Source: Collinsella tanakaei YIT 12063 (GTDB taxonomy: Bacteria; Actinomycetota; Coriobacteriia; Coriobacteriales; Coriobacteriaceae). From it: 53,268 nt of DNA. The position numbers and the translations under genes were made by a program. The notes under the pieces are model-generated. The model saw only the letters and a list, made by a program, of their open reading frames with translations, was not told the DNA's origin and did not search any database. Below, one piece after another: positions 1-53,268 of this stretch; the stretch's first letter is position 1; every line of letters starts with the position of its first letter. The stretch is from NCBI RefSeq assembly GCF_000225705.1, contig NZ_JH126471.1:1-53268 (forward strand), in the 5' to 3' direction.

Positions 1-120
1 CGTTCCCGAGATCAGTTCTCCTTCTGGTAAGGGCCCAGGTAGAACACCTGGTCGATAGGCCGCAGGTGCAAGGTCGGCGACGGCCTCAGCCGAGCGGCAC
101 TAATCGCCCGAGCTCTTACC
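1..120 (+). rRNA. 23S rRNA, 3' end (partial)
   Basis: The first ~120 bases read as the terminal part of a bacterial 23S rRNA: a stretch ending domain VI with GGTCGATAGGCCGCAGGTG, then the conserved tail GAGCGGCACTAATCGCCCGA close to the mature 3' end. The gene enters from the left window edge. The exact 3' end (about 118-122) is set by similarity to other 23S genes, not by a visible processing site. It is followed by a 5S gene on the same strand, as in a normal rrn operon. Confidence 0.9.
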
Positions 121-281
121 CGCATCATCTCGACGTGGGCGCCCATGGGTGCCGCGCGATGCTTCCGGTCGGTTCGGATGCCGGGTCCCAAGGTCCATCT
201 CCTCGCTGTGCGGCCCCCAGGGCACGAGGGTCCCCCCCGGGACGAGTACACCACCTCGCGGTGGGCGGAGCGCCGCCCACC
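121..281 (+). other. 23S-5S internal transcribed spacer
   Basis: About 160 bases of GC-rich spacer separate the 23S 3' end from 5S. I see no tRNA and no credible coding sequence. Short inverted stretches (for example GGTGGGCGG...CCGCCCACC just before 5S) could form the processing stems expected in an rrn spacer. Confidence 0.7.
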
Positions 282-398
282 GGTCAGCGGCCATGGCGGG
301 CGGGGCACGCCCGGACCCATTCCGAACCCGGAAGCTAAGCCGCCGAGCGCCGATGGTACTGCGGGGGAAGCCCGTGGGAGAGCAGGGCGCCGCTGACC
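282..398 (+). rRNA. 5S rRNA
   Basis: A 117-base 5S rRNA. The ends GGTCAGCGG and CCGCTGACC pair as helix I. The conserved interior is present: CCCATTCCGAACCCGGAAG (loop B/helix III region) and CGCCGATGGTACTGC (loop E region), ending with GGGAGAGCAGGGCGCC. It lies directly behind the 23S gene and ahead of a strong terminator. The boundaries follow from the terminal pairing and could shift by 1-2 bases. Confidence 0.95.
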
Positions 399-426
399 GG
401 TGGACGGCACTTCAATATAGGTGCAG

Positions 427-458
427 AGCGGGGCCCTCCGGGGCCCCGCTTCTTTTTG
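427..458 (+). terminator. Rho-independent terminator of the rrn operon
   Basis: A 10-bp perfect stem, AGCGGGGCCC / GGGCCCCGCT with a four-base loop, is followed by TCTTTTTG. It lies 28 bases after the 5S 3' end and closes the rRNA operon. Confidence 0.93.
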
Positions 459-575
459 CCTTCCCAGGTGTGACTATCTTCTTCTTTTACTGTTTCAAAA
501 GTCTTGATGCAGCGGCTCATTAGCGACCATTGTGTTGGGATGCGGTGATTGATGATTGGCTACTTCTTAACTGGG

Positions 576-581
576 CATAAT
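576..581 (+). promoter_or_regulatory. Possible -10 element of the superoxide reductase gene
   Basis: CATAAT lies about 42 bases before the ATG at 624 in an AT-richer patch. The sequence at the expected -35 position (553-558, TGATTG) is a poor match. The rest of 459-623 holds no gene that I can support. A promoter is required here because the rRNA terminator lies just upstream. Confidence 0.35.
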
Positions 582-623
582 GATTTCGTTGGTTATTAGC
601 CCTAATTAGTTAAGGAGATTCCA

Positions 624-989
624 ATGGCTAAATTTTTTAAGGCTGACGATACTTCTAATTTCGTGATTGCACTTACTGATAACGCTGCTGTTCCTACTGG
701 TTATTCTCTTGTAGAGGCAAATTCGATTGATGCTGCGGTTGAGAAGCATGTTCCTTCTATCGACCTGCAGCGCGATGGTCATATTATTCATGTGACTGTT
801 GGCGAAGTTGAGCACCCGATGACTGATGAGCACTATATTGAATGGGTTGCGCTTGAGGCTGATGATCGTCTGGAGGTTCACTATCTTAAGCCGGGTCAGA
901 CGCCCACTACCTTCTTTGCCGGTGGTGTTAAGTCGGGCACGGTTTATGCTTACTGCAATCTTCACGGTTTGTGGAAAGCGGCGTTTTAA
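624..989 (+). CDS. Superoxide reductase (desulfoferrodoxin/neelaredoxin family)
   Basis: This 121-residue protein should reduce superoxide to peroxide in the cytoplasm at a mononuclear Fe(His)4(Cys) centre, an oxygen defence typical of anaerobes. All ligands can be placed: His42 in EKHVP, His64 in EVEHPM, His70 in DEHYIEW, and Cys111 and His114 in CNLHGLW. Lys41, next to the first His, is the family's catalytic lysine. The first ~38 residues occupy the place of the desulforedoxin Fe(Cys)4 domain but contain no cysteine, so only the catalytic iron site should exist. A clear AAGGAG lies 7 bases before the ATG. The gene is monocistronic, between the rRNA terminator and its own terminator. Its codons are markedly T/A-ending compared with the rest of the window. 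Confidence 0.93.
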   Translation: MAKFFKADDTSNFVIALTDNAAVPTGYSLVEANSIDAAVEKHVPSIDLQRDGHIIHVTVGEVEHPMTDEHYIEWVALEADDRLEVHYLKPGQTPTTFFAGGVKSGTVYAYCNLHGLWKAAF

Positions 990-1001
990 TCGCTTGTGCT
1001 T

Positions 1002-1030
1002 AATAGCCGCCCGAAAGGGCGGCTATTTTT
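1002..1030 (+). terminator. Rho-independent terminator after the superoxide reductase gene
   Basis: An 11-bp stem AATAGCCGCCC / GGGCGGCTATT around a GAAA loop runs into TTTTTG. It starts 13 bases after the stop codon. Confidence 0.93.
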
Positions 1031-1099
1031 GTATCGAGCGCTTTCACGTTTTAAAATGGTGCTCAATTTCCACTGTGTACCTATCTTGAGGTGACAACT

Positions 1100-3091
1100 T
1101 TGAAAATCGCAATTGCTCAATTTGATGCTCGGCTAGGCGATATTGAGTCTATCTGCTCCAGAATCAAGGAGCAATCGCGTCTCGCTATCACTCATGATGT
1201 TAAGCTTCTCTGCGTTCCCGCTCCGTTGTTTTGCGGCGTTGCTCCTGGTTTGCTTATTGATAATCGCAATTTTGAGCACGATGTTATGCGGAGCTTGTTG
1301 GAACTCGCCTCTTGCTTTTCAGGGGATGAATTAACCATTCTCGTCCCTTTGGTTGTATCTATTGACGGGGCACCTCTTTTCGACGTGATAATGTTGAAAG
1401 AGGGCCGCGTAATTCCCAGCAGGCTCTTTTCTATGCATCAGCGTGAAGGTTCTGCTCTCGACATCTGGGCTCCTCCGATTTTTGAAGTTGGCGGATTACG
1501 GGTTGCTGTTTCCTTCGACGCTCAAAGAGATCTTCCTTTACTGCCTCAGGGCTGCGATGTCCTTGTCTATTTCCAGGCTAGTTCGTTTAACCAAGACGAT
1601 TGCTCTACTGCGGGAGTTTCGGGGCTTATTGAGGGTTCGCTCTGCAAGGCGGTGCGGGATCGTGGCATATGGCTTGCAGCGGTGTGCCCCGTTGGTTCTT
1701 TTGATGAATCCGTTTATACCGGCGGCTCCTATTTCTTAGATGAATCCGCTCGGCTCATTAGCGCGGCTCCTTCATTTGAAGAGTCACTTCTTATCCAAGA
1801 CGTTGTGCGAGGTACTCTGCTACCCGAGGTCGCCATTTCTGATGATTTTAGATTTAATAAGGAAGAGTGGCTTTGGAATGCTTTGCAAATCTATTTGCGC
1901 GACTCGCTTTCTCCTTACGGTTCTCGTCGAGTTGTAGTCGAGTTGGATGGGAGCCTCGCTTCCAGCCTGCTCGCTGTGCTTGCAGTCGATTCAATTGGAT
2001 CTCGTAACGTGATTGGCCTTCTTGTCGAAAGAGATGATGCGATTGCTCCCGAGCAGGTTGAGAAGGAATCTTTGCGACGTCGCCTGGTTAGAGATTTGTC
2101 GGCTAGTCTTCATATTCGGTTGGTAACGCGTTCGGCGGGCTTTCTTACCGAGAGCTTTGATAGGGATCGGTCTTGTCCAAATGCCGCTCGTAGCGAGAGC
2201 CTTGCGGTCTCGGTTATTCTTGAGGATCTGGCGGATGAGTATGGTGCGGTTATTTTGAGTCCTTTGACCAAGACCGACTATTCGCTGCCGGGCAAGCGCG
2301 TTGATAGATATCGATTTGCTTCGTTAGCGCCTTTTGGTGACGTGTTTCTTACGGATCTTGAATTTGTTGCTCGATATAGAAATAGGGTGTCCGAAGTCTT
2401 GCCTTCTTCGCTCGTTTCACTCTCTGAAGTTGAAGCTGCCATGTCTCGGGTTCTATACGACGCGATACGCGGGCGAGTTGAGGATAGGGATAGGGCTGCG
2501 CATGCTGCGGAGATTTTCTACAAGCTTGATGCTTCTCAAGTCGATGACGTTTTAAGGGCTGCTGTCGACCAAGGCAGGGTGTTTGAAGAAATTGGTCTTG
2601 CTCGTTCGGACGAGGACGCCGTTGCCTTGTTGCTGCTGATGATGAGAGCGGGGGAGGGCGATAGAAGGCGGATGGCTCCCTATCCGATAGTGTCGTCCAG
2701 GTCATTTAGCGAGCGAGCATGGCCTTCGCAGCTTGCTTGGTCCGATATGGGGCGCGATGGTCAGGAATCTCTATCGGCCGATGGCTTTGCCCTCGATGAA
2801 ATTCATAGGTTCGAGAAGAAGGGCGAGCAATTCGGGCGTAGGATGCGCGAGGAGATCGCTGGGCTTATCGGAGGGATGCTTGGCATCAGCCCGGAGCAAC
2901 TTCGTTCGATGATGGAAGGCGGCCAAGAAAGGCAGCGAGCAAACGCGGATGACCTTGATACAGCGGTTCAAGGCATGCCGGGGTCAATTGGGAGCCACGC
3001 ATCGAAAGGTTCCGAACAAGCGCATCTGGAGGGGATTCCGACTCCCCGGGGGATGAACCCGTCTGATTTCCCGTTCTTCTCGATAAATTAG
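1100..3091 (+). CDS. NAD synthetase-like protein with degenerate active sites (probable pseudoenzyme)
   Basis: The 663 residues follow the layout of glutamine-dependent NAD synthetase: an N-terminal nitrilase-type domain (~1-235) opening with KIAIAQFDARLGDI, then a PP-loop ATPase-like domain (~255-560). The catalytic residues are missing. The nitrilase Glu is Ala (VPAPLFCG), the Lys is replaced (IPSRLFSMH), and the nucleophile Cys position holds Phe (VAVSFDAQRD). The ATP-binding SGGxDS motif reads ELDGSLASS. The C-terminal ~90 residues form a helical tail (EKKGEQFGRRMREEIAGLIG) that the family normally lacks. I chose TTG at 1100 because GAGGTGA sits 6 bases before it and the product then begins MKIAIAQ; GTG at 1091 has no ribosome site. 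ruvC follows after 59 bases. The function is unknown: regulatory, structural or nucleotide sensing are all possible. Confidence 0.75.
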   Translation: MKIAIAQFDARLGDIESICSRIKEQSRLAITHDVKLLCVPAPLFCGVAPGLLIDNRNFEHDVMRSLLELASCFSGDELTILVPLVVSIDGAPLFDVIMLKEGRVIPSRLFSMHQREGSALDIWAPPIFEVGGLRVAVSFDAQRDLPLLPQGCDVLVYFQASSFNQDDCSTAGVSGLIEGSLCKAVRDRGIWLAAVCPVGSFDESVYTGGSYFLDESARLISAAPSFEESLLIQDVVRGTLLPEVAISDDFRFNKEEWLWNALQIYLRDSLSPYGSRRVVVELDGSLASSLLAVLAVDSIGSRNVIGLLVERDDAIAPEQVEKESLRRRLVRDLSASLHIRLVTRSAGFLTESFDRDRSCPNAARSESLAVSVILEDLADEYGAVILSPLTKTDYSLPGKRVDRYRFASLAPFGDVFLTDLEFVARYRNRVSEVLPSSLVSLSEVEAAMSRVLYDAIRGRVEDRDRAAHAAEIFYKLDASQVDDVLRAAVDQGRVFEEIGLARSDEDAVALLLLMMRAGEGDRRRMAPYPIVSSRSFSERAWPSQLAWSDMGRDGQESLSADGFALDEIHRFEKKGEQFGRRMREEIAGLIGGMLGISPEQLRSMMEGGQERQRANADDLDTAVQGMPGSIGSHASKGSEQAHLEGIPTPRGMNPSDFPFFSIN

Positions 3092-3114
3092 GACGATTGT
3101 TTGCGAACCCATGA

Positions 3115-3120
3115 TATAGT
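3115..3120 (+). promoter_or_regulatory. -10 element upstream of ruvC
   Basis: TATAGT lies 31 bases before the ruvC ATG and directly before the LexA box. No convincing -35 hexamer is seen 16-18 bases upstream. This suggests a LexA-occluded promoter for ruvCAB, separate from any read-through from the upstream gene. Confidence 0.5.
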
Positions 3121-3121
3121 A

Positions 3122-3133
3122 GAACAAACGTTC
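3122..3133. promoter_or_regulatory. LexA (SOS) box in front of ruvCAB
   Basis: GAACAAACGTTC fits the Gram-positive/actinobacterial LexA operator GAAC-N4-GTTC. It lies between the -10-like TATAGT and the ruvC start, a position where a bound repressor would block initiation. DNA-damage induction of ruv genes is well established in other bacteria, so this site fits its neighbours. Confidence 0.85.
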
Positions 3134-3150
3134 GAATTGGAAGGTAGCGA

Positions 3151-3675
3151 ATGATTGTTCTAGGAATAGATCCGGGGCTCGCTAATACGGGGTGGGGGAT
3201 TATCGAGGAGCGATCAGGCCAAGTGAGGTGCCGGGCCTACGGGTGCATCAAGACGTCCGCGGGTAGCGACTTGGCCGTTCGCTTGCGTCATATCGCCGAT
3301 GACGTGAATGCCGTCGTCGAGCGCTACCATCCTGAAGAAGCTGCCATCGAGGGCGTATACTTTGGCGCAAATGTGCGGTCGGCTATACCGACTGCGCATG
3401 CGCGCGGGGCTGCCTTGGTCGCCTGCTCATTATGCGGAGTCGAAGTTGGAGAATACACTCCTATGCAGATTAAGCAGGCAGTGGTTGGTACGGGCGCTGC
3501 GGATAAGGCGCAAGTTGCCTATATGGTTCGAACGCTGCTCCACTTGGACCATGATCCAAGGCCGGACCATGCGGCGGATGCCCTGGCGTGCGCGATCTGC
3601 CACACACATCTTCGACGCACCGCTCAGTTGAGCAAAGGCTCCTACATGATTGAGAGAGGGAACGGTTACTCATGA
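3151..3675 (+). CDS. ruvC: Holliday junction resolvase RuvC
   Basis: RuvC is a dimeric endonuclease that cuts four-way junctions after RuvAB branch migration. The 174 residues have the RNase H-like fold signature GIDPGLANTGWG. The acidic site reads Asp7, Glu67 (AAIEGVYFG), His140 and Asp143 (DHAADALA), the DE-HD set of the Thermus-type enzyme rather than all-acidic E. coli RuvC. The length is normal. GGAAGG lies 8-13 bases upstream of the ATG. The stop codon overlaps the ruvA start by 4 bases (ATGA), so translation is probably coupled. A LexA box precedes the gene. Confidence 0.97.
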   Translation: MIVLGIDPGLANTGWGIIEERSGQVRCRAYGCIKTSAGSDLAVRLRHIADDVNAVVERYHPEEAAIEGVYFGANVRSAIPTAHARGAALVACSLCGVEVGEYTPMQIKQAVVGTGAADKAQVAYMVRTLLHLDHDPRPDHAADALACAICHTHLRRTAQLSKGSYMIERGNGYS

Positions 3676-4289
3676 TTTCGCAACTACGAGGAACATTGCT
3701 TGAGGCAACCGCGGCCGCCGTTGTGCTCGATGTGTCTGGAGTGGGATTTGAGCTGGGGGTGTCGGGCGCTACGGCGGCGATGCTGCCTCAAATTGGTAAA
3801 GAGTGCAGACTGTATACCAGAATGCAAGTGCGAGAGGATGCGATGACGCTCTTTGGGTTTGCCACCAAAGAGGAAAGGACCATGTTTGATCGCCTGGTTT
3901 CCATTACAGGCGTTGGGCCTCGTCTTGCTTTAGCGGTTTTGAGTAAATACAGCGTGTCGCAACTGTACTCAATTGTTATGGCGGAGGACGAGAAGGGCAT
4001 GTCGAGCGTGTCCGGGGTGGGAAAAAAGACGGCACAGCGCCTCATTCTCGAACTTAAAAGCGTCTTTGCGAAGGACAAGGGATTCGTACCCTCCGACACG
4101 CCCGCGTCCCTTCCGCTTGGCGCTGTTGCAGCGCCTTCGGACACCTCGCTCGATGACGCGCGCGCCGCCCTTCTGTCCATGGGCTTCAGTCCGCAAGAAG
4201 CCGAGCTCGCGCTTGAGGGTTTTGATGGCTCTATGAGAGTAGAAGATTTGCTTGCGGGCGCCCTTAAGCGATTGGGGATGGATGCATGA
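3672..4289 (+). CDS. ruvA: Holliday junction branch migration protein RuvA
   Basis: RuvA binds four-way DNA junctions as a tetramer and loads the RuvB motor. The 205 residues show the N-terminal OB-fold ([12 protein letters not shown]... GVGFEL), the middle helix-hairpin-helix pair with [14 protein letters not shown] and [18 protein letters not shown], a flexible Pro/Ala/Ser linker (~140-160), and the C-terminal RuvB-contacting three-helix domain ([21 protein letters not shown]). Start and stop overlap ruvC and ruvB by four bases each, giving a tight ruvC-ruvA-ruvB transcript. Confidence 0.97.
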
Positions 4290-5383
4290 TGTGGGAAGCT
4301 GATGAGTCCCAGGATCTTTGGGCGGATACGCAAGCGGTTCACAACGCTTCGGGGCGACCGAGCGGCGGGTCGATGCGAGAGGCCGGTAGATTTGTTACGG
4401 GCGACCTGACGTCCGACGACCTTGATGTCGAGCGAACTCTTCGTCCGCAGATGCTTGATGACTATTGCGGTCAAGACCATATCAAAGAAAGCTTGAGAAT
4501 ACTGATAGCCGCGGCTCAAAGTCGTGGCGAGAGCCTCGATCATGTTATCTTTTCGGGTCCTCCTGGTCTGGGCAAAACCACCCTTGCCGCCGTGGTCGCC
4601 AATGAGTTGGGTGCGCAGATCAAAACAACCTCGGGTCCGGCTATTGAAAGGACTGGAGATTTGGCGGCGATTCTGACAAATCTCCAGCCCGGTGACGTCT
4701 TGTTTATAGATGAGATCCACCGACTCAACCGTTCGGTCGAAGAAGTGTTGTATCCGGCAATGGAGGACTTCGCTCTCGATATTGTCATTGGCAAGGGTCC
4801 CGCAGCGCGCTCTATTCGACTTGATATCCCGCGTTTCACACTGGTCGGCGCGACCACGCGCTCAGGCATGTTGACCGGTCCTTTGCGTGATAGGTTCGGC
4901 ATCTCTTTTCGCTTGGACTACTACTCCATCGACGATTTGGCTCAGATTGTTTCTCGATCGGCTTCGATCCTCGGGGTTCTCATCGATTTGCCCTCGGCTA
5001 AGGAGATTGCTTCCAGATCGCGCGGTACTCCTCGACTCGCCAATCGCCTGCTTAAGCGCGTAAGAGATTACGCCCAGGTTAGGGGAACGGGCGCAATCAC
5101 ACTTGATATTACACGCGAAGCGCTTGAATTCTTTGAGATTGACGAGCTTGGGCTGGATTGGATGGATATTCGTATCCTTGAGACCCTGTGTAAGACCTTT
5201 AGGGGCAGGGCGGTTGGTTTGACAACGCTTGCGAGCGCGATAGGAGAGGACCCGTCAACGTTGGAAGATGTGTACGAGCCCTATCTTTTGCAGCGCGGCC
5301 TTATCGTAAGGACGCCTCAAGGTCGCGTGGCCACCCTGGCCGCGTTTGAGCACCTACATGTGGAACCACCCTCCCATATCTAG
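4286..5383 (+). CDS. ruvB: Holliday junction branch migration ATPase RuvB
   Basis: RuvB is the AAA+ hexameric motor that drives branch migration with RuvA. In the 365 residues I see an N-terminal extension of ~50 residues ending at [15 protein letters not shown], Walker [12 protein letters not shown], Walker [11 protein letters not shown], the sensor region [18 protein letters not shown] with the arginine finger, and a C-terminal winged-helix domain ([14 protein letters not shown]). The N-terminal extension is somewhat longer than in E. coli RuvB. Two ATG codons lie in tandem at the ruvA overlap (4286 and 4289); the first gives the coupled ATGA arrangement. Confidence 0.97.
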
Positions 5384-5434
5384 CAATTCGGGGTATCCTG
5401 TAAGAATCCGTTTTCATTAGCAGAAGGGAACGAC

Positions 5435-7102
5435 ATGTTGACCGACATCGAGATCGCACATTCCGTCAAGCCCCTCCCCATCAGCGAGGTGGCAGCTTCC
5501 GCTGGGGTGGACCAATCTCATTTGATCCCCTACGGCTTCGATAAGGCGAAGGTCGATTATTCCCTTCTAAACGAGGAGAGCGACCATAAGGCAAAGCTCG
5601 TTCTGGTCACTGCGATCAATCCCACTCCCGCGGGCGAGGGCAAGACCACCACGACTATCGGTCTGGCAGATGCGCTCCGTCGTCGTGGCGTGAAGAGCGC
5701 CGTGGCCCTTCGCGAGCCCTCGCTTGGCCCCGTGTTTGGCGTTAAGGGCGGCGCCGCTGGCGGCGGCTGGGCCCAGGTTGTCCCAATGGAGGACATCAAC
5801 CTGCACTTCACCGGTGATTTCCATGCAATCGGCGCGGCCAATAATTTGCTTGCGGCAATGTTGGACAACCACATCCAGCAGGGCAACGAGCTAGGTATCG
5901 ATGTTAAGCGCATCACATGGAAGCGTGCGGTCGATATGAACGATCGCCAGCTGCGTCACGTGATCGATGGCATCGGCGGTAAGGCTCAGGGCGTTCCGCG
6001 CGAGGACGGATTCGATATCACGGTCGCCTCAGAGGTCATGGCGATCCTTTGCCTCTCAACGTCCATCTCTGATCTTAAAGCTCGTTTGGGCGAGATCGTG
6101 GTTGGCTATACGTATGCGGGCGAGCCCGTTCGCGCTTCGCAGCTTAAGGCCGCGGGCGCGATGGCCGCTCTGCTTAAGGACGCCTTGAAGCCCAATCTCG
6201 TCCAAACACTGGAGCATACCCCGGCGTTTGTGCATGGCGGCCCGTTCGCCAACATCGCACATGGATGCAACTCTGTCATGGCGACGCGTATGGCCATGCG
6301 CTTTGGCGACATCGCGATTACCGAGGCGGGTTTTGGCGCGGACCTTGGAGCCGAGAAATTCCTGGATATCAAGTGCCGTATGACGGGTATTCAGCCTGAT
6401 GCCGTAGTGGTCGTTGCGACCGCGCGCGCCCTCAAGTACAACGGCGGAGTCGCTAAGGCGGATCTAAACAATGAGAACCTTGAAGCGCTCAAGGCGGGCC
6501 TGCCCAACCTGCTGCGCCACGTCGACAACATCCAGTCGGTGTTCGGCCTGCCCTGCGTGGTCGCTATCAACCGCTTCCCTTCCGATACGGAGGCGGAGCT
6601 TGACCTGATCGCGTCTGAGTGCGAGAAGCTCGGCGTTAACGTAAAGCTCTCCGAGGTGTGGGCAAAGGGCGGCGAGGGCGCACTTGAGTTGGCGGACGAG
6701 GTGATGCGCTTGGTTGAAGAGCCGAGCGAACTTCGTTTTGCCTATGAAGATGATGCGGATATCGCCGACGCCCTCGAGTCGATTGCAACTAAGGTGTATC
6801 GTGCGGACGGTGTCGATTTCACGCCGGCGGCAAAGCGTCAGCTTGCAGAGCTTCGAGCCAACGGGTTCGGCAATCTTCCCGTCTGCGTTGCCAAGACGCA
6901 GTATTCGTTCTCCGACAATGCCTCGATGCTCGGCGCGCCCGAGAACTTCCGTATCACCGTGCGCGAGCTGAAGGTTTCTGCTGGCGCGCACTTTGTTGTC
7001 GCGCTTACCGGCAGCGTCCTTACCATGCCCGGCCTTCCCAAGGTTCCGGCGGCGGAGGGCATTGATGTTGACGACGACGGCGTGATCACGGGCTTGTTCT
7101 AA
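5435..7102 (+). CDS. fhs: Formate-tetrahydrofolate ligase
   Basis: This enzyme makes 10-formyl-THF from formate, THF and ATP, feeding one-carbon units to purine, fMet and (in anaerobes) formate metabolism. The 555 residues match the family's usual ~556. The ATP loop reads [18 protein letters not shown]. Other conserved blocks are [30 protein letters not shown] and [28 protein letters not shown] lies just before the ATG. folD follows 159 bases downstream on the same strand, giving a THF interconversion pair. Confidence 0.97.
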
Positions 7103-7114
7103 GACGCCGTTGCC

Positions 7115-7185
7115 GGTCAACCTTCGTGCTGAGCACGGAGTTGAAGAGCGACTATAGCGGAGCGTTCGGGTAACCCGGACGGCCT
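7115..7185 (+). promoter_or_regulatory. Structured RNA leader between fhs and folD (possible cis-regulator)
   Basis: The 159-base gap can fold into a compact multi-stem RNA. A strong hairpin CAACCTTCGTGC-TGA-GCACGGAGTTG is followed by TTCGGG-TAA-CCCGGA. Both may be enclosed by a closing helix GCCGGTC / GACGGC (one bulge). A terminator-like stem and the folD ribosome site come next. The sequence lacks the conserved cores I would expect of ZTP, THF or glycine riboswitches, so I assign no class. It may simply be a stable intercistronic structure. Confidence 0.35.
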
Positions 7186-7193
7186 CCAAAGCG

Positions 7194-7226
7194 AGACGGG
7201 CGTGAGGCGACTCCGCCCGTCTTTAT
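7194..7226 (+). terminator. Terminator-like hairpin upstream of folD
   Basis: A 9-bp stem AGACGGGCG / CGCCCGTCT is followed by a weak TTAT tail. It may end the fhs transcript or act as the output hairpin of the leader before folD. The short U-tract makes full termination uncertain. Confidence 0.55.
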
Positions 7227-7261
7227 ACGTATACGATACGCTGCTGTAAGGAGCATAAATC

Positions 7262-8113
7262 ATGGCCACCGTTATTGATGGAAAGGGGCTTGCCGCCAAG
7301 ATGCGTGCGGAGGCCGCCAAGGATGTTGCGGCGCTTAAGCGCGCAGGGGTGAATCCCGGCCTTGCCGTGGTTCTCGTCGGCGACGATCAAGCCTCTGCGA
7401 CCTATGTGCGCTCGAAGCTTCGCGATTGCGAGGAGTGCGGTATCGCATCCTTTGACTACAAACTCCCTGCGGACGCATCGCAAGATGAGATTTTGCAGCT
7501 TGTTCGAAACCTCAATGACGACCCTAAGATCACGGGCATCTTGGTTCAGATGCCCCTGCCGTCGCACTTGGATGCGGAGGAGATTATCGAGGCCATATCG
7601 CCCTTGAAAGATGTTGACGGATTTCATCCAACGAGTTTGGGCAGGCTGGTAAGGGGGCTGCCCGGCCTTCGTCCCTGCACGCCCGCCGGTATCATGGTTA
7701 TGCTGGACGAGTACAACATAGAGTTGGCGGGCAAGAACGCGGTGATTGTTGGGCGTTCTTCAATTGTTGGAAAACCCATGGCGCATATGCTGCTCGAGCG
7801 CGACGCGACGATTTCCGTTGCACATTCGCGTACGCGGAACCTGGACGAAATCTGCCGTTCTGCCGATATCCTGGTAGTGGCTTGCGGCATCGCCAGGCTT
7901 GTCAAGGGCGACTGGGTGCGTCCCGGCGCAACCGTTATCGACGTGGGCATGGATAGGGATGAGGACGGTAGGTTGTGCGGCGACGTTGACTACGACGACG
8001 TCTTTAACGTGGCGGGCGCCATCACCCCTGTCCCGGGAGGCGTGGGGCCCATGACCAGGGCCATGCTTATGAGCAACGTGGTGACCGCCGCGCGCATGCA
8101 GGCCGAGGCATAG
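7262..8113 (+). CDS. folD: Bifunctional methylene-THF dehydrogenase/methenyl-THF cyclohydrolase
   Basis: FolD interconverts 5,10-methylene-, 5,10-methenyl- and 10-formyl-THF using NADP(H). The 283 residues include the substrate-site YVRSKLRDCEECGI with its catalytic Lys, the QMPLPSHLD block, DVDGFHP, the Rossmann motif VIVGRSSIVGKPMA and the C-terminal TPVPGGVGPMTRAML. The length is typical. The ATG has TAAGGAG about 8 bases upstream. Its product is the substrate of the upstream Fhs, so the pair works in one pathway. Confidence 0.97.
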   Translation: MATVIDGKGLAAKMRAEAAKDVAALKRAGVNPGLAVVLVGDDQASATYVRSKLRDCEECGIASFDYKLPADASQDEILQLVRNLNDDPKITGILVQMPLPSHLDAEEIIEAISPLKDVDGFHPTSLGRLVRGLPGLRPCTPAGIMVMLDEYNIELAGKNAVIVGRSSIVGKPMAHMLLERDATISVAHSRTRNLDEICRSADILVVACGIARLVKGDWVRPGATVIDVGMDRDEDGRLCGDVDYDDVFNVAGAITPVPGGVGPMTRAMLMSNVVTAARMQAEA

Positions 8114-8204
8114 CCACGTTGTTTCGACCCTGTTTCCATTACTCGTTTTTGATGAGGAGCCAGCGACTTTTCTGCAGGTCGAACGCGTAAGTCAATTATC
8201 AGAC

Positions 8205-8210
8205 TATGAT
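8205..8210 (+). promoter_or_regulatory. Possible -10 element of the cold-shock gene
   Basis: TATGAT lies 140 bases before the csp ATG, which would leave a long 5' UTR as is usual for cold-shock genes. The expected -35 area (around 8182) is not a good match. It overlaps the first bases of a perfect 12-bp palindrome. Confidence 0.4.
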
Positions 8211-8220
8211 TGTCGACAAT
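8209..8220. promoter_or_regulatory. Palindrome at the csp promoter (operator-like)
   Basis: ATTGTCGACAAT is a perfect 12-base inverted repeat placed across the end of the -10-like TATGAT and the expected start point. The position suits a repressor site, but I cannot name the regulator. Confidence 0.35.
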
Positions 8221-8260
8221 GTGGCAGAACGCTTTGTCGCAATGGAGTATGATATGAGCC

Positions 8261-8293
8261 AGCACACGGCGATTAGTCGTGTGCTTGTTTTTT
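8261..8293 (+). terminator. Terminator-like hairpin in the csp leader
   Basis: An 8-bp stem AGCACACG / CGTGTGCT with a 9-base loop is followed by TGTTTTTTT. It lies 57 bases before the csp ATG. It has the form of an intrinsic terminator, so it could be the end of the folD transcript (147 bases after its stop) or an attenuator in the csp leader. Confidence 0.7.
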
Positions 8294-8349
8294 CAAGCGC
8301 CTTTGCGCGCCGTCGGCTCGTCGAGGGGCAGATAGAAAGGGTTAGCAGC

Positions 8350-8577
8350 ATGGCAACCGGTACACTTAAGAAATCGTTCTTCCGCGAGAAGGGCTACGGC
8401 TTCATCACTCCCGATGACGCTCCGGCGGATTCCAAGTCCGATATCTTCGTTCACTTTAGCGCCATCCAGATGGACGGCTTCAAGTCCCTTGATGAGGGCG
8501 ATCGAGTCGAGTTCGAGGTCGGCCCCGGCAAGAAGCCCGGCGAGACCCAGGCAATCAACGTTCGCAAGATTAGCTAG
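8350..8577 (+). CDS. Cold-shock protein (CspA family)
   Basis: A single cold-shock domain of 75 residues, an RNA/ssDNA-binding chaperone. RNP1 reads EKGYGFITP and RNP2 DIFVHFSAI, with the aromatic binding face intact. The usual length is 65-75; a short insert ([10 protein letters not shown]) separates RNP1 and RNP2. I chose the ATG at 8350: GAAAGG lies about 10 bases upstream and the family normally begins this way. A longer in-frame reading back to 8206 would translate the leader hairpin and is unlikely. A strong terminator follows. Confidence 0.93.
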
Positions 8578-8612
8578 TCTTAGCGTCGAGCAACGTATAT
8601 AGCGCGGATGTG

Positions 8613-8655
8613 ACAGGGGTGCCCAATCAACGTCGGGCGCCCCTGTTTCTGTTTC
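8613..8655 (+). terminator. Rho-independent terminator after the cold-shock gene
   Basis: A 12-bp stem ACAGGGGTGCCC / GGGCGCCCCTGT (one G-U pair) is followed by the T-rich TTCTGTTTCCT. It begins 36 bases after the stop codon. Confidence 0.85.
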
Positions 8656-8727
8656 CTCATGTCCCCCTAAGGCGCTACACTTGGCTCGGGGCCATGCTGG
8701 CCCCATTCGATAGATTTAGGAGGAATC

Positions 8728-10377
8728 ATGGCGTGCACCACAATCCTTGTAGGAAAAGATGCGAGCTATGACGGTTCTACAATCGTCGCTCGCAATGAGG
8801 ACTCTCCGGGTGGGCAGTTTGAGCCCAAGCGCATGCAGGTGGTCCTGCCCAAAGACCAACCTTGCGTCTATACCAGCGTGGAATCGCACCTCACCATCGA
8901 GCTTCCCGAGGAACCCATGCGCTACACATCGGTTCCAGATGCCATAGAGGGCCACGGCGTTTGGGCGGCGGCGGGATTCAACGAGCTCAACGTTGGCATG
9001 AGCGCCACCGAGACCATCACCAGCAACGAGCGCGTTCTGGGCGCCGACCCTTTGGTCGTGTATACCCCCGCCAGCGGTGTCGAGGGTGAAGAGGGCTACG
9101 TCCCCGCCTGTCCGGGCGGTTTGGGTGAGGAGGACTTTGTTACCCTGGTCCTGCCATACATCAGGTCGGCTCGCGAGGGGGTCGAGCGTCTGGGCGCCCT
9201 GCTCGAGAAATACGGCACCTATGAGATGAACGGCATCGCGTTTTCCGACGTTGATGAGATTTGGTGGCTCGAGACCGTTGGAGGCCACCACTGGATCGCA
9301 AAGCGCGTGCCCGACGACATGTACGTCACCATGCCCAACCAGCTGGGTATCGACTGGTTCGACCTTGGCGACGCGGAGGGCGAGCAGCTTGAGCATATGG
9401 CGAGCCCTGATCTGCGCGCATGGATGGCCGATAACCACCTCGACCTCACGCTCCGCGGCGAGTACGCGTTCTTCTCTGAGGACGAGTACGAGTTGATCGA
9501 GGACGGGGACGATGACTACATCGAGGATTTGGACGAGGACCTGGATGATGATGGGTCTGACGGGGACGATCTGGAGGATGTTTTTGTTCTGGACGCCGGC
9601 CGCTTCGAGGATATCTTCAACCCTCGTGAGGCGTTTGGATCCCGTTCCGATAGCGACCATGTCTACAATACGCCGCGCGCATGGTACATGCAGCGCTTCT
9701 TGAACCCACATGACGTGTGGGAGGGCCCCTTTGCGGACTACACGCCCGAGTCCGATGACATCCCGTGGGCGCGCGTTCCCGAGCGCAAGGTGACCATCGA
9801 GGACGTGAAGTACGTCCTTTCCGCCCATTACCAAGGGACCCCTTACGATCCGTATGGAAAGCACGGCACTCCCGAGACGCGCTCGCTGTACCGGCCCATT
9901 GGCATCAACAGAAACGGCCAGCTTGCGGTTCTACAGGTGCGCCCGTATGTGGACGAGGATCATCGCGCTATCCAGTGGATGGCGTTTGGCTCGAATCCGT
10001 TCAACGCCCTCGTTCCTTTCTATGCGAACGTCGACACCCTGCCGGAGTATCTGTGCAATACCGCGTCGACGGTCACAACGGATAGTTTCTACTGGTCGAA
10101 TCGCCTGATTGCGGCGCTTGCGGACGCGAGGTTCCGCGATAACGCGGCCCATATCGAGCGCTATCAGGAAAAGGTGGGCGCTCGCGGACATCAGATGCTT
10201 CGCGAGACGGACCGCGCGGTTGCGGACGCATCGGGAGAGGAGCTTGTGCGCGCGCTGGAGCAGGCGAACGATCGGATGGCGCGCTTTCTGCGCGAGCAGA
10301 CGGACGCGCTGCTGGGTAAAGTGCTTCACACGACGAGCCTGTCGATGAGAAACGGCTTTGCCATGTCTGACAATTAA
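8728..10377 (+). CDS. C69-family dipeptidase (PepD type) with an acidic insert
   Basis: An N-terminal nucleophile hydrolase that cleaves dipeptides. The nucleophile is Cys3 (MACTTILVGK), followed by the family block DGSTIVARNEDS and later GHHWIAKRVPDD and YHPEE-like elements. At 549 residues it is longer than the usual ~470. The difference includes an Asp/Glu-rich segment at about residues 250-290, with runs such as EDGDDDYIEDLDEDLDDDG. There is no signal peptide, so the protein should be cytoplasmic, or self-processed before Cys3. TTTAGGAGG precedes the ATG. It forms its own unit, flanked by terminators. Confidence 0.9.
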   Translation: MACTTILVGKDASYDGSTIVARNEDSPGGQFEPKRMQVVLPKDQPCVYTSVESHLTIELPEEPMRYTSVPDAIEGHGVWAAAGFNELNVGMSATETITSNERVLGADPLVVYTPASGVEGEEGYVPACPGGLGEEDFVTLVLPYIRSAREGVERLGALLEKYGTYEMNGIAFSDVDEIWWLETVGGHHWIAKRVPDDMYVTMPNQLGIDWFDLGDAEGEQLEHMASPDLRAWMADNHLDLTLRGEYAFFSEDEYELIEDGDDDYIEDLDEDLDDDGSDGDDLEDVFVLDAGRFEDIFNPREAFGSRSDSDHVYNTPRAWYMQRFLNPHDVWEGPFADYTPESDDIPWARVPERKVTIEDVKYVLSAHYQGTPYDPYGKHGTPETRSLYRPIGINRNGQLAVLQVRPYVDEDHRAIQWMAFGSNPFNALVPFYANVDTLPEYLCNTASTVTTDSFYWSNRLIAALADARFRDNAAHIERYQEKVGARGHQMLRETDRAVADASGEELVRALEQANDRMARFLREQTDALLGKVLHTTSLSMRNGFAMSDN

Positions 10378-10385
10378 CGCAAACG

Positions 10386-10421
10386 GCACGCGGTTCCCAT
10401 GGGGCGCCGCGTGCATTTTTG
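10386..10421 (+). terminator. Rho-independent terminator after the dipeptidase gene
   Basis: An 8-bp stem GCACGCGG / CCGCGTGC with a 13-base loop runs into ATTTTTG, starting 9 bases after the stop codon. Confidence 0.85.
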
Positions 10422-10506
10422 TTTGCATCGAAGCGGCGAGGGGTACAAGACTCAGCATGGTACGCCCCGGTCGCACCGCGGCTGGGCGAGGGTCAAGGAG
10501 GATATC

Positions 10507-10950
10507 ATGGCAACTGCATTCGAAGAGCTTGTCAACGGTATGGTCAACATCGGTTTCGGCGTTGCCGCAACCGCCGCAGAGAAGGGCCGCGAGGTCCTCG
10601 AGGATTTAAACGCCAAGGGCGAGGAGGTTCGTCATGACCCCTCGACTCCGGATTTCGCCCGTTCCATGTCTGACGTTTTCGAGAGCGCGGGCGGTATGTT
10701 CACCGATGCAACGGAGCGTTTGGGCGCCAAGGGCGAGACGGCGGCGGAGCGCGTTTTGGATGAGCTGATCCTCGCCCGCGTCCGCTGCCTTAACGAGTTC
10801 GAGCGCTCGGCGTTCGTGGCACACGTGCAAGATCTGGTTCGTGCGGTCGAGAGCGAAACCGTTCATATTCCGGTTGAGTCCGTAGATAAGGATGCCGAAG
10901 GTGATGCCGGCGCTGAAACCGAGACCGTCGAGCAGGGGGAAGGCGAGTAG
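10507..10950 (+). CDS. Phasin-like helical protein
   Basis: A 147-residue, Ala/Glu-rich, almost wholly helical protein with no cysteine-ligand or catalytic motif. The first ~30 residues (FEELVNGMVNIGFGVAATAA) are amphipathic. The middle resembles phasin/PhaF-type granule proteins, and the last ~25 residues are acidic and probably disordered. The start at 10507 has AAGGAGG 7-13 bases upstream; an earlier in-frame ATG at 10399 lies in the preceding terminator and is rejected. Six bases separate it from the ABC1-kinase gene, so the two are probably co-transcribed and may act together at a membrane or lipid surface. The function is inferred only. Confidence 0.75.
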   Translation: MATAFEELVNGMVNIGFGVAATAAEKGREVLEDLNAKGEEVRHDPSTPDFARSMSDVFESAGGMFTDATERLGAKGETAAERVLDELILARVRCLNEFERSAFVAHVQDLVRAVESETVHIPVESVDKDAEGDAGAETETVEQGEGE

Positions 10951-10956
10951 GAACCG

Positions 10957-12732
10957 TTGACCGAGAGAGAGACTACATACGAGGCGCCGCAGGGCGAAGG
11001 CCGCGACCGGCAGCCTGCCGGCCAGGCATCTCCTGCGGAGCGGTCCGTCGGCGACTCGGTCTTTCATCGTCATGAGCGTGCGGTGGACGAGGTTCCCGAC
11101 CAGCCGGCCGTCATCGCTCCGGGCGAGAAGTACCAGTTGTCGTCCGCCGGCAGGCGCTGGCGAATCGGCGAGATATTCAAGCTTCTACGCAAATATGAGG
11201 TGTGGAACGACATTACGCCGGTCCGCTTGCGCTGTCTGCTTGAAGAGCTGGGCCCCATATTTGTCAAGATGGGGCAGATTCTGGCGAATCGCTCCGAGAT
11301 ATTGCCCCAGCGCTTTTGCGATGAGTTGCGCAAGCTTCGCACCGATGTGGACCCGGTGCCCTATACAATCGTTCGCGATTGCCTGCATGCCGAATATCGC
11401 CGGCCCCTGTCCGAGGTTTTCTCTTGGATTGACGAGGAGCCTTTGGGAAGCGCTTCTCTGGCGCAGGTGCACCGCGCGCGGCTGGTGACGGGTGAAGACG
11501 TCGCCGTCAAGGTCCAGCGCCCCGGCGCGCAGCAGGTTATGGCGCAAGACATCGACATCATGCGCTCCATTGTGCGGCTCGCATCTCATTTTGTTCAAAC
11601 GGACCAATTCGTCGACTTGCATGATGTGGTCGAGGAACTTTGGGAGTCGTTCCGCGAAGAGACCAATTTCATCATGGAGGCCCGCAACCTCGATGACTTT
11701 TACGAGTTTCACTTGGGAACCAAGGGCATCTCCTGTCCTCGTCCCTATATGAAGCTATGCACCGAGCACGTTGTGGTCATGGATTACGTGGATGGCGTCT
11801 CCATTAGCGACCCGGACGCTTTGATCGATGCCGGCTATAGCCTTAAACAGCTGGGCTCTCGTATTGTGGAGGACTATTCGACGCAGGTTTTGGACGACGG
11901 CTTCTTCCATGCCGACCCCCACGCCGGCAATATTATCGTGAAGGACGGCGTGGTGTACTTCATCGACCTCGGCATGGTCGGTCGCATGTCCAATCACGAT
12001 CGTCTGATTGTGAAGGACATTATCTACTCGGTCGCCGAGGGCGATGTTCCCAAGCTCAAGGACTCGCTGCTGCGTTTTGCGGTGTCCCGCGGGGATTCGG
12101 GGGCGCTTGATCACGCCGCGTTTCTGAGCGATCTCGATTACATCGTCGCCGATTTCGCCGGTCTTGATTTGAAGGATCTGGATATCGGTGAGTTCCTAAC
12201 ATCCCTGGTTAATCTAGCGCGCAAGAACGACGTCGAGCTGCCCAGCGTGGTGACCATGTTCGCCAGGGGCATGGTGACGCTAGAGGGGCTTCTTAGCGAG
12301 TACATGCCGCATGTGAACATGATCCAGATCATTCGCAGCCACATTGCGAACGAGAAGAGCACCTATAAACGGCTCGAAGATGGCGCCCGCGAGCTTTCCG
12401 TAGAGAGCCTGCGCGCCGCAAGGGGAACGCTTGAGGCGGCTGAGCACATAGGCCTGGCGACGCGCATGCTGACTCGCGGCCAGCTTAAGGTCAACACCCA
12501 GATTATGGGTTCCGAAGAGGTGCTTCGCCATGTTGGCGGCATTGTTGACCGCATGTCTATGTCCATTGTCATCGCCGGATTGTTTATCGGCTCCTCGGTG
12601 GTGTACTACGCCAAAATCGAGCCGGTTATCTTTGGCATTCCGGTTATCGGCTTTCTGGGATATGCGAGCGCTTTGATCCTTGCGCTGGGGCTGGGGCGAG
12701 AGATCTGGCGCAACGGCCACGCTAGAAAGTAG
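10957..12732 (+). CDS. ABC1/UbiB (AarF)-family atypical kinase
   Basis: A 591-residue member of the UbiB/ADCK family, whose members support isoprenoid-quinone and lipid metabolism through a protein-kinase-like ATPase fold. Visible motifs: KxGQ (VKMGQILANRSE, ~104), the Ala-rich loop GSASLAQVHRA, the lysine strand DVAVKVQRPG, the Glu-containing EETNFIMEARN, the catalytic HADPHAGN and the metal-binding FIDLGMVG. Two hydrophobic helices at the C terminus (IVIAGLFIGSSVVYYA and GFLGYASALILALGLG) should anchor it in the membrane. The start is TTG, six bases after the phasin-like gene. Its 3' end overlaps the convergent ATPase gene by 11 bases. Confidence 0.92.
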   Translation: MTERETTYEAPQGEGRDRQPAGQASPAERSVGDSVFHRHERAVDEVPDQPAVIAPGEKYQLSSAGRRWRIGEIFKLLRKYEVWNDITPVRLRCLLEELGPIFVKMGQILANRSEILPQRFCDELRKLRTDVDPVPYTIVRDCLHAEYRRPLSEVFSWIDEEPLGSASLAQVHRARLVTGEDVAVKVQRPGAQQVMAQDIDIMRSIVRLASHFVQTDQFVDLHDVVEELWESFREETNFIMEARNLDDFYEFHLGTKGISCPRPYMKLCTEHVVVMDYVDGVSISDPDALIDAGYSLKQLGSRIVEDYSTQVLDDGFFHADPHAGNIIVKDGVVYFIDLGMVGRMSNHDRLIVKDIIYSVAEGDVPKLKDSLLRFAVSRGDSGALDHAAFLSDLDYIVADFAGLDLKDLDIGEFLTSLVNLARKNDVELPSVVTMFARGMVTLEGLLSEYMPHVNMIQIIRSHIANEKSTYKRLEDGARELSVESLRAARGTLEAAEHIGLATRMLTRGQLKVNTQIMGSEEVLRHVGGIVDRMSMSIVIAGLFIGSSVVYYAKIEPVIFGIPVIGFLGYASALILALGLGREIWRNGHARK

Positions 12733-13912
12733 GGGCGTGCCCATAGAGCTCCGGGCCGTTGAAAAGCTCCGTCGCGGATGCGTATACGGGCAGGTTGCAA
12801 GCTTTCGCGTGCTCTAGCAGATCTCGGTTGCGCCTGTTGACGGCCCCCGTATCTTCGAGGCTCCATATAAGCGCGCGGCAGCCCTCGAGCGCCGCCTTCG
12901 CATCCATGATGGCGCGCTCTTCAATGGGCTCGAATGCCGGCGTGTCGATAACTTGCACTGCAAGGGCCCTTGCGAGCGACCAATCTATATCTCCGCGATG
13001 CAGGACCCCTGCGGCAAACGGTACGTCGCGGCGCTGGAGCTCTCGCATGTCCTCGACTCCGGAGCCCCCGCCCGCGACGATGAACACCCGAGCGCTGCCG
13101 CGGGGGCGCTCCATTTCAAAGCTGCCAAATGCCGGATTGAACGATGAAGGGTCGATGCCGTAGAGGTTCGCCATATGCTCTTGGGTGAAGGCTTCGCGCG
13201 CGGAGCCTTGAAAGGCGATGCCTTCACGGGCGACGGCGATGACGTGGTCCGCGGCTTTTTGGGCGAGAGCGAGCTCGTGCAGCGATGCGATGACGCAGAT
13301 GCCGCGCGCGCGTGCGAGCCTGCGCAGCATCTGCAGCATTTCCAGCTGCGACGAGACGTCGAGATAAGATGTCGGCTCGTCCAAAATGAGAACGCGGGGC
13401 TCTTGGCAGATGGCGCGCGCGATCAACGCGCGCTGCCGCTGCCCGTCGCTAAGGGTTGCGAAATCCCGTTCGGAAATATCTTCAATATGGCAGAGCGCAA
13501 GCGCCTCTTGGACCGCATCGCGGTCGGCGTGCGTGAGGGAGCCAAAGCGCCCGGTGTGGGGGAAGCGCCCCGCCTCCACCACATCACGGCATGTGAGCAA
13601 TTCCGGAGAGGGACGAGAGGTGTCATGGACGGCGAGCGTGCGGGCGAGGTCGCGTTCGCGTAGGGAGGCGAGCTCTGCCCCCTCGACGATGACGGTGCCC
13701 GCAAGGGGGCGCAGGCGCCCGCAGAGAGATTTGAGTATGGTTGATTTGCCGGATCCGTTGGGGCCTATAAGTGCGGTGAGGGTGCCTGCGGCAAGGTCGA
13801 TCTCGACGCCCCGCACGATGGGGGCGGCGTAGCCTGCGGACAGGTTGCGGGCGGCAAGGGGGGTCGCCGGTTCTTGACGGCGACGGGTGGAGCCGTTGAT
13901 TTGCGCATTCAT
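12722..13912 (-). CDS. ABC transporter ATPase (FecE/BtuD-like) with C-terminal extension
   Basis: The ATP-binding subunit of a cobalamin/siderophore/heme-type importer. Walker A is GPNGSGKST (~50), the signature is LSDGQRQRALIARA and Walker B is VLILDEPTSYLD. The usual ~260-residue ATPase is followed by ~130 extra residues starting near ARVFIVAGGGSGVEDM. These look like an alpha/beta (Rossmann-like) domain containing GVLHRGDIDWSLARAL and CRALIWSLEDTGAVN. Such tails occur on some ABC ATPases of corrinoid/metal systems, but their role is not known to me. It is the last gene of the riboswitch-controlled operon, with its start one base after the permease stop. Confidence 0.9.
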   Translation of the reverse strand: MNAQINGSTRRRQEPATPLAARNLSAGYAAPIVRGVEIDLAAGTLTALIGPNGSGKSTILKSLCGRLRPLAGTVIVEGAELASLRERDLARTLAVHDTSRPSPELLTCRDVVEAGRFPHTGRFGSLTHADRDAVQEALALCHIEDISERDFATLSDGQRQRALIARAICQEPRVLILDEPTSYLDVSSQLEMLQMLRRLARARGICVIASLHELALAQKAADHVIAVAREGIAFQGSAREAFTQEHMANLYGIDPSSFNPAFGSFEMERPRGSARVFIVAGGGSGVEDMRELQRRDVPFAAGVLHRGDIDWSLARALAVQVIDTPAFEPIEERAIMDAKAALEGCRALIWSLEDTGAVNRRNRDLLEHAKACNLPVYASATELFNGPELYGHAPTF

Positions 13913-13913
13913 G

Positions 13914-14948
13914 CTACAGCCCCCGTTTCTTAATCATGAGCCAGATGACGAGCGGGGCGCCCAGTACGGCGGTGACGGCGCTCACGCTGAGCTCGACTGG
14001 GGAGAAGAGCATGCGCGCGATAAGGTCGCAAGCGCTGCAGAGCAGGGCGCCCATAAGGAAGGAGGCGGGGACCACGGCGATGGGCTTCGAGGTGCCGAGC
14101 GCCTGCTTGGCGAGATGGGGGGCGGCGATGCCCACAAAGGAAATGGGGCCCGCGAAGGCGACTGTGCAGGCGGACATGATGCTGGAAAGCATGACGATTG
14201 CGCTGCGAAACGCGCGAATGTTCACGCCGACGCTATGCGCGTAATCCTCGCCCAGCTGATAGGCTCCAAGAGGTTTGGAGAGGACGAAGGTGGCGACGGC
14301 GGTGATCGCGACCGTGGGGGCGATCGCGACGATATCCGTCCACGACGTGCCCGAAAAGCTGCCGAGCGACCAGTTGTGCAGGTTGACGATGCTTTGATCG
14401 TCCGCGAACGCGATGAGGAAATTGGTCGCTGCCGAGCAGATGTAGCCGATCATGACGCCGGCAACGATGAGCGTGCCCCGCGAGCGGACGCGCCTGGAGA
14501 CCGCGAGCACCAGCGCCATGGCGAGAAGCGATCCCGTCACGGCCGCCGCCACGGACATCCAGGTTGTCATGACGGAGCCGGCGCCCATGACCACGATCAT
14601 GAGCAGCGCGACGCAGAGCTTTGCGCCCGATGAGATGCCCAGCACGAACGGATCGGCGATGGGGTTGTCGAAGAACACCTGGAGAAGCAGTCCGGAAAGC
14701 GCGAGGGAACCGCCCAGCAGGGTGGAGGCGATCGCGCGGGGCAGGCGAATCTCCCATATGATCTGGCTTGCGGCGTCCGGGGACGGGCCGGCGGCGAGGA
14801 TGTGGATGATTTGGATGGGCGGGTAGTCGGTCGAGCCGATGGCGACGCTCGTGGCGATCGCGGCGGTAAGGGCGACGCCGAGCACGGCGAGAACGATTGC
14901 CGTTCGCCGTCCGGAATGCCTGTGCATGGACGGCTGGGTGAGATTCAT
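13914..14948 (-). CDS. FecCD/BtuC-family ABC transporter permease
   Basis: A 344-residue integral membrane subunit of a class II importer with about ten predicted helices. Family marks: LPRAIASTLLGGSLALSGLLLQ near the N terminus, NPIADPFVLGISSGA, and SFVGIAAPHLAKQALG near the end. It should form the translocation dimer with the downstream ATPase and receive substrate from the upstream binding protein. ATG at 14948 overlaps the binding-protein stop (TGATG), implying coupling; a TTG one codon earlier is possible. Members carry cobalamin, heme or ferric siderophores, and sequence alone does not settle which. Confidence 0.92.
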   Translation of the reverse strand: MNLTQPSMHRHSGRRTAIVLAVLGVALTAAIATSVAIGSTDYPPIQIIHILAAGPSPDAASQIIWEIRLPRAIASTLLGGSLALSGLLLQVFFDNPIADPFVLGISSGAKLCVALLMIVVMGAGSVMTTWMSVAAAVTGSLLAMALVLAVSRRVRSRGTLIVAGVMIGYICSAATNFLIAFADDQSIVNLHNWSLGSFSGTSWTDIVAIAPTVAITAVATFVLSKPLGAYQLGEDYAHSVGVNIRAFRSAIVMLSSIMSACTVAFAGPISFVGIAAPHLAKQALGTSKPIAVVPASFLMGALLCSACDLIARMLFSPVELSVSAVTAVLGAPLVIWLMIKKRGL

Positions 14949-16510
14949 CAAGAGAGTTTCTCCAGGTAGGTAAGGGAGCTGTCAGCGCCTTCCAGCATCG
15001 CACGCAGGTCCGAGACGATCTGGGGCGTCTTGGTCATCTGCTGATACATATTACTCGTGCAACGCCATACATTGCCCTCTCGAGCTGCTTTGGTGTTGGC
15101 GAGCAGTTGGTTTTTAGCTAGGAAGTCGGACATGGTGGAGACGGAGTTATCGACGGTGGCGTTGTAGATGATGAAGTCCGCATCGCGCACCTGGGCGTAG
15201 AAGGACTCCATCTCCATGGTGACGGAGGACGAGTCTTCTGAATCGCCCAGGTCGCTAAAGGCGGTCTGTCCGCCCGCCATGGAGATCATCTGCGACACGT
15301 AATCGCCCGAGCGGCGAACCACGGCGGCCCCGTCCTCGTTGATATAGAAGAAGGCGACGGTCTTGTCGGTTCCCTTGCCCTGGGAAGCCCGCTCCACGCT
15401 CTCGCAGGCGCTCGAGAAAAACTCGTCCGCCTGGGCTTCTCGTCCAAAAAGCATGCCGTAGAGGCGTATCCATTCCAGGCGCCCCAACGCAGTGGGCTCG
15501 TTGCTGGAGAGGTCGGTAAGCACGATGAGGCCCAGGTCCTGGAGCTTCTTACGGGTGTCCGGCCTATGGTCGATCATGGTGTTCTCCAGGGCGACCGTGC
15601 ATCCAAGCTGCGCGAGGCGCTCGTAGTCCGGGGAGCTGTATGAGCCCACATAGGCGCACGACCCGGATTCGACGGCGCCGACCAGGCTCTCTATGGAGCA
15701 GGTTTGGGGGTCGACGGAGGTCGCCGCGATCGCATCGATGACCCCGAGCTGGTCGATGAGGCAGACGCTGTTCGACGCCGCGTGGTAGGCGCGCTCGAGC
15801 GGGGCGGTGATGACGGCGATATCCTCATCCAGGCCCTGGGGCGCGCCGGCGCCTTGCGGGACTATGAGGAAGCGGTCCTTGTTGGCAAGGCAGATAAGCC
15901 GGTAGCCTCCCTCGAACTCGTCCACGGTGAATCGCGTCGCATATGCGAGCTCGACGGCGCCCGTGTGGACAAGGTCGCATCCCAGGTCGATATCGCGGTA
16001 CGGGGAAGAGTCCTCGCTCGCGTCGGCGGAATCGGCCGCATCGTTATCGGCGCTTGGCGCGTCTTGGCCGGGGGAGCCCTGCTCGAGGCTGGAGCCATCG
16101 AGCGCGATGGTGTAGTCGATGAGGTGCGGAGTGCTCATGCGCGTGGTGCGCGCCTGGACCTCGACCGTGGCGTCCACGGAGTCGACGGGGATGTCGAACA
16201 CGGAGCCGCCCTTGGTTGATGCGGGCGAGTACTCCTGCCCATCCACCACCATGAGGTCGTAGGAATCGCTGGACCAGACAACCTCCAACGTCAACTGCCC
16301 GTTTGCGGCGACCAGCTTGGCGGGCGATGCGATTGAGACGCGCCCCGTACCGCCCTCCAGCTGCACGTCTATGCGATAGGTGCCGTCCAGCCCGCTTGAG
16401 CCCCGTGAGCAGCCGGCGAGCGAGAGGCCTGCCGCCAAGAAGGCGAGCAGAATCGCGAGTGCGGCGGAAAAGCGGCTGATAGATGTGCGGATAGAGCGGC
16501 TCATGGGCAT
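14948..16510 (-). CDS. Lipoprotein solute-binding protein of the ABC importer
   Basis: A 520-residue lipoprotein: a hydrophobic signal and lipobox LAGC (Cys34), then a ~100-residue beta-rich N-terminal domain (from DGTYRIDVQLEGG to about residue 140), an acidic Ser/Asp linker, and a C-terminal helical-backbone (BtuF/TroA-like) binding domain from about residue 175. The latter includes VCLIDQLGVIDAIAA, CAYVGSYSSPDYERLAQLGC and DLGLIVLTDLSSNEPTALGR. At 520 residues it is far longer than the usual ~300-350. The N-terminal domain resembles the small lipoprotein encoded just upstream. The ligand is unknown; the riboswitch and CbiK neighbour suggest a tetrapyrrole or cobalt compound. Confidence 0.85.
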   Translation of the reverse strand: MPMSRSIRTSISRFSAALAILLAFLAAGLSLAGCSRGSSGLDGTYRIDVQLEGGTGRVSIASPAKLVAANGQLTLEVVWSSDSYDLMVVDGQEYSPASTKGGSVFDIPVDSVDATVEVQARTTRMSTPHLIDYTIALDGSSLEQGSPGQDAPSADNDAADSADASEDSSPYRDIDLGCDLVHTGAVELAYATRFTVDEFEGGYRLICLANKDRFLIVPQGAGAPQGLDEDIAVITAPLERAYHAASNSVCLIDQLGVIDAIAATSVDPQTCSIESLVGAVESGSCAYVGSYSSPDYERLAQLGCTVALENTMIDHRPDTRKKLQDLGLIVLTDLSSNEPTALGRLEWIRLYGMLFGREAQADEFFSSACESVERASQGKGTDKTVAFFYINEDGAAVVRRSGDYVSQMISMAGGQTAFSDLGDSEDSSSVTMEMESFYAQVRDADFIIYNATVDNSVSTMSDFLAKNQLLANTKAAREGNVWRCTSNMYQQMTKTPQIVSDLRAMLEGADSSLTYLEKLS

Positions 16511-16544
16511 CCGTTCTCATCGATGGCGGTTATAGAGGCGAAAG

Positions 16545-16590
16545 GATAAAAAGGGACGCGCCGGGTGCGAGGCGGTGCACACGGCGCGTC
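16545..16590 (-). terminator. Intrinsic terminator between lipoprotein and binding-protein genes
   Basis: Read on the minus strand, a 9-bp stem GACGCGCCG / CGGCGCGTC is followed by CCTTTTTATC. It lies inside the putative operon, so it may cut down expression of the transporter genes relative to cbiK and the lipoprotein, or mark a second transcription unit. Confidence 0.7.
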
Positions 16591-16598
16591 GGGTCAGG

Positions 16599-17141
16599 CT
16601 ATGCCTTATAGGCGGAGGAGGGAAGGTCCGCGGATTCGAAGACCAGGGCTCGGTCGTACCAGGATTCCTTGCGGATGCTCCAAGCGGCGCAGTCGGTCTC
16701 TTCGTCGAGCGCCTGCACCGGGACCGTGTACTCGTAGGCGCCTTCTGCGTTTTCCACGAAGGGGATGAACTGGTCCTCGGCGGCGCTTGCGGCCTCATCG
16801 CCGGTGCCCATGAAGAGCTTGCCGTAGCCGGTGCCGCCCAGCGTCATAGTGCAGGTCATGGATCCGTCGGCGACGTGCAGAACCGCCTTCTTGACGTTGA
16901 ACATCCTGGAGCTGGAGGTCACCGTGATGTCGTAGTCGCCATCATGAAGGTCCGCGGCGGTCAGCGGCGTTGAGGCCGCATCGTCCTTGGCGCCGTCCTT
17001 GGTCGATGCGGACGAGGAACCCTGCTCGACGGGGGCTGCGCTGCCGGCGGTATCGGAGGCGGCGCCAGCGCAGCCGGCAAGGCCGGAGGCGCCCGCGACG
17101 GCGCAGGCGGTGAGAACGATGAGGAGATTGGAGCGAATCAA
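16599..17141 (-). CDS. Small lipoprotein related to the N-terminal domain of the binding protein
   Basis: A 180-residue predicted lipoprotein: signal helix, lipobox LAGC (Cys24), a Ser/Ala/Asp linker to ~60, then one beta-rich domain starting DGDYDITVTSSSRM and including LHVADGSMTCTMTLGGTGY. The same pattern (DGxYxIxV... LxVAxGxxT... YxxLxVxxGxE) recurs in the first domain of the downstream binding protein. I do not recognise a named family. The TTG start is chosen because AAGAAAGGACC lies just upstream. It sits between the exported cobaltochelatase and the transporter, so a surface tetrapyrrole- or metal-handling role is plausible but inferred. Confidence 0.75.
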   Translation of the reverse strand: MIRSNLLIVLTACAVAGASGLAGCAGAASDTAGSAAPVEQGSSSASTKDGAKDDAASTPLTAADLHDGDYDITVTSSSRMFNVKKAVLHVADGSMTCTMTLGGTGYGKLFMGTGDEAASAAEDQFIPFVENAEGAYEYTVPVQALDEETDCAAWSIRKESWYDRALVFESADLPSSAYKA

Positions 17142-17194
17142 GTGCGGGGTCCTTTCTTTAAGGGTGGGGCTTTAAACGTGAGGGCCGGTGCCGA

Positions 17195-18115
17195 TTAGAG
17201 GGACTCGATCGCCGCGGCGACGTGGTCGACGTAGATGTCATCGATGCCGCTGTACTGGCCCAGGCCCTCGAGCAGGCATGTGGTCTCGATGCCGGCTGCG
17301 GTAAACTTGGATGCCCAGGAATCGGGGTCGGAGGTGTCTGCCATGTCGTTGGTGGCATGGTCGCCCGCGACCACCATGAACGGCGAGAGGACGGCCTTGG
17401 CATAGCCCGCCGCCTGCACGCCTGCGATAACGTCCTCGCAGGTGGGCTCTGCCTCGACGGTGCCAACGAAGAATTGCTTTTTGCCCAGGGCGTCAAAGGT
17501 CCGCTGCATGGTAGCGTAGTCGGCGTTGGAGTCGGCGGTGGTGCCGTGGCCCATCAGGACAAAGGCGCAGGCGCCATCGTCCAGGTTCGCGCGCTGCTCC
17601 GCAATCGCTTCCGCGACCGCCTGGTAGTCGGCATCGCTTGCCAACAGGGGCTCGCCCAGGGCAACCTGCTTGAAATCGTCCGAACGCTTGTCCAGCTCGT
17701 CTTTGATATCCATGTACTCCAGGCCCGCCATGAGATGGGTGGGCTGGACGATGACGGTCTCGACGCCGTCCGCCTTGGCGCGGTCCAGCGCTTCCTCCAC
17801 GTTGTCGATCTCGATGCCGTCGCGCTCCTTGAGCTTATCGATGATGATCTGCGAGGTGAATGCGCGCCTGACATCGTAGTCGCGGCCGTATTTTTCGCGG
17901 ATGGCGTCCTCGATGGCGCCGATGGTGACGTGGCGCGTGGAGTTATAGCTGGTGCCGAAGCTGGTTACAAGGATGACGGGCTTGGCGGCGGGGGCCGTGC
18001 TCGCGCCGGATGATCCCGCTCCGTCGTTGTTTTGCGAGCAGCCCGTAAGGGCGCCGAGGGCGAGGGCGGCGGCGCCGCCGGAGAGCAGGGACCTGCGGGA
18101 GATGGTGGGGGTCAT
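17195..18115 (-). CDS. cbiK: Exported CbiK-type (sirohydrochlorin) cobaltochelatase
   Basis: Class II chelatase of the anaerobic cobalamin route (CbiK), which inserts Co2+ into sirohydrochlorin. In this 306-residue protein the chelatase fold begins at KPVILVTSFGTSYN (~46). The metal ligands can be placed as His190 (FVLMGHGTT), Glu221 (GTVEAEP) and His253 (VVAGDHATN). Unlike cytosolic CbiK, it has an N-terminal twin-arginine signal (SRRSLLSGG) ending in a lipobox LTGC (Cys26), so it should be exported and probably lipid-anchored. Periplasmic, heme-binding CbiK is known from Desulfovibrio. It is the first gene after the cobalamin riboswitch. AAGGGAAC precedes the ATG. Confidence 0.93.
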   Translation of the reverse strand: MTPTISRRSLLSGGAAALALGALTGCSQNNDGAGSSGASTAPAAKPVILVTSFGTSYNSTRHVTIGAIEDAIREKYGRDYDVRRAFTSQIIIDKLKERDGIEIDNVEEALDRAKADGVETVIVQPTHLMAGLEYMDIKDELDKRSDDFKQVALGEPLLASDADYQAVAEAIAEQRANLDDGACAFVLMGHGTTADSNADYATMQRTFDALGKKQFFVGTVEAEPTCEDVIAGVQAAGYAKAVLSPFMVVAGDHATNDMADTSDPDSWASKFTAAGIETTCLLEGLGQYSGIDDIYVDHVAAAIESL

Positions 18116-18229
18116 GTGCGTTCCCTTCGTTCACGATGCGCCGAGGCAGAAGCACTTGCGGCGATTGTGTGACCGGGCGGAACGCGATAACAAGATGAGA
18201 CGGCGGGCCAAGCATGGCCGTCTGTCCGT

Positions 18230-18390
18230 GCGCTCCTCCGGGGTTCACAGAGGCTGCGACGCCGCGGAGCGAGTCCGCGAGGAGAAGGCAGAGCGCCCTG
18301 GCTCGAAAGCGCGCCGGCGCTTCCACACAGTAATGGCCCTTGCTCAGGATTCGCACCTGATTCCCTCTGATTGAACCGGCGCCGCGACAC
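18230..18390 (-). promoter_or_regulatory. Cobalamin riboswitch controlling the cbiK-ABC operon
   Basis: Read on the minus strand, the leader contains the cobalamin aptamer core: CAATCAGAGGGAATCAGGTG, then CGAATCCTGAGCA, ACTGTG, and the B12 box AGCCAGGGCGCTCTGCC (plus coordinates 18303-18287). About 170 bases of expression platform separate the box from the cbiK ATG. Adenosyl- or methylcobalamin binding normally shuts down such genes, so the exported chelatase and importer should be made when cobalamin is scarce. Aptamer boundaries are approximate. Confidence 0.88.
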
Positions 18391-18446
18391 GCCGACCCTC
18401 TCCTAATGTGGCTGCTGCCGCAAACGCGGCTTTACGTTGCCCATCC

Positions 18447-18452
18447 ATCATA
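18447..18452 (-). promoter_or_regulatory. -10 element for the riboswitch leader
   Basis: On the minus strand TATGAT lies about 60 bases before the aptamer. TTAGGG, 16 bases upstream, is a weak -35. Initiation here would give a ~325-base leader containing the full aptamer. It overlaps the putative divergent promoter of the cbi operon. Confidence 0.5.
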
Positions 18453-18457
18453 GCAGG

Positions 18458-18486
18458 TTTCGTTTATGCCCTAACTGAGATATGCT
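18458..18486 (+). promoter_or_regulatory. Possible promoter of the cobalamin biosynthesis operon
   Basis: TTTCGT and TATGCT are separated by 17 bases, about 95 bases before the cbiF ATG. The leader that follows can form two hairpins, AAGCCT/AGGCTT (18488-18506) and GGGCGCG/CGCGCCC (18512-18527). I find no B12-box or aptamer core on this strand, so unlike the divergent operon this one shows no riboswitch. Confidence 0.4.
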
Positions 18487-18579
18487 CAAGCCTTATGTTG
18501 AGGCTTTGCCCGGGCGCGTGCGCGCCCTGTGGTGGAACTACAATGCGATTGGCTTGTATTGGGACGATGGGAGGCCGGC

Positions 18580-19344
18580 ATGGTGCACTTTGTAGGGGCG
18601 GGGAGCGGCGCGCCCGATTTGATTACGCTGCGCGGAGACGCGCTTTTGCGTCGGGCAGACGTGGTCATATGGGCCGGCAGCCTGGTGAATCCGCGGCTGC
18701 TCGAGGTGTGCCGCGACGATTGCGAGATCTTTGACAGCGCCACCATGACGCTGGAGGAGGTGCTTGACCGGATGCGGGCTGCCGAGGAGCGGGGCCTCGA
18801 GGTGGTACGCCTGCACACGGGCGACCCCTGCATGTACGGCGCGATTCAAGAGCAGATGGACGCGCTGGATAAGATGGGCATCGCCTACGACGTGGTGCCG
18901 GGCGTCTCGAGTTTCTGCGGCGCCGCGGCGGCGCTGCGTACCGAGCTTACGGCCCCCGGCATCAGCCAGACGGTCACGCTGACGCGCCTCGCCGGCCGCA
19001 CGCCCATGCCCGAGGGCGAGGACATGGCCGCGCTCGCCTCTCGCGGGGGAACCATGGTCATCTTCTTGAGCGCCGGTCATCTTGACCGCTTGCAGGAGGA
19101 GTTGCTTGCCGCCGGACGCGATGCGGACGAGCCCGCGGCGATTGTCTATAAGGCGACGTGGCCGGACGAGAAGGTCATGCGCTGCACCGTGGGCACGCTC
19201 GCTCAAACCGGCGCGGATAACGCGGTCCGCTCGACCGCCCTGGTTGTCGTTGGCCGCGTGCTCGCCGGCGACGTTCCGCGCAGCTGCCTGTACGACCCTT
19301 CGTTCGAGACGGCTTTTCGTCCCGCTCACCAGGGCAGGGGCTGA
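18580..19344 (+). CDS. cbiF: Cobalt-precorrin-4 C11-methyltransferase
   Basis: A SAM-dependent uroporphyrin-III-C-methyltransferase-fold enzyme adding the C11 methyl group. In 254 residues it shows the N-terminal loop GAGSGAPDLITLRGD, VIWAGSLVNP, HTGDPCMYGAIQEQ and the GVSSFCGAAAALRTELT block specific to CbiF/CobM, and PAAIVYKATWPDEK near the end. I chose ATG 18580 (GGGAGGCC 5-12 bases upstream, product MVHFVGAG) over an in-frame start 51 bases earlier. It is the first gene of the cobalamin operon, diverging from the riboswitch-controlled operon; cbiD starts 2 bases after its stop. Confidence 0.96.
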   Translation: MVHFVGAGSGAPDLITLRGDALLRRADVVIWAGSLVNPRLLEVCRDDCEIFDSATMTLEEVLDRMRAAEERGLEVVRLHTGDPCMYGAIQEQMDALDKMGIAYDVVPGVSSFCGAAAALRTELTAPGISQTVTLTRLAGRTPMPEGEDMAALASRGGTMVIFLSAGHLDRLQEELLAAGRDADEPAAIVYKATWPDEKVMRCTVGTLAQTGADNAVRSTALVVVGRVLAGDVPRSCLYDPSFETAFRPAHQGRG

Positions 19345-19346
19345 CC

Positions 19347-20489
19347 GTGGCCTTTGAGCGATACATATGGTCGGGGAACAGGAGGCTGCGCCTGGGATAC
19401 ACCACCGGTACCTGCGCCGCCGCCGCTGCCGGGGCCGCCGCTCGCGCCCTGCTGTTCGGCGAGCCCCCCGCGAGCGTGACGGTGCGGGTGCCTGCCGGCG
19501 AGGGCATCGAGGTCGAGGTCGTTGAGACTCGTCGCGATGCGAGCGGCGTGACGTGTGCGGTGCGAAAGGACGGCGGCGACGACATCGATGCCACGGACGG
19601 CGCGCTGATCTGCGCACGCGTCGAGCTGACCGGCGCGGAGGGCATCGAGATCGACGGCGGCGCCGGCGTGGGCAGGGTTACCAAGCCGGGCCTCGACCAG
19701 CCCGTGGGCGCCGCGGCGATCAACAGCGTGCCTCGCCGGATGATCGCGGAAGCGGTCGAGGACGCGCTGGCAGAGGCGCGCCAGGACCGGGGCGCCAAGG
19801 TCACCATCATCGTCCCCATGGGCGAGGAGATCGCCGCCAAGACGTTCAACCCCAACCTGGGCATCGTGGGCGGTATTTCCATTCTGGGGACCACGGGGAT
19901 CGTCGAGCCCCGTAGCCTGTCGGCGTTGCGCGACAGCATCGAGCTCGAGATTCGCCAGGCCGCCGCCCTGGGCGCGCGCGACCTGGTCGTGGTCCCGGGG
20001 AACTACGGGTCGGACTACGTGTCCGGCAATCTGCGGATCGGCGCCGTGCCCGTTGTCGCCTGCTCCAACTTCATGGGCGCCGCCATCGATTGCGCGGCGC
20101 GCGAGGGGTTTGAGCGCGTGCTGGTGGTGGGGCATATCGGGAAGATGGTCAAGGTGTGCGGCGGCATCATGGATACCCATTCGCGCGTGGCGGACGCCCG
20201 CATGGAGATCTTGGCGGCCCACGCGGCGGCGTCCGGCGCCCCCGCGGAACGGGTTCGGCAGATCATGGATGCCGCTACCGCCGACGCCGGCCTTGAGATC
20301 TTGCAGCGCGAGGGCCTGGTCGCGCCGACGTGCGAATCGCTTTCCCGGGCGCTCTCCATTCGACTGGGCCGCCGCGCGGGCAAGGCGATGTCCGTAGCCG
20401 CCTTAGTATTCAGCAACGTTTACGGCGAGCTGTTTCGCACTCCCGGCGCGGATGCGATGCTCGCCGCATGGGAGGTCGCTCATGGGTAA
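19347..20489 (+). CDS. cbiD: Cobalt-precorrin-5B C1-methyltransferase
   Basis: CbiD methylates C1 of the contracted ring and marks the oxygen-independent pathway. The 380 residues start LRLGYTTGTCAAAAAGAAAR, the family's hallmark, and include GIEIDGGAGVGRVTKPG, VPRRMI, GILGTTGIVEP-type text (GGISILGTTGIVEPRS) and VGHIGKMVKV. The GTG start follows the cbiF stop directly, with GCAGGGG upstream. Its 3' end overlaps cbiL by 8 bases. The length is typical. Confidence 0.96.
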   Translation: MAFERYIWSGNRRLRLGYTTGTCAAAAAGAAARALLFGEPPASVTVRVPAGEGIEVEVVETRRDASGVTCAVRKDGGDDIDATDGALICARVELTGAEGIEIDGGAGVGRVTKPGLDQPVGAAAINSVPRRMIAEAVEDALAEARQDRGAKVTIIVPMGEEIAAKTFNPNLGIVGGISILGTTGIVEPRSLSALRDSIELEIRQAAALGARDLVVVPGNYGSDYVSGNLRIGAVPVVACSNFMGAAIDCAAREGFERVLVVGHIGKMVKVCGGIMDTHSRVADARMEILAAHAAASGAPAERVRQIMDAATADAGLEILQREGLVAPTCESLSRALSIRLGRRAGKAMSVAALVFSNVYGELFRTPGADAMLAAWEVAHG

Positions 20490-21183
20490 AGGGACGCTAT
20501 ACGGCGTGGGCGTGGGCCCGGGGGACCCGGAGCTCGTCACGCTCAAGGCGATTAGGACCATCGAGGCGTGCCGGGTGGTCGTGGCCCCCCGTGCCCGCGC
20601 GGGTTCCTCGCTCGCGTTGAGCATCGTGCGCGCGAATGTCGATTTGACCTGCCATGAGGTGGTCGAGGTCCCCTTCGCGATGGCCGGCGAGGACGACGCC
20701 AGGGATGCCCGGCGTGCCGATGCGGCGGCGCTGGTGGTCTCGCGCCTGGAGCAGGGCCTCGATGTCGCCATGCCCACGCTGGGCGACCCGGCGATCTACT
20801 CGACGTTCCAGCGCATCGCCGCAGCCGTTCGCGGCGAGGGCTTCACCGTGCGCCAGGTGCCCGGCGTCCCAAGCTTCTGCGCGGTCGCGGCAGCGCTCGA
20901 TGCCGACCTCACGCCCGATCCCGCGCTGCCCGTCCACATCGTCCCGGCCCTCTGCCGCGATTCGCTGCGCGAGGCAGCGGATCTATCCGGCACCGTGGTG
21001 TTGATGAAGGCGGGCGGCGAGGCCGAGGCGCTCGCATGCGCCCTGCGCGAGGCGGGCGTGCTGGAGCGCACGCAGCTGGTGAGCAATTGCGGGCGCCCGG
21101 ATGAGCTGGTGCTGCGAAGGCTGGATGCGCCCGACGTTCCCGACAGGCTGGGGTATTTCTCCACGGCGGTGGTGCTCCCATGA
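20482..21183 (+). CDS. cbiL: Cobalt-precorrin-2 C20-methyltransferase
   Basis: It adds the C20 methyl group, the first ring methylation after cobalt insertion. In 233 residues the methyltransferase loop GVGVGPGDPELVTLKAIR is clear, with MPTLGDPAIYSTFQRI and VPGVPSFCAVAAALD, the combination typical of CbiL/CobI. The start ATG at 20482 lies inside the cbiD end; an in-frame ATG 30 bases earlier is rejected because the family begins GTLYGVGVG. The stop overlaps cbiG by four bases. Confidence 0.95.
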   Translation: MGKGTLYGVGVGPGDPELVTLKAIRTIEACRVVVAPRARAGSSLALSIVRANVDLTCHEVVEVPFAMAGEDDARDARRADAAALVVSRLEQGLDVAMPTLGDPAIYSTFQRIAAAVRGEGFTVRQVPGVPSFCAVAAALDADLTPDPALPVHIVPALCRDSLREAADLSGTVVLMKAGGEAEALACALREAGVLERTQLVSNCGRPDELVLRRLDAPDVPDRLGYFSTAVVLP

Positions 21184-22229
21184 GGGTGCGCCTGATCGCG
21201 TTCACCGCCGCGGGCGAGTGCGTCGCGCTGCGCGCCCGCGATATCCTGGAGGGGGAGGACTGCGCGTACGAGCGCGGGTTCGGCGAGGCTCGCCGCGGGC
21301 TCGATGCCTTCGCGCGCGAGGGCTTTGATCGGGCGGACGCCCTTGTGTTCGTCGGCGCGACGGGCATCGCCGTCCGCGCGATCGCGCCGTACGTGCGCTC
21401 CAAGGCGAGCGATCCGGCGGTGGTTGTTATCGACGAGGCGGGGACGTGGTGCATCCCGATCCTCTCGGGGCACCTTGGCGGGGCCAACGCGCTGGCGATT
21501 CGATTGGCGCGCGGTCTGGGCGCGCAACCCGTGGTCACCACCGTGACCGATATCCGCGGGGTGTGGGCGCCGGATTCCTGGGCGGCTTCGCGGGGGTTCT
21601 GCGTGCTCGAGCCGGAACGCATCCGCTCGGTCTCGTCCAGCCTTCTGGCGGGGGCGGGGGCGACCCTGTTTACGGATGGAGCGGTCGAGGGGGCCGTCCC
21701 CGCCGGGGTGAGCCTGACGGAGGAGCGTGCCCGCGCGCAGGTGGTGGTGAGCCCGCGCGCGCTGCCGCAAGACGGGGAGCTGGCTTGCGAACCCGCCCTC
21801 CATATAGTCCCGCGCTGCATCTACGTAGGGATCGGCTGCCGTCGCGGCGCGTCCCGGGCGGCGATCGCCCGCGCGGTCGAGTGCGCTCGCGAACTGGCGG
21901 GGGTGCCTTCGCGTGCCCTTGCCGGGGCGGCGTCCATCGATTTGAAAGCGGACGAGGAGGGGCTGCTTTCCTGGGCGCGCTCGGCGGGGCTCGCCATCGA
22001 GTTCTTCGCTGCGGAGCGCCTGGCAAGGGCGGAGGGCTCGTTCTCGTCCTCCCCGTTTGTCGAGTCGGTCACCGGCGTCGACTGCGTGTGTGAGCGCGCG
22101 GCGGCTTGCGCTTCCGGCTCGGGTCGGCTCATCTGCCGCAAGCAGGTGCTCGACGGGGTGACGGTGGCGCTGGCCGCCAGCGCGTTTACCTGCACGTTCA
22201 GCAACGATGCGGCGAACCGCCGCGGATAG
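21180..22229 (+). CDS. cbiG: Cobalt-precorrin-5A hydrolase
   Basis: CbiG opens the ring lactone and releases the C20 two-carbon fragment as acetaldehyde, the step that replaces oxygen-dependent CobG chemistry. The 349 residues contain the N-terminal domain with ADALVFVGATGIAVRAIAP and PILSGHLGGANALA, and the C-terminal CbiG_C domain with IYVGIGCRRGASRAAIA and KADEEGLLSWA. It is coupled to cbiL by an ATGA overlap, with a 12-base gap to cbiH. Confidence 0.95.
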   Translation: MRVRLIAFTAAGECVALRARDILEGEDCAYERGFGEARRGLDAFAREGFDRADALVFVGATGIAVRAIAPYVRSKASDPAVVVIDEAGTWCIPILSGHLGGANALAIRLARGLGAQPVVTTVTDIRGVWAPDSWAASRGFCVLEPERIRSVSSSLLAGAGATLFTDGAVEGAVPAGVSLTEERARAQVVVSPRALPQDGELACEPALHIVPRCIYVGIGCRRGASRAAIARAVECARELAGVPSRALAGAASIDLKADEEGLLSWARSAGLAIEFFAAERLARAEGSFSSSPFVESVTGVDCVCERAAACASGSGRLICRKQVLDGVTVALAASAFTCTFSNDAANRRG

Positions 22230-22241
22230 GGGCCTGAGGTC

Positions 22242-22976
22242 ATGGGCATGTTGTATATCGTAGGGCTGGGGCCGGGCGCGGGCGAGGGCATGACGCTCGC
22301 CGCGCATCGGGCGCTGTCTCGCTGCGGCGCCATCGTGGGCTATTCCGCCTACATCGACCTGCTCGAGGGACTATATCCGGAGGCGCGCCGCGTGAGCACC
22401 GGCATGATGCGCGAAGTCGAGCGCTGCCGCGCCGCGCTCGAATTGGCTCGGGACGGGGACGAGGTCGCCCTGGTGTGCAGCGGCGACGCCGGCGTCTACG
22501 GCATGGCCTCGCCCGCGCTCGAGCTGGGCGCCGACTTTCCGGATGTGGATATCGAGGTGGTGTGCGGAGTCACCGCGGCGCAGAGCGGCGCGGCCGTGCT
22601 AGGCGCCCCGCTTGCCCAGGATTTCGCCGTCATCTCCCTTTCCGACCTGCTGACGCCCTGGGAGGATATCGAGCGCCGCATCGAGGCGGCCGCCTGGGGC
22701 GACTTCTGCATCGCCCTGTACAACCCGCGCAGTAAAAAGCGCTCGGGCCACCTGGCTCGCGCCGTGCAGGTTTTACTGCGGCACAAAGGGCCCGATACGG
22801 TGTGCGGTTGGGTGCGCATGATCGGTCGCGAGGGGCAGCAGAGCGGCATATGCACGTTGGATGAGCTTGGGTCGCTTGAGGCGGATATGTTCACGACGGT
22901 CTTTGTCGGCAACGCCGCCACTCGCGTGGCGGACGGGCGCATGGTGACCCCGCGCGGATACAGGGGGCTTTCATGA
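22242..22976 (+). CDS. cbiH: Cobalt-precorrin-3 C17-methyltransferase
   Basis: It methylates C17 and drives ring contraction. The 244 residues show LYIVGLGPGAGEGMTLAA, VGYSAYIDLLEG, ALVCSGDAGVYGMASPALE and DFAVISLSDLLTPWEDIERR, all characteristic of CbiH/CobJ. There is no extra C-terminal iron-sulfur (CobG/CbiH60-like) domain; the length matches the plain enzyme. A GAGG lies ahead of the ATG. Its end overlaps the cbiET start by four bases. Confidence 0.95.
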   Translation: MGMLYIVGLGPGAGEGMTLAAHRALSRCGAIVGYSAYIDLLEGLYPEARRVSTGMMREVERCRAALELARDGDEVALVCSGDAGVYGMASPALELGADFPDVDIEVVCGVTAAQSGAAVLGAPLAQDFAVISLSDLLTPWEDIERRIEAAAWGDFCIALYNPRSKKRSGHLARAVQVLLRHKGPDTVCGWVRMIGREGQQSGICTLDELGSLEADMFTTVFVGNAATRVADGRMVTPRGYRGLS

Positions 22977-24286
22977 GGCGCATCGATATCGTGGGCGCCG
23001 GTCCGGGCGCCTTGGACCTCATGCCGGTTGCCAACCGCACCTTGGTTGGGGAATGCGACCTGCTTATAGGCGCCCCGCGACTGCTCGACGCCTGCGCGAG
23101 CCTGTCGAGCGCCCCGCGCGCTTCGGCCACGAGGGCCGCGGACGTAGCGCGAGAGCTTGAAGGCGCGACATGGCGGCGGGCATGCGTGGTCATGAGCGGG
23201 GACACGGGCATGTTCAGCGGTACCGCGTCGCTGCTCGAGCATATCCGCCGCACGCCGTCGCTCGCGGGCTGCCGCGTGCGGGTGCACCCCGCGCCCGGAT
23301 CCGCCGCGCTGCTCGCCGCCCGCCTGGGCCGCCCCTGGCAGGACTGGCGCTTCCTATCCGCCCACGGCGTCGAGCTCGATTATCGCGAGCTTTTCTCGTC
23401 CACGCGTCCCGCCTACGTGGTGACGGCCGGCGGACAAGGCCCGTCCGGCATCTGCCGCGCCCTGGATGACGCCGGGTGGGGCGATGCGCGCGTTACCGTG
23501 GCGCAAAACCTATCGTATGAGGACGAATCGATTGAGACCGGCCTGGCAACGGACCTGCTCGATCGCAGATTCGCCCCGCTCACCTCGATGCTCATAGAGT
23601 TTCCCCGCGAGGCCGGCACCCCATGGCCTTTCGACACCCCGGGCATTCCCGACGAGGCGTTCGAGCGCGGTCGCGTTCCCATGACCAAGCGCGAGGTGCG
23701 CGCCGTCGCCCTTTCCAAGCTGCGCGTGGCGCGCGGCGACGTGGTGTACGACATCGGCTCGGGCACGGGCTCGGTCACCGTCGAGCTCGCCCGCGTCGCC
23801 GGCCCCGCGGGCCGCGTGTTCGCGTTCGAGCGCAACCCCGAGGCCGTCGAGCTCACGCGCCGCAACATCCGCGCTTTCCGCTTGCGCAACGTGCGGGTTG
23901 TCGAGGGCGCGGCGCCGCAGGTTCTTGAGGGATGCCCGGCGCCGGACGCCGTCTTTGTCGGCGGCAGCGCGGGGATGCTGGGAGATATCGTCCAGGTCCT
24001 GCGCGCATCCGGCGCCCGCCCGCGGCTCTGCGTGCCCTGCGTGTCGCTGGAGACCCTCTCGTCCGCGGTCGCGCTGCTGGGGGGTCCCGGCTTCAGCGGC
24101 CTCGAGGTGTGCGAGGTGTCGGTCGCTCGCGCTCAGGTCGCCGGGTCGCATCATCTTATGCGCGCGAACAACCCGGTGTTCCTGATCGCCGCGCAGATGA
24201 CCGATGAGGACGGCTGCGTGGACGCGGATGGGGGAGCCTTTGGGGACGCTGGCGCGGGCGCGGACGAGCATGGGCGGCGCTCATGA
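22973..24286 (+). CDS. cbiET: Fused cobalt-precorrin-7 C5-methyltransferase / cobalt-precorrin-6B C15-methyltransferase (decarboxylating)
   Basis: One 437-residue polypeptide joins CbiE and CbiT, as in aerobic CobL. The N-terminal ~210 residues are the tetrapyrrole-methylase fold (IDIVGAGPGALDLMPVA, VMSGDTGMFSGT, QDWRFLSAHG). From ~235 the CbiT part begins with KREVRAVALSKLRV, followed by the class I SAM motif VVYDIGSGTGSVTVELAR and VFVGGSAGM. The fusion delivers C5 and C15 methylation plus C12 acetate decarboxylation. The last ~20 residues (ADEHG-rich tail) are unlikely to be structured. Confidence 0.95.
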   Translation: MRRIDIVGAGPGALDLMPVANRTLVGECDLLIGAPRLLDACASLSSAPRASATRAADVARELEGATWRRACVVMSGDTGMFSGTASLLEHIRRTPSLAGCRVRVHPAPGSAALLAARLGRPWQDWRFLSAHGVELDYRELFSSTRPAYVVTAGGQGPSGICRALDDAGWGDARVTVAQNLSYEDESIETGLATDLLDRRFAPLTSMLIEFPREAGTPWPFDTPGIPDEAFERGRVPMTKREVRAVALSKLRVARGDVVYDIGSGTGSVTVELARVAGPAGRVFAFERNPEAVELTRRNIRAFRLRNVRVVEGAAPQVLEGCPAPDAVFVGGSAGMLGDIVQVLRASGARPRLCVPCVSLETLSSAVALLGGPGFSGLEVCEVSVARAQVAGSHHLMRANNPVFLIAAQMTDEDGCVDADGGAFGDAGAGADEHGRRS

Positions 24287-25680
24287 CGAACTCCGTATGC
24301 TCCCTGCCGCCCCGTTTGATGGTGTCGGCCCCCGCTTCGGGCTCGGGTAAGACCGTCTTTACGTGCGCGCTCATTCGCGCCCTGCAGCGGCGGTCCCTCT
24401 CGGTCGCGGCGTTTAAATGCGGGCCGGACTACATCGACCAGCTGTTCCATGCGCGCACGTCGCGTGCGGCGGCGGGTAACCTCGATGGTTTCTACTCGTC
24501 CGACGCTCAGATTCGCGCGCTGCTGGCCCGCGGTGCCGAGCGGCGGGACGTTGCCGTGCTGGAGGGGGCCATGGGCTTCTACGATGGCATGGCCCCGGGC
24601 AGCGATGCGGCGAGCGCCTACCATGTGGCGCGCGCCACCCAGACCCCCGTCGTTTTGGTTGTTCCGGCCCGCGGGGCGTCTTTAACGCTGGCGGCGACCA
24701 TCCAGGGCATCTGCCGCTTTCGCGAGGATGCGGGGGTCGCCGCGGTGGTGCTTTCCCGCGTGGGCGAGGGGGCGTATCGCTACGCTAAGGGCGCCATCGA
24801 GCGCGAATGCGGCGTGCCCGTGGTCGGCTTTGTGCCGCAGCACGACGCGTTCTCGCTTGAAAGCCGCCATCTTGGTCTGGTGGGCGCCGACGAGGTGGAA
24901 GGCCTGCAGGATCGCCTGGACGCCATGGCGGACATCGTGCAGGACGCCGTCGACGTGGGCGCGCTGCTGGACATCGCCCGCTCCGCCCCGCGCCCGGACG
25001 TCGCGCCCTTTGTCGTCGAGCGCATGCTGGACGCCCCCCTTCGCATGGCCGTCGCCTTCGATGAGGCCTTTTGCTTCTATTACGAGGAGAACCTCCGCGT
25101 GCTGCGCGACCTGGGCATCGAGGTGGTCGAGTTCAGCCCCCTGCGCGACCGGGCGCTGCCGGCGGGCGCATGCGGCCTCATGCTGGGCGGCGGCTACCCA
25201 GAGCTCCACGCGGAGCGCCTGTCCGCGAACGCCCCCATGCGCGATGCGGTGGCGCGCGCGGTGCTCTCGGGCATGCCCGTGGTGGCCGAGTGCGGCGGAT
25301 ACCTGTATCTGAACGAGTGGATCGCGGACAAAGGGGGCGCGTGCTGGCCCATGGTGGGCGCCCTGCCCGGAGGGTCGTCCCGGCAGCCGTCTCGCGGCAG
25401 GTTCGGCTACATCGAGCTGGAGTGCCCGTCGGGCGGCCTGTACGGCGACAAAGCCTTGACGCTGCGGGGGCACGAGTTTCACCGGTGGCAGGCGAACGCC
25501 GAGGCGGGCGATTGCCGCGCGTCCAAACCGGGACGCGACCGCTCCTGGCCCTGCATGAGCTACGGGGCGACCATGGCTGCGGGCTTTCCGCACGTGTATT
25601 ATCCTTCCAACATCGATGCGGCCCGCTCGCTGGTCCGCGCGATGCGCCGATTTAAAGAGAGCGGGGGCGATGCCGCGTGA
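24283..25680 (+). CDS. cbiA: Cobyrinate a,c-diamide synthase
   Basis: CbiA amidates the a and c side chains of cobyrinate using glutamine and ATP. The 465 residues comprise an N-terminal dethiobiotin-synthetase-like ATPase (PASGSGKTVFTCALIRAL, FKCGPDYIDQLFH) and a C-terminal class I glutaminase-like domain with MLGGGYPELHAERL and the nucleophile Cys in VVAECGGYLYL. It is joined to the neighbours by ATGA-type overlap upstream and a GTGA overlap with cobT. Confidence 0.96.
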   Translation: MTNSVCSLPPRLMVSAPASGSGKTVFTCALIRALQRRSLSVAAFKCGPDYIDQLFHARTSRAAAGNLDGFYSSDAQIRALLARGAERRDVAVLEGAMGFYDGMAPGSDAASAYHVARATQTPVVLVVPARGASLTLAATIQGICRFREDAGVAAVVLSRVGEGAYRYAKGAIERECGVPVVGFVPQHDAFSLESRHLGLVGADEVEGLQDRLDAMADIVQDAVDVGALLDIARSAPRPDVAPFVVERMLDAPLRMAVAFDEAFCFYYEENLRVLRDLGIEVVEFSPLRDRALPAGACGLMLGGGYPELHAERLSANAPMRDAVARAVLSGMPVVAECGGYLYLNEWIADKGGACWPMVGALPGGSSRQPSRGRFGYIELECPSGGLYGDKALTLRGHEFHRWQANAEAGDCRASKPGRDRSWPCMSYGATMAAGFPHVYYPSNIDAARSLVRAMRRFKESGGDAA

Positions 25681-26843
25681 CCGATGGCTTGCGAGGACAC
25701 CTTGACCAGTGCCGCTTCGAGGCGGATTACGCGCGTGCCGAGGACGGGCTTCGCGCGCGACTTGCGAGCACGGCTGCTGATGATGCCTGGTTGCAGGGCC
25801 TGGTTGCCGGCGTAGCGGCGCCGGACGAGGAGTGCGCCCGCGCCGCCCGCGCCCGCTTCGATGCCGCCGCCATGCCCCTGGGCGGGCTGGGGCTGCTGCA
25901 GGAGGACGTGCAGCGTCTCGCCGCGGCCCTGGGGACTCGGGACGTCGATATCTCGGCGCGCTGCCTGGTGGTTTTTTTGGCCGACAACGGCGTGGTGGCG
26001 CAAGGGGTCTCCCAGAGCGGCCAAGAGGTGACGGCGATCGTCGCAAACAACCTGCTCGCGCTCTCGACCAGCTCTTGCCGCATGGCCGCCTGCGCTCATG
26101 CCCCGGTCATTCCCGTCGACGTGGGGATGGCGACCCGTGTGCGCGACGGGCGCCTGCGCGGGCGCGCCGCGGTAAGGGGCACGCGCGACATCACCCGGGG
26201 CCCCGCGCTCACGCGCGCCCAGGTGCTGCTCGCGGTGCGCGAGGGCTATATCGCGGCGTCCTCGTGCGCGGCGGCGGGCGCGCGCCTGCTTGCGGCGGGC
26301 GAGATGGGCATCGGCAACACCACCACCACGGCGGCGCTCGCCTGCGTCCTTGCCGGGATCGCGCCCGATGAGGCGGTGGGCCGAGGCGCCGGCCTCGACG
26401 CCGCCGGTCTTGAGCGCAAGCGCCTTGCGGTCGCGCGTTCGCTGGAGGTCAACGATCCCTGCGCGCGCGACGTGGTGGGCGCCATCGCCGCGGTGGGAGG
26501 TTGCGACATCGCCGCGATGTGCGGGTTCTACCTGGGTGCGGCTTCATGCGGGGTCCCCGTGGTGCTCGATGGCGTCATCAGCTGCGTTGCCGCCCTGTGC
26601 GCGCAGCGGCTTTGCCCGCAGGCGGCCGGCTACATGCTGGCGAGCCATGTGTCGCAAGAGCCGGCCGCCCGGGTCTTGCTCGACCAGCTGGGATTGCGCG
26701 CCCCCATAGCCGCGGGCATGCATCTGGGCGAGGGCACGGGGGCGATGGCGGTGCTTCCGCTGCTGGATGCCGCCGTCGAGGTCTATCGGGGGTGCATCAC
26801 GTTCGAGCAGAGCGGGATGGATGCGTACAAGGTGCTGGAGTAG
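25677..26843 (+). CDS. cobT: Nicotinate-nucleotide:dimethylbenzimidazole phosphoribosyltransferase
   Basis: CobT activates the lower-ligand base to its alpha-riboside phosphate. In 388 residues I see the conserved FLADNGVVAQGVSQSGQEVT, MGIGNTTTTAALA, GAGLDAAGLERKR and the catalytic-Glu block HLGEGTGAMAVLPLLDAA. It is ~35 residues longer than the E. coli protein, mainly at the N terminus. The GTG start overlaps the cbiA stop. No base-synthesis genes (bza, bluB) lie nearby, so the native lower ligand is not evident. Confidence 0.95.
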   Translation: MTDGLRGHLDQCRFEADYARAEDGLRARLASTAADDAWLQGLVAGVAAPDEECARAARARFDAAAMPLGGLGLLQEDVQRLAAALGTRDVDISARCLVVFLADNGVVAQGVSQSGQEVTAIVANNLLALSTSSCRMAACAHAPVIPVDVGMATRVRDGRLRGRAAVRGTRDITRGPALTRAQVLLAVREGYIAASSCAAAGARLLAAGEMGIGNTTTTAALACVLAGIAPDEAVGRGAGLDAAGLERKRLAVARSLEVNDPCARDVVGAIAAVGGCDIAAMCGFYLGAASCGVPVVLDGVISCVAALCAQRLCPQAAGYMLASHVSQEPAARVLLDQLGLRAPIAAGMHLGEGTGAMAVLPLLDAAVEVYRGCITFEQSGMDAYKVLE

Positions 26844-26846
26844 CGA

Positions 26847-27407
26847 ATGTTCATGCTGGTAATAGGTGGCGCGGCTAGCGGTAAGAGCGCGTTTGCGGAG
26901 GCGTGCTCCGCTGCATGCGGCGCGCCCGCGCTCTACGTCGCCACCATGGAGCCCTTTGGCGAGGAGGCCGCCGCGCGCATCGAGCGCCATCGTTCGCAGC
27001 GCGAGGGCGCCGGGTTCGTTACGCTCGAATGCCCGCGCGACCTTGCCCAAGCCGATGTGGGAACATATGCCGCGGCGCTTATCGACGATATCGGCAACCT
27101 AGTCGCCAACGAGTTGTTCGCGCCCTCGAGCCCGGATGCCGGCGCGGAGCGCGTGGGCGCCGTTTGCGACCGCGTCGTCGCGGGGGTTGAGCGCGTGCGC
27201 TCTGCCTGCGGGCGCGTGGTGGCCGTTACGTGCGACGTCTCGTCGGACGGCGTTGGCTATGATGGACAGACGCGTGCCTGGCAAAGGGCGCTCGGCTGCA
27301 TCAACGCCCGTCTTGCCGGCGATGCGGATTGCGTAGTCGAAGTTGTGTGCGGAATACCCGTTTGGGTTAAAGGGGACGAGGTTATCTGGAAAGGGGCGCG
27401 CTCGTGA
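26847..27407 (+). CDS. cobU: Adenosylcobinamide kinase / adenosylcobinamide-phosphate guanylyltransferase
   Basis: CobU phosphorylates adenosylcobinamide and transfers GMP to it. The 186 residues carry the P-loop GGAASGKSAFAE, ALYVATMEPF, and RIERHRSQR with the guanylylated His (His48). The canonical downstream block (normally xEVGxGxVP followed by R-x2-G-x-N) is degenerate here: VTCDVSSDGVGYDGQTRAW, then RALGCINARLA. A second short CobU-like protein two genes later does contain the VGxGVVP form. The start ATG (or the ATG two codons later) follows cobT by 3 bases. Confidence 0.9.
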   Translation: MFMLVIGGAASGKSAFAEACSAACGAPALYVATMEPFGEEAAARIERHRSQREGAGFVTLECPRDLAQADVGTYAAALIDDIGNLVANELFAPSSPDAGAERVGAVCDRVVAGVERVRSACGRVVAVTCDVSSDGVGYDGQTRAWQRALGCINARLAGDADCVVEVVCGIPVWVKGDEVIWKGARS

Positions 27408-28189
27408 ACGCTAAGGACGCCGTAATCGCCGCGTTTGCGACGTTTTCCCGCATTCGCGTACCCGCCCGGCTCCTAGATGCTGTTGACTGGCGCGGCGGCG
27501 CGGCGCTTGCGGGGTTTCCCTTGGTGGGCGTGGTGGAGGGCCTCGCCATGCTCGCCTGGACCTTGGCCGCGAGCTGGCTTTGCCTGCCCGCGCCCATAGC
27601 CGCCGCCGTCTTCACGTGCCTGCCCGTTTTGGTGAACGGCGGCATCCACCTGGACGGTCTGTGCGATGTGGCCGATGCGGCGTGCTCGCACGCCGATCGC
27701 GACCGCAAGCTGCAGATTCTCAAGGATCCGCGCGCCGGCGCGTTTGGCGTCATGGCGTTGGCGTGCTACCTGTTGCTGTTCTACTCGCTTGCGGCCGGCG
27801 CGGGCCCGATGCAGCTGGTGCGCACGTCCATAGCCCTGCCCGCGGCCCTTGCGTTTTCGCGCTGTCTCTCGGGTTTAGCGGTGCTGCGTTGGCCCAAGGC
27901 GCGCCAGGACGGCATGGCGCGCGCGATGGCGGGGGAGGACGATAATCCTCCTCGTCCGACCTTTCGCGCACTGGCGGGCCAGGCGGTGCTGTCCGGGGTC
28001 GCGCTGGTGGCGCTGGCTCCGGCTGCAAGCGGTCCTTTCGCCATCGCCGCGGCGGCCGCGGTGCTGGCCTGGTACCACCGCTTCGCGTTGCGCGAGTTCG
28101 GCGGGGTGACCGGGGATACGGCCGGATGGTTTTTGCAATGGTGCGAGCTCGCGATGCTCGCCGTTTTGATTTTGGGGGGAATGCGGTGA
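27404..28189 (+). CDS. cobS: Adenosylcobinamide-GDP ribazoletransferase (cobalamin synthase)
   Basis: An integral membrane enzyme joining adenosylcobinamide-GDP with alpha-ribazole(-phosphate). The 261 residues show FATFSRIRVPARLLD at the start, PVLVNGGIHLDGLCDVADA, DRKLQILKDPRAGAFGVMAL (the Asp-rich metal/diphosphate site) and several hydrophobic helices, ending GGVTGDTAGWFLQWCELAML. GTG start, coupled to cobU by GTGA overlap, and in turn overlapping the next gene by four bases. Confidence 0.95.
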   Translation: MNAKDAVIAAFATFSRIRVPARLLDAVDWRGGAALAGFPLVGVVEGLAMLAWTLAASWLCLPAPIAAAVFTCLPVLVNGGIHLDGLCDVADAACSHADRDRKLQILKDPRAGAFGVMALACYLLLFYSLAAGAGPMQLVRTSIALPAALAFSRCLSGLAVLRWPKARQDGMARAMAGEDDNPPRPTFRALAGQAVLSGVALVALAPAASGPFAIAAAAAVLAWYHRFALREFGGVTGDTAGWFLQWCELAMLAVLILGGMR

Positions 28190-28539
28190 TCTTGCTGGTG
28201 GGAGCGGTTGGCTCCGGAAAGAGGACCTTCGCGCGGGGGCGTCTGGGCGTTTTGGCGGATGCGGTCGACGATGCGGTTTTGGGTCAGGGCTCGGCGGTCG
28301 CGCGCGCCCAGGAGCTTGTGCGCGATCCCGCGACCGACCTGACCCGCCTGGCCGATGCCCTCGCCGGGCGCTCCGTGGTCATGGTGGACCAGGTGGGGTG
28401 CGGCGTGGTTCCAATCGATCCGGATGAGCGGGCGTGGCGGGAGCGCGCCGGCAGGCTCTCGTGCGAGCTTGCGCTCAGGGCCGATACGGTGGTCCGCTTG
28501 GTTTGCGGGTGCCCCCAGGTGATCAAGGGAGAGCTATGA
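28186..28539 (+). CDS. Mini CobU-like protein (cobinamide kinase fragment-like)
   Basis: This 117-residue protein resembles the two ends of CobU joined together. An N-terminal nucleotide loop VILLVGAVGSGKRTFARG is followed after ~55 residues by VMVDQVGCGVVPIDPDERAW, RAGRLSCELALRADTVVRL and VCGCPQVIKG. The middle part of CobU with the guanylylated His is absent. The residue after the P-loop Lys is Arg instead of Ser/Thr. The full-length CobU upstream keeps the His region but has a degenerate VGxGxVP block, so the two might complement each other. Translation is coupled both to cobS (GTGA) and to cobC (ATGA), which argues that it is a real gene and not debris. Confidence 0.75.
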   Translation: MILLVGAVGSGKRTFARGRLGVLADAVDDAVLGQGSAVARAQELVRDPATDLTRLADALAGRSVVMVDQVGCGVVPIDPDERAWRERAGRLSCELALRADTVVRLVCGCPQVIKGEL

Positions 28540-29141
28540 TCGTCGAGCTGTGGCGCCACGGCCCCACCGAGGGAACGGCCGCGCATCGCTACGAGGGCGC
28601 CGGAACGGATTGCCCGCTCGATATCGCGGCGACTCGCGCCGCGTTGTCCTTGTCCCCGCGGGCCAGCCTTGCTCCTCAACGCGTGTTCGCCAGCGATATG
28701 CGCCGCTGCGTCGAGACCGCCCGCCTCATCTATCCCGACGCTCCCTTGGTCCTGCGCCGCAATCTGCGGGAGATGCACTTCGGCGCGTTCGAGGGGCGCG
28801 GTTTTGCGGATATGGAGCATGACGGAGCCTATCGCCGTTGGGTTGATTCCGGTTGCGAGGGGGCGTGTCCCGGCGGCGAGGACAAAGCGGGGTTCACGCG
28901 CCGCGTGGTTGCTGAGGTGCTCGCAATTCTGGAAGAAGAGGCCGCGCGCGGATCTGCCTGCGCGGCGATCGTCGCCCACGGTGGATGCGCCCGCGCCGTC
29001 CTGAGCGAACTTGCGCGCCCCCGGATTCCGTATTTCTCCGTCGAGGCTCCTCCCGCGGGCAGATGGCTGCTCGAGTGGGATGAAGACCGCTTTCGCGTGC
29101 TCGCCGCGCCCGGTGAGGAGGTTCCGTGTACCTGGTTGTAG
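28536..29141 (+). CDS. cobC: Histidine phosphatase, probable alpha-ribazole-5'-phosphate phosphatase
   Basis: A 201-residue branch-1 histidine phosphatase with the catalytic RHG in VELWRHGPTEG, the second conserved region FASDMRRCVETARLI, the acid LREMHFGAFEGRGF and the late His in AAIVAHGGCARAVL. Position between the nucleotide-loop genes and cbiB supports removal of the phosphate from alpha-ribazole phosphate or cobalamin phosphate. ATG 28536 overlaps the mini-CobU stop; an upstream in-frame start lies inside that gene and is rejected. Confidence 0.9.
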   Translation: MIVELWRHGPTEGTAAHRYEGAGTDCPLDIAATRAALSLSPRASLAPQRVFASDMRRCVETARLIYPDAPLVLRRNLREMHFGAFEGRGFADMEHDGAYRRWVDSGCEGACPGGEDKAGFTRRVVAEVLAILEEEAARGSACAAIVAHGGCARAVLSELARPRIPYFSVEAPPAGRWLLEWDEDRFRVLAAPGEEVPCTWL

Positions 29142-30094
29142 TTACAGCGCTCGCCTTTGCGCTGGACGCCGTCTTTGGCGACCCCCGCTGGCTACCGCAT
29201 CCCGTGGTCGCTATGGGCAGGGCGATCTCATGGGCGGAACCGCGCCTGCGCACCGCGTTTCCCGATAGTCCCGCCGGGCGCCGCCGTGCGGGCCGCGTGC
29301 TCGCAGCCTGCCTGCCCGCGACGTCCTTCTGCCTCGTGTGGGCGGCCCTCGCCTTGCTCGGCGCCATCTCGCCCGTCGCGCGCTTCGCGGCGGAGGTGTA
29401 CCTGTGCTATCAGCTGCTCGCCGCCTGCGAGTTGCGGCGCCAGTCCTTGGCCGTGGCCCGTGCGCTCGCCACGGGGGGCGTTGGCGCCGCCAGGCGCGCC
29501 GTTGGGATGATCGTGGGGCGCGACGCCTCCTCGCTCGATGCCGCCGGGTGCATCCGCGCATCGGTTGAGACCGTGGCGGAAAACGCGAGCGACGGCGTGA
29601 TCGCGCCGCTGCTCTACATGATGATAGGGGGCGCGCCGCTCGCCGCCGCCTACAAGGCCGTGAATACGCTGGATAGCATGGTGGGGTATAAGAACCCTCG
29701 CTATATCGATTTCGGCCGCGCGTCCGCGCGGTTGGACGATGCCGCCAACTGGATTCCTGCGCGCGTCACGGCGTTGTGCATGGTCGCCACCGCTCCGTTG
29801 GCGGGCCTTAGCGCCTCCGGCGCCGCCAGAGCGTGGCGCCGCGACCACGCCTCGCACCTAAGCCCTAATGCCGGGCACCCCGAGTCCGCCGTCGCCGGCG
29901 CGCTGGGGGTTCGCCTTAACGGTCCGGGCGTCTACGGCGGGGTTCTCGTCCAAAAACCCTACGTGGGTGACGCCACCAGGCAAATTGAGCCAGGGGACGT
30001 CGCGCGCACCTGCCGCCTTATGTATGCGGCGTCGATGCTGGCGTTGGCGGCGGCTGCCGTCATCCGCCTCGCGATCTGCTTGGCTGCTCGCTAG
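29126..30094 (+). CDS. cbiB: Adenosylcobinamide-phosphate synthase
   Basis: A membrane enzyme that attaches (R)-1-amino-2-propanol (phosphate) to the f side chain of adenosylcobyrate. The 322 residues show the N-terminal ALDAVFGDPRWLPHPVVAMG, SVETVAENASDGVIAPLLYM, AYKAVNTLDSMVGYKN, and SPNAGHPESAVAGALGVRL near the end, with several hydrophobic helices. The GTG start lies 16 bases inside cobC. Usual length. Confidence 0.95.
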   Translation: MYLVVVTALAFALDAVFGDPRWLPHPVVAMGRAISWAEPRLRTAFPDSPAGRRRAGRVLAACLPATSFCLVWAALALLGAISPVARFAAEVYLCYQLLAACELRRQSLAVARALATGGVGAARRAVGMIVGRDASSLDAAGCIRASVETVAENASDGVIAPLLYMMIGGAPLAAAYKAVNTLDSMVGYKNPRYIDFGRASARLDDAANWIPARVTALCMVATAPLAGLSASGAARAWRRDHASHLSPNAGHPESAVAGALGVRLNGPGVYGGVLVQKPYVGDATRQIEPGDVARTCRLMYAASMLALAAAAVIRLAICLAAR

Positions 30095-30138
30095 GCCATG
30101 GGGCTTGGGCGAGGTTTTCGTAAACGATGGGAGGAGAC

Positions 30139-31257
30139 ATGTCCGATGCTGCTGGGCTGCCGTATGGTCACGGCGGCGACATCTGGACCCAGCGGGAGCG
30201 TTGGGGCGAGGCGGTGCTCGACTTATCCGCGAACACCAATCCGCTGGGCATGTCGCCCGCGGCGGCAAGGGCCGCGCGCGATGCCGTCGAGGCGTCCGAT
30301 CGCTATCCCGATCCGCGCTGTCGCCGCCTCGTGTTCGCGATCGCCAAGCAAACGGGCGCCGACCCCGGCTGGGTCTTGTGCGGCAACGGCGCCGCGGACC
30401 TAATCTGGCGCCTTTGTCTGGCCGAGGCCCCGCGACGCGTCTTGGTCGCCGCTCCCACGTTTTCCGAATATGCCGCCGCCGCCCGCGCCGCCGGCGCTAG
30501 CGTGGAGGAGGCTGCCCTGAGCGAGAAGCGCGATTTCGATTTGGACTGCTCGTTTGTGGACGCGGTGGCGCCCGGCATCGACATGGTGTTTGTCTGCAAC
30601 CCCAATAATCCCACCGGCCGCACGGTGGCCCCGCAGGTCCTCGACAAACTGGTCGACCGCTGCGCTGCGGTGGGCGCGCGCCTGGTGGTGGACGAGTGCT
30701 TCCTGGGATTCACCGCGTCTTGCGGCGATACGCTCGACGCGCGGGTCGCCGCGGTCCCGCACGTGGTGGTGCTGCATGCGTTTACCAAGCTGCACGGCAT
30801 GGCCGGCCTGCGCCTGGGCTACCTGCTTTCATCTGATGAGGACCTGGTGCGCAGGGCGTATCTGGCGGGTCCCCCGTGGCCGGTCTCCACGCCTGCCCAG
30901 GCGGCGGGCGTCGCGGCTTTGTCGGACCGTGGGTTTGTCGCGCGCACGCGCGAGCTTATCGATATCGAGCGCCCCCGCATGATGGCCCTGTTGGCGGCCG
31001 CTGGTTGCCGCGTGGTCCCGGGCGAGGCGAACTACGTGCTCTTTCGCTTGATGCGCGGCGACGCGCCCATGCCGGATGCGGCCGATGTCCTGGCTCGTGC
31101 GGGCGTGATCGTGCGAGACTGCTCCAACTACACCGGGCTCGACTCGTCATGGGTGCGCGCGTGCGTTCGCGGGCGGGCGGAGTCGGACGCCCTTCTTGAC
31201 GCCGTTTATCGCGCGACCGGCTTGGCTGTGGAAGAAGGGGGCCGCGATGACGGCTAA
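30139..31257 (+). CDS. cobD: Threonine-phosphate decarboxylase
   Basis: A PLP enzyme (fold type I, histidinol-phosphate aminotransferase relatives) making the aminopropanol phosphate linker. In 372 residues: YGHGGDIW at the start, LDLSANTNPLG, VFVCNPNNPTGRTV, VVDECFLGF and the Schiff-base Lys in HAFTKLHGMAGLRLGY. I chose ATG 30139 because GGGAGGAG sits 5-12 bases upstream; the ATG at 30127 overlaps that ribosome site. The linker threonine kinase (PduX type) is not in the window. The 3' end overlaps cbiP by 11 bases. Confidence 0.93.
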   Translation: MSDAAGLPYGHGGDIWTQRERWGEAVLDLSANTNPLGMSPAAARAARDAVEASDRYPDPRCRRLVFAIAKQTGADPGWVLCGNGAADLIWRLCLAEAPRRVLVAAPTFSEYAAAARAAGASVEEAALSEKRDFDLDCSFVDAVAPGIDMVFVCNPNNPTGRTVAPQVLDKLVDRCAAVGARLVVDECFLGFTASCGDTLDARVAAVPHVVVLHAFTKLHGMAGLRLGYLLSSDEDLVRRAYLAGPPWPVSTPAQAAGVAALSDRGFVARTRELIDIERPRMMALLAAAGCRVVPGEANYVLFRLMRGDAPMPDAADVLARAGVIVRDCSNYTGLDSSWVRACVRGRAESDALLDAVYRATGLAVEEGGRDDG

Positions 31258-32725
31258 ACCATTGATGATCCAAGGGACCATGTCCAACGTGGGCAAGAGC
31301 CTGCTGGTAGCGGGCCTCGCCCGGGTCCTTGTCCAAGACGGATACTCCGTCGCGCCCTTTAAAAGCCAGAACATGGCGCTCAACAGCTTTGTCACGGCGG
31401 ACGGCCGCGAGATGGGCCGGGCGCAGGCGATGCAGGCGCAGGCGGCGGCGCTCGACCCCGTGAGCGACATGAACCCCATCCTGCTCAAGCCCGAGGGCCC
31501 GCGGGGGAGCCAGGTGATCGTGGACGGGCTTTCTCGGGGAACCATGTCCGCCCGCGATTACTTCGCGTACCGCCGCGGGCTCGCCCCGCAGGTCGAGGCG
31601 GCCTACCGTCGTCTCGCCCGGACGCACGACATCGTCCTGATCGAAGGGGCGGGCTCTCCGGCAGAGATCAACCTGCAGCGCGACGACATCGTCAACATGG
31701 GCATGGCCAGGATGGTCGATTCCCCGGTGCTTTTGGTGGGCGATATCGATCCGGGCGGCGTCTTCGCCCAGCTGGCCGGTACGGTCGCTCTTGTCCCCCA
31801 AGAGGATCGCCGGCGCATCCGCGGCCTGATCATCAATAAGTTCCGCGGCGACGTCTCCATTTTGCGGCCCGGCTTGGCCCCGCTTGAAGAGCTGTGCGGC
31901 GCGCCCGTGCTGGGCGTCGTTCCCTACGCGCGGCTCGACATCGATGATGAGGACTCCTTGTCCCCGCGGCTCTTGGCGAGAAGCGCCTCGCGCCCCATCG
32001 ATGTGGCGGTCGTCCGCTTGCCGCACCTGTCGAACTTCACGGACTTCGATCCACTCGCCCGCCATGGGGCCGTGGGCGTTCGCTACGTGGAGCGCGCCCG
32101 CGATTTGGGCCGCCCCGATCTGGTGGTGCTGCCCGGAACCAAAAGCACGTTGGCCGACCTTGCCTGGCTGCGGCGAAGCGGTATCGCGGACTGCCTGTTG
32201 CAGCTTGCCCGAGCCTCTACGCCCGTTTTGGGTGTATGCGGCGGATTCCAGATGCTGGGCGAGGAGCTGCGCGATCCTGACGGCATCGAGGGAGCCCCCG
32301 CCTCCGCGCGGGGTTTGGGGCTGCTGCCGGTCCGCACCGTGTTCGAGCCCGCTAAGACGCTGGAGCGCGCGCATACGGTGATGAGTGTTCCCGACGGCTT
32401 CTTTTCTTGCATGGACGGCTTGGCCGTTCACGGATATGAGATCCATGCGGGCACCACGGAGCTTGCGGGCGGCGGTGGCGAGCGCGTGAACGGCGCGTCG
32501 CGGGGCGACGTGATGGGCACCTATCTGCACGGGCTGTTCGATTCTCCCGATGCGGTGCGCGCCGTGGCAGACGCCCTGCTGCGCGCCCGCGCGCTCGACC
32601 CCTCCGGTTTCGACATCGTTGGCGGCGAGGCCTACCGCGACGCTCAGTTTGACAAGCTGGCGGATGTGGTTCGCGCCGCGTTGGACATGGATGCCGTTAT
32701 GGGCGTCATCGAACGCGGGGCGTAA
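31247..32725 (+). CDS. cbiP: Cobyric acid synthase
   Basis: It amidates the b, d, e and g side chains of adenosyl-cobyrinate diamide with glutamine and ATP. The 492 residues have the N-terminal ATPase loop IQGTMSNVGKSLLVAGLARV, FKSQNMALNSFVTADG, EGAGSPAEINL, and a C-terminal glutaminase domain with LPGTKSTLADLAWLR, the nucleophile Cys in VLGVCGGFQMLG, and GTYLHGLFD. The start ATG (product MTAKPLMIQG) lies inside the end of cobD; a longer in-frame version is rejected. Confidence 0.96.
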   Translation: MTAKPLMIQGTMSNVGKSLLVAGLARVLVQDGYSVAPFKSQNMALNSFVTADGREMGRAQAMQAQAAALDPVSDMNPILLKPEGPRGSQVIVDGLSRGTMSARDYFAYRRGLAPQVEAAYRRLARTHDIVLIEGAGSPAEINLQRDDIVNMGMARMVDSPVLLVGDIDPGGVFAQLAGTVALVPQEDRRRIRGLIINKFRGDVSILRPGLAPLEELCGAPVLGVVPYARLDIDDEDSLSPRLLARSASRPIDVAVVRLPHLSNFTDFDPLARHGAVGVRYVERARDLGRPDLVVLPGTKSTLADLAWLRRSGIADCLLQLARASTPVLGVCGGFQMLGEELRDPDGIEGAPASARGLGLLPVRTVFEPAKTLERAHTVMSVPDGFFSCMDGLAVHGYEIHAGTTELAGGGGERVNGASRGDVMGTYLHGLFDSPDAVRAVADALLRARALDPSGFDIVGGEAYRDAQFDKLADVVRAALDMDAVMGVIERGA

Positions 32726-32822
32726 TGCGAGAACTGGGAACAGCCGGTCCTCGTCTATAGAGGCATAGAAGGTTTGAAGGCTTGGCGCCCGTGCGCGCCG
32801 CGCCGAATAGGCAAGGAGACAC

Positions 32823-33464
32823 ATGAAGATGGCACAGCTCCACACGCAACCGTATGATATCGAGCGGGCGAGTTTTGAGATCATAGCGCGCGAGCTTGGC
32901 GATCGAGAGCTCGATCCTCTCCAGGCGCCCATCATCAAGCGGGTGATCCATACCACGGCGGACTTCTCTTTTGCCGACAGCCTGGTCTTTACCAAGGGCG
33001 CTGTCGAGCGCGCGTGGGACGCCCTGCGCCGCGGCGCCACCATTCTTACGGACACCAACATGGCGCGTTCCGGCATTAGCCGCCCCGCGCTGGCGGCTTT
33101 GGGATGCACGTGCGCCTGCTATATGGCGGACGAGGATGTAGCGGAGCGGGCGCGCGAGCAGGGGACCACGCGCGCTTTCGCAAGCATGGACAAGGCGTGC
33201 GGCATCGCCGGTCCGCTTATCATCGCGGTCGGCAACGCCCCCACGGCCCTGCTGAGGCTTTGCGAGCTTATGGATGAGGGTCGCATCTCGCCCGACTTGG
33301 TGATCGGCGTGCCGGTGGGTTTTGTAAACGTGGTCGAGGCGAAGGAGGAGGTCCTTGCTCGCAGCGTGCCGGCGATCGTGGCGCGTGGTCGCAAGGGCGG
33401 TTCCACCGTGGCCGCAGCCATTGTGAACGCGCTGCTCTACCAACTTACGCGAGACGAATCGTAG
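32823..33464 (+). CDS. cbiC: Cobalt-precorrin-8 methylmutase
   Basis: It moves the C11 methyl group to C12, giving cobyrinate. The 213 residues include the catalytic-His block IKRVIHTTADFSF, TILTDTNMARSGI, TRAFASMDKA and GVPVGFVNVVEAKEE. The ATG follows AAGGAG with good spacing. A 97-base gap separates it from cbiP, the largest in the operon; it contains TATAGA at ~32755 but no convincing promoter pair. Confidence 0.95.
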   Translation: MKMAQLHTQPYDIERASFEIIARELGDRELDPLQAPIIKRVIHTTADFSFADSLVFTKGAVERAWDALRRGATILTDTNMARSGISRPALAALGCTCACYMADEDVAERAREQGTTRAFASMDKACGIAGPLIIAVGNAPTALLRLCELMDEGRISPDLVIGVPVGFVNVVEAKEEVLARSVPAIVARGRKGGSTVAAAIVNALLYQLTRDES

Positions 33465-33479
33465 CGACGGGAGGGGAAC

Positions 33480-34277
33480 GTGGACGATATATCGGAAGGC
33501 GGCATGTCCTATCCGGGGCGCGTGGCGGTGTTTGCGGGAACCACGGAGGGCCGCCGTCTGGTGGAGCATCTTTCAGCGTGCGGTGTTGGCACCATAGCGT
33601 TTGTCGCCACCTCGTACGGTGCCTCGCTTATCTCCGGTCTTCCGCACGTGAGCGTTCGCGAGGGTCGTCTTGATGCCGGCCAGATGACCCATGCCCTTGC
33701 GGGCTGCTCGTGCGCGGTGGATGCGACGCATCCGTTTGCCCGGCAGGCGCATGCGTCTGTTCGCGAGGCCGCGGAGAGGGCCGGCGTGGGGTATGTTCGC
33801 TTGGCGCGTCCGGCGGCCCCAAAGCATAAGGGGGCGCGCTACGTCGCCGACGTGGCCGCAGCGGCGGACGTTGTGGCGTCCGGTGAGGGGGCCGTGCTGT
33901 TGGCGACCGGCAGCAAGGAGCTCGCGGCGTTTGCGGGCCGCGATGGGTTGGTGGAGCGCCTGTACCCGCGCGTTCTGCCCGATGAAGAGGTGATCGCCCA
34001 GGTGCGCGCCCTAGGGGTGCCGCGTTCCCACATCATCGCGATGCAGGGCCCGTTTTCGCGTGAATTCAACATAGCCATGCTGCGCCAGATTGGGGCGGCG
34101 TGGCTTGTCACCAAAGAATCCGGCGCCGTCGGGGGCCAGGACGATAAGATCGAGGCGGCGCTTGAGGCGGGCGCGGTTCCCGTGGTGATCGAGCGTCCGC
34201 TGGAACCCGAGGATGCCCGCGACTTTGAGCAGGTGTGCCTGCAGCTTACCGGCGCGGTGCCGCAACCGATTCAATAA
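33480..34277 (+). CDS. cbiJ: Cobalt-precorrin-6A reductase
   Basis: It reduces the macrocycle of cobalt-precorrin-6A using a nicotinamide nucleotide. The 265 residues show VAVFAGTTEGRRLVEHLS, CAVDATHPFARQAH, LLATGSKELAAF, VPRSHIIAMQGPFSREFNIAML and WLVTKESGAVGGQDDKIEAA, all typical of CbiJ/CobK. The GTG at 33480 has GGGAGGGG just upstream; an ATG eight codons later is an alternative. It is the last gene of the cobalamin operon. Its 3' end overlaps the convergent phosphatase gene by 32 bases. Confidence 0.94.
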   Translation: MDDISEGGMSYPGRVAVFAGTTEGRRLVEHLSACGVGTIAFVATSYGASLISGLPHVSVREGRLDAGQMTHALAGCSCAVDATHPFARQAHASVREAAERAGVGYVRLARPAAPKHKGARYVADVAAAADVVASGEGAVLLATGSKELAAFAGRDGLVERLYPRVLPDEEVIAQVRALGVPRSHIIAMQGPFSREFNIAMLRQIGAAWLVTKESGAVGGQDDKIEAALEAGAVPVVIERPLEPEDARDFEQVCLQLTGAVPQPIQ

Positions 34278-34854
34278 GGGCGAGGCTGCGGTCGGTTTGG
34301 CTGTAGGAGAGAACGAGGATGCACCCGTTCTCGATGGCGAGGGGCGCCTCGCCGCCTGGCTCGAGCGCTTCGAGCAGGTGGCTCATGACGGTGCCGTGCG
34401 ACACGGCGAGCACGTTTCCCGACGCCTTGTCCATAACGCCAAGGAGCCCTCCCAGCGCGCGGAGCTGCACTTCCCGCCCCGTCTCGCCACCAAAGCGGGC
34501 AGCGCCGTCTTTTGGCGTCCAGGGGTCGAAGGGAAGCGATGCCAGCGGGACGCCCTGGCATGTTCCATAGTTCATCTCTGCCAGGCAGGGTTCTATGCGC
34601 GCGGGCACGCCCTTGAGAGCGGGGAGCGCTTCGCGGATGATTTCCAGCGTGGTTTGGGCGCGACCCTGCGGTGAGGAGAGCATCAGCGCGGGCAGCACGT
34701 TGCGTGCGCGCAGGGCCGCCGCGACATCGAGCGCCTGCTGACGCCCGCGCCGCGTGAGCGGCGAGTCGAGCGCGCCCTGCAAAACGCCGCGAGCGTTCGA
34801 TTGGGTCTCGCCGTGGCGGACCAGGTATAAGAGCCGTTGCTTCGTCGATGCCAT
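34246..34854 (-). CDS. Histidine phosphatase family protein
   Basis: A 202-residue phosphoglycerate-mutase-like phosphatase: catalytic RHG in LYLVRHGETQSNARG, LSSPQGRAQTTLEII, the Glu in LAEMNYGTCQGVPL, and the second His in VLAVSHGTVMSHLLEAL. The substrate is not evident. Being next to the cobalamin operon it could be a second alpha-ribazole phosphatase, but it points the other way and sits in front of rRNA-methylation and acetyltransferase genes, so a general role is equally likely. The ATG abuts the rlmA-like gene end by ~9 bases. Confidence 0.88.
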   Translation of the reverse strand: MASTKQRLLYLVRHGETQSNARGVLQGALDSPLTRRGRQQALDVAAALRARNVLPALMLSSPQGRAQTTLEIIREALPALKGVPARIEPCLAEMNYGTCQGVPLASLPFDPWTPKDGAARFGGETGREVQLRALGGLLGVMDKASGNVLAVSHGTVMSHLLEALEPGGEAPLAIENGCILVLSYSQTDRSLALIESVAAPRR

Positions 34855-34863
34855 GGGTCTTGT

Positions 34864-35706
34864 CTATGTCCGCGCGATAAGTATCTCGGCGTCGACGGTG
34901 ATGCTGTCAAGGGCGCTTGCGTCCAGGCTGTCCTCGTCAATATTGAAGGCGACGGGGCTCATCTTGATAAGGTCGGTCGCTTCAAGGGGCGCCACCGGGG
35001 TGGTCTGCGTCACGCGGATGCGCTCTGCCAGCCCAAACGATCGCTCCATGTGCTCTGCCACGCCGTGGTCGTCAAACGTTTTGCGGGCAAGGTGTTCTTG
35101 GACGAGTTCTCGCAGCTCGCGCATGTGATTGGCGGCGGGAACCACCTTGATCAGCCAGCCGCCCGGTTTGAGCACGCGCGAGAATTCGGCGTAGTTGGCG
35201 GGTGTGAAGACGTTGACTATGACGTCTACCGCGTGGTCTGCCAAGGGGATGGAGGCTAGGTCCGCTACAATCCAACGCTCTTCGCCTCCGCCTCGAGCCG
35301 CGCATTGTATTCCGTCTTTTGCAAGGTCAAGGCCTATGGTGAGCGAGTGGCAGGCTGCTTGGACGGCTTTGGTGTAGGCGCCTTCGCCGCAGCCTGCGTC
35401 AACCACCGTGCCCGCGCCGTCAACGTTGTCGAGCGCGCGGCGGACCTGCAGGCAAACCTGGTCCATAAGATCGCGGTAGTGCCCGGCCTGGAATATGCGT
35501 TGCCTGGCTTCAAAGAACGCGCGGTCATATCCCTTAAGGGCGGGTACGCGGTCCAGCAAGGTAAGGTACCCCTTTGCCGCCACGGGGTAGGAGTGCCCCT
35601 GGGCGCACGCAACGTCGGTCTGGCGGGCGCGCATGGGCTCGCCGCAATGCGGGCAGCGCAAGAGGCGGGCGATGTCGAGGTGCTTTTGGATGCCGGGCCG
35701 CGCCAT
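34864..35706 (-). CDS. 23S rRNA (guanine) methyltransferase, RlmA type
   Basis: A 280-residue class I SAM methyltransferase with an N-terminal zinc finger: LLRCPHCGEPM and ACAQGHSYPVAAKGYLTLL, the hallmark of RlmA enzymes that modify G745/G748 in helix 35 of 23S rRNA. The SAM site is VVDAGCGEGAYTKAVQ, with NVFTPANYAEFSRVLKPGG later. ATG 35706 (MARPGIQKHLD) matches the family start; an in-frame start 99 bases earlier overlaps the GNAT gene. Which guanine is methylated cannot be decided from the sequence. Confidence 0.88.
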   Translation of the reverse strand: MARPGIQKHLDIARLLRCPHCGEPMRARQTDVACAQGHSYPVAAKGYLTLLDRVPALKGYDRAFFEARQRIFQAGHYRDLMDQVCLQVRRALDNVDGAGTVVDAGCGEGAYTKAVQAACHSLTIGLDLAKDGIQCAARGGGEERWIVADLASIPLADHAVDVIVNVFTPANYAEFSRVLKPGGWLIKVVPAANHMRELRELVQEHLARKTFDDHGVAEHMERSFGLAERIRVTQTTPVAPLEATDLIKMSPVAFNIDEDSLDASALDSITVDAEILIART

Positions 35707-35708
35707 GG

Positions 35709-36248
35709 TTAGGACAGCACTTTCTCGTAGGCGATGCGCGTTGGGTCGGCTTCGTGCTCGTAGGGCAGGGTGATGACGCCGCACTCGGTATAGCCCCGTT
35801 TGCACGCGAGGCCGCGCATGCGGACGTTTGCGCGGTGCGTGTCGATGCGCACGCTCGCGGCGCCCTGCTCGCGCGCCATGGTCTCGACGGCGTCGAACAG
35901 GGCGCTCATAACGCCCCTGCGCGCGGCCGCGGCGGAGACGGCGCAGCGGTGGATGGTGGCGTACGTCGCTGCGCCGCTTGTCGATTGGGTGAGCCAGGCG
36001 CCGTCGATAACGTCGTAGGTGGGCTCGCCATCCATGGTGAAGGCGAGGGTGCCCAGCACGGCCCCCTCATCGTCCACCGCCACGTAGCCGCGTCCGTGCT
36101 CGATATCGTCCTCGACGTCGATGCGGTTGGGATATTCGCCCTGCCACTGGGGAATGTCCATCTGGGCGAGCGCGCGGCGCCCGTCGTCCAGCACGGCCTC
36201 GGCGGCGAGCACGTCGTCGTGCGTGGTTTTGCGGACGATGATCTCCAT
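35709..36248 (-). CDS. GNAT-family N-acetyltransferase
   Basis: A 179-residue single-domain GNAT protein. Supporting segments: IVRKTTHDDVLAAEAVLDDG at the start, GYVAVDDEGAVLGTLAF (strands 2-4), RRGVMSALFDAVETMAREQG (the acetyl-CoA pyrophosphate loop region, here AAARRGV in place of RxxGxG) and ACKRGYTECGV. The acceptor is unknown. ATG 36248 is chosen because AAAGGA lies 9 bases upstream; the earlier ATG includes that ribosome site. It probably heads a short unit with the RlmA-like and phosphatase genes. Confidence 0.85.
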   Translation of the reverse strand: MEIIVRKTTHDDVLAAEAVLDDGRRALAQMDIPQWQGEYPNRIDVEDDIEHGRGYVAVDDEGAVLGTLAFTMDGEPTYDVIDGAWLTQSTSGAATYATIHRCAVSAAAARRGVMSALFDAVETMAREQGAASVRIDTHRANVRMRGLACKRGYTECGVITLPYEHEADPTRIAYEKVLS

Positions 36249-36306
36249 GCGATTCGATCCTTTCAAGATGGGCTTCCTCGGCTTGCAGGCGTAAGGGTGA
36301 AACGTT

Positions 36307-38463
36307 CTAGTACTGGCTCTCGTGCTTCTGGAAGAAGTCGAAGCGGGGTGGCAGCTCCTTGATGCGGTGGCTACCGGGTTCCTCGTCCAAAAGCGCGAAG
36401 AGCTCGTCGCAGGTCATAAAGATGTTGTCCCAGGAGAAGAAGACCTTGGGGTCGATGGCGAAGTGCTCGCAGATAAGGTCGCAGCCCGCCGGCACGATGC
36501 CGTGCATAAGGACGGTAACGGCGCGTAGCTGGTGGAAGGCGTCGATGAGCGCCTGGGCCATCGCGTCGTCGTCGCCTTGGTTCTTAGCCGCCTTGCTCGC
36601 GTCGCTCCAGCGCTTGTTGGCTGCGCGCAGCAGCTCGTCGCAGACAAGCTGGGCGTGGTGGAACTCGAATGTGTACATGGCCTGCTCAAACGCCAGGATC
36701 GCCTGCTCGGTTTCCGCGAGCACCTCTGCGCCGGGGGCGCCGGCCGGAATGCATCCGGTGCGATAGGCGGCCTCGTCGCCATCCTTTTGCGCCACGCCGT
36801 AGAAGCAGGAACGGGCCAGGCGGTTGAAAACGCCGGTGAGCAGGGCGCCCTCCTTCAAGGCAGGATCGATCACGCGCTTGTCATCGCGAGCAAGAATGGG
36901 GTTGCCATCTTTGTCCTTGCCGGTCTCGCGGGTGTCGAAGGCCTTTGGAGAAAAGCTGACGGGCTTTTCGCCCAGACCAAGGGACAGCCAGTGGGAGCGC
37001 AGCTGCTCGGGCGTGTAATGCTCAAGCATCTCGTGTGCCAGCGGCGGGGGAGTCTGGGAGCTGGAGCTCGCTTTTTTGCCCATGTACAGGATGTGGTAGT
37101 TGGCGGCCACGCAGGATTGCTGCATGTTCCAATCAAGCGCCTTCCACATGCCGGACTGCGCCACGCAGTAGAAGTAGATGTTGTCCTGGCCGATGAACTG
37201 GTAGACGCGGGCGTCCTCGCTGGCCCACCAGTCGCGCCAGTCAAGGGTGGAGTGCGTATAGGCGGGTTCGTCCATAATCATGGGAGGAACCTCGTCCATA
37301 AGCTGGGCGTCGGACAGCGCGGACGCGGGCAGCGTGGCGGGGTCGACGCCCGCGGCCTCGAGCTTGGCGGCATCGCGCGCCAGGACGGTGCGGCTAAAGC
37401 TGATGGGTGCCCACAGGCTTTCCGGCCATACCCAGCAGGTGAGGTCGGTGCAGCCGCAATCGTTGGGAACGGGCACGCCCCACTCGACGTTGCCGGTGAT
37501 ACGGAAGGGCACCAGCGCCTTGCCGGAGCGGAAGCGCACGCCGCCGCGGTTCAGCACCTCGTGAGCCTCGTCGCGCTCGCGCCAGCTGGGGAACGCCACG
37601 GTAAAGGAGCTCTTGTTGCCCTCCGGCTCGATGACGGTGTGCGCGGGGAGCTCGCCTTCGATGGCGTCGAACGCTTCGCGGAACTTGTTTTGGATATAGA
37701 GCTGCGCGGGGTTGAGCCACTCCTCCATGGTCTTGGAGACCACGGAGCGCACGGTGGGGTCGGCCTCGATCTGCTTGGTGTAGTCCTTCAGGTAGTCGAG
37801 GTACGCCGGCAGATCGAAGTAGAGGTTGTCGACGGGCACCAGCTCGGGCGTCTCGCCGGTAAGCGCGCTCTTGGGGGCGATGAGCTCTTCCGGCTCAAAC
37901 TGATGGCCCAGGTCGCATTCGTCCGCATATGCCTTCTCGGACTTGCAGCCCTGGATGGGGCAGTGGCCCAGTACCTGGCGGCCGTTGAGGAACTGGCCCG
38001 CCTTTGGATCGTAGAACTGCTTGGTGGAGCGCTTCTCAAGGGCGCCCTTTTCATGAAGGCGGCGAATGATCTCGCTGGTCACGCGCTCGTGGATGTGCAC
38101 GGCGGGTTCAAGGGCGCTGCCGGCGTACAGGTCGCAGGACACGCCAAAGCTCGCCAGGTCGGTTTCCTGGCTATCGTGGTTCTCGCGCACGTAGTCCGAG
38201 ATATGCTTTTTGTAGCCGTCTGCCTCGCGACGCTTGCGGAAGCCCTCCATGATGGGGGAGCCGTAGCAGTCCGTGCCGGAGACGAAGATGACGTTCTCTC
38301 GGCCCAGGCGGTCGCGCAGGAAGCGGGCATAGAAATCCGCGGGGACAAAGACGCCGCCCACGTGGCCAAAGTGAAGGCCCTTGTTGCCGTAGGGCATGCC
38401 GGCGGTGACGATGGCGCGGCGCGGCCAGCTGGGTCGCTGGTCGCGGCTAAGTTCATGTGCCAT
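36307..38463 (-). CDS. Methionyl-tRNA synthetase-like class I tRNA ligase
   Basis: A 718-residue class I aminoacyl-tRNA synthetase of the MetG group: AGMPYGNKGLHFGHVGG (HIGH as HFGH, ~31), VIFVSGTDCYGSPI, a zinc-knuckle region LGHCPIQGCKSEKAYADECD and QFIGQDNIYFYC. The KMSKS position (~460) reads YMGKKASSSSQTPPP, which is divergent. It lacks a C-terminal EMAP/tRNA-binding domain and has a long helical anticodon part. It may be the cell's MetRS or a second, specialised ligase; another metG elsewhere cannot be excluded. AAAGGAG lies 7 bases before ATG 38463, so I prefer it to the ATG nine codons upstream. Confidence 0.85.
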   Translation of the reverse strand: MAHELSRDQRPSWPRRAIVTAGMPYGNKGLHFGHVGGVFVPADFYARFLRDRLGRENVIFVSGTDCYGSPIMEGFRKRREADGYKKHISDYVRENHDSQETDLASFGVSCDLYAGSALEPAVHIHERVTSEIIRRLHEKGALEKRSTKQFYDPKAGQFLNGRQVLGHCPIQGCKSEKAYADECDLGHQFEPEELIAPKSALTGETPELVPVDNLYFDLPAYLDYLKDYTKQIEADPTVRSVVSKTMEEWLNPAQLYIQNKFREAFDAIEGELPAHTVIEPEGNKSSFTVAFPSWRERDEAHEVLNRGGVRFRSGKALVPFRITGNVEWGVPVPNDCGCTDLTCWVWPESLWAPISFSRTVLARDAAKLEAAGVDPATLPASALSDAQLMDEVPPMIMDEPAYTHSTLDWRDWWASEDARVYQFIGQDNIYFYCVAQSGMWKALDWNMQQSCVAANYHILYMGKKASSSSQTPPPLAHEMLEHYTPEQLRSHWLSLGLGEKPVSFSPKAFDTRETGKDKDGNPILARDDKRVIDPALKEGALLTGVFNRLARSCFYGVAQKDGDEAAYRTGCIPAGAPGAEVLAETEQAILAFEQAMYTFEFHHAQLVCDELLRAANKRWSDASKAAKNQGDDDAMAQALIDAFHQLRAVTVLMHGIVPAGCDLICEHFAIDPKVFFSWDNIFMTCDELFALLDEEPGSHRIKELPPRFDFFQKHESQY

Positions 38464-38582
38464 GAACGGCTCCTTTGCAAGAACGCTCATCGCCCGCGTC
38501 CCGCCTGCGCGGGGCTGTGGGCGATTGGTTGGTTTGTTGTACGTAACCCAACATTATCTCATATGCGCGGGGGCAAGTTGGT

Positions 38583-39260
38583 ATGCTTGGTCGTATGAAG
38601 AAGATTGATGACATATACACCTTTGAAGACGGCGCGTTCCACGAGAAAATGCTTCGTATCTCGTTTAGCGCGCTGGTCGCCGGGGTCTTGGCGGCGCTCG
38701 CTTGGCTTGCGTACTCGCTCATCTTCATCCGTCATTCCCCCGCGTTCGAGTTCGAGTGGATGATCCCCGGGTTGGGCGAGGGCGGCTCGCCCGCGCGCTG
38801 CGCCGCATGGCTGCTGGCGCTTGTCGCGGGCTGCCTGCTGCCGCTACCGGTGCACGAGCTGGTCCACGGGGTGCTGTTCAAGCTGTTCGCTCCCGCGGGC
38901 TCGCATGTGACGTTTGGGGCCAATTGGCGGGCGGGCATGATCTATGCGTGCGCCGAGGGCGTGGTCTATACGCGCCGCCAGTACCTGGTCATCGCGCTGG
39001 CGCCGGCGATTGCGGTCACGGCAGCGCTCATCGTTTTGGGCATCGCGCTGCGCTGGCCGCTGTGGACCATCGTTGTGGCGACGGTGCACCTATGCGGCTG
39101 CGCGGGCGATATCGCGTACGTCGACATCATTCGGCGCAACCCTCTTATCACCCATTGCGAGGACACCTCCTTTGGTGCGAGCTTCTACGGCGAGGGCCGG
39201 GATGACGAGGGCGCGTGCGGCGAGCGCTCGGGCGGCGACGATCTGGATGACAGGGAGTAG
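38583..39260 (+). CDS. DUF3267-type membrane zinc metalloprotease-like protein
   Basis: A 225-residue membrane protein with about four helices and a HExxH motif in LPVHELVHGVLFKLF (~95). GCAGDIAYVDIIRRNP near residue 180 matches the DUF3267 pattern. The zinc-binding motif suggests an intramembrane or membrane-bound peptidase; the substrate is unknown. The acidic C-terminal tail is probably cytoplasmic. ATG at 38595 (MKKIDDIYTFE) is an alternative start. queH begins 2 bases after the stop, so the two genes are probably co-transcribed. Confidence 0.78.
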   Translation: MLGRMKKIDDIYTFEDGAFHEKMLRISFSALVAGVLAALAWLAYSLIFIRHSPAFEFEWMIPGLGEGGSPARCAAWLLALVAGCLLPLPVHELVHGVLFKLFAPAGSHVTFGANWRAGMIYACAEGVVYTRRQYLVIALAPAIAVTAALIVLGIALRWPLWTIVVATVHLCGCAGDIAYVDIIRRNPLITHCEDTSFGASFYGEGRDDEGACGERSGGDDLDDRE

Positions 39261-39262
39261 AC

Positions 39263-39850
39263 GTGGCGAAGAGTATTCCATTGCTGCTGCACGCTTGCTG
39301 CGCCCCGTGCTCGCTCGAGCCGGTGCGCCTGCTTTTGGAGGAGGGCTTCGATCCCCATATCTGCTGGACCAACCCCAACATCCAGCCTATGGACGAGCAC
39401 GATCGCCGCTTGGGCGAGCTGCGCCGCTGGTGCGCCGCCACGGGTATCGAGCTTATAGAGGCGGACGAGGATTTCGAGCGGTGGGAGCGCGGCGTCGCCC
39501 CCATAGGCGCGCGGGATCGCGAGCGCCGCTGCCGAGCCTGCTACGCCATGCGCCTAGCCCGCGCGTGCGACGTCGCCGTCGAGCGGGGTTTTCAGCATGT
39601 GGGCACCACGCTGGCGGTCTCGCCCTACCAGCTGTTCGACACGTGCAACAGCGTGCTCGAGCAGCTGTGCCTATCGCACGGCTTGACGCCTGTTATCAGG
39701 GATTTTCGTCCTTGGTATCCAGAAGCTACGCGCCGCTCCCGCGAGCTGGGGATGTATAGGCAGAACTACTGCGGCTGCCGGTTCTCCGCCGCTGAGGCGG
39801 CGCTGGACCGCGCGCGTTTGCGCGACGAGCGCCGCGCCCGTAAGGGATAG
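39263..39850 (+). CDS. queH: Epoxyqueuosine reductase QueH
   Basis: The last step of queuosine synthesis: reduction of epoxyqueuosine in tRNA by the iron-sulfur enzyme QueH, the non-cobalamin alternative to QueG. The 195 residues carry the cysteine sets expected: LLLHACCAPCS, the RRCRACYAMRL pair, and YCGCRFS near the C terminus, with TTLAVSPYQLFD. The GTG start has AGGGAG upstream. queA follows 160 bases later and tgt is ~4.9 kb downstream, so three queuosine genes share this neighbourhood. Confidence 0.93.
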   Translation: MAKSIPLLLHACCAPCSLEPVRLLLEEGFDPHICWTNPNIQPMDEHDRRLGELRRWCAATGIELIEADEDFERWERGVAPIGARDRERRCRACYAMRLARACDVAVERGFQHVGTTLAVSPYQLFDTCNSVLEQLCLSHGLTPVIRDFRPWYPEATRRSRELGMYRQNYCGCRFSAAEAALDRARLRDERRARKG

Positions 39851-40010
39851 CGTTCCCGCTTGCCTTGCGCCCGCGCGGCCCCGCTCGGACGATGATTGAT
39901 TGCTGTAAGCGTTTTCGCAGGCCTGTACCCGCGTGTTTGAGGGCGCTATCATAAGACGCCGTCGGCGGTGCCCAAGCGCCGCCAAAGCGATTGAGAGATG
40001 GAGGGCGCGC
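39851..40010 (+). other. queH-queA intergenic region
   Basis: 160 bases with no gene that I can support. TATCAT (about 39947) could be a -10 element for queA, without a good -35. GGCGG...CCGCC (about 39962-39983) can form a hairpin but lacks a U-tract. I looked for a preQ1 aptamer core and did not see one. Confidence 0.4.
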
Positions 40011-41189
40011 ATGCGCACCGATGACTTTGATTACGACCTTCCCGACGAGCTGATCGCCCAGGCTCCGGCAGAACCCCGCGACATGTGTCGCATGCTGGTG
40101 CTCCATCGTGAGGACGGCTCTGTGGAGCATAAGGTTTTTCGCGACATCATCGATTATCTTGAGCCCGGCGACGTGCTGGTGGCAAACCAGACTCGCGTCA
40201 TGCCCGCCCGCTTGATAGGGCGCAAGCCCACGGGCGGCGCTGCCGAGACGCTGCTGCTGCGTCGTCGCGAGGACGTCGATCCCATGGGGCATGTGTGGGA
40301 ATGCCTGGTGAACCCGGGCAAGCGCCTAAAGCCCGGCGCCGTGGTTGAATATCGTGCGGGCGGCGCCCATGCTCCGCAGAATTCACCGGTGGTGCTCCGC
40401 GCCACGGTCGAGGATTTTGTGGACGATAGCCGAGGCGGCCGTTTGGTTCGCTTCGAGCCGTGCGGCGAGAATGCCGCTGGCGTCCCGCGCACCCTGGACG
40501 AGGCGATTCACGCTGCCGGCCATGTGCCCCTGCCACCCTATATCACCCAATACGAGGGCGATCCCGAGAAGTATCAGACGGTCTACGCCATGAAGGAGGA
40601 GCATTCCGCTGCGGCCCCCACCGCAGGCCTGCACTTTACCCCCGAGCTGATCGAGCGCATCGAGGAAAAGGGCGTGAAGTTCGTGACCGTGGAGCTGGAG
40701 GTGGGCATCGACACCTTCCGTTTGGTTGAGGAGGACGACCCCACCCAGCATGTCATGCATACCGAGCGATATCATGTGCCGGCAGAGGCGGTTGATGCGG
40801 TGCGAGCCGCTAAAGCCGCCGGCCACCGCGTGATCGCCGTGGGCACCACCGCCGTTCGCTCGCTCGAAAGCGCCTGGGAGGCGGATGCCCCCGCGGCGGA
40901 CCCGGCGGTCGTCGCTCGCCGCTTTGAGGATGCCCCCGATTCCGCCGCCGTGAGCGGTCGCGGGGATATCGTCGCGCGCGAGAACGCCACCACCAACCTC
41001 TACCTCATGCCCGGCTCCACCTTCCATGTGGTCGACGCCATGATCACCAACTTCCACGTGCCGCGCTCCACGCTGATGATGCTGGTCTCCGCGTTTGCCA
41101 CTCGCGACCAGATCATGGCCGCCTACCAGGCCGCCGTCGAGGAGCGGTATCGCTTCTTCAGTTTCGGCGACGCGATGTTCATCGAGTAG
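40011..41189 (+). CDS. queA: S-adenosylmethionine:tRNA ribosyltransferase-isomerase
   Basis: QueA transfers the ribosyl part of SAM to preQ1 in tRNA, giving epoxyqueuosine. The 392 residues show the start DFDYDLPDELIAQ, DVLVANQTRVMPARLIG, PLPPYI, HSAAAPTAGLHFT, VTVELEVGIDTFRLV and TNFHVPRSTLMMLVSAFA. It is ~40 residues longer than E. coli QueA, with an insert near residues 290-330 (around PAADPAVVARRFEDAPDS). The ATG has GGAGGG upstream; an in-frame start 78 bases earlier is rejected. A bidirectional terminator follows. Confidence 0.96.
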   Translation: MRTDDFDYDLPDELIAQAPAEPRDMCRMLVLHREDGSVEHKVFRDIIDYLEPGDVLVANQTRVMPARLIGRKPTGGAAETLLLRRREDVDPMGHVWECLVNPGKRLKPGAVVEYRAGGAHAPQNSPVVLRATVEDFVDDSRGGRLVRFEPCGENAAGVPRTLDEAIHAAGHVPLPPYITQYEGDPEKYQTVYAMKEEHSAAAPTAGLHFTPELIERIEEKGVKFVTVELEVGIDTFRLVEEDDPTQHVMHTERYHVPAEAVDAVRAAKAAGHRVIAVGTTAVRSLESAWEADAPAADPAVVARRFEDAPDSAAVSGRGDIVARENATTNLYLMPGSTFHVVDAMITNFHVPRSTLMMLVSAFATRDQIMAAYQAAVEERYRFFSFGDAMFIE

Positions 41190-41257
41190 CCGCACGGCTC
41201 CTCGCGCAAGACGCCGACGTCTTAAGCCGGCGGTCATGCAATTTGACGAGACACGAT

Positions 41258-41304
41258 AAAAGGACGCCTTTCCATGGCCGAGGCCCGTGGAAAGGGTCCT
41301 TTTT
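41258..41304. terminator. Bidirectional terminator between queA and the radical-SAM gene
   Basis: AAAAGGAC-G-CCTTTCCA pairs with TGGAAAGG-GTCCTTTT, giving an almost continuous 16-bp stem. T-tracts lie on both strands (TTTTTG on plus, TTTTATC on minus). It serves the convergent queA and radical-SAM genes. Confidence 0.9.
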
Positions 41305-41341
41305 GCGGTTTCAAATGGGTGTTGTCGCGCCCCCGGCCATC

Positions 41342-42667
41342 CTACTTCTGGGTGCCGTCGCCAAAGAGCAGGTCGTGCTCGGGACCGGTGAGGGCGGCGC
41401 GCGCCTGGTCGCGCAGCTCGTTGAGGCCGCTGAGGAACTGACGCTGCATGACCAAGGTGTAGTAGCGGCCCTTGGTAGTGAGGGTGAGCTCGTCGGCATC
41501 GTCGGTGGCAAAGGCGCCGTTTGCGCGCATGAACGCCATCTCGACGGGAAGCCCGCGCTCCACGCTCACGCCAAAGTCTCGCTTGAAGCGGTTCTTATCC
41601 AGCCTGAGAGCGTAGAGCTCTTGCATAAAGCGGTAGCGCATAAGGTCGCGCTTGCCCATCTTGGTCTTGCCCATCAAGGACATGCGCCCGCTCTCGATCG
41701 CCTCGTTGTATTCGCGGATGCTGAACGTGTTGACGTAAATGGTGCCGTCAAGGTGCGTGACGGATCCCGATCCAATGGCGGGGTATTCCTCGTAGGAGAC
41801 GCCGAACTCGTCCACCGGAACCTCGCCGCACGCGTGGAGGTCCATGCCCTTGCGGTTGAAGGTCCATACGGTGCGGCGCTCGAAGGCGGGGTCGCTTCCT
41901 CCTGCGAGCTCATGGTCAAGCAGCTTGTAGTACTCGTATTCGCGCGTGTAGTTGGGGTCGCCCAGCGTGTCCAGCATCTTGCGCGTGGTCGCGCGCGAGA
42001 AGTAGAGGGGCGAGAACGTGGTCTGCTGGCAACCGCACTCCTTGATGAGCTCGATGTCGCGACGCAGGACCTCCTCGGTTTGCGAGGGAAAGTTGAAGAT
42101 CATGTCGACGTTCAGGATGTCGAAATAGGGGGCGGCGACGCCTATGCGCTCGAATATCTCCGCTCCGCTGCCGTATTTCTCGTAGCGGTCCATCTGGCGC
42201 AGCAGGCTGTCGTCAAAGCTTTGGACTCCAACGGACAGGCGCTGCACGCGCCCCTTGAGTTTTTCCAGGTAGGGCAGGGTGAGGTGGTTGGGGTTGGTCT
42301 CGCTGCTGACCTCTTTGATCGAGAACAGGTCGCGAGCTAGATCGAGCGTCTCGCACAGCTCGTCGATCATGATGGTGGGCGTGCCGCCTCCGCAGTAGAT
42401 GCTCTCGAAATCGTAGCCAAGGTCCTTGAGCATAAGCATCTCGCGGCGCAGGTTGGCGAAATACGGCCGTGCGATCTCCTCGCGGAAGGGGTAGCGGTTG
42501 AAGCTGCAGTACGGGCAGAGACGCTGGCAGAAGGGGATATGCATGTAAAGCATGTACTTCATGTTGGGCTTGGGCCCGGGCAGGTGGGTCTCTGTGGTGG
42601 GTTCCATGGCGAGTTCGTGCTTGGTCATGGTCTTGATGACGCCGGTGAGCATTCTTTCTGAAAGCAC
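41342..42667 (-). CDS. Radical SAM coproporphyrinogen III oxidase family protein (HemW-like)
   Basis: The 441-residue protein has the radical SAM cluster motif CQRLCPYC (CX3CX2C) in LYMHIPFCQ context, followed by YCGGGTPTIMIDE (SAM-binding GGE-like loop), SVGVQSFDDSLLRQM and NVDMIFNFPSQTEEVL, as in HemN/HemW/HutW relatives. HemW members are heme chaperones rather than oxidases, and the C-terminal HNxxYW motif of HemW is not evident, so the exact role (heme chaperone, or heme degradation as in ChuW/HutW) is open. GTG 42667 is preferred: AAGGAG lies 7 bases upstream. Later ATGs at +5 and +13 codons are alternatives. Confidence 0.85.
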   Translation of the reverse strand: MLSERMLTGVIKTMTKHELAMEPTTETHLPGPKPNMKYMLYMHIPFCQRLCPYCSFNRYPFREEIARPYFANLRREMLMLKDLGYDFESIYCGGGTPTIMIDELCETLDLARDLFSIKEVSSETNPNHLTLPYLEKLKGRVQRLSVGVQSFDDSLLRQMDRYEKYGSGAEIFERIGVAAPYFDILNVDMIFNFPSQTEEVLRRDIELIKECGCQQTTFSPLYFSRATTRKMLDTLGDPNYTREYEYYKLLDHELAGGSDPAFERRTVWTFNRKGMDLHACGEVPVDEFGVSYEEYPAIGSGSVTHLDGTIYVNTFSIREYNEAIESGRMSLMGKTKMGKRDLMRYRFMQELYALRLDKNRFKRDFGVSVERGLPVEMAFMRANGAFATDDADELTLTTKGRYYTLVMQRQFLSGLNELRDQARAALTGPEHDLLFGDGTQK

Positions 42668-42690
42668 GGAGTGACTCCTTATATATCGAG

Positions 42691-42740
42691 AACAAAAGGG
42701 CCCGACGCGCGGATGACGGAAGCCGCAAAGCGCGTCGGGC
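42691..42740 (-). terminator. Rho-independent terminator of the coiled-coil protein gene
   Basis: On the minus strand an 11-bp stem GCCCGACGCGC / GCGCGTCGGGC (19-base loop) runs into CCTTTTGTTC. It lies ~40 bases after the stop of the gene at 42782 and just before the radical-SAM gene. Confidence 0.85.
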
Positions 42741-42781
42741 GATAACTGCATGGTAGCGTAAAGGCGCTAGATGGATGTGGG

Positions 42782-44545
42782 TTAACCGAATATGAACCAG
42801 GCTAGGACGATGAGGGCGAGCACGATGGCAGCGCCGATGCCGATGGCGCCCATGAAGCGGACGCGCGAATCATGGGTGCGCTGGCGCACGTCGCGCTCGG
42901 CATCCGCGAGCTCCTGCACCTCGCTTGCCTGTTCCGCGCGCTCGGCACGGTTGCGCTCCAGGTCCGCTTCGAGCGCTTCGGTGATCTCGGGATGGGCGTG
43001 GATGTCGTTCGCTTCGTCCATGACCGCCTGCGCATCATCCGCTTCCGCCTGCTCTCCGGCGATTAGGCGGTCCTGCTCCTTGATTGCCTTTTCTTGCGCG
43101 GCGATCTGGTCGCGCAGTTCGCGCTGGCGTTCGGCGGCGGCGTTATTGGCGGTGTCGAGGGCGTCGCGCGCCTCGTCCGCTTCGTTGGTGACTTCGCGGT
43201 GGGCTCGCTTGGCCGCATCGATGGGCTTTTTAGCCTCCTCCACCATCGCGCGAGCGGTTGCCAGGTTGCGCTCCACTTCCTCGGTGATTACGGGTAGGGC
43301 GTGCTGCGCCTGGCGCAGTTCCTCGGCGGCGTCGGAAATCTCAAGTTGCAGCTCGTTGGAGCGGACGGAGTAGGCGGCCGAGTTCGCCGACGGGTTGCGC
43401 TGCACCTCGGCAAACTCCTCCCTCAACGTGGCGAGTCGCGCCGCCGCGGTATCGATCGCTCGCTGGGCGGTGTCGATCGCCACCTCTCGTTCGGTCTCGG
43501 CCTTCTCAAGTGATTTCTTGGCATCGTCGAGGCGCCGCTGCAGGCGCGTTCCGGATTCGCGGGACGAGGCCTCTTTCCCCTCGGCCGCATCGACGGCGGC
43601 CTTGAGGCGCTTTTCGGTCTGGGCGTCTGCCTCGCGGACGGCGGCAAGTTTCTCTTTGAGCGCGTCGACGGCCGCGCGAATGGAATCCTGTGCGGCCTTG
43701 GCTTGCGCGATGTTGAGGATTGCCTGGTTCTGGCGAGCGGACTCTTCCTCGATGATCTGGCTGTAGCGCTCTTCGATATCGCGGCGATGGGCGAGCTCGT
43801 CTTGCTGCTCCAGAATGGTTTGCTCAAGTTGCTCGAGTTCCTCGCGTGCGCTGGCGTGGGCGCGCTTGGCGGCGCTGACCTGGCGCACGGCGCCAACGCC
43901 CTCGGTGATGAAGGCGCCTACCGCCTGCGCCGCGCCGGGGCCGTTGGCCTCGGGCGTCTGAGGGTCCTTCTGCGCCTGCTCCGGCGCACCTTGCGCGTTC
44001 GGCGCGTCGGGCGAAAGCGGAGGCTGCGCCCGCGCGGGGGCGCCATAGGGCGCTGTCTGCGGCGCGGGCGCGGCGCCGGGCATGGCGCCGGGTGCGTGCA
44101 CATGCTGCTGGGGGGCATAGCTGGCGATCTCGATAAGGGGGTCGTCGCTCATGCCGCCGTCGATAACCTCGAATCCCTCGGGAAGGGGGTCGGGGTCATC
44201 GCCCACCTGCTCGTATTCCTCGCGGGTGAGGAAAGCGGGCATAAGGGGTGCCTGCGCGCTTTCCGGTTCGGTATCGGCGTCCTGCGGGTCGGCGGCGCCT
44301 GCGGGAACGGCGTCGATGTCGCCCGCCGTCTGCTCCTCGTCCGCATCGTAGCCTGCGGCGCAGGTTTCCCGCGCGTTGGTATCGGCGTCTTCGGTTGTCT
44401 CTTGGTTGTCGTCCAAGGCGCCCAGGGGCGCGGATTCGAAGTCGGTATCGTTTGTATAGGGCGTCTCGGCAGCCTCGACCGGCGCGGCCTCCACATCAAA
44501 AGAGGTCTGCTCGGTCGTTTCGTTACCTTTCTGCGTTTCGTCCAT
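42782..44545 (-). CDS. Large tail-anchored coiled-coil protein, function unknown
   Basis: The 587 residues fall into three parts: an acidic, low-complexity N-terminal ~150 residues; a Pro/Ala/Gln-rich linker (~150-215); and a long charged helical region (~220-560) rich in Glu, Ala, Gln and Arg with heptad character (for example EELEQLEQTILEQQDELAHR), almost certainly coiled coil. It ends with a single transmembrane helix (GAIGIGAAIVLALIVLAWFI) followed by two residues, i.e. a C-terminal tail anchor with the bulk in the cytoplasm. I do not recognise a family. Comparable layouts occur in division or envelope scaffold proteins, but nothing here proves that. Confidence 0.85.
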   Translation of the reverse strand: MDETQKGNETTEQTSFDVEAAPVEAAETPYTNDTDFESAPLGALDDNQETTEDADTNARETCAAGYDADEEQTAGDIDAVPAGAADPQDADTEPESAQAPLMPAFLTREEYEQVGDDPDPLPEGFEVIDGGMSDDPLIEIASYAPQQHVHAPGAMPGAAPAPQTAPYGAPARAQPPLSPDAPNAQGAPEQAQKDPQTPEANGPGAAQAVGAFITEGVGAVRQVSAAKRAHASAREELEQLEQTILEQQDELAHRRDIEERYSQIIEEESARQNQAILNIAQAKAAQDSIRAAVDALKEKLAAVREADAQTEKRLKAAVDAAEGKEASSRESGTRLQRRLDDAKKSLEKAETEREVAIDTAQRAIDTAAARLATLREEFAEVQRNPSANSAAYSVRSNELQLEISDAAEELRQAQHALPVITEEVERNLATARAMVEEAKKPIDAAKRAHREVTNEADEARDALDTANNAAAERQRELRDQIAAQEKAIKEQDRLIAGEQAEADDAQAVMDEANDIHAHPEITEALEADLERNRAERAEQASEVQELADAERDVRQRTHDSRVRFMGAIGIGAAIVLALIVLAWFIFG

Positions 44546-44656
44546 GAGCTTGCTCCCGTCTGGCGTGCGGAGCGGCGATCGCCCGCGCGCGTGTTTTTCA
44601 TGTCAGTATGTTACCTGTCGAAGGGGACACCGTGTGCCAGCAATGGACAATCCCCG

Positions 44657-44662
44657 TACAAT
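44657..44662 (+). promoter_or_regulatory. Possible -10 element of tgt
   Basis: TACAAT lies 82 bases before the tgt start in an AT-rich patch between divergent genes. The -35 position (44634-44639, TGCCAG) is weak. Confidence 0.35.
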
Positions 44663-44743
44663 ATTGAATTCGAGACAACTGTCATTCGATGCGGCGCCTG
44701 CGTTCGAGCGCGGCGGATTGAGCATCGCGGAAAGGTGGAACAG

Positions 44744-45883
44744 GTGGACCAGTCCCTCTTTACCTACGATATCGTAGCCGAGGATCCCAAGACCCATGCG
44801 CGTGCGGGAATCCTCCACACGCCGCACGGGGATATCGAGACCCCCATTTTCATGCCGGTGGGCACTAAGGCCAACGTCAAGGGCATCCCTACCGAGACCG
44901 TGAAGGGTCTGGGCGCGCAGATCGTTTTGGCCAACACGTATCATCTGGCCATGCGTCCCGGCGCCGACCTGATCGATGAGTTGGGCGGTCTTCATAACTT
45001 CATGAACTGGCACGGCCCAATTCTGACGGATTCCGGTGGATTCCAGGTATTTAGCCATAACGATGCCGTCAAGTTGACGGACGAGGGCGTGCGCTTTATC
45101 GCGACCGATTACGATGGCAGCCACGTTTTCTGGACGCCCGAGGACAACATGGCGATCGCCCAGAAGCTTGGCAGCGATATCTGCATGCAGCTCGACCAGT
45201 GCCCCGGGTACCCGGCAACGCGCAAGTACGTAGAGCGGGCGGTAGAGCTCTCAAGCATGTGGGCCGAGCGCTGCTATAAGGCCCATACTCGTCCCGACCA
45301 GGCGCTATTCGGCATTGTCCAGGGCGGTATGCACCTGGATCTTCGCCTGCGTTCGCTGAAGCACCTTGAGGAGTGCGGCGACTTCCCCGGTTACGGCATC
45401 GGCGGATATTCGGTGGGCGAGGACCACGAGACCATGTTCGAGACGCTCGAGCCGCTGGTCTCCGAGCACATGCCTCGCCAAAAGCCCCGCTACCTCATGG
45501 GCGTGGGCAACCCCACCACGCTGGTACGCGCCGTGGGCATGGGCGTCGACATGTTCGACTGCGTGCTGCCTACGCGAACCGGACGCATGGGCACGGCGTT
45601 CTCCAGCCAGGGGCGCCTTAACTTCCGCAACGCCAAGTTCGCCCACGATGCCGGCCCCATCGACGAGAAGTGCACCTGCCCGGTCTGCACGGGCGGTTAC
45701 AGCCGTGCTCTCATTCGCCACATGGTGACGCAAAAGGAGATGCTCGGCGGCATCTTGCTGTCCCAGCATAATATCTATTTCCTGCTCGACCTTATGCGCC
45801 GCGCCCGTCAGGCAATCATCGACGGCCGCTATGCGGAGTTCCGCGACGAGTGGATGCAGAGCGCCGGCGCAAGGGACTACTAG
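44744..45883 (+). CDS. tgt: tRNA-guanine transglycosylase
   Basis: Tgt swaps G34 for preQ1 in tRNAs with GUN anticodons, the first tRNA-level step of queuosine synthesis. The 379 residues show TPIFMPVGTKANVKG, VLANTYHLAMRPG, the catalytic Asp in LTDSGGFQVFS, GGYSVGE, the nucleophile Asp region GVDMFDCVLPTRTGRMG, and the zinc site CTCPVCTGGYSRALIRH. The open frame extends far upstream, but that part lies antisense to the coiled-coil gene. I chose GTG 44744, with GAAAGGTGG 5-13 bases upstream and a normal N terminus. It works with queA and queH nearby. Confidence 0.95.
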   Translation: MDQSLFTYDIVAEDPKTHARAGILHTPHGDIETPIFMPVGTKANVKGIPTETVKGLGAQIVLANTYHLAMRPGADLIDELGGLHNFMNWHGPILTDSGGFQVFSHNDAVKLTDEGVRFIATDYDGSHVFWTPEDNMAIAQKLGSDICMQLDQCPGYPATRKYVERAVELSSMWAERCYKAHTRPDQALFGIVQGGMHLDLRLRSLKHLEECGDFPGYGIGGYSVGEDHETMFETLEPLVSEHMPRQKPRYLMGVGNPTTLVRAVGMGVDMFDCVLPTRTGRMGTAFSSQGRLNFRNAKFAHDAGPIDEKCTCPVCTGGYSRALIRHMVTQKEMLGGILLSQHNIYFLLDLMRRARQAIIDGRYAEFRDEWMQSAGARDY

Positions 45884-45919
45884 TCGGCAAGCCGGGCGAC
45901 GGACCCTCTATATAACGAG

Positions 45920-45966
45920 AAAGGCAGGGGTCTTGCGGAAATTCCGCGGGACCCCTGCCTTTCCTA
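45920..45966 (+). terminator. Rho-independent terminator after tgt
   Basis: A 13-bp stem AAAGGCAGGGGTC / GACCCCTGCCTTT encloses a smaller inner hairpin (GCGGAA/TTCCGC). It lies ~36 bases after the tgt stop and may also serve the convergent antiporter gene. Confidence 0.85.
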
Positions 45967-46000
45967 GCTCGACCTAAAGTATGGAGATTCGCTACGGTGG

Positions 46001-46993
46001 CTACATCATCATGCTGAGGACGATGTAGACCACGTAGAGGAAGACGAAGGCGACGCCCTCGCGGCGCGTCATGGTGTGCTTGGTCCCCACGAACGCGAAG
46101 CCTACCAGCACGATGGAGAAGATGGCGAGCAGGGCGAAGTCAAAGTTGTAGCTCGCGTCGTAGGCGATGGGGGAGAACAGCGCTGGAACCCCCATGACCA
46201 TGAGGACGTTGGTGATATTGGAGCCCACCACGTTGCCCACCGCGATGTCCGTGTTGCCGCGGAACGCCGCGACCACGCTGGTGACAAGCTCGGGCAGGCA
46301 GGTGCCCAGGGCGATGACGGTGATGCCGATGATGCGCTCGCTGATACCCAGGCCGGTTGCGAGGTCGACGGAGTTGTTGACCACGTAGTCGGCGCCGATC
46401 TTGAGGAAGGCGATGCCCACCAGGATGAGGGCGAGCGAGACCAAGGGGCCCCGCGGTTCGTCCGCATCGGCATCCTCGTCTTCAAGCTCGTGGGGGTCGA
46501 GCTGCTGTTCGGGGTCGAGGTCCTCGCGCCCCGAATCGCCTTCGCGAAGGCCGGTGATGACCGCATGGGCGATAAAGGCGACAAAGCAGGCGAGCAGCAC
46601 CGCGCCCTCGACGGCGTTAAGCGATCCCCCCATATTGGAGAAAAGCATCAGCAGCCCGACCGCGGCGACGCTGAGCGGAATCTCGAAGCGCTGCGTGCGG
46701 CGCGATAGGCCAAGCGGCGTGATAATGGCGCTCATACCGAGGATGAGCAGCAGATTTGCCATGCAGCTGCCCGCGACGTTGCCAAACGCCATGTCTGCAT
46801 GGCCGTCCACGGCGGAGACCACGCTTACCACGAGCTCTGGCATGGCGGTGCCCACGGCGACGACGGTGAGGCCGATGACGCGGTCGGGCAGGCCTATGCG
46901 CGCGGCGATCTGGCTGGATCCGGCCACCAGCATATTCGCTCCGCCGATGAGCAGCGCGAAGCCGAATAGGATAAGGATAAGTTGTAGGAGCAT
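46001..46993 (-). CDS. Calcium/sodium antiporter (CaCA family, YrbG-like)
   Basis: A 330-residue integral membrane cation exchanger with the duplicated alpha-repeat of the CaCA superfamily. Repeat 1 includes VGTAMPELVVSVVSA and repeat 2 LGTCLPELVTSVVAA, each with the ion-binding acidic residue, each followed by GNVxGSxxxNxLLxxG-type text (FGNVAGSCMANLLLILG; VGNVVGSNITNVLMVMG). A ~35-residue acidic cytosolic loop (DPEQQLDPHELEDEDADAD) separates the halves and could bind Ca2+. The ATG has AAGAAAG upstream. Confidence 0.93.
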   Translation of the reverse strand: MLLQLILILFGFALLIGGANMLVAGSSQIAARIGLPDRVIGLTVVAVGTAMPELVVSVVSAVDGHADMAFGNVAGSCMANLLLILGMSAIITPLGLSRRTQRFEIPLSVAAVGLLMLFSNMGGSLNAVEGAVLLACFVAFIAHAVITGLREGDSGREDLDPEQQLDPHELEDEDADADEPRGPLVSLALILVGIAFLKIGADYVVNNSVDLATGLGISERIIGITVIALGTCLPELVTSVVAAFRGNTDIAVGNVVGSNITNVLMVMGVPALFSPIAYDASYNFDFALLAIFSIVLVGFAFVGTKHTMTRREGVAFVFLYVVYIVLSMMM

Positions 46994-47258
46994 GTTGGTC
47001 TTTCTTGATCAAGTTCCTATACAGCCGCCGGTTTCAATGCGTGATGCCGATGCGCGTCTCAGCGGTGCTTCCGCGCTAGCGCGCCGGCTGGTCCCAGGGG
47101 TGTTTACTCTGCGTCGCAGCGGGTGAAATAATGGACCCTACACCATTGATTAACAGGCAAGATGTAAACAGCTTACCCTGAAAAAGAAAGCCTTGGCAAG
47201 AAAAATCGCCTTGCCTGCATGCTGAACCACAACCGAACCACAAGACCTTAGCGTATTT
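46994..47258. other. Intergenic region between antiporter and Sel1-repeat gene
   Basis: 265 bases, AT-rich toward the right end, with no supportable gene. On the minus strand GGCAAG / CTTGCC (47215-47195) followed by a T-rich stretch (CTTTCTTTTTC) may act as a weak terminator for the Sel1 gene. Promoter elements for the antiporter must lie in 46994-47150, but I see none clearly. Confidence 0.4.
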
Positions 47259-48083
47259 CTAGCGACGCAGGAATTCCGTGCGCATTCGCTCCTCGGCGGC
47301 GATGACCTCATCGAGGCGGCGGTCGTAATAGTACGCGCCCGCCCCGATCGCCCGGTAGTAGTCGCGCTCGGCGGACTGGTAGAGCTCGAGTGCCGTGAGC
47401 AGCCGCTCCCTGCGTTCCGCTACGGGTTCGTCTTCCGTATCGTCTGCTGCGATATGGTCCGCGACGCGGTGGCAAACGCTCGCCTTGATCTCCGGCGCCT
47501 CATCGGGATTGTCCTGGATGAGCAGGAATGCCTTGCGATAGAGGCCGAACGCCAGCTCGCTATCTCGCTCCACGTAGCAGCCGCGCTCATACATGTCACC
47601 CAACTTGTAGATGGCCTCGGGCATGTTGGTTGTGAACGCGGCGCGCTGGAAGCACTCGAAGGCGTCCTTTGGCGAGACGGGGACCGATCGGCCGTATTGG
47701 TGGCAATAGCCAAGGTTGACCAGGGCCTGCGTGTTTCCCAACGCGGCGCCCGTGCTGTAGAGCTCGAACGCCCGCTCGTAATCGGGTTCGCCGTCCGGCG
47801 TAATGGATCCGGAGTAATGCAGGGCCCCTAGCGTGCAGGCCGCGTCGCCAGCATGTTCTCCCTCCAGCGAGATGACTTCCTCCAGGAACGCCTTCGCAAA
47901 GACGGCCTCGTCCTCGGAAAGCTGCCCTCCCCGGTCCATGATCGCGCGATAGAGGTTCTCGCACGTGGCGATGTCCTCGGCGATCGCGTCCAAGGCGTCC
48001 TTGGTTGCGGGTTCGACCAGGCGGGACAAGGCGGCGAGCGCTTCTGCGGGTAGGTTGAATGTGCGGTTCTCAGCGTTTGCCAT
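47259..48083 (-). CDS. Sel1-repeat (TPR-like) protein
   Basis: A 274-residue helical-repeat protein. Sel1-type units can be read from ~80 to ~190: CTLGALHYSG...DYERAFELYSTGAALGN, ALVNLGYCHQYGRSV...DAFECFQRAA, and AIYKLGDMYERGCYV...LAFGLYRKAFL, the pattern AxxxLGxxYxxG...AxxxYxxAA. There is no signal peptide, so it is a cytoplasmic protein-protein interaction scaffold; partners are unknown. It diverges from the macrodomain gene. The ATG has GAGGAGG upstream. Confidence 0.85.
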   Translation of the reverse strand: MANAENRTFNLPAEALAALSRLVEPATKDALDAIAEDIATCENLYRAIMDRGGQLSEDEAVFAKAFLEEVISLEGEHAGDAACTLGALHYSGSITPDGEPDYERAFELYSTGAALGNTQALVNLGYCHQYGRSVPVSPKDAFECFQRAAFTTNMPEAIYKLGDMYERGCYVERDSELAFGLYRKAFLLIQDNPDEAPEIKASVCHRVADHIAADDTEDEPVAERRERLLTALELYQSAERDYYRAIGAGAYYYDRRLDEVIAAEERMRTEFLRR

Positions 48084-48253
48084 GGTAGCCTCCTCAGGTT
48101 GAATGTAGTGGAAGCGTACAAGTTCGTGCGGACATAAAATGTACCTTGCAGATCAGGTCATGCGCGCCCCATCGTTCACGAGCGTCCCCGCGCTGTCCCC
48201 GCGGAAGAGTAAGATGGGCGGCAACGGTTCCCTGCAGTGAATGGAGATGCGCC

Positions 48254-49294
48254 ATGCCCCTGGTCCTTACACGAGACGACGTCTCGCGAGTCGATGCGGA
48301 GGCCGTGGTGAACGCGGCCAACGAGCATCTTTCTGCCGGTGGCGGCGTGTGCGGGGCCATCTTCGAGGCTGCGGGCCTTCGCGAGCTGGAGTCTGCGTGC
48401 AAGCAGCTGGGCGGCTGTCCCACCGGTTCCGCCGTGGTGACGCCGGGCTTTGGGTTGAAGGCCCGCTGGATCATACATGCCGTGGGACCCATATGGCGCG
48501 GCGGGTCGTGGGGTGAAGATGCCCTGCTTCGCTCCGCATATCGCAGTGCCTTGGAGCGCGCCAGCGAGCTCGGAGTTCGCTCCGTCGCCCTCCCGTTGAT
48601 CTCTGCCGGTATCTTTGGGTTTCCAATCGACCGCGCGTTGGCGATCGCGACCAGTGAGATCTCAGCGTTTTTGGACCGCGTCCAAGATGTCGAGGTGCGG
48701 CTCGTGGTGTTCGACCGCGCCGCCTTCGCCGCGTGCCTTGCAGATTATGGAGAGGTCGCCGCGTGTGTGGACGAGGAATACGTGGACGCCCGCCGCGGGC
48801 GCGATAGGATGGGCGACCTGCGGTTGTCCATGCCCGCCTGCGGCGCGGCCGCTGACGTTATCTCAGGCGATGCGGCTCCCGGAGGTTCCTGTTTTGGGTC
48901 CGCGCGACCCATCGCGGACGAGCGCGAGCTGAAGGATTTACTGGTCCACCTCGATACGTCGTTTTCGCAGGCGGTCCTCTCCCTGATAGACGAGCGGGGC
49001 CTGACCGACGCCGCCGTATATAAGAAGGCGAACCTGTCGCGCCAGGTGTTTTCAAAGCTGCGCAAAGATGACGGCTACAGGCCCGCCAAGCCCACCGCGG
49101 TGGCGCTCGCGATAGCGCTCGAGCTGGATATGGACCAAACCCGCGAGCTTTTGCAGCGCGCCGGCTACGCCCTGTCGACGGCGAGCACGTTCGATGCGAT
49201 CGTGCGCTACTACATCGAGCGGCGCTCCTACGACATCGTGGCGATCAACCAGATGCTCTTCGCATTCGACCAGCCCCTGCTCGGCTCGTCTTAG
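48254..49294 (+). CDS. Macrodomain protein with C-terminal helix-turn-helix-like region
   Basis: The 346 residues combine an N-terminal macrodomain (~1-165; VVNAANEHLSAGGGVCGAIF, GSAVVTPGFGL, IIHAVGPIWRGG, LPLISAGIFGFP), which binds or hydrolyses ADP-ribose adducts, with a C-terminal helical part (~220-346). The latter reads like an HTH/XRE-type module (GLTDAAVYKKANLSRQVFSK, KPTAVALAIALELDMDQTRE). This pairing suggests DNA- or partner-directed de-ADP-ribosylation. ATG 48254 has GGAGAT upstream. An ADP-ribosylglycohydrolase gene follows 120 bases downstream. Confidence 0.9.
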   Translation: MPLVLTRDDVSRVDAEAVVNAANEHLSAGGGVCGAIFEAAGLRELESACKQLGGCPTGSAVVTPGFGLKARWIIHAVGPIWRGGSWGEDALLRSAYRSALERASELGVRSVALPLISAGIFGFPIDRALAIATSEISAFLDRVQDVEVRLVVFDRAAFAACLADYGEVAACVDEEYVDARRGRDRMGDLRLSMPACGAAADVISGDAAPGGSCFGSARPIADERELKDLLVHLDTSFSQAVLSLIDERGLTDAAVYKKANLSRQVFSKLRKDDGYRPAKPTAVALAIALELDMDQTRELLQRAGYALSTASTFDAIVRYYIERRSYDIVAINQMLFAFDQPLLGSS

Positions 49295-49414
49295 CGTCTC
49301 GCGCCCCGTAGATGTCGCCTGGCGGTTTACCTCTGCCTTGCCCTTGGCGCGTAACGTTTATCGCGAAAGGCGGGCCGGGGTTGCCTGCGAGCACTTTTTT
49401 GGCGAGGTGGGATT

Positions 49415-50206
49415 ATGACGACGTTGAGAGATGCGGTATTCGGCCAGGCGGTGGGCGATGCCTTGGGGGTTCCCTACGAGTTCAGGGCGCGTGATAGCTT
49501 TGTGTGCACGGACATGACGGGGCGCGGAACCCACGGCATGCCCGCGGGAACGTGGTCGGACGATACCAGCATGGCGCTGGCGCTCTGCGATTCCTACCGC
49601 GAGCTGGGGCGCGTGGACGCGGACGATATCCTGGCGCGTTTCAGGGCCTGGCGAGACGAGGGCGCCTATTCCGTCGACGGCCTGTTCGATATAGGGATAA
49701 CCACGTCGATCGCGCTCGATAGCGGGCGCGGCGGCGCGGGGGAGCGCGATAACGGCAACGGCTCGCTGATGCGCACCGTTCCGCTCGCGTTCACCGATGC
49801 GACCGACGACGAGGTACGGGCGGTATCTGCCATCACTCATGCCCACGCGATCGCCTGCGATGCCTGCGTCGACTGCGTGAGGGCGGCGCGCATGCTGGCG
49901 TCCGGCGCGAGCGCGGAGCGGGCTGCGCTCGCGGTGGGTATGGGACGGGTCGCCACGGCCCCGCGCGGCGCTATCCGTTCAGGTGGCTACGTGCTCGATA
50001 CGTGGGCGGCGGCGCTGTGGTGCCTGGTGCGGACGAGTTCCTATGAAGAGTGCGTGCTTGCCGCCGTCAACCTGGGCGAGGACACGGATACCACGGCGGC
50101 GGTCGCGGGCACGCTTGCCGGGATAGTCTACGGGGCATCGTCCATTCCTCGTTCGTGGATGAACGCGCTTCGCGGGAAAGGCGTGATCGAGCGGTGCCTC
50201 TTCTAG
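49415..50206 (+). CDS. ADP-ribosylglycohydrolase family protein (DraG-like)
   Basis: A 263-residue all-helical enzyme removing ADP-ribose from a target (Arg in DraG, other adducts in relatives). Dinuclear Mg2+ ligands are in place: GQAVGDALGVPYEF, TWSDDTSMALAL, ERDNGNGSLMRTVP and NLGEDTDTTAAVAGTLAGIVYG. The ATG follows GAGGTGGG with normal spacing. Together with the macrodomain gene it forms an ADP-ribose-removal pair; no ADP-ribosyltransferase is seen in the window. Confidence 0.93.
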   Translation: MTTLRDAVFGQAVGDALGVPYEFRARDSFVCTDMTGRGTHGMPAGTWSDDTSMALALCDSYRELGRVDADDILARFRAWRDEGAYSVDGLFDIGITTSIALDSGRGGAGERDNGNGSLMRTVPLAFTDATDDEVRAVSAITHAHAIACDACVDCVRAARMLASGASAERAALAVGMGRVATAPRGAIRSGGYVLDTWAAALWCLVRTSSYEECVLAAVNLGEDTDTTAAVAGTLAGIVYGASSIPRSWMNALRGKGVIERCLF

Positions 50207-50323
50207 CACCGTCCGCCGATGCCTGCGTCTCCATCCGCCGCGACGGCAAGGCGATCCACGGCGTCTTGGGTACCATGTGCTGGACGGCAACGAGCCCTTG
50301 ATATCTACACGGAGGTACCGACC

Positions 50324-51130
50324 ATGTCCTTCACCATCTACAATTTCGAGGATAACAACGACGTCAGCGTCTTGGCTCAGGCCGGGCAATTCAAGGTTAT
50401 CCAGTGGGACCGCGACCTGTCGGTGTCCCCGGATAGCGCGGCGACCGCCTGGTTCTCCGCCCAGATGGATGTGCGTCGCCGCCAGCTTGTGGCGGAGTTG
50501 GACGGAAAGACGGGCGTTACGCTGCAGGCGGGCGCCATGCAGTGGACCGTTGGCTCCGTGCACGCGAACACCGGCGTCAAGAGCGCTGGGGACTTCATGG
50601 GCAAGATGTTCCGCGGCGCCGTGAGCCAGGATTCCGTCATCAAGCCGGAGTATTCGGGTACCGGCAGGCTGGTTTGCGAGCCCACATGGCGCCATCTCCT
50701 GTTGGTCGACCTATCCAAGTGGGGCGGCTCCGTGGTGCTCAACGACGGGCTTTTCCTCGCGTGCGACAGCACCGTCCAGCACTCCCTGCAGCGCCGCTCA
50801 AACCTTTCTAGCGCGGTGGCGGGCAACGAGGGCCTGTTCAACCTAAGGTTGGACGGATCGGGTATCTTGGCGCTCGAATCTCCTTGTCCGGAGGCGGAGG
50901 TGCTCTACGTCGATTTGCAGAACGACGAGCTGCGCGTCGATGGCAACTACGCGCTGGTCTGGACGTCCGGCCTCGAGTTCTCCGTCGAACGATCCGGCAA
51001 GAGCCTTATAGGGTCCGCGGCTTCCGGCGAGGGCCTGGTTAACGTCTACCGCGGCACCGGTCGCATCATGATGGCGCCCATGCAGGCCGCAACGTATTGC
51101 AATGTCTACGCCCCCGATGCCACATCGTAG
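50324..51130 (+). CDS. AIM24 family protein
   Basis: A 268-residue beta-rich protein of the AIM24/TIGR00266-like family, whose molecular role is unclear. Recognisable parts: DVSVLAQAGQFKVIQWDRDL, VTLQAGAMQWTVGSV, GDFMGKMFRGAVSQDSVIKP, YSGTGRLVCEPTWRHLLLVD and a repeat-like C-terminal half (GEGLVNVYRGTGRIMMAP). There are no membrane segments. I chose ATG 50324, with ACGGAGGT 9-16 bases upstream, over a frame opening 105 bases earlier. It is separated from the DraG gene by 117 bases and may be co-transcribed with it. Confidence 0.85.
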   Translation: MSFTIYNFEDNNDVSVLAQAGQFKVIQWDRDLSVSPDSAATAWFSAQMDVRRRQLVAELDGKTGVTLQAGAMQWTVGSVHANTGVKSAGDFMGKMFRGAVSQDSVIKPEYSGTGRLVCEPTWRHLLLVDLSKWGGSVVLNDGLFLACDSTVQHSLQRRSNLSSAVAGNEGLFNLRLDGSGILALESPCPEAEVLYVDLQNDELRVDGNYALVWTSGLEFSVERSGKSLIGSAASGEGLVNVYRGTGRIMMAPMQAATYCNVYAPDATS

Positions 51131-51175
51131 ATTTCCGGTCGAGCTTGATCGGGCCGCGTGGCGCGCCCGCGCGCG

Positions 51176-51586
51176 TTAAATGACGACCCCGTCGCAGTGG
51201 TCGATCTCGTGCTGGATGATTTGGGCTGTGTAGCCGGAAAACGAGCGCTTTCTGGGCGAGAAGTTCTCGTCCTCATACAAAACGGTGATATTGCGGTAGC
51301 GCGTCGCCGGCCTCAGCCCCTCGAGCGACAGACATCCTTCTTCGGTCTCATAGGGATTGGACGAGGATTCGATGACGGGGTTGTACATCAGCAGCGCCTC
51401 CCCTTCGCAATCGACTACGATGATGCGCTTCAAGATGCCGATCATGTTGGCGGCCATCCCTGCGCATCCTCGGCGGTTGGCGGCAAAGGTATCGAGCAGA
51501 TCTTGCGCGACGCTTGCGTCTTGCGCGGTGGCGGGCGCGCTGGGGCGCGAGAGGATGAGCGTTGATTTCATAATGGGGCGGATCAT
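51176..51586 (-). CDS. Peptide deformylase-like protein (short form, altered motif I)
   Basis: The 136 residues have two deformylase motifs intact: EEGCLSLEG (metal ligand Cys85) and QHEIDHCDG (His126, Glu127, His130). Motif I, GxGLAAxQ, reads CAGMAANM, so the oxyanion-stabilising Gln is Met48. The protein ends four residues after motif III, with no C-terminal helix. Similar short deformylases are known in anaerobic Firmicutes and Actinobacteria. Whether it acts on formyl-Met peptides or something else is open; a standard def may exist elsewhere. AGGAGG precedes the ATG. Confidence 0.85.
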   Translation of the reverse strand: MIRPIMKSTLILSRPSAPATAQDASVAQDLLDTFAANRRGCAGMAANMIGILKRIIVVDCEGEALLMYNPVIESSSNPYETEEGCLSLEGLRPATRYRNITVLYEDENFSPRKRSFSGYTAQIIQHEIDHCDGVVI

Positions 51587-51776
51587 GGATTCCTCCTAGA
51601 CGCGTGCTGTACGGGGCAATGGTACCGCAAGCGCGCGCGGCTCCTTACCGTTTTATGCGTCAGCCGTTACGCGCCGCTTGCGCATGGCGGCGTGCCTTGA
51701 GGGTATGGTGGTGGGGGACAGGGATGCGCGCCGAGCAGCCATGGGCCGCCGCGGCAAGAGTGGAAGTGGATGGGAT

Positions 51777-52562
51777 ATGGATATCGACAATGAAAGCCCG
51801 GCGCCTCAGCACGGGGATGCCGTGCAGGCTCAGCCGTTTGACGAGACCTATCGTCGCGGGCCGGTCATTATGCGCGGGCGCATGGTGCCCAAGGACACCA
51901 CGTATGGAAACCTGCTCGCACCCGAAGACTCGACTGATTGGCTCCACATGGATCCATGGCGCGTTATGCGCATCCAGGCGGAGTTCGTGGACGGTTTTGG
52001 CGCCCTTGCGGAGCTCGGTCCCGCTGTGGCGGTTTTTGGATCCGCGAGGACCTCGGTCGATGACAAGATGTATGCTGCCGCGCGCGATGCCGCGACCCAG
52101 GTGGTCCGCGCCGGCTGCGCGGTCATCACCGGCGGAGGCCCCGGCATCATGGAGGCTGCGAACCGCGGTGCGGCGGAGGCGGGCGGCGTGTCGGTTGGCT
52201 TAGGGATCGAGCTTCCCTTTGAGGAGGGCCTCAACCCGTGGGTCAACTTGGGCATGAGCTTTAGGTACTTCTTTGTCCGCAAGACCATGTTCGTCAAATA
52301 CTCAAGCGGCGCCATGGTGTTTCCCGGAGGATTTGGAACCCTGGACGAGATGTTCGAGCTTCTCACCTTGGTCCAGACGCACAAGGTGAAAGAGACGCCG
52401 GTGGCCTTGGTGGGCGAGGATTATTGGCGCGGCCTGTTCGATTGGATCGAGGGCACGGTCCGTGACGCCGGCATGATCGGCGAGCTCGATCACCGCATGG
52501 TCAAGATAACCGACGATGTGGACGAGGCGGTGGCGGTGGCGCTTTCCGGCATGCGGCGGTAG
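51777..52562 (+). CDS. LOG-family protein (TIGR00730-type Rossmann fold)
   Basis: The 261-residue protein belongs to the LOG/'lysine decarboxylase-like' family, whose tested members are nucleoside 5'-monophosphate phosphoribohydrolases (cytokinin-activating type). The diagnostic motifs are present: AVITGGGPGIMEAANRGAAE and VFPGGFGTLDEMFELLTLVQ. The N-terminal ~65 residues (RGPVIMRGR... DWLHMDPWRVMRIQAEFVDG) match the longer actinobacterial form. The start is uncertain: ATG 51777 is followed by MDIDNE; ATG 51741 and TTG 51678 are in frame but extend beyond the usual length. No clean ribosome site decides between them. Confidence 0.88.
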   Translation: MDIDNESPAPQHGDAVQAQPFDETYRRGPVIMRGRMVPKDTTYGNLLAPEDSTDWLHMDPWRVMRIQAEFVDGFGALAELGPAVAVFGSARTSVDDKMYAAARDAATQVVRAGCAVITGGGPGIMEAANRGAAEAGGVSVGLGIELPFEEGLNPWVNLGMSFRYFFVRKTMFVKYSSGAMVFPGGFGTLDEMFELLTLVQTHKVKETPVALVGEDYWRGLFDWIEGTVRDAGMIGELDHRMVKITDDVDEAVAVALSGMRR

Positions 52563-52631
52563 CGCGCGGGGGCGCGCCCGTGGACGGTGTCGCGGCGCAC
52601 TGTTGGCCTAACTAACATAATGCAAGGTAAA

Positions 52632-52676
52632 AGGGATTGGCATCGAGGAGGCTCTTCGAGGTGCTAGTCCCTTCGT
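52632..52676 (+). terminator. Probable terminator after the LOG gene
   Basis: AAGGGATTGGCA can pair with TGCTAGTCCCTT (G-U pairs included), followed by CGTTTATG. The U-tract is short, so efficiency is uncertain. It lies ~75 bases after the stop codon. Confidence 0.55.
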
Positions 52677-52726
52677 TTATGTATGTCAAGCGAGAACCGC
52701 TGACCGAGAAGGTTGCGTTCTACGCA

Positions 52727-52741
52727 GAATAACCGTTATTC
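52727..52741. promoter_or_regulatory. Inverted repeat upstream of the decarboxylase genes (operator-like)
   Basis: GAATAAC-C-GTTATTC is a perfect 7-bp inverted repeat around one base. It lies just before TATACA (52745-52750), a plausible -10, and ~90 bases before the first gene of the operon. The regulator cannot be named. Confidence 0.4.
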
Positions 52742-52830
52742 CTTTATACAATCAACATATTGGACTAGTGCCGTTATGCCTCGCGGATATGGTGCCGACG
52801 GGGAAGCGGTGCGCGAGAGAGGACAGTTGT

Positions 52831-53220
52831 ATGGGATTACGCTCTTGGTTGCGTGAGCGAGCACGGCGCTCGAGCGAGCGGCACCAGGTGGCTGAAGCCC
52901 GGGAGGTAAAGGCAAAGGAGGCGCCGCGCCCGCGAGAGATCGCTCCGGGTTTTGCGGAAGATGAGTGGCAAGAGCTTCCGGCCTATATTCCCGTCGACCC
53001 TGAAGAGCATAGGGTCGCCTGCGTGATCGCCGCCGCCATCGCCGCGGGGGATCGTCCGGAAAGCGAGATGAAGATCCGCCGCGTGAGCATGGCGAACCCC
53101 GAGTATCGCCGCGTTGCGTGCATAGCCACCGCGATAGGTGCCGGTGCGCTGGAAGAAAGCTCGTTTAAGGTACGTCGAATCTACAAGAAGAAGGATATGG
53201 AGAAAGATCATGCTGCGTAA
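52831..53220 (+). CDS. Sodium-pump decarboxylase small-subunit-like protein (MmdD/OadG-type repeat)
   Basis: The 129-residue soluble protein has a basic start, a Pro/Glu linker, and two copies of the motif shared with the cytosolic part of OadG/MmdD-MmdE subunits: HRVACVIAAAIAAGDRPESE...KIRRV (~67-93) and YRRVACIATAIGAGALEESS...KVRRI (~97-122). OadG/MmdD normally have an N-terminal membrane helix, which is missing here. The next gene is a biotin-carrier subunit, so this is probably the assembly subunit of a methylmalonyl-CoA or oxaloacetate decarboxylase (or related carboxyltransferase). ATG 52831 has GAGAGGA upstream. Its 3' end overlaps the next gene by 11 bases. Confidence 0.8.
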   Translation: MGLRSWLRERARRSSERHQVAEAREVKAKEAPRPREIAPGFAEDEWQELPAYIPVDPEEHRVACVIAAAIAAGDRPESEMKIRRVSMANPEYRRVACIATAIGAGALEESSFKVRRIYKKKDMEKDHAA

Positions 53221-53268
53221 GTTCAAGATTTCCATCGATGGAACCCAGTATCTGGTCGAGATGGAGGA
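53210..53268 (+). CDS. Biotin carboxyl carrier protein of a decarboxylase (partial, 5' end)
   Basis: Only the first 19 codons fall inside the window; they read MLRKFKISIDGTQYLVEME. This strongly resembles the N terminus of the biotin-carrier (gamma) subunit of methylmalonyl-CoA/oxaloacetate decarboxylases, whose biotinyl domain would follow beyond the right edge. The ATG overlaps the end of the MmdD/OadG-like gene, and GGAGAAAG lies a few bases upstream. Confidence 0.75.
   Translation, partial: MLRKFKISIDGTQYLVEME

Follow-up and report, generated by a model that had tools for sequence, protein, structure and literature searches.

nadX, a conserved and putatively inactive NAD synthetase descendant with a C-terminal FSxN tip in Collinsella and related bacteria

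The nadX locus and its neighborhood

The window, i.e. the whole stretch of Collinsella tanakaei DNA that was analyzed, comprises 53,268 nucleotides. An open reading frame on its forward strand (1100..3091) was found by homology to encode a NadE-derived protein of 663 amino acids, predicted to be catalytically dead, for which the name nadX is coined here. The frame starts with TTG at 1100, following an AGGTGA-like ribosome site, and is unbroken over 663 codons, as stated in the initial annotation. Its conserved upstream neighbor on the same strand is a superoxide reductase gene of the desulfoferrodoxin family (624..989; PF01880, E = 3.1e-18), and an intrinsic-terminator-like hairpin of 11 pairs (1002..1027, forward strand) lies between both genes. 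Five terminator-like sites were counted in the region versus 3.5 expected, this hairpin being much the strongest. Downstream, ruvC (3151..3675, forward; PF02075, E = 4.9e-53) follows after exactly the 59 bases reported before, and the next forward-strand genes, 3672..4289 and 4286..5383, were taken to be ruvA and ruvB from sequence and position. The gap between nadX and ruvC contains the box GAACAAACGTTC (3122..3133, no strand assigned), which we take to be LexA-type. The window opens at a contig end within the 3′ end of a 23S rRNA gene (1-123), followed by a 5S rRNA gene (283-398), with a GC content near 70%; the superoxide reductase-nadX-ruvCAB locus is thus situated directly behind a ribosomal RNA operon.

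For the comparison with other genomes, f1 denotes the family of the window (Collinsella and kin, presumably Coriobacteriaceae), f2 the sister family with Olsenella and Atopobium (presumably Atopobiaceae) and f3 a family assumed to be Eggerthellaceae; f23 to f29 are other families. The usual gene order was dnaE-(superoxide reductase)-nadX-ruvC-ruvA-ruvB, the first gene being presumably dnaE. The linkage to ruvC, a point that the initial annotation had proposed to check, was conserved, with ruvC located 3′ of nadX in 37/37 f1 and 30/31 f2 loci. The superoxide reductase gene was found 5′ of nadX in 37/37 f1 and 23/31 f2 loci, and dnaE was present upstream on the same strand in the fetched sequence of 25/31 f2 loci and, roughly 3.6 kb farther upstream, in all 19 full-length Collinsella loci.

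The initial annotation had placed nadX before SOS-controlled ruvCAB. The synteny stood, but a LexA-type box within the gap separates nadX from these genes: GAACN4GTTC was present between nadX and ruvC in all loci tested that have ruvC downstream (62/62), while no such box was found within 250 bp upstream of nadX (63/63 f1 and f2 loci), so that nadX has no LexA box in its own promoter region. Since the box lies inside the gap, nadX is positioned before and not within the SOS unit. Membership in the SOS regulon was therefore rejected as a candidate; nadX seems to lie outside the SOS unit and may be transcribed separately, ahead of it. A scan for sigma-70-type promoters in 950-3300 retrieved none for nadX or ruvC, with 1.7 expected from shuffled sequences.

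Loss of both active sites and gain of a tail

The nadX protein consists of a degenerate nitrilase (glutaminase) domain (residues 1-242; 1100..1825, forward), a degenerate NAD synthetase (PP-loop) domain (residues 243-549; 1826..2746, forward) and a C-terminal tail of 114 residues (550-663; 2747..3088, forward) without Pfam match. The first domain scored 19.5 bits with PF00795, under the cut-off of 23.2, and the second was barely above cut-off with PF02540 (22.6-24.3 bits vs 21), with 52 residues matched only. Similarly, the family model NF010588 matched at E = 1.6e-25 but reached only 89.5 of the 479 bits required, and TIGR00552 gave 11.6 bits vs 63.65. Homology was clear over the whole core. 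Using phmmer, nadX matched PDB entry 5kha (E = 1.7e-16) as well as 4f4h and 3n05. A profile of the 45-member nadX family matched 5kha with E = 2.6e-71 over positions 2-519, and a profile-profile comparison with five canonical class members, the check proposed earlier, resulted in a probability of 100 and E = 1.8e-59 over 505 columns. The two-domain layout of NadE, read from the sequence in the initial annotation, was thus borne out by homology, with a nitrilase part followed by a PP-loop synthetase part, and nadX, by sequence, descends from the short two-domain glutamine-dependent NadE of the order.

Structure prediction gave less. The AlphaFold model, made from a shallow alignment, was poor (mean pLDDT 47.7) and did not place the tail. 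When it was used as a query in Foldseek, NadEs ranked first (E around 1e-18) with low TM-scores; the structure comparison suggested earlier was therefore favorable, but weakly so because of the poor model.

The glutaminase triad of NadE is Cys-Glu-Lys (PMC6946656). In the nadX protein of the window, the Glu is replaced by Ala41, as previously noted. Which residue fills the Lys column varies with the alignment (Phe110 or Met112), Lys being absent either way, so that the earlier "Arg-like" was inexact; the Cys is lost as claimed, its column holding Phe139 or Asp140 rather than Phe alone. The PP-loop motif SGGxDS reads DGSLAS, in agreement with the change noted before, within the remnant DGSLASS (1946..1966, forward; canonical SGGIDSA) recognized by alignment. 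The losses extend to the orthologues. None of 63 aligned nadX loci (37 f1 and 26 f2) keeps Glu, Lys, Cys or SGGxDS in the respective columns, and both triad and SGGxDS are likewise gone in four additional f2 loci (0/4 keep SGGxDS). As a control, all five N-terminally complete canonical class members carried Glu, Lys, Cys and SGGxDS; a sixth, truncated at its N-terminus, was kept outside this count. Allowing two columns on either side of the triad positions, Glu was found in 0, Lys in 6 and Cys in 4 of the 63 loci, all of f2.

Near-invariant columns were defined on 21 relatives with intact synthetase motifs and compared with 28 pseudoenzyme rows, one divergent row (L114) being excluded. The synthetase domain had lost 68 of 78 such columns, keeping 10; the nitrilase domain had kept 8 of 12. 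SGGxDS, ENLQAR, NKSE and GYSTLYGD, among which we assume are the motifs binding ATP and deamido-NAD, are gone in the f1 and f2 rows shown, with only the Lys of NKSE staying. Within the old synthetase domain, Lys391 and Asp414 are invariant in 45 proteins. Judged by residues, nadX would be catalytically dead at both active sites.

The initial annotation had reported an extra tail of about 90 residues. A tail is indeed present, but it is longer (114 residues) and its tip, FSIN (3077..3088, forward), the part of the tail that is conserved best, had been overlooked. The tail is composed of a predicted helical part (low-confidence model), followed by a linker with many polar, Gly and Pro residues. 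Tail length ranged from 67 to 130 residues in 30 rows, the linker varying in both length and sequence, and the pattern [FYLC]L[RKQ][DE], a common helix-like segment often reading YLRDF, was present in 27 of 30 f2 tails. FSxN ended all 67 f1 and f2 loci translated in full (37 and 30, respectively), the divergent nadX of the f2 genome G304 and two f23 proteins (L099, and L122, the C-terminal fragment of G204), i.e. 70 of the 70 copies examined. These copies represent 68 of the 130 f1 and f2 genomes having nadX plus two of three f23 genomes, and the loci checked were partly the best-ranked in the search and partly hand-picked. Three of the 14 invariant columns of the 45 proteins fall within the last four residues.

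At the DNA level the tip is variable. Among 68 loci, Phe was encoded by TTC or TTT, Ser by five codons, and all three stops were used; in 19 close copies, synonymous sites were saturated across the final 11 codons (pS 0.776, pN 0.043). Selection thus acts on the peptide and not on the DNA. In the genome of the window, nadX is the only place where FFSxN precedes a stop, versus two occurrences of the reversed-pattern control. FSxN followed by a true stop was found at three places outside the window (C1:524172, C4:149845 and C5:149768), none of which ends an ORF of at least 100 amino acids, and once more in the window (7760-7774), antisense inside a gene taken to be folD. A tag common to other proteins was considered and rejected, none of the three sites outside the window being the end of an ORF of at least 100 amino acids.

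Distribution, replacement and stepwise origin

A nadX profile was searched against 247 genomes of the order. Strong matches were obtained in 65/65 f1 genomes (weakest 5.4e-173) and 64/66 f2 genomes (at most 2.5e-78), the exceptions being G304 and G054. G304 gave a weak match (8.2e-33); its nadX frame (L140:1142-4399) is very divergent, with little similarity left, counts 1085 codons, lies directly before ruvC and carries an acidic tail several hundred residues long, yet ends in NNPFSIN. No match for nadX, ruvC, superoxide reductase or dnaE was found in G054, and ruvB gave only partial matches (36-38% identical), with no true ruvB. This assembly is a single contig rated 99% complete; probably the whole nadX block is missing from it. 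A first scan for nadX in named genomes gave no match, and a second, using a closer query, retrieved 20 Collinsella loci.

Selection was estimated from 19 Collinsella copies outside the lineage of the window itself, each with 44-45% identity to its nadX protein. Median pairwise dN/dS was 0.060 (maximum 0.125) and none of the 19 copies contained stops. Values for comparison were 0.011 for ruvC, 0.010 for ruvB, 0.029 for ruvA and 0.075 for the superoxide reductase gene. With 0.060 and no stops, nadX is under purifying selection, looser than that on ruvC. Stops, frameshifts and relaxed selection, the marks of a pseudogene, were thus not observed, and the earlier suggestion of a maintained, conserved pseudoenzyme with a new tail was corroborated: going by the sequences, nadX qualifies as a protein whose catalytic residues were lost while purifying selection was kept.

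The initial annotation had advised searching for a second, intact nadE, and one was found in the genome of the window near G000:C1:175002; it is a long NadE with the triad motifs present and no FSxN end. Searches with TIGR00552 resulted in exactly one match above cut-off in each of 14/14 f1 and 27/27 f2 genomes, never nadX, and all 16 of these longer NadEs that were translated carry SGGLDS. In a quick unrooted tree with weak inner support, the longer NadEs of f1 and f2 formed one group with one f3 row inside. By length and motifs we take them to be of the M. tuberculosis type, which is octameric. The long NadE appears to carry out NAD synthesis in f1 and f2 genomes. A division of NadE into octameric and homodimeric groups is described in PMC6946656.

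Relatives in other families kept part of the ancestral state. Fourteen loci of f24, f25, f26, f28 and f29 and one f3 locus (L100-L109, L111, L112, L115, L116 and L065) show no Glu, Lys or Cys in the triad columns but have kept SGG[IL]DS along with the remaining synthetase motifs; a Cys turns up in L106 and a Lys in L103 if two columns on either side are allowed. This pattern suggests that the short NadE of these families switched to free ammonia while keeping a dead glutaminase domain. An Asn also ends the tail of six f25 members (DILEN, DISAN, GIMRN and, in three of them, NFLDN), and these tails are possibly a looser form of that of nadX. In f23, L099 (genome G197) has lost the triad, kept the synthetase motifs and ends in an FSKN tail, with a superoxide reductase gene adjoining. 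In G204 the PP-loop is damaged (AGDLDS), the copy being divided between two contigs, and a further NadE is encoded separately; in the third f23 genome, G210 (89% complete), no clear nadX copy was found. A tree from core columns only placed the two f23 rows next to f1 plus f2 (100/99), with f1 and f2 together (100/100).

In 21 genomes of f23 to f29, TIGR00552 matched above cut-off at the place of the nadX orthologue in 15, in other frames of two-domain length in three (G201, G203 and G205) and only elsewhere in G204; G200 and G210 gave no match. G197 had no second match above cut-off, and G144 and G205 had two each. The latter two genomes encode a short NadE whose synthetase motifs are intact plus a second, long NadE (L157 and L158) belonging to another subgroup than the long NadE of f1 and f2; they are possible transitional states.

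The sequences point to an order of events in which loss of the glutaminase was followed by gain of the tail and then by replacement together with loss of the synthetase, the FSxN tail being apparently older than full catalytic death. With no clear copy in G210 and a split one in G204, the age of the tail rests mainly on the one intact f23 protein.

Possible functions of nadX

Among the open-access papers listed by the literature searches, none dealt with a catalytically dead NadE from these bacteria. PMC4403557, in the part available, is not about such a protein, and a word search of the main text of PMC3376133, on the NadE family, retrieved neither Collinsella nor Atopobium nor "inactive".

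Both active sites of nadX were lost and its work was taken over, yet the gene was kept with a constant tip; nadX therefore probably has a second job. The explanation we favor, with somewhat more confidence than doubt, is that nadX is a NadE-like dead-enzyme scaffold whose C-terminal FSxN tail docks one conserved partner. Its history, as far as the sequences show it, is as follows. Members in the other families lost the nitrilase Glu-Lys-Cys triad while keeping the synthetase motifs; a tail ending in FSxN was then present in f23, where the synthetase motifs of one member remain intact; on the common branch of f1 and f2 the synthetase site was destroyed, a different, longer NadE being found in 41/41 genomes sampled. 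We infer that, before NAD synthesis passed to the longer NadE, the old protein was already serving in another, non-catalytic role, and that this role would be the reason why it survived replacement. The scaffold is expected to be folded, NadE-like and probably a dimer, as are the closest relatives of known structure; the last four residues, FSxN with its free carboxylate, would plug into a pocket of the partner, and the variable linker would tether them to the body, by analogy with other proteins whose C-terminal tip is conserved. Alternatively, the tip could bind nadX itself, for instance a neighboring subunit, and nadX may bind a ligand, in view of the invariant Lys391 and Asp414. A more far-reaching version, which we regard as possible but doubtful, is that the enzyme was converted via still-living intermediates into a non-enzymatic hub, FSxN recruiting one or more core proteins, possibly DnaE/RuvCAB, in an SSB-like manner. 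If true, this would represent an undescribed bacterial C-terminal docking code.

Somewhat less probable still is that nadX cooperates with RuvCAB or DnaE in repairing or replicating DNA. The conserved gene order favors it, and in genome G096 nadX begins right after the dnaE stop codon. That same copy, however, lies away from ruvCAB and the tailed f23 protein of G197 away from both dnaE and ruvCAB, the tip being kept in each; in addition, the LexA-type box splits nadX from ruvC, none precedes nadX, and the terminator-like hairpin precedes it in the window. The absence of both nadX and ruvCAB from G054 is void as support, since dnaE and the superoxide reductase gene are missing there too. Synteny with ruvCAB and dnaE is a lead and not a proof of a repair role, and the link to DNA repair raised in the initial annotation drew on synteny alone.

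We give slightly less credence to nadX regulating the longer NadE or assembling with it as a pseudo-subunit. Both proteins co-occur in 40 of 41 f1 and f2 genomes checked, the exception being G054 with its missing nadX block. They differ strongly, however, nadX as a query failing to find the long NadE of its own genome at E = 0.001, and G197 carries the FSxN tail on a protein with intact motifs without a second match above cut-off, which argues that the tail is independent of the longer enzyme.

Sensing of a nucleotide or NAD precursor through the old synthetase pocket is unlikely, including the sensing of NAD precursors proposed in the initial annotation: Lys391 and Asp414 are invariant and the core can be aligned with NadE over its full length, but the four synthetase motifs and 68 of 78 near-invariant columns are gone. 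Finally, a decaying gene or a divergent, still active NAD synthetase, in line with the family-level similarity (45/45 members match NF010588 at E = 0.001), can hardly be maintained and was rejected, the former by the dN/dS, the lack of stops and the presence of nadX in nearly all f1 and f2 genomes, the latter, as far as motifs can tell, by the destroyed active sites and the intact NadE elsewhere.

A dead scaffold docking one partner thus remains the preferred reading. The order preserves a path from a bifunctional enzyme over a synthetase without glutaminase to a dead scaffold, and the invariant C-terminal tetrapeptide offers a direct handle on the second function. As nadX is matched by NAD synthase models in family searches, it could mislead NAD-pathway reconstructions in common gut and oral bacteria.

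Compared with known systems, nadX is closest to the short two-domain NadE (NF010588; 5kha, 4f4h and 3n05), with which it shares whole-core homology, domain order and core length. It differs in the absence of triad and PP-loop, in a score far below the family cut-off and in an added tail of about 70-130 residues ending in FSxN. The long, M. tuberculosis-type glutamine-dependent NadE is a distant relative, having SGGLDS (16/16) and no FSxN end. Bacterial SSB likewise ends in a conserved tip carried by a variable linker, and nadX resembles it in that its last residues are invariant and its linker is not; the tip of SSB is acidic, whereas that of nadX is FSxN on a NadE-like body.
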